18,596 nt of DNA from a bacterium (GTDB lineage: Bacteria > UBP4 > UBA4092 > JAOAEQ01): the NCBI GenBank assembly GCA_026416715.1, contig JAOAEQ010000006.1, forward strand, positions 1-18,596. The letters run 5' to 3'. Shown here in pieces: positions 1 to 18,596 of this stretch. The notes under the pieces are model-generated. The model made no database searches and was not told the DNA's origin. It was given only the letters and a program-made list of their open reading frames with translations. Each line of letters opens with the position of its first letter. Position 1 is the first letter of the stretch. A program made the position numbers and the translations under genes.

Positions 1-192
1 GTCGATAGTAACATCGCTGGTCGCAACGGTAATACAGTTCAAATTCTGCGGGGTATATAAATCCGCAACTACGATATACGACCCCGGCTTCGATATCGTA
101 TATGGCGAGTAGGAAATATCAATGAGCCCAGCAGCGTATGAACTATTAGTGAACAGCACCAATAAAGTGATAAGTGTTAGTTTCGGTTTCAT
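1..192 (-). CDS. exported protein, N-terminal fragment (possible right-handed beta-helix protein), truncated by window edge
   Basis: A minus-strand reading frame starts at ATG 192-190 and stays open to the window edge, giving 64 residues. An excellent Shine-Dalgarno (AAAGGAGGG, complement of 202-210) lies 9 nt upstream. The N-terminus is a clear Sec signal peptide: MKPK, a hydrophobic stretch LTLITLLVLF, then TNSSYA|AG as a probable signal peptidase I site. The mature start has a pattern ISKPGSYIV..DLYTP...CITV...DVTID. From memory this resembles the first turn of secreted right-handed parallel beta-helix (pectin-lyase-fold) proteins, where 'PGSYxLxxNL...GITI...VTIDLNG' is common. That assignment is an inference from a short fragment. 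The gene lies 117 bp downstream of the 596-residue exported protein on the same strand and is probably co-transcribed with it. Confidence 0.75.
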   Translation of the reverse strand, partial: MKPKLTLITLLVLFTNSSYAAGLIDISYSPYTISKPGSYIVVADLYTPQNLNCITVATSDVTID

Positions 193-243
193 ACGGTACT
201 ACCCTCCTTTTAAGAAGTATCAAGCACCATAGAATTTAGAATT

Positions 244-307
244 GAAGGACAAATAAAAATTAATCCAAAATCTTGTTTGTCTAGCTTCAATATTTTATTC
301 GTCCTTC
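244..307. repeat. intercistronic long hairpin between two exported-protein genes
   Basis: Arms 244-258 (GAAGGACAAATAAAA) and 293-307 (TTTTATTCGTCCTTC) are complementary at 14 of 15 positions, with a 34-nt loop. The right arm starts 3 nt past the stop codon of the upstream minus-strand gene. No U-tract follows on the minus strand, so an mRNA-stabilising or processing hairpin, or a decayed palindromic repeat, is more likely than a terminator. Confidence 0.55.
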
Positions 308-309
308 GT

Positions 310-2100
310 TTAGTCTTGTTTAACATCAACCGAATCAACATAGATAAATAGGGTCGGTTTCCCTGGGCGATTGATACCAACAATCTGTACCGAATGATAT
401 CCGGTTAACGGTTTATACCCGAATTTCAGTTCACGCCATACTCCTTGTGCCCATTTACCTGGTTGCAGAATCGCGTTCCCGCTTTCGATAATAACACTCC
501 CACTGGTCGTATTGAGACTATAGATGTAGAGATACACTTTCTGGGTATCGTTAATTGTTCCAGCGCCACTATATACCCAGAGCGACCCGATGACATCGTT
601 CGTTCCATGCGGGAAATCAACTGCTTGGGTCAATTTTCCTTTCTGTCCAGCGGATTGATATCCGGATAGTATTCCGGTTCGTCCATCCAGATTGCTTAAC
701 CAGCTCCACGAACCAGCGCCCGGAGTAGGATTCGCATCACCATACGGTTCTACTAACCATCCACTAATGTCGGAAGTAAACCCTGCGTTGGTTAAGGTAA
801 CCGTTCCGGTCGGTTGCGGTGCACCAGCAACGACCCATACTTCATCTAGATATAAATTACTCGTTAATCCGGTTGCTGGCGGATTGATTCCAACCAGCTG
901 GACACTCAATAACGTCGCCGTCGCATAAAACGAGGTTTTTATCTGCCGCCATATTCCAGTACCAGCAAACCCACCTTTCCCCGGCTGAATTATCGTATTG
1001 CTAGTAGCAATAATCGTGGTATCACTCATTAACTCCTGCAGATAGAGATATACTTTCTGCTGTTTGGTCGGGTCAGCGACATCCGTTGCCACTAACGCTG
1101 AAGCGGTATACCAGCCGGAACTCGGTACACTGAATACTTGGGTTAACTTTCCTTTCTGACCCGGGGTCTGGGATAACCGCAGAACACCAGTCTGTCCGGA
1201 ATAATTGTTCTCCCAGGTGAGACTACCTGCACCCGGACCCGGCGGCACCGCATCGCCATACGGTTCGAATAGCCATTGGGTGGTATCGCTAGCCGTGGTA
1301 AACGAACCGTGATGATTTAAATATGGCGGAATGTATATTGCATTCGATATCGCATTGATATTAACCTGTGCTGGAAGATTATTCGCTCGTGCACTAAACA
1401 GCGGCGTGGTATTAAAAACATAACTCGTCGGGTTATAAGCAACTAAATCCGATTTGCTAAACCGAGTACCGCTTCCTGCGGGCAGCAAACTTTCCGCATC
1501 AAATGATAATGCCCATTGCGTGCTAGAAATCCGCATAACTGCATCCAGATTCGCTTGCGCTGGAATACCGCGCGCGAGCGCATCGAAATCTTTCCCGGTA
1601 AACCCGCTGCCAGCAAGATAGTGAACCATATCGCTCTTATGCACTAAACCAACTCCGGGGAGCGTTGCGGATTCCGCAAGCGAAAACGAAAACTCTAACG
1701 GACTTAACGAAATCACATCAACCGCATCGAGATTAACCTGGGCAGGAAGAATGTCTCCATCCCAAATTAACAGGACCGTAGAACCGTTCCATTGGAGTAA
1801 ATCGCGTTTATACAAGAGATTTCCCTGAATGACTGCATCTTCGCCAATCGAAAAAATCAAATTATTCGGCCCATAATATTGCAAAGCATCAATGCTAACA
1901 TTTTTCGGTAAGACAGCGGATAACGATGCAACTAGTGCAGTATAATTTCCTGCGCCGTCCGTAGAAATAACATCATATTTCTGGAACCGATGTGCGCTAA
2001 GTGTGAATCCTTCTTCTGGAGAAAAGATGAACTCGATCGCGATAACCGAACTGCATAACCAGCATAGTCCAATTAAAACAACCCCGATTATTTTATACAT
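310..2100 (-). CDS. exported repeat protein with four ~55-residue repeats and two tandem beta-sandwich-like modules
   Basis: 596 residues. The start ATG is at 2100-2098, with a strong SD (GAAGGGAGGGG) just upstream. Residues 1-21 are a Sec signal peptide (MYKIIGVVLIG...SSVIA). Residues 22-250 hold four repeats of about 50-60 residues. Each follows the pattern 'F-S....LPG.G....K-x-D-[LM]-[VL]..[YW]...[IL]-P-x-x-[VA]-[NS]-[IL]-[DN]-A', ending at about 72, 126, 188 and 252. From memory this resembles the 'LPGVGTVDDSDIV...IDAI' repeats of uncharacterised exported bacterial proteins. Residues 266-425 and 435-596 are a tandem duplication (EPYGDA, PGAGS, GQKGKLTQ, KVYLYL, QPGK, WR, VQxVGIN, DxV) with an all-beta look like a carbohydrate-binding or jelly-roll module. 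No catalytic motif, sortase signal or PEP-CTERM tail is visible. It is probably the first gene of a two-gene minus-strand operon. Function unknown; extracellular or surface location is inferred. Confidence 0.85.
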   Translation of the reverse strand: MYKIIGVVLIGLCWLCSSVIAIEFIFSPEEGFTLSAHRFQKYDVISTDGAGNYTALVASLSAVLPKNVSIDALQYYGPNNLIFSIGEDAVIQGNLLYKRDLLQWNGSTVLLIWDGDILPAQVNLDAVDVISLSPLEFSFSLAESATLPGVGLVHKSDMVHYLAGSGFTGKDFDALARGIPAQANLDAVMRISSTQWALSFDAESLLPAGSGTRFSKSDLVAYNPTSYVFNTTPLFSARANNLPAQVNINAISNAIYIPPYLNHHGSFTTASDTTQWLFEPYGDAVPPGPGAGSLTWENNYSGQTGVLRLSQTPGQKGKLTQVFSVPSSGWYTASALVATDVADPTKQQKVYLYLQELMSDTTIIATSNTIIQPGKGGFAGTGIWRQIKTSFYATATLLSVQLVGINPPATGLTSNLYLDEVWVVAGAPQPTGTVTLTNAGFTSDISGWLVEPYGDANPTPGAGSWSWLSNLDGRTGILSGYQSAGQKGKLTQAVDFPHGTNDVIGSLWVYSGAGTINDTQKVYLYIYSLNTTSGSVIIESGNAILQPGKWAQGVWRELKFGYKPLTGYHSVQIVGINRPGKPTLFIYVDSVDVKQD

Positions 2101-2383
2101 ATATATTTCCCCTCCCTTCTTAACATAATTAGATTAGAACTCAATACCAACATGCGGTAGTGCTCACTAGCTTATCCCGAGTTTAAGTGCGAAGCCACTC
2201 ACCTACCTTGCACCGACTTGTCCCCATCTTGCGATAGGAGAATACGAATACGCTGCATGACTAGAATCGGACTGGATTCTATGCCGTGGTTCTCATGCAA
2301 CATTTTGGTTAGTTAGCGAACAGCGATATTATTTCAACCGGTCTTTTTCGACAAACCCAGATTAAAATCAAGTCTAAATTTAT
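2101..2383 (-). promoter_or_regulatory. long structured 5' leader, candidate cis-regulatory RNA
   Basis: If transcription starts about 7 nt after the -10 at 2390-2395, the 596-residue gene has a leader of about 283 nt. It contains element A (2197-2300) and several pairable segments on the minus strand: GCATGA (complement of 2294-2299) with TCATGC (2255-2260), enclosing TAGAATC/GATTCTA with a 6-nt loop; GTGC with GCAC; and GGTAG with CTACC nearer the gene. A CTCCT (complement of 2236-2240) could pair with the GGGAG of the SD. I could not match it to a riboswitch class I know. Confidence 0.4.
2197..2300 (-). repeat. structured intergenic element, copy A
   Basis: This 104-nt segment aligns with 14103-14206 (also 104 nt) at roughly 69% by hand alignment with a few single-base gaps. 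On the plus strand both copies keep ACTCAC, then CCTTGCAC-x-GACT, CGATAxGG, AATAxGCT, the 13-mer TAGAATCGGACTG and terminal ATGCAA. The segment after TAGAATCGGACTG differs between copies, but each copy can still form a hairpin from it (here TAGAATC/GATTCTA). Orientation is given on the minus strand because this copy sits in a predicted minus-strand leader. It could instead be a MITE/REP-like mobile repeat. Confidence 0.6.
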
Positions 2384-2389
2384 AAACTA

Positions 2390-2418
2390 ATAATAGGTAT
2401 TCTTGGTGATTTTGTCAA
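2390..2418 (-). promoter_or_regulatory. predicted sigma70-type promoter for the exported-protein operon
   Basis: On the minus strand there is a perfect -35 TTGACA (complement of 2413-2418), a 17-nt spacer, and a -10 TATTAT (complement of 2390-2395, 5 of 6 consensus). It points at the 596-residue gene, about 290 bp upstream of its start codon. Confidence 0.7.
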
Positions 2419-2487
2419 GTAAATAACCACTTTTTTGCGTCTTTCAAATAGAGTTTAATATAGGTCAACAATCAGCGGTTGTCATTC

Positions 2488-2516
2488 TTGTAATTTACTG
2501 CTTCCGTTTTTATTCT
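2488..2516 (+). promoter_or_regulatory. possible weak promoter for the GHL10-like gene
   Basis: TTGTAA (2488-2493), a 17-nt spacer and TATTCT (2511-2516) each match sigma70 boxes at 4 of 6 positions, on the plus strand upstream of the hydrolase-like gene. The region is AT-rich, so chance matches are likely. Confidence 0.3.
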
Positions 2517-2564
2517 ATAGGTTATGTTATTATTTTGTTTTGGCAGAGTATATTAAAGCACCAA

Positions 2565-2709
2565 AGCAAACCCCGAACGCTGGAGTTTGCTCAAGTACTC
2601 ATAACAATATCCCTATTTATTTCATTAGAAATTAGAACAGTGATGGTTATCGAGCAAACCATGCAAAAATCTAGTTTGCTTTCAGCGAAACAATCAAACT
2701 GAAGTTTGA
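2565..2709. repeat. cluster of three CAAAC/GTTTG inverted repeats upstream of the GHL10-like gene
   Basis: Three successive inverted repeats share the same core. AGCAAAC (2565-2571) pairs with GTTTGCT (2585-2591) over a 13-nt loop. AGCAAAC (2653-2659) pairs with GTTTGCT (2674-2680) over a 14-nt loop. TCAAAC (2694-2699) pairs with GTTTGA (2704-2709) over a TGAA tetraloop. Half-sites within the first two pairs are spaced 20 and 21 bp start to start, close to two helical turns. This would suit either a repeated operator or an RNA leader with repeated hairpins. The rest of 2419-2755 shows no gene. Confidence 0.5.
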
Positions 2710-2809
2710 GTAATGCTTTAAGTATGCTCATTTTCTAGCGGCACCAGCCCAAATCGTGATAAAATTTTATTTGGTAGATATACAGGTGTTTCTGCTAAAA
2801 AACCAACGT

Positions 2810-4231
2810 ATGGCAAGTCTGATGAATAAACACTATTTATTCCCGATTTGTATAATAGTACATTATCTTCTGCTTGCGGGCATGGCGCTGGGGATTCGTC
2901 CGCTAGTAATGAATTCTATTCTTGAAAACTCCCAGGGTCGAAAAACCGTTACGAAATTCGACATAGCTAAACAGCAGGGTAAAGAAGGGCGAATACTATG
3001 GTTCGATGCAACAGCAAACTTGGAAACCTTAAAAACCCGGGAAGGAGTAATTCGGATTCTCGATAAATGTACAACCGTTAAAATTAATACGATTGTGGTT
3101 GATGTTAAACCATTGAGCGGGTGTGTTCTTTACCGTAGCGAAATTGCACCACGATTAACTGAATGGAAAGGGAAACCGTATCCTGCAGATTATGATTTAT
3201 TGCAAACTGTGATTGAAGAAGGACATCGGCGTGGATTGAAAGTCCATGCGGGTTTGAATGTCTTTTGTGAAGGACATAAATTGTTTAAGATTGGACCGGT
3301 ATATGCATCTCATCCTGAATGGCAGAGCACCATCTATACGTCGCAAGGGTTGGTTCCGATAACAGCTAGTCCAGCCGGTTATGCGGCGATGGTCAATCCG
3401 ATACTTCCTGAAGTGCAACAATATGAACTGGATATAATTCAAGAAATCCTGCTGAAGTATGATATTGATGGATTGATACTTGACCGTGTGCGATATAATG
3501 GTATTAACGCTGATTTTTCTGATTTTTCACGCAAGCGATTTGAGCAATATCTCGGGAGAAAACTAACTCGTTGGCCAGAAGATATCTATGTCCTGAATTC
3601 TGATTCCACTCGTACCCCAGGAAAATATTATCGGGATTGGATTTATTGGCGCGCGAAAAATATTTATGAGTTTTTTAAGAAAGTGCGCAGATTGGTTAAC
3701 CGCACTAAACCGTCAATTGCGCTGGGAACCTATGCTGGTTCGTGGTATCCGAGTTATTATGAGGTCGGTGTAAACTGGGCGAGCCAGACATATCAGCCGA
3801 ACGCAGATTGGACAAAAGATTGGATATCGCCACGGTATCGCAAAACCGGATACGCAGAACTACTCGATTATTTCTGTCCCGGCTGTTATTATAAGGAAAT
3901 AACAAAATCGGAATTACTCGCGAAACAAGGACGACCTATAGGCCGCACCGAACCAAGTATGAGTCAAGCGTGGGAACAATGGAATTGTGTTGAGGGAGCC
4001 TGCGAAATGGTTGCAACAGCGGTTAATGATGCGAATTACGTTTACGGCACCATCTATGTTCTGGATTATAAAGGGAATCCAGAGCTGTTCAAACGGGCGG
4101 TCCAGATGTGTCAGCAAAAAACAAATGGCGTTGGTATCTTCGACTTGGTATATATTGAGGAATACGATTGGTGGCATATATTAGCGGAATGTTTTTCGCA
4201 CCCGGCACAAGCTCCGCATGATAATAACTGA
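2810..4231 (+). CDS. exported GHL10-like (glycosyl hydrolase-like family 10) protein
   Basis: About 473 residues from ATG 2810. The frame is open back to a GTG at 2756, and an ATG at 2822 is an equally good alternative (MNKHYLFP then a hydrophobic stretch). No start has a clear SD; I prefer 2810/2822 because a signal-peptide-like segment follows directly. After a ~55-residue lead-in comes a TIM-barrel-like domain with an early strand RILWFDATANLE, IVVDVKPLSG..YRSEIAP, HRRGLKVHAGLNVFCEG, HPEW, MVNPILPEVQQYELDIIQEIL, and the strand YDIDGLILDRVRYNG with a conserved Asp. These are typical of the GHL10/'family 10 glycosylhydrolase' group (YngK-like, related to PF02638). The true substrate of that family is poorly defined; a polysaccharide or peptidoglycan-type glycan is likely. 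It is divergent from the exported-protein pair and separated from it by a regulatory-looking 655-bp gap. Confidence 0.85.
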   Translation: MASLMNKHYLFPICIIVHYLLLAGMALGIRPLVMNSILENSQGRKTVTKFDIAKQQGKEGRILWFDATANLETLKTREGVIRILDKCTTVKINTIVVDVKPLSGCVLYRSEIAPRLTEWKGKPYPADYDLLQTVIEEGHRRGLKVHAGLNVFCEGHKLFKIGPVYASHPEWQSTIYTSQGLVPITASPAGYAAMVNPILPEVQQYELDIIQEILLKYDIDGLILDRVRYNGINADFSDFSRKRFEQYLGRKLTRWPEDIYVLNSDSTRTPGKYYRDWIYWRAKNIYEFFKKVRRLVNRTKPSIALGTYAGSWYPSYYEVGVNWASQTYQPNADWTKDWISPRYRKTGYAELLDYFCPGCYYKEITKSELLAKQGRPIGRTEPSMSQAWEQWNCVEGACEMVATAVNDANYVYGTIYVLDYKGNPELFKRAVQMCQQKTNGVGIFDLVYIEEYDWWHILAECFSHPAQAPHDNN

Positions 4232-4590
4232 TACCTCGAATAAAAGCAAGAAGTACCATCGTTGGCGTATATCCCGAACCTCGCAACAGAGGAGACACCT
4301 TGTGTTTTGATGTTCAACCTTGACCGCTCAAAAATTTGGATTTAAACCTGACGGTTTTTGGTGTTATTTTTCTCTGAATTACGTTCGGGGCTATTCATTC
4401 ATCGGAAACCGAGTTGTCACCACTATCTTTCTAATGCGACTTCGGGTTTTATATAAATTATAGCAGTAGATTATACCCTGCGGGATAAAGTGATCTTGAA
4501 TAAACTTTTCTCACTTGACAATCGTCTAATATTGGGATAAACTTTTACTTTGTAAGAATATCCGCAACAAAGACAAAATCTTATTTTAAT
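4232..4590. other. intergenic region between the GHL10-like gene and the pil motor operon
   Basis: No coding signal is visible in these 359 bp. Near the left side a weak hairpin AAACC-TGAC-GGTTT (4344-4357) followed by Ts could terminate the GHL10-like transcript, but the stem is only 5 bp. At about 4409-4432 an ACCGAGTTGTCACCA-like segment and CCACTATCTTTC resemble parts of elements A and B, too weakly to call a third copy. At the right end are the pilB promoter and a direct repeat ATAAACTTTT (about 4500 and 4537). Confidence 0.4.
4515..4543 (+). promoter_or_regulatory. predicted sigma70-type promoter of the pilB-pilT-pilB-pilC operon
   Basis: A perfect -35 TTGACA (4515-4520), a 17-nt spacer and a -10 TAAACT (4538-4543, 4 of 6) sit about 48 bp upstream of the first pilB start codon. 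This would give a short leader of about 40 nt. Confidence 0.65.
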
Positions 4591-6291
4591 ATGGCAACCA
4601 AACAAGATAGCTTTGTGAAAATATTGGAAGAAGCGCAGCTGGTTTCTTCCGATAAGATTTCCGATGCGGTAGCTCATTCTGAAGAACTTGGGCAATCGTT
4701 ACGGCAGACGTTAATCGAATCCGGTGAGGTTACTGAGGAACAAATCCTTTCTGCGATAGCGGAAAAAATGGGCATGAAAATTGTAGACTTGGATTTTATC
4801 CAGGTTCCACCGGATGTGGTTCAACGCGTGCCGGAAAAAACCGCAAAGTTTTACCATATTTTCCCCATAGAATATGCGGATAATACGCTTACCGTAGCGA
4901 TGGCTGACCCGTTGAATGTCCAGATATTCGATGATTTAAAAATTATGCTCGGCTGTAATATAAAAGGCGTACTAGCGAAAGAAGAGCAGATTCAACGGGC
5001 AATAAAGAAATATTATGAAGGGAATATCATCGAACAGATGATAGAAAAAGTTACGGAAGAAGAGCGGAAATCGGTCGAAATGACGACGGATTATGAATTA
5101 CCAGAAGAGAAACTAGCGGAAGAAGCGCCGGTAGTTAAACTGGTTAACTTATTATTCAAACAAGCGGTACATGATCGCGCATCGGATATCCATATCGAAC
5201 CGTTTGCGCGTGGAGTTAAGGTTCGGTTCCGAATCGATGGCGTTTTGCACGAAATGACGCCGCCACCGAAACAATGGCAGAACGCGATTATCTCCCGAAT
5301 TAAGATTCTTTCCGGAATGGATTTAGCGGAAAAACGAATCCCGCAAGATGGACGGATTAAACTGCATATCGAAGGGAAAAATTTAGATGTGCGTGTTTCT
5401 GCGCTGCCGGCGTTATACGGTCCGAGTATCGTCATGCGTCTCTTAGACCAGAGCACAGTTCTACTTGGGCTAGAAGATGTCGGTTTTTTACCCGATAATA
5501 TCGAAATATTCCAACAACAGATTCGTAAACCGAATGGAATCTTACTGCTAACCGGACCAACAGGTTCCGGAAAAACCACGACCCTTTACGCAGCATTATC
5601 GTCAATTAATACAGTGGATAAAAAGTTAATTACGGTAGAAGACCCGGTTGAATATCAAATTAACGGAATTAACCAGATGCAGGTTAATACTGATATCGGG
5701 TTAACGTTTGCAGTCGGACTGCGACATATGTTGCGGCAATCACCCGATGTTATTCTGGTTGGAGAATGTCGGGATACGGAAACCGCAGAAATTGCGATTC
5801 GCGCTGCGTTAACCGGACATTTAGTATTTAGCACCTTACATACCAACGATGCACCAAGCGCAACTACCCGATTAATTGATATGGGAATTAAACCATTCTT
5901 GGTTGCGTCAAGTTTACAAGCGGTGGTTGCCCAACGGTTAATTCGGAAAATTTGTAACTCGTGTAAAGAACCGTATAAACCGGATGCGGAAACCATAAAA
6001 CTGGTAAATCCGCCACCGGAGCAGCGCGATGATTTAGTATTATATCGTGGTCGTGGCTGTGAAAAATGTAACTATTCCGGATATAAAGGACGGACGGCGA
6101 TTCATGAAATAATGGTATTAAACGAGGAGATTCGACAACTCGTGTTGGAGCGAACAGCATCAAATACGATAAAAAAGGTTGCACAAAAATACGGGATGCG
6201 AACCCTGCGAGAAGATGGTATGAAAAAAGTTCTCCTCGGACAAACAACCCCGCAAGAAGTTATGCGGATTACCGCAACTGATATCGCATAA
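4591..6291 (+). CDS. pilB: PilB/GspE-type pilus assembly ATPase (copy 1)
   Basis: 566 residues, the usual length for this family. Residues 1-150 form a T2SSE_N/MshEN-like domain (LGQSLRQTLIESGEVTEEQ, PLNVQIFDDL). The catalytic domain has an Asp box ASDIHIEPF with FRIDGVLHE, Walker A GPTGSGKTT (about 322-330), VEDPVEYQI, Walker B VILVGECRD (about 387-395) and His box STLHTNDAPSATTRLIDMG. A tetracysteine zinc site lies at C455/C458 and C490/C493 (CNSC...CEKC), typical of PilB/GspE and absent from PilT. The Walker B segment has Cys where Ile or Met is usual (VGECRD); the catalytic Glu is kept. ATP hydrolysis at the inner membrane, with PilC, should drive pilin polymerisation. The start ATG has no clear SD. 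It is the first gene of the motor operon. Confidence 0.93.
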   Translation: MATKQDSFVKILEEAQLVSSDKISDAVAHSEELGQSLRQTLIESGEVTEEQILSAIAEKMGMKIVDLDFIQVPPDVVQRVPEKTAKFYHIFPIEYADNTLTVAMADPLNVQIFDDLKIMLGCNIKGVLAKEEQIQRAIKKYYEGNIIEQMIEKVTEEERKSVEMTTDYELPEEKLAEEAPVVKLVNLLFKQAVHDRASDIHIEPFARGVKVRFRIDGVLHEMTPPPKQWQNAIISRIKILSGMDLAEKRIPQDGRIKLHIEGKNLDVRVSALPALYGPSIVMRLLDQSTVLLGLEDVGFLPDNIEIFQQQIRKPNGILLLTGPTGSGKTTTLYAALSSINTVDKKLITVEDPVEYQINGINQMQVNTDIGLTFAVGLRHMLRQSPDVILVGECRDTETAEIAIRAALTGHLVFSTLHTNDAPSATTRLIDMGIKPFLVASSLQAVVAQRLIRKICNSCKEPYKPDAETIKLVNPPPEQRDDLVLYRGRGCEKCNYSGYKGRTAIHEIMVLNEEIRQLVLERTASNTIKKVAQKYGMRTLREDGMKKVLLGQTTPQEVMRITATDIA

Positions 6292-6313
6292 AAGCAAATC
6301 TGAAATTTTCATA

Positions 6314-6432
6314 TCGAATATCGAAATACAATCAGGATGTCACCGCGGAAATCGCGGAGTGCGCTAAGATTATCATGGAGTAACAAACCGGAGAATATTT
6401 CTTTTTTGCGGATTTGCGATTTCGATATTCGA
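6314..6432. repeat. dispersed palindromic repeat element in the pilB-pilT spacer
   Basis: A 14-bp perfect inverted repeat has arms TCGAATATCGAAAT (6314-6327) and ATTTCGATATTCGA (6419-6432), with 91 bp between them. Inside is CCGCG-GAAAT-CGCGG (6343-6357), part of a CACCGCGGAAATCGCGGAG stretch of the kind seen in other 'CGCGGAG'-rich intergenic repeats (from memory). The same CGAATATCGAAA arms recur in the next spacer at 7549-7607. Confidence 0.6.
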
Positions 6433-6453
6433 ATTTCTACTGGAGTTGGAAAT

Positions 6454-7524
6454 ATGGCTGGACAAAAAGTTACGATGCATGAATTATTACAGCTCATTGT
6501 TGAGAACAATGCATCTGATTTACATATCGCCGTTGGAAAACCGCCAACGATGCGACTCGATGGACGACTCGAACTGATTGGAAACCAAGTATTAACCCCA
6601 GCGGATACGGAACGACTTATGGAAGAAATCACGCCACCGCGACATCAGCAAGCAATAATCGAATCAGGTTGTGCGGATTTCGGCTATGCATTTTTAGATA
6701 TTGCACGATTCCGTGTATCCGCGTTCCGAACCCGCGGTGAAATTGGTATTGCGTTACGGTTGATTCCTTATAAAATTCTCACTTTTGAACAACTCGGGTT
6801 ACCAGCAGCGTTTATTAAAGAATTACTCTGCAGACCCCGTGGGCTAATTCTGGTCGTGGGTCCGACTGGGTCCGGAAAAACCACGACGTTAGCGACGATG
6901 ATTGATTGGATTAATGAAAATCGCGATGCGCATATTATCACCATTGAAGACCCGATTGAATATTATCATCCGCATAAAAAAGGTATCGTAACCCATCGGG
7001 AATTGGGCGTAGATACACCGTCGTTCGCAGCAGCGTTAAAACATGCGTTACGACAAGACCCGGATGTTATTCTGGTCGGTGAAATGCGGGATTTGGAAAC
7101 CATGGAAGCAGCGATTACCGCTGCGGAAACTGGCCATTTAGTTTTTGCAACATTGCATACGATTTCTGCGGCGCAAACGGTTGAACGAATTATCGATGCG
7201 TTCCCCATGAATCAACAGGAACAAATTCGGATGCAGTTATCGGTATCGCTAGTTGCGGCGATTAGTCAACAGCTATTACCCCGAGCAAGCGGTCGAGGTC
7301 GTATTGCGGCATACGAGATTATGATTTGTACGCCAGCAATAGCCAACTTGATTCGAGAACGGAAAACAAACCGAATTTTATCTTCAATTCAAACTGGACA
7401 AAAGTTAGGTATGAAAAGTATGGACCAGTTCCTATTGGAGTTATATCAGAAAGGTGAAATTACTGCAGAAGTAGCGTTGGAACGCGCACAGGACCCAGAA
7501 GATTTACGAACGAAACTATTATAA
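6454..7524 (+). CDS. pilT: PilT twitching-motility retraction ATPase
   Basis: 356 residues from ATG 6454, which has a GGAG SD 8 nt upstream. The frame is open back to 6337, but those extra 39 codons translate the palindromic repeat and are not PilT-like. It begins like PilT: MHELLQLIVENNASDLHIAVGKPPTMRLDGRL. Walker A GPTGSGKTT lies at about 136-144, followed by TIEDPIEYYH, Walker B VILVGEMRDLETM (about 205-217) and His box FATLHTISAAQTVERIID. The C-terminal motif AIANLIRERKT corresponds to the PilT AIRNLIRE motif, and GMKSMDQFLLELYQKGEIT follows. The PilB tetracysteine site is absent, as expected. It would depolymerise the pilus at the inner-membrane base, so the fibre is probably retractile. 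It is flanked on both sides by PilB-type genes. Confidence 0.95.
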   Translation: MAGQKVTMHELLQLIVENNASDLHIAVGKPPTMRLDGRLELIGNQVLTPADTERLMEEITPPRHQQAIIESGCADFGYAFLDIARFRVSAFRTRGEIGIALRLIPYKILTFEQLGLPAAFIKELLCRPRGLILVVGPTGSGKTTTLATMIDWINENRDAHIITIEDPIEYYHPHKKGIVTHRELGVDTPSFAAALKHALRQDPDVILVGEMRDLETMEAAITAAETGHLVFATLHTISAAQTVERIIDAFPMNQQEQIRMQLSVSLVAAISQQLLPRASGRGRIAAYEIMICTPAIANLIRERKTNRILSSIQTGQKLGMKSMDQFLLELYQKGEITAEVALERAQDPEDLRTKLL

Positions 7525-7548
7525 GAGGCAAATTCGATATCCGAATAT

Positions 7549-7607
7549 CGAATATCGAAACAAAATGAGTTGATTTAGTTCGTATTTATTTCGGATTTCG
7601 ATATTCG
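7549..7607. repeat. dispersed palindromic repeat element in the pilT-pilB spacer
   Basis: Perfect 12-bp arms CGAATATCGAAA (7549-7560) and TTTCGATATTCG (7596-7607) enclose 35 bp. The left arm lies in a partial tandem of CGAATAT/CGATATC units (from 7534). It is the same repeat family as 6314-6432, with a different interior. Confidence 0.6.
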
Positions 7608-7622
7608 CATTTACAGTACGTT

Positions 7623-9530
7623 ATGGCAACATCACCAAATACGCCACCAACTAATCTCCCGAAAAATAACCCGGTGGTTAAACCGGAAGAAGAAGCGGAT
7701 AATGTTTTCAAACCAATCGTATTAACTCCAGCTGAAGAACAAGCGCAATCGTTAACTACAGCAACAAGTGCATACGCAACTGAAGCTTTCGCTCCAACTG
7801 AAGAAGAAATGTTGAAGTTGTTATCCGAACAGACCGGTATGCCGTTCGTCGAGATTGGTAATTATCCGATTGATATGGAATTATTGAAGGAAATCCCATT
7901 AACGGTTGCGAAAACCTATAAAATCTTCCCGCTGAAACAGGAAAATGGAACGGTGCTAGTAGCGCTTTCAGACCCATTAAACGTGAAAATTTTAGATGAT
8001 TTGCGACTGTTGCTGGATAAACCGGTACAAGGAGCAATTGCTACTGAAGAAGATATAAACGATGCGATTAATATGTATTATGGCATCGGCGAAGAAACGA
8101 TTGAGAAAGTAGTCGAATTAATGCAACAGCAGACAGAAGAGATGCGCGATATTCGACCGGATACGACGCAGATAGATTTAACTGATTTGGAAGCAATAGC
8201 CCATGAAGAACCGGTTATCCGATTGGTTAACCTATTGCTTTTACAAGCGATTAAGGACCGTGCGAGCGATTTGCATGTAGAACCATTTTCGGACTCGTTT
8301 CGAGTCAGGTATCGGGTTGATGGCGTGCTCCACGAGCTACCACCCCCACCGAAACATCTTCAGCTCGGGGTCTGTTCCCGACTCAAAGTTATGGCGGGAA
8401 TGGATATCGCAGAACGGCGCATGCCGCAAGATGGTAGAATCAAGCTCAACCTTGCTGGTCGGCAAATAGACCTTCGTGTATCGACGATTCCAACTGTCTG
8501 GGGCGAAAGTATCGTGATGCGTATTCTAGATAAATCAATGATGATGATGGGGTTGGAACAAATTGGGTTGCTCCCGGAAGTACACGAAAAACTAAAAGTG
8601 ATTATCGATAAACCAAATGGGATTTTGTTAGTCACCGGTCCAACTGGATGTGGAAAAACCACGACGTTATACTCAGCATTAAATGAAATTTATACTCCTG
8701 AATTGAAAGTTATTACAACGGAAGACCCGGTTGAATATGAACTTGAAGGAGTTGTTCAGGTAAATATTAATGAAAATATCGGATTAACCTTCGCGCGATG
8801 TTTGCGGTCAATTCTTCGGCAAGACCCAGATGTCATCATGGTCGGTGAAATCCGTGATTTGGAAACAGCACAAATTGCTATTCAAGCATCGTTAACCGGT
8901 CATTTGGTGCTTTCAACCTTACATACGAACGATGCCGCTTCAACGATTACCCGATTGATTGATATGGATATTGAACCATTCTTGATTTCTTCAACGCTGG
9001 AAGCGGTTGTCGCCCAGCGATTGATTCGAACCATTTGTCCTGCTTGCCGCAGCGAATATACTCCGGAAGCTTCTCTATTTAAAGAAATGGGGATCGATCC
9101 GGCTGATGTTGCTGGGATTCCTTTCTATCACGGTCGTGGCTGTGAAGATTGTAATTATACCGGATATAAAGGTCGAATTGGAATCTTTGAATTGTTAGAG
9201 GTAAACGATGAAATTCGCGACTTGATTCTAGAACGAGCATCAACGATGCATATTGCCCGTGCAGCGAGAAAAAATGGTATGCAAACTATGCGGGAAGATG
9301 GTTGGCAGAAAGTACTCGCGGGAATAACCACGATGGATGAAGTGCTCCGCGTAACCTATGGGGTCGAAATAGGAATACCGGAAGCAGTCGGTGACTACAT
9401 TCCTCCGGAAACAGCACCGCGAGTATCGACAATATCTACGATATCTGAATCGGACAGGGAAGCGGGACAAAAAGTCCAACCGCAGCATGAAATAACTGCT
9501 GCGGGAGAAGAAGCAAGGAAGACTAAATAA
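7623..9530 (+). CDS. pilB: PilB/GspE-type pilus assembly ATPase (copy 2, with extended N- and C-termini)
   Basis: 635 residues. Residues 1-55 are a low-complexity, Pro/Glu/Thr-rich and probably disordered lead. Residues 60-150 are a shortened MshEN-like domain (EQTGMPFVEI, PLNVKILDDL). The catalytic core has ASDLHVEPF and YRVDGVLHEL, Walker A GPTGCGKTT (about 339-347), TEDPVEYELEG, Walker B VIMVGEIRDLETA (about 404-416), STLHTNDAASTITRLIDM and zinc cysteines C472/C475 and C507/C510. Residues after about 585 are a hydrophilic tail not usual for the family. Compared with copy 1 it lacks the first helical N-domain segment, so the two may differ in partner or in nucleotide-messenger control; this is inference. 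No SD is seen before the ATG. It is clearly paralogous to copy 1 within the same operon. Confidence 0.92.
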   Translation: MATSPNTPPTNLPKNNPVVKPEEEADNVFKPIVLTPAEEQAQSLTTATSAYATEAFAPTEEEMLKLLSEQTGMPFVEIGNYPIDMELLKEIPLTVAKTYKIFPLKQENGTVLVALSDPLNVKILDDLRLLLDKPVQGAIATEEDINDAINMYYGIGEETIEKVVELMQQQTEEMRDIRPDTTQIDLTDLEAIAHEEPVIRLVNLLLLQAIKDRASDLHVEPFSDSFRVRYRVDGVLHELPPPPKHLQLGVCSRLKVMAGMDIAERRMPQDGRIKLNLAGRQIDLRVSTIPTVWGESIVMRILDKSMMMMGLEQIGLLPEVHEKLKVIIDKPNGILLVTGPTGCGKTTTLYSALNEIYTPELKVITTEDPVEYELEGVVQVNINENIGLTFARCLRSILRQDPDVIMVGEIRDLETAQIAIQASLTGHLVLSTLHTNDAASTITRLIDMDIEPFLISSTLEAVVAQRLIRTICPACRSEYTPEASLFKEMGIDPADVAGIPFYHGRGCEDCNYTGYKGRIGIFELLEVNDEIRDLILERASTMHIARAARKNGMQTMREDGWQKVLAGITTMDEVLRVTYGVEIGIPEAVGDYIPPETAPRVSTISTISESDREAGQKVQPQHEITAAGEEARKTK

Positions 9531-9531
9531 T

Positions 9532-9603
9532 GATTACACAGATTACAAATAGATTACACAGATTTATTTAAGAGGTGTAATTGATTTACAAATCGGTGTA
9601 ATC
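9532..9603. repeat. GATTACACAGATT-type dispersed repeat in the pilB-pilC spacer
   Basis: Two direct copies of GATTACACAGATT (9532-9544 and 9552-9564, 20-bp period) are followed by AATCGGTGTAATC (9591-9603), which is complementary to them at 12 of 13 positions. The element starts immediately after the pilB stop codon and runs to the AGGA that serves as the pilC ribosome-binding site. The same 13-mer recurs exactly on the other strand at 16527-16539. Confidence 0.6.
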
Positions 9604-9615
9604 AGGATTTTACGT

Positions 9616-10851
9616 ATGGCAAAATTTAATTACGAAGCGCTGGATAAAGCCGGAAAAACGGTTAAAGGTTCAATCGAAGCGGAATCGGAAGACATAATCA
9701 TTGAACGATTGCGCGGTATGGGTTATTTTCCGACGAAAGTAACCCGAATTAAAACGAAAGTTACTCAGTTAGACCTTGGTACACTGCCGGTATTAAAAAT
9801 TATTTTTGGTCGGATTAAATCGAAACATATTTCTACGTTTACTCGGCAATTAGCTACGTTAATCGAAGCTGGTCTCCCGTTATTGCGTAGTCTGAACATT
9901 CTGGAAGAACAGGTTGAATCCGCAAATCTGAAAAAAATCATTGTTCAACTAGCCAAAGGAATTGAGGCGGGCGGAAATTTATCGGAAGGTTTAGCGCAGT
10001 TCCCAAAGGTGTTCTCGAAACTGTATGTTAATATGGTGAAAGCAGGTGAAATCGGTGGTGTGTTGGAAGTAGTTCTGGAACGAATTGCAACATTTTTGGA
10101 AAATGCGCAGGCACTCAAAAGTAAAATTCGGTCTGCAATGATGTATCCGGTTATGGTTATGGTTGTAGCCACGATCATTATTACTTTCATCCTAGTTGGG
10201 ATTATACCCCGATTCGTCGCGATTTATGCAGAGCTTGGCGCAGAACTCCCGTTACCGACGATGCTTTTAATTGAAGCTAGCAAAACGTTGACTGAACCGG
10301 TTCGTGCAGCCATATTTTTCTCATGTATTATCGGCTTAATCATCGCATATCGGTATACAAATAAAACTTCAACCGGGAAATTTTATATTGATTCTGCGAA
10401 ATTGAAACTACCAGTGTTTGGTCAGTTAATCAATAAGATTGCTATCGCTCGGTTTGCCGCAACCCTAGCAACGCTTATCACCAGCGGGGTTCCAATTCTG
10501 CAAGCGCTCGAAATCGTCCGCGAAACTTCAGGAAACGAAGTGATCGCACGGGCAATGCAACAGGTACACGATTCAATTCGTGAAGGTGAAACTATCCACG
10601 AACCGCTATCGAAGTTTCCGGTATTTCCGCCGTTAGTAGTGCATATGATTGCGGTTGGTGAAGAGACCGGAGCACTGGACACTATGCTGAATAAAGTTGC
10701 TGAATCATACGAACGCGAAGTGGATGATACCGTTAAAGGACTTACCTCACTGATTGAACCGTTACTCATTGTCGGACTTGGAATTATCATCGGGTTTATC
10801 GTCGTTGCTCTCTATCTCCCATTGTTTAATATCGTCAATGCGATTAAATAA
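9616..10851 (+). CDS. pilC: PilC/GspF-type inner-membrane platform protein
   Basis: 411 residues, typical of PilC/GspF. It starts MAKFNYEALDKAGKTVKGSIEAESE, a common T2SSF opening. Two T2SSF repeats are visible: STFTRQLATLIEAGLPLLRSLNIL (about 73-96) with KAGEIGGVLEVVLERIA, and IARFAATLATLITSGVPILQALEIV (about 277-301) with VGEETGALDTMLNKVAESYEREVD. Three hydrophobic membrane segments are seen at about 176-197, 230-246 and 380-402. An AGGA at 9604-9607 precedes the ATG by 8 nt and abuts the dispersed repeat. PilC sits in the inner membrane and couples PilB/PilT ATPase motion to pilin insertion and removal. It is the last gene of the motor operon, followed by a predicted terminator. Confidence 0.95.
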   Translation: MAKFNYEALDKAGKTVKGSIEAESEDIIIERLRGMGYFPTKVTRIKTKVTQLDLGTLPVLKIIFGRIKSKHISTFTRQLATLIEAGLPLLRSLNILEEQVESANLKKIIVQLAKGIEAGGNLSEGLAQFPKVFSKLYVNMVKAGEIGGVLEVVLERIATFLENAQALKSKIRSAMMYPVMVMVVATIIITFILVGIIPRFVAIYAELGAELPLPTMLLIEASKTLTEPVRAAIFFSCIIGLIIAYRYTNKTSTGKFYIDSAKLKLPVFGQLINKIAIARFAATLATLITSGVPILQALEIVRETSGNEVIARAMQQVHDSIREGETIHEPLSKFPVFPPLVVHMIAVGEETGALDTMLNKVAESYEREVDDTVKGLTSLIEPLLIVGLGIIIGFIVVALYLPLFNIVNAIK

Positions 10852-10958
10852 ATAATCCGAGTTTCTCATTCATCCTGATAGCATCGAGCTTATCTGACTT
10901 AATCCTGACCGTAGGTTATGCATTGTATGTTGTTTTCGTCGCAAGCTAGCGCTATCTG

Positions 10959-11036
10959 AACCACAAATTCACGAACAAAACAAGGATTTATTATCTTGAT
11001 GTAATGTAACATTCGTGCTTTTGTGGTTATTTTTTT
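10959..11036 (+). terminator. predicted rho-independent terminator after pilC / possible uvrA leader attenuator
   Basis: AACCACAAA (10959-10967) pairs with TTTGTGGTT (11020-11028), and CACGAA (10970-10975) with TTCGTG (11012-11017). The two stem parts are separated by a 2x2 internal mismatch, with a 36-nt loop. A run of seven Ts (11030-11036) follows after one A. It lies 41 bp before the uvrA ATG, so besides ending the pil transcript it could affect read-through into uvrA. The remaining spacer 10852-10958 shows nothing recognisable. Confidence 0.6.
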
Positions 11037-11076
11037 GCTGATAAATAGTCGGAAAACATTAATTCTATATATAAGT

Positions 11077-14028
11077 ATGATGAAAGATAAAATTATCATA
11101 AAAGGAGCGCGGGAACATAATCTGAAAAATATTGACCTGGTTCTGCCGCGAAACAAACTGATTGTTATTACCGGCATTTCAGGTTCCGGAAAATCATCGT
11201 TGGCTTTCGATACCATCTATGCGGAAGGACAACGCCGATATGTAGAATCTCTTTCGGCATATGCTCGACAATTTCTTGAACAGATGGATAAACCTGAAGT
11301 TGAGTTTATTGAAGGATTATCTCCGGCAATTAGTATTGAGCAGAAATCGGTTAGTAAGAATCCGCGGTCAACCGTTGGAACTGTAACCGAGATATACGAT
11401 TATCTCCGGTTATTATATGCGCGAATCGGAAAACCCCATTGTCCCTCCTGCGGAAAACCGATATCCCGACAATCTGCTGAACAGATTATTGAAAATATCC
11501 TTTCATTCCCCGCAGAAACAAAATTTATTATTCTTGCGCCATTAATTCGTGGACGCAAAGGAGAATATAAAAAACTATTCGACGATGTTCGTCGGCAGGG
11601 TTTTGTTCGGGTTCGCGTTGATGGGCAGATTCGAGATGTTCATGAATCTATTGACCTTGATAAATTTAAAAAACATGATATTGAAGTGGTAGTTGATCGA
11701 CTCGTTTCTCCTGCGGAGCAACAAACCGAACGCCAACCATCTCAAGGCAAAATGTTAGAGGGTAGATCTTCTGACGTAGGAATGAACTATCGAAAGCGAG
11801 TTGCTGATTCAATCGAGACTGCACTGAAACTCGGGAACGGAATCGTCTATATTCAAATCATCAAGAATGAAAAGGCGAATGAACAAAAAGATGAAACAGT
11901 TTTCTCTCATCCTCTATTGATATATTCTGAACATTTAGCGTGTCTCGATTGTGGAATAAGCTTCCCGGAACTTGAGCCGCGCATGTTTTCTTTCAACAGC
12001 CCACATGGCGCTTGTCCTGCATGTCACGGACTCGGAACCAGCACGAATCTTGACCCCGAACTCATTGTTCCTGACCAGAATAAATCTATCCGTGAAGGAG
12101 CAATTGTTCCGTGGAGTCATATTGCCGCATATTATTCTTCCGGAAACACGGGACTCGGTGGATATTACTATCGTATCCTCGAAGATATCGCACAAGAATA
12201 TAATATTAATCTCAATGCACCGTTTCGAACATTATCTGACCGGGAAAAGAAAATTATTCTCTATGGGAAAGATGGCGATAACTATGTGCGTCATCCGGGG
12301 AAACGATTCTGGGAGAACGAGTTTGAAGGAGTTATCCCGCATCTAGAACGCCGATTTCAAGAAACGGAATCGGAATATATCCGACACGAGATATTCCGAT
12401 TTATGGCAGAACAGCCATGTCCTGTCTGTAAAGGACAACGATTGAAACCGGAAATCCTTGCGGTTAAAATCAGTAACTATTCAATTATGGACCTCTGTTC
12501 TCTTTCAGTTAAATCCGCGTTATCTTTTTTTACGCAGCTTTCCTTACCGGAAAAAGAACAACAGATAGCGGCGCGAATTTTGAAAGAAATTAAGAGCCGG
12601 CTCGGATTTCTCGTAGATGTCGGGTTAGACTATCTTACGCTCAATCGCTCTGCAGCATCGCTTGCTGGCGGTGAAGCGCAGCGAATTCGATTGGCAACAC
12701 AGATCGGCTCACAATTAGTCGGGGTACTCTACATTCTTGACGAACCAAGTATTGGACTGCATCAGCGAGACAATCGGCGACTACTTTCGACCCTATGTTC
12801 ACTTCGTGACCTTGGAAATACAGTTATCGTAGTTGAACATGATGAAGAAACAATTCGAACCGCGGATTGGGTTGTAGATTTAGGACCGGGTGCTGGAAAA
12901 CATGGCGGATATATCGTTGCATCGGGTCCCCCAGAGAAAATTATGCAGACGCGGAATTCGGTTACCGGCAAATATCTTTCGCGTAAATTAAGTGTTCCTA
13001 TTCCCAAAACACGACGTCGCGGGTCAGATAAGTATTTAGAAATTATCGGCGCTCGCGCGAATAATCTGAAAAAGATTAATGTTAAATTTCCGCTTGGAGT
13101 ATTTATCTGTATCACGGGGGTATCTGGTTCTGGAAAAAGTACCTTGCTAAACGATATTCTCTATCGAGCATTAGCGCAACATTTTTATCAAGCACGGGAA
13201 AAACCCGGTTCGTTTGACCGTATACTCGGATTGGAACATATTGATAAAGTAATCAATGTTGACCAATCGCCGATTGGACGAACTCCACGGTCGAATCCTG
13301 CAACTTACGTTGGAGTTTGGTCGGATATCCGAGCTCTTTTTGCCCAAGTACCGGAATCGCGCGTTCGCGGATATAAACCTGGACGATTTAGTTTTAACGT
13401 CAAAGGGGGGCGGTGCGATAATTGTTCTGGTGATGGAATGCTCCAAATCGAGATGCATTTCTTACCGGATGTATATGTTCAATGTGAAGTATGCCGCGGG
13501 AAGCGATTTAATCAAGAAACGTTATCTATTCGGTATAAAGGGAAAAATATTGCTGAAGTGTTAGAGATGACCGTTGAAGATGCGCTAGATTTTTTTGCGA
13601 ATATTCCGGGAATTAAACGGCAGTTGCAAACCTTATTTGACGTTGGGCTTGGGTATATTCAGCTCGGGCAAAGTGCTACGACGCTTTCCGGTGGTGAAGC
13701 GCAACGGGTTAAACTTGCTGCCGAATTAACCAAACGGTCAACAGGGAAAACGGTATATATCCTCGATGAACCGACAACAGGACTCCATTTTGCTGATGTG
13801 CAAAAATTACTCGATGTCTTGAATCGTCTGGTTAATGCAGGTAATACGGTTATGGTAATCGAACATAATCTTGATGTTATCAAGACAGCTGATTATCTGA
13901 TTGACCTCGGTCCAGAGGGAGGTGATGCTGGCGGACAGGTTGTAGCTATCGGCACACCTGAAGAAGTAGCAGCAGTACCGCAATCTTATACCGGCAGATT
14001 CCTAAAACAAATACTTAATCAGAAATAA
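11077..14028 (+). CDS. uvrA: UvrA, excinuclease ABC subunit A
   Basis: 983 residues from ATG 11077; the ATG at 11080 is equally possible. An in-frame GTG at 11023 lies inside the terminator hairpin and encodes no UvrA-like residues. The start [20 protein letters not shown] is canonical. The first ATPase has Walker [10 protein letters not shown], zinc motif CPSCGKP with CLDCG...CPACHG, a [10 protein letters not shown] region, signature [12 protein letters not shown] and Walker [12 protein letters not shown]. The second has [17 protein letters not shown]...[22 protein letters not shown] and [11 protein letters not shown]. The first signature has Ala where Ser is usual. A short low-complexity stretch (about 210-235, [11 protein letters not shown]) explains a length slightly above the usual ~940. 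It recognises DNA damage with UvrB in nucleotide excision repair. No SD or LexA-type operator is seen. It is unrelated in function to the flanking pilus genes. Confidence 0.98.
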
Positions 14029-14102
14029 GCGTTGAATCCAAATTTTGCTATAGAAGTTCTTCGTTTTGTATATACAACTTTGCGCGCGCAGTATTCAGGG
14101 TT

Positions 14103-14206
14103 ACTCACTTCCTTGCACTGACTCGCCACTAACTTTCGATAAGGGAAATAAAAATAAGCTTTTTCAATAGAATCGGACTGTTGTCCATAACTCAGTCCGA
14201 ATGCAA
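14103..14206 (-). repeat. structured intergenic element, copy B
   Basis: Second copy of the 104-nt element at 2197-2300, in the 263-bp gap between convergent uvrA and the pseudopilin operon. It carries a strong hairpin TCGGACTG (14173-14180) / CAGTCCGA (14193-14200), which would be formed on either strand and could act as a bidirectional stop, though no T-run follows. Just outside lies a 12-bp perfect palindrome TTGTATATACAA (14066-14077). Unlike copy A it does not precede a start codon on either strand, which argues for a mobile repeat or a free-standing RNA. Confidence 0.6.
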
Positions 14207-14291
14207 AATAGGAGTTGTTTTAGAATTAACGAATAAACGGGAACTGGCAATAAGAAGCAACCAGTGATTCTAGTTGAAATTTAGCGGTTAA

Positions 14292-15026
14292 CTAATGGTT
14301 TCGTTCATCGCCGTACCAGTTATTAATATCATCGCTATCTTTTCCGCCGCAACTGGTGTTCGCCACCGGGCCTGCAGTAGTTTCTTTTGTAAAACCATTT
14401 TTTCCCATCGAAAATAACTGGTAGGTTAATGGATTTTCATAGGTATCGATACCGTTCGAATTGAACGTTCCGAAATAAGTATTACTAGAGGTGCTTGACA
14501 TCCAATCTTGTGCGGTTGAATAATCAGTATAAACAATATAACTATACGGGTTCTCCCAAGGATCGAGAATAAGTTTTTCATCTGCGGAGAGTCGCATTTT
14601 TTTAATATCCAAGTATGGTCCACGCCATAACGGTGAAGCGGTTGCCGCATTTCCGCTCATACTTACGGTCAACGCTTTTAATAAAACCGCATTACCATAT
14701 CGATATATCGAATCTGCAGAACAGGTTGATGGCGGAAAGTTTCCTAAATCAATCTGATATAAGGTTATGGCTGAACGGAGTGCATCTAAATCAGCTATCG
14801 CTTGCGAATATTTCGCATCCGTGATTTTCCCATTTACTACCATCACTATTGCTAAGGCTAGTATGCTAATTACGAGCAGCACTACTAGCATTTCCACGAC
14901 AGTAAATCCTGATAATTGAACGTGTTTTTTTATCTCGAAATTCCTTTTTGGAGAACTACGTTTCCTTGTGTTAGCTAACATTTTTATTGGTTTTAATAGA
15001 ACAACCCTTGATTGTAATCTCTGCAT
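14292..15026 (-). CDS. GspG-like pseudopilin / type IV pilin-like protein
   Basis: 244 residues from ATG 15026, with an in-frame ATG at 14981 (residue 16) as an alternative. Neither has a good SD. The class III prepilin signal is VQLSG|FTVVEMLVVLLVISILALAIVMV, with Glu at mature position 5. The leader would be 40 residues (or 25 from the second ATG) and very basic, which is long for a pilin. The body has the helix AKYSQAIADLDALRSAITLYQIDLGNFPP, LWRGPYLDIKK, DPWENPYSYIVY, YQLFSMGKNG and the tail DSDDINNWYGDERNH. The order DPWxNPYxY, then FSxGxNG, then D-D-I-x-N-W is that of GspG major pseudopilins, whose C-terminal loop binds calcium. It is the last gene of the minus-strand pseudopilin run and a close paralogue of the next gene. 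Confidence 0.88.
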   Translation of the reverse strand: MQRLQSRVVLLKPIKMLANTRKRSSPKRNFEIKKHVQLSGFTVVEMLVVLLVISILALAIVMVVNGKITDAKYSQAIADLDALRSAITLYQIDLGNFPPSTCSADSIYRYGNAVLLKALTVSMSGNAATASPLWRGPYLDIKKMRLSADEKLILDPWENPYSYIVYTDYSTAQDWMSSTSSNTYFGTFNSNGIDTYENPLTYQLFSMGKNGFTKETTAGPVANTSCGGKDSDDINNWYGDERNH

Positions 15027-15114
15027 AAAAGACCACTCTTTTTATCTGTTCTACCTTTCACCGAATATAACAAATACAGCACGACTTATAACCAATATCA
15101 CCTTGGCAATACAA

Positions 15115-15157
15115 TGAATGGGAGAATGGGAAAAAATTATACCCATTCACCCATTCA
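15115..15157. repeat. perfectly structured hairpin with internally repeated arms between two pseudopilin genes
   Basis: Arms 15115-15130 (TGAATGGGAGAATGGG) and 15142-15157 (CCCATTCACCCATTCA) pair at 15 of 16 positions around an 11-nt AT-only loop. Each arm is a tandem of GAATGGG. It lies in the 184-bp spacer between the two GspG-like genes. On the minus strand no U-run follows, so it is an mRNA stabiliser or partial terminator at best. Confidence 0.55.
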
Positions 15158-15210
15158 TCAATTCAGCTGGTATAGATTTTTTTGCCAGGACGTTGTGCTA
15201 TTGATAAAGA

Positions 15211-15777
15211 CTAATGCCGTTTGCGTTCGTCGCCATACCAATTATTGATATCGTCGGCATCGGTGCCGCGTCTGCCATAAGCACTATCCGCACTTAACGT
15301 TGTATCCGTGCTCCCGTTCATACCCATCGAGAATATTTGATAGGTGTTTGGATTGAAATATCCGCCGGTATCAGGTCCATAAGTCGCTTCTGTTCCCGGC
15401 GCTACGGTATAGTCGGAATATGCAACATAAATATACGGATTATTCCACGGGTCTAAAATATTCCCGTTCGAATCCGTTCGCTCCAGCTTCATATCCAAAT
15501 ACGGTCCTTTCCACAACGGATTCCCGGGCGCTAAACCAACAACTAATGCCTTCCGCATTAAAGCACAGCCGTCAAACGATGGATCTGATGGCGGATACAT
15601 TCCGACATCGCTTTGATATGAGGCGATAGCGGTTTTTATCGCATCGAGGTCGGCTATCGCTTGGGTATACCGTGCTTCGGTAGTTTTAGCGGTGATAACC
15701 GGCAGAATAACTGCTGCTAATATCCCAATAATTAGTAAGACGATAACCAATTCGGCTAAGGTTATACCTTTTTGCAT
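15211..15777 (-). CDS. gspG: GspG-like major pseudopilin
   Basis: 188 residues from ATG 15777. The frame is open to an ATG at 15807, but the strong SD AAGGAGGGG lies between the two and serves 15777, giving the leader MQKG, which is the classic short prepilin leader. The cleavage site is KG|ITLAELVIVLLIIGILAAVILPVI with Glu at +5. The first mature residue is Ile rather than Phe, which is tolerated. The body has ARYTQAIADLDAIKTAIASYQSDVGMYPP, NPLWKGPYLDMKLE, LDPWNNPYIYVAYSDY, YQIFSMGMNGSTD and the tail DADDINNWYGDERKRH, matching GspG order including the putative calcium loop. The C-terminus is nearly identical to that of the downstream paralogue, so a recent duplication is likely. It is inserted in the inner membrane by its N-terminal helix before assembly. 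Confidence 0.9.
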   Translation of the reverse strand: MQKGITLAELVIVLLIIGILAAVILPVITAKTTEARYTQAIADLDAIKTAIASYQSDVGMYPPSDPSFDGCALMRKALVVGLAPGNPLWKGPYLDMKLERTDSNGNILDPWNNPYIYVAYSDYTVAPGTEATYGPDTGGYFNPNTYQIFSMGMNGSTDTTLSADSAYGRRGTDADDINNWYGDERKRH

Positions 15778-15824
15778 ATAAATTATTCCCCTCCTTTCTA
15801 TACACAAAATACTGAAGCTTCGTA

Positions 15825-16541
15825 CTATTTAAACTCATATACCAGGTCATCTCCGGTATTAATCCAACCATCTTTGCCCGTACAAACGATAGCAAATTGT
15901 TCTATGGTGGCAACACTATAACTAAGGATAATCTGAACCCCGCGATAATCAAATTCACGATGATTTTGTTTTGTCACACTATATGCCACAAGCCGATATG
16001 TTCCACCCCAAGGATCTATCGGCATTCCTCCTGTGGATAAATCGTAGAGTGGAACCTGTCGCTGATAATTCACAAACGGACCCTTCCATTTCTGTGCATC
16101 TCCTTTTAACATATCTCGAATTCGTCTTACTGGACTAGCATACTCGGGCTCCTGTCCACTTAATGCAGTTGTATCAGATGCAATGACATAATACCCACCA
16201 CCATCGTTAAATGGCCGGTTCCCAATACAATCCGGATCGTTAACCGCCGGATAATCCGATTGATATCCCGGCACATCATTTAATACACTCAATGGAACAA
16301 AATAACCATAGTACATTTCAACCATTTTTTCCGCTTCAGCTATTTGCCGCATTTCGGCATACGCCGCGGTTTTTTTCGCTTCATCTCGTTTTCCCTGATA
16401 TACCGAAAACGCAATAACGGTAATGATTCCAACCACGACGACTGTCGCTAGTACTTCAATAAACGTAAACCCATACTTACCATATAATGTTATATTGTTA
16501 ACAAATCTGTGGAATCGGATTTTTTTAATCTGTGTAATCAT
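15825..16541 (-). CDS. GspG-related pseudopilin with repeat-derived leader
   Basis: 238 residues from ATG 16541, the only in-frame start codon before the prepilin site. The signal is GKYG|FTFIEVLATVVVVGIITVIAFSVY. The helix region DEAKKTAAYAEMRQIAEAEKMVEMYYGYFVPLSVLNDVPGY resembles the next upstream gene. Then come WKGPFVNYQR, IDPWGGTYRLVAYS, an IEQFAIVCTGKDG block and the tail NTGDDLVYEFK. The first 13 codons are a dispersed-repeat sequence (ATGATTACACAG...). The upstream gene's stop is only 6 nt before this ATG and there is no SD, so expression probably depends on translational coupling. It is a pilin-like fibre or minor subunit by inference; the exact role is unknown. Confidence 0.85.
   Translation of the reverse strand: MITQIKKIRFHRFVNNITLYGKYGFTFIEVLATVVVVGIITVIAFSVYQGKRDEAKKTAAYAEMRQIAEAEKMVEMYYGYFVPLSVLNDVPGYQSDYPAVNDPDCIGNRPFNDGGGYYVIASDTTALSGQEPEYASPVRRIRDMLKGDAQKWKGPFVNYQRQVPLYDLSTGGMPIDPWGGTYRLVAYSVTKQNHREFDYRGVQIILSYSVATIEQFAIVCTGKDGWINTGDDLVYEFK
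16504..16539 (-). repeat. GATTACACAGATT-type dispersed repeat overlapping a pseudopilin start
   Basis: On the minus strand GATTACACAGATT (complement of 16527-16539) is followed by GATTCCACAGATT (complement of 16504-16516). This is the same unit and a similar period (23 bp) as in the pilB-pilC spacer. The pseudopilin ATG (16541-16539) overlaps the first base of the repeat, and the repeat encodes its residues from Ile2 to about Phe13. A decayed relative may lie at 17924-17949. Confidence 0.6.
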
Positions 16542-16547
16542 ATATTT

Positions 16548-17243
16548 TTAGAAATAGACGATAATATCATCACCAAGATATCCGGTTAACGGATTAAAAT
16601 CTAACGTTGTATTTTTTCCATAACTCAAAATAGCGAACCGATCTAAAGCACCGGTTAACGGCGGGTCTACCTCTTTTACTCCATAATTGAATGGGTATCG
16701 ATTATCCCGAGCGACATTATCAGGACCAAATAAACGATATGGACTCCCCCAAGGGTCAAGGGGAATACCATATTTTGTTTCCGACAGTGGCATGGTTTCT
16801 TCAGGAGTATTATCATTGGTATATACCCCTAGCAGATTCGATTTCGGTCCTTTCTGTTTAAACTGGATATAAGGACCTTGCCATTCACCAGCTAAATTCG
16901 CATTCGTTTTCGTTAACGAATACGCTCCTGACGTTTCGATTGCATAACCATATTCATATTCTATTGCATATTCAATCCATCCCATCGTATTATTTGACGG
17001 TATCGTGCTATGAACATCATTTAATACACGTAAACTCACATAATAACCGGTATCCAGTTCAACCGCTTGTTCTGCTTTAACCAGTTGCATCATTTCTGAC
17101 CGAGCGGTGGCATATTTTGCTTCATCTGACCGCTGGGTATATCGCGATACAGCTACCGCTACCAGAACGCCTACTATAATAACGGCTATTAAAACTTCTA
17201 AAATCGTAAATCCTTTCTGCTGATATTTTGGATATATCATCAT
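16548..17243 (-). CDS. GspG-related pseudopilin
   Basis: 231 residues. ATG 17243 has a GGAGG SD 8 nt upstream; a second ATG follows directly. The leader MMIYPKYQQKG precedes FTILEVLIAVIIVGVLVAVAVSRY, with Glu at +5. The helix region RSDEAKYATARSEMMQLVKAEQAVELDTGYYVSLRVLNDV aligns with the neighbouring paralogues. The globular part has WQGPYIQFKQ, a Thr/Glu-rich loop, IPLDPWGSPYRLFGPDN, DRFAILSYGKNTTLD and the tail GYLGDDIIVYF. A variable loop between the W-x-G-P-Y and DPWG motifs is longer than in the other paralogues. It is 55 bp from the next gene upstream and 6 bp from the gene downstream, so clearly in an operon. Confidence 0.88.
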   Translation of the reverse strand: MMIYPKYQQKGFTILEVLIAVIIVGVLVAVAVSRYTQRSDEAKYATARSEMMQLVKAEQAVELDTGYYVSLRVLNDVHSTIPSNNTMGWIEYAIEYEYGYAIETSGAYSLTKTNANLAGEWQGPYIQFKQKGPKSNLLGVYTNDNTPEETMPLSETKYGIPLDPWGSPYRLFGPDNVARDNRYPFNYGVKEVDPPLTGALDRFAILSYGKNTTLDFNPLTGYLGDDIIVYF

Positions 17244-17297
17244 ACAAGAAGCCTCCGTTTTTATTCACGTAACTCACGTATTCAATTTATTCGGATT

Positions 17298-17897
17298 TTA
17301 AAATTTCAACATAATATCATCGCCGACCGGCGGTCCCCACGGTGCCGTGGAATCACTTTCAAAAACATAATTCGGTCCGCTACTCCAAATCACTCCGGCG
17401 GGTATATTATATGCAGTGTCTTGCGAACCATAAACACGATAGGGTTTCCCCCATGGGTCAAGCGGCAAATTCAGAGTCGTATCAAACTTCTGATATTGCA
17501 AATATGGTCCTTTCCATGCATCGCCAACGTTCGCTAGCACCGGTTGCATCGGGTCACCGTTAACAAAATAGCCGGTAGAATAATTTGACCATTGTCCAGC
17601 AGCTAACCAAGTATCATAACTCCAAACAGTTACCGTTGCGTATGGCGATTGGGGAACCTGCATTAAATTACTCGGAAAAACGAAATAGCCAGTTTCCGCA
17701 TACGCTAGCGATTCTGCTTTTCCAATCTGCTGCATTTCATCGCGAGCAGCGGTAATTTTTGTTTCTTCGGTTTTTTTCCAATAAATAGGAATTGCTATCA
17801 GCGCTAAAATCGCAACTATCGCTACGACGGTCACAATCTCAGCGGCAGTGAACCCATACCGATTGTGATTATTATTAAATTTGGTCATGAACCCCAT
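17298..17897 (-). CDS. GspG-related pseudopilin
   Basis: 199 residues. ATG 17897 has a GAGGGAG SD upstream; ATG 17888 is a less likely alternative. The leader MGFMTKFNNNHNRYG precedes FTAAEIVTVVAIVAILALIAIPIYW, with Glu at +5. The helix KKTEETKITAARDEMQQIGKAESLAYAETGYFVFPSNL is followed by AWKGPYLQYQK, LPLDPWGKPYRVYGSQD, a short VIWSSGPN segment and the tail GPPVGDDIMLKF. It is the shortest complete member of the minus-strand array after the gspG-like gene. An 85-bp spacer separates it from the partial gene upstream; that spacer holds a short palindrome TTTCTATAATAGAAA (about 17960-17974) and a decayed GATTACA repeat. Confidence 0.87.
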   Translation of the reverse strand: MGFMTKFNNNHNRYGFTAAEIVTVVAIVAILALIAIPIYWKKTEETKITAARDEMQQIGKAESLAYAETGYFVFPSNLMQVPQSPYATVTVWSYDTWLAAGQWSNYSTGYFVNGDPMQPVLANVGDAWKGPYLQYQKFDTTLNLPLDPWGKPYRVYGSQDTAYNIPAGVIWSSGPNYVFESDSTAPWGPPVGDDIMLKF

Positions 17898-17982
17898 AAA
17901 CGATTTTCTCCCTCTTTTTAAGCGATTACAGTGATTAAACCATAGATTTTACCTTTATTGTTTCTATAATAGAAAAGTCGAG

Positions 17983-18596
17983 TTAAAATAAATAAATTAA
18001 ATCGTCTACACGTCGTTTCGCCGGACTCTGCCGATAATATGGGCTTCCTACCGTAGTAATATCTGATAACGTTAATTGTTTAAATCGATACGTTTGTCCA
18101 GCTTCTTCAATAACATATTCTGGCCAACCGTTTGGTCCGTTACTAATTATCATTGCTGTTGTCGGAATATCAGTAGGATTGATAATAAACAGTCCTGTTG
18201 AATTGACTGTATAGGACGAAGTAGAGTCGCTTTTAAGTAAAACAAGGCGATATGGGTTCCCCCAACTATCACACGGGTCACCTTTTTTAAAAACCGGTAG
18301 AATCTGCCATGCTGTAATCGGATGTTCATTGCCCCAAGCATCAACGACTATATCACCCTCAAACAATTTCTTCTCCGCAACCTGCGGCGAAAGATATGGA
18401 CCGTGCCAGGCTGTAGAACTAATTGTTATACCTAAGCGAGGGTCAGCTAACGGAACTCCGCCGCCGAGAAAATCAGCATAGACATCTTTTGCTGGCAATT
18501 CAGGTGAAGCAAGGTCGCTAAACCTCCAGAATACACCTGTATCATTATGCGCCCACGTCTCAGCGGTAGCTAATAACCGCATTTCTTCATACGCAG
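17983..18596 (-). CDS. pseudopilin-like protein, C-terminal part (5' end beyond the window)
   Basis: The frame is open through the right edge. An ATG at 18582 is internal, because the codons upstream (AYEE) continue the helix pattern of the paralogues (AYEEMRLLATAETWAHNDTGVFW, compare AYAEMRQIAEAEK). The visible ~203 residues have AWHGPYLSPQ, then two D-x-W-G-N motifs (VVDAWGNEHPI and CDSWGNPYRLVLL) where the others have one, an IISNGPNGWPEYV block and the tail RRVDDLIYLF. The prepilin signal itself lies outside the window, so pilin-like identity rests on alignment with the four neighbours. It is the first visible gene of the minus-strand array. Confidence 0.75.
   Translation of the reverse strand, partial: AYEEMRLLATAETWAHNDTGVFWRFSDLASPELPAKDVYADFLGGGVPLADPRLGITISSTAWHGPYLSPQVAEKKLFEGDIVVDAWGNEHPITAWQILPVFKKGDPCDSWGNPYRLVLLKSDSTSSYTVNSTGLFIINPTDIPTTAMIISNGPNGWPEYVIEEAGQTYRFKQLTLSDITTVGSPYYRQSPAKRRVDDLIYLF

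Follow-up and report, generated by a model that had tools for sequence, protein, structure and literature searches.

A repeat upstream of an exported-protein gene is most likely relic mobile DNA rather than a new gene-control RNA

The bacterial DNA analysed here, a stretch of 18,596 nt (hereinafter, the window), contains a segment that recurs within it and that, in one copy, has a promoter-like site on one side and the start of an exported-protein gene on the other. Does this segment represent a regulatory RNA of a new class, or a mobile repeat? A preliminary description of the window entertained both readings. Our analysis indicates that the segment is, with high probability, part of an old, non-autonomous MITE-like element of ~235 bp, with ~30 recognisable, mostly decayed copies in the genome, and that the repeat is most likely relic mobile DNA, not a new gene-control RNA.

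Extent, anatomy and distribution of the repeat family

The segments at 2197-2300 and 14103-14206, belonging to copies A and B, respectively, had been described as related, and they are: with copy A as a BLAST query against the genome, the two copies align with 75% identity over 78 bp (E 3.9e-6), and their local alignment score of 55 compares with a best score of 37 among 200 dinucleotide shuffles of copy A. The identity of about 69% quoted originally is not reached in an ungapped comparison of the two 104-nt stretches, where 56 of the 104 positions agree (54%), and thus requires that small indels be allowed. The same BLAST search returned further matches to copy A on contigs 1 and 8, and the similarity among the first copies aligned reaches well beyond the 104-nt segment. 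The unit is not 104 nt long but ~235 bp, of which both segments are arbitrary parts, and instead of being present twice, it has a third copy in the window and ~30 copies genome-wide, 29 of these scoring E<1e-3 when the 2.96-Mb genome is searched with a sequence-only model. Within the window, the model hits span 2149-2307 (A), 14043-14212 (B) and 4301-4470 (the third copy). The corresponding features of the window are the following:

2149..2308, plus strand: copy A, model positions 71-228, the right-hand two thirds of the element; left terminal repeat missing
2197..2300, plus strand: segment described earlier, an arbitrary part of copy A
2292..2308, plus strand: right terminal inverted repeat of copy A, CTCATGCAACATTTTGG, 3 mismatches to the consensus
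4301..4470, plus strand: copy 3, missed in the earlier description, a weakly matching internal part (model positions 19-186; 23.6 bits and E 4e-7 when the window is searched)
14037..14214, plus strand: copy B, both ends present, ~55 nt deleted internally
14037..14053, plus strand: left terminal inverted repeat of copy B, TCCAAATTTTGCTATAG, 2 mismatches
14103..14206, plus strand: second segment described earlier, an arbitrary part of copy B
14198..14214, plus strand: right terminal inverted repeat of copy B, CGAATGCAAAATAGGAG, 4 mismatches

Copy 3, with the core TTCGGGGCTATTCA at 4384-4397, falls into the stretch that separates the ORFs 2756-4231 and 4591-6291. Copy B lies, as noted previously, between convergent genes, namely, uvrA (plus strand, ending at 14028) and a pseudopilin-like gene (14292-15026, minus strand). 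The latter is one of five or six pseudopilin-like genes that follow one another on the minus strand (14292-18582); this row adjoins plus-strand pilB/pilT/pilC-like genes and uvrA, all named by eye from their translations.

The complete element of ~235 bp is bounded by 17-bp terminal inverted repeats and encloses four palindromes, H1-H4. The order of its parts in the consensus, read by eye from the copies, is as follows:

CCCAAATTTTGCAATAG: first terminal inverted repeat
GGGGTTAAAACCCC: H1
CCCCGAGCTTAAGCTCGGGG: H2, then CTATTCA
TGAACTGACTAG, then CCCCTATCTTTAGATAGGGG: H3
TAGAATCGGACTTTAGTCC: H4
CTAATGCAAAATTTGGG: second terminal inverted repeat

Terminal repeats with no more than 4 mismatches are found at both ends of six elements (L062, L063, L064, L066, L078 and L107). 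Perfect 5-bp duplications flank two of these, L066 (ATTAA/ATTAA) and L107 (TTTAT/TTTAT), the second being a single-copy relative of the family; the flanks of L078 (TTAAA/TTAAT) match in 4 of 5 positions, and those of the other both-ended elements in fewer, with the right flank of L062, CTTAA, also occurring to the left of ATTTTGC if the left end of this element is partly missing. When left flanks were paired with the right flanks of other copies, permutation yielded p=0.011 for total matches and p=0.067 for the number of pairs in which 4 or more of the 5 positions agree, so that a 5-bp target-site duplication is likely, if not strongly proven. The flanking 5-mers are 82-88% A+T. The 228-bp relative L107 (C1:84270-84497) shares the 17-bp ends of the family (0 and 3 mismatches), with a different interior that contains other palindromes; this suggests that the mobilised unit is defined by the ends.

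The repeat family is old, given a median pairwise identity among copies of 59%, and many copies lack sequence at one side or the other, or carry an internal deletion. All 30 copies examined are intergenic, with none overlapping a predicted gene (ORFs were called by codon usage); the neighbouring genes are arranged as ++ in 11 cases, -- in 9, convergent in 6 and divergent in 3. The copies occur in both orientations, facing 26 gene starts and 32 gene ends, and these 30 show no preference for gene starts. In the only other genome of the class, no copy was detected at E<0.05 (nothing scored below E 0.09) and no orthologues were found; a DNA query against 40 other genomes produced short, chance-like matches only, and plasmid and phage collections contained no match to the repeat. 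The 12-mer TAGAATCGGACT, with at most one mismatch, occurs 29 times, compared with 4 for the reversed control, some of these occurrences only being copies of the repeat; locus L047, which contains it with one mismatch, was considered as a family member and judged unrelated.

Mobilisation by the ends or by the internal palindromes

The terminal inverted repeats, the duplications around the best copies, the exclusively intergenic sites and the copy number all bear out the mobile-repeat reading of the preliminary description. The family resembles bacterial MITEs such as Correia, RUP, ERIC and BrickBuilt (PMC10969869) in being short, non-coding, intergenic and interspersed, with terminal inverted repeats, internal stem-loops and short target duplications that fade with age, but differs from them in sequence, in the strong decay of its copies and in that no parental insertion sequence was identified. 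The 17-bp ends most likely served as recognition sites for a transposase supplied in trans, and the termini and flanks suggest that the element would have been inserted at AT-rich intergenic sites, with duplication of 5 bp; the copies would later have diverged, losing ends or internal parts, and presumably lack a present function.

The main gap in this account is the enzyme. The genome, rated 100% complete, yielded no match to Y1_Tnp (PF01797) at E<=0.01, in a search that produced matches in 6 of 14 control genomes, and no match to DDE_Tnp_1; accordingly, the partner was probably lost or came from a family other than these two. Neither an autonomous element nor a transposase was seen near the terminal-repeat matches. 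One such match, C2:1209, close to a contig end, was considered as a cut-off autonomous element; by eye, the nearby frame is not transposase-like, and the stretch resembles a decayed copy.

Alternatively, the palindromes themselves could have been the mobile unit, with an inverted hairpin pair (H2 plus CTATTCA, and TGAACTGACTAG plus H3) moved by a single-strand (Y1) transposase in the manner of REP/REPIN elements and the terminal repeats being secondary. We consider this scenario improbable. It draws on genuine likenesses to REP/BIME/REPIN sequences and their RAYT partners (PMC3733652, PMC3116915), namely, chained short palindromes, a conserved unpaired tag beside the stem and an inverted dimer: indeed, H2 and H3 stand opposite one another, their TGAATAG/TGACTAG tags inverted, in an arrangement reminiscent of a tail-to-tail REP dimer; diverged copies retain part of the pairing; and the same tag accompanies hairpins with other stems in contigs of KSB1, Calditrichaceae and Neomarinimicrobiota. 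The known REP super-families, however, are defined by the tags GTAG and CGTC (PMC3733652), whereas the tag here is TGAATAG/TGACTAG, and the genome contains no RAYT; because the tag differs and the Y1 transposase is missing, the family cannot be assigned to REP/REPIN. Furthermore, there are 17-bp terminal repeats and ~30 copies rather than hundreds, and within its own genome, the H2 core occurs almost exclusively inside copies of the larger element. Taken together, the terminal repeats, the duplications around the best copies and the sharing of ends only by L107 favour a MITE moved in trans.

Copy A, folding and the regulatory-RNA reading

Copy A occupies the position ascribed to it in the preliminary description: it separates a promoter-like site from the start of the gene for the exported protein (310-2100, minus strand). 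It is located in the presumed 280-nt 5' leader, antisense relative to the direction used here for writing the family, and its missing left third is the side next to the gene start at 2100. The site reported earlier as a near-consensus promoter is present as well:

2390..2418, minus strand: promoter-like site, TTGACA-17-TATTAT, 11 of 12 matches, outside the element

Three promoter-like sites were found in the same stretch compared with 2.6 expected in shuffles, so that the site is weak evidence for a promoter. No terminator-like site was found in the leader. The leader placement of copy A is one among many, with no pattern.

MITEs in other bacteria can influence expression from such leader positions (reviewed in PMC10969869), and copy A alone might have been co-opted likewise, an inert repeat now affecting the expression of the exported protein through hairpins or mRNA stability in the leader. 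Such co-option would be compatible with the MITE origin of the family and is encouraged by the location of copy A, but with no terminator-like site in the leader and a fold that is only mildly stable, we regard it as quite unlikely.

The hairpins previously pointed out in copies A (TAGAATC/GATTCTA) and B (TCGGACTG/CAGTCCGA) both exist but pair different positions of the element. At these positions, other copies carry GGACTTTAGTCC or GGACTTTCGTCC, so that neither hairpin is likely to be ancestral; the two are not one conserved structure. Folding energies do not stand out on the plus strand (z 0.64 for A, -0.31 for B) and are only mildly lowered on the minus strand (z -1.85 for A, -1.67 for B), and RNAalifold applied to the first seven copies recovered 5 pairs, with zero compensatory pairs. 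By pair counting over 35 rows, pairing in H1-H3 amounts to 74.8%, compared with 72.0% in shuffles, and the covariation score of these hairpins, computed from paralogous copies, is 0.120 compared with 0.098 in shuffles (0/500 shuffles). Pairing and compensatory change somewhat above the shuffled level indicate that the hairpin structure mattered at some stage; given that the copies are paralogues of a once-active element, this covariation fits a role of the palindromes in the spread of the element equally well as a role in RNA.

The proposal of a candidate regulatory RNA, that is, a conserved structured RNA (a riboswitch-like leader or a small RNA) of which A and B would be two copies, can invoke the location of copy A, flanked by a promoter-like site and a gene start, the slightly greater stability of the minus-strand folds relative to shuffles and some compensatory changes, but is highly improbable given the absence of a gene-start preference, the occurrence of copies in both orientations, the many fragments and internal deletions, the class relative without copies, the non-homologous hairpins of A and B, and the outcome of the comparison with Rfam suggested earlier, which gave no match at the gathering cut-off for the window and none at E<=1 for the loci of eight copies. 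The genomic distribution already largely refutes a riboswitch-like reading. The preliminary description had proposed that scatter without regard to gene starts, combined with target duplications or proximity to a transposase, would identify a MITE/REP; the scatter and, in the best copies, the duplications are observed, whereas no transposase is seen near the terminal-repeat matches. By this measure, the scatter and the duplications make the element a MITE/REP and not a riboswitch. One candidate new regulatory RNA class is thus struck off the list, and the case illustrates how a decayed MITE can mimic an RNA class when two copies alone are seen in a short window.

Tagged palindromes in other phyla

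Across the genome collection, exact matches to the core CCCGAGYTNAARCTCGGGGCTATTCA were recovered from 15 stretches, which belong to Calditrichaceae, KSB1, Bacteroidota (Prolixibacteraceae and others), Neomarinimicrobiota and Cloacimonadota, and the AATAG tag adjoins hairpins with different stems at loci of KSB1, Calditrichaceae and Neomarinimicrobiota. In KSB1, 5 of 28 non-query hairpins carry this tag, compared with a random expectation of ~1.4%; these counts are small, come from contigs picked by the pattern and include hairpins that are non-independent within one genome, and should be taken as a lead only. In the Calditrichaceae genome CSMAG_2922, a repeat (L122, L127, L132-L134 and L136) is likewise built of terminal repeats around palindromes that include the core CCCGAGCTGAAGCTCGGGGCTATTCA, but has its own unrelated terminal repeats (CCCGATTAACAGGCTGTTGCAGA ... 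CTCTGTAACAGCCTGTTAATCGGG in L132) and different other palindromes. We tentatively raise the possibility, which we consider doubtful, that the palindromes inside the element are members of a so far undescribed super-family, spanning several phyla, of TGAATAG-tagged hairpins with variable stems, a conserved tag and a conserved GGGGCTATTCA linker; such hairpins would be housed in repeats with unrelated ends in Calditrichota, KSB1, Neomarinimicrobiota, Bacteroidota, Cloacimonadota and the present lineage and would perhaps serve their own spread or maintenance. If confirmed with controls, this would be a repeat type outside the GTAG and CGTC super-families.

Several further palindromes were encountered in the course of this analysis. 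Three copies of the CSMAG_2922 repeat contain extra palindrome-rich stretches (TCCCACAGGGATCCC...) in hairpin loops that are bare elsewhere, and look as if palindromes had been inserted into the loops of palindromes. A different palindrome, of 18 nt, has been described in Caldithrix abyssi (PMC5317091). In the KSB1 genome S140_5 (L123, L125, L126 and L128), short palindromes (GGGCTGAAGCCC, CCCCGGCTTTCAAGCCGGGG) with AATAG tags are packed into dense arrays. In the genome under study, a copy of the palindromes lies directly behind an apparent tRNA 3' end and is followed by a longer, perfect palindrome, GCTGACTAGCCCCTAGCTTTAGCTAGGGGCTAGTCAGC (L084, C5:122110-122215), and the 12-mer search uncovered near-perfect intergenic palindromes of the type TAGAATCGGAATTGAACGATTCAATTCCGATTCTA (L048/L049, C15:25273-25307; L051/L052, C19:48788-48822), which form a separate small repeat.
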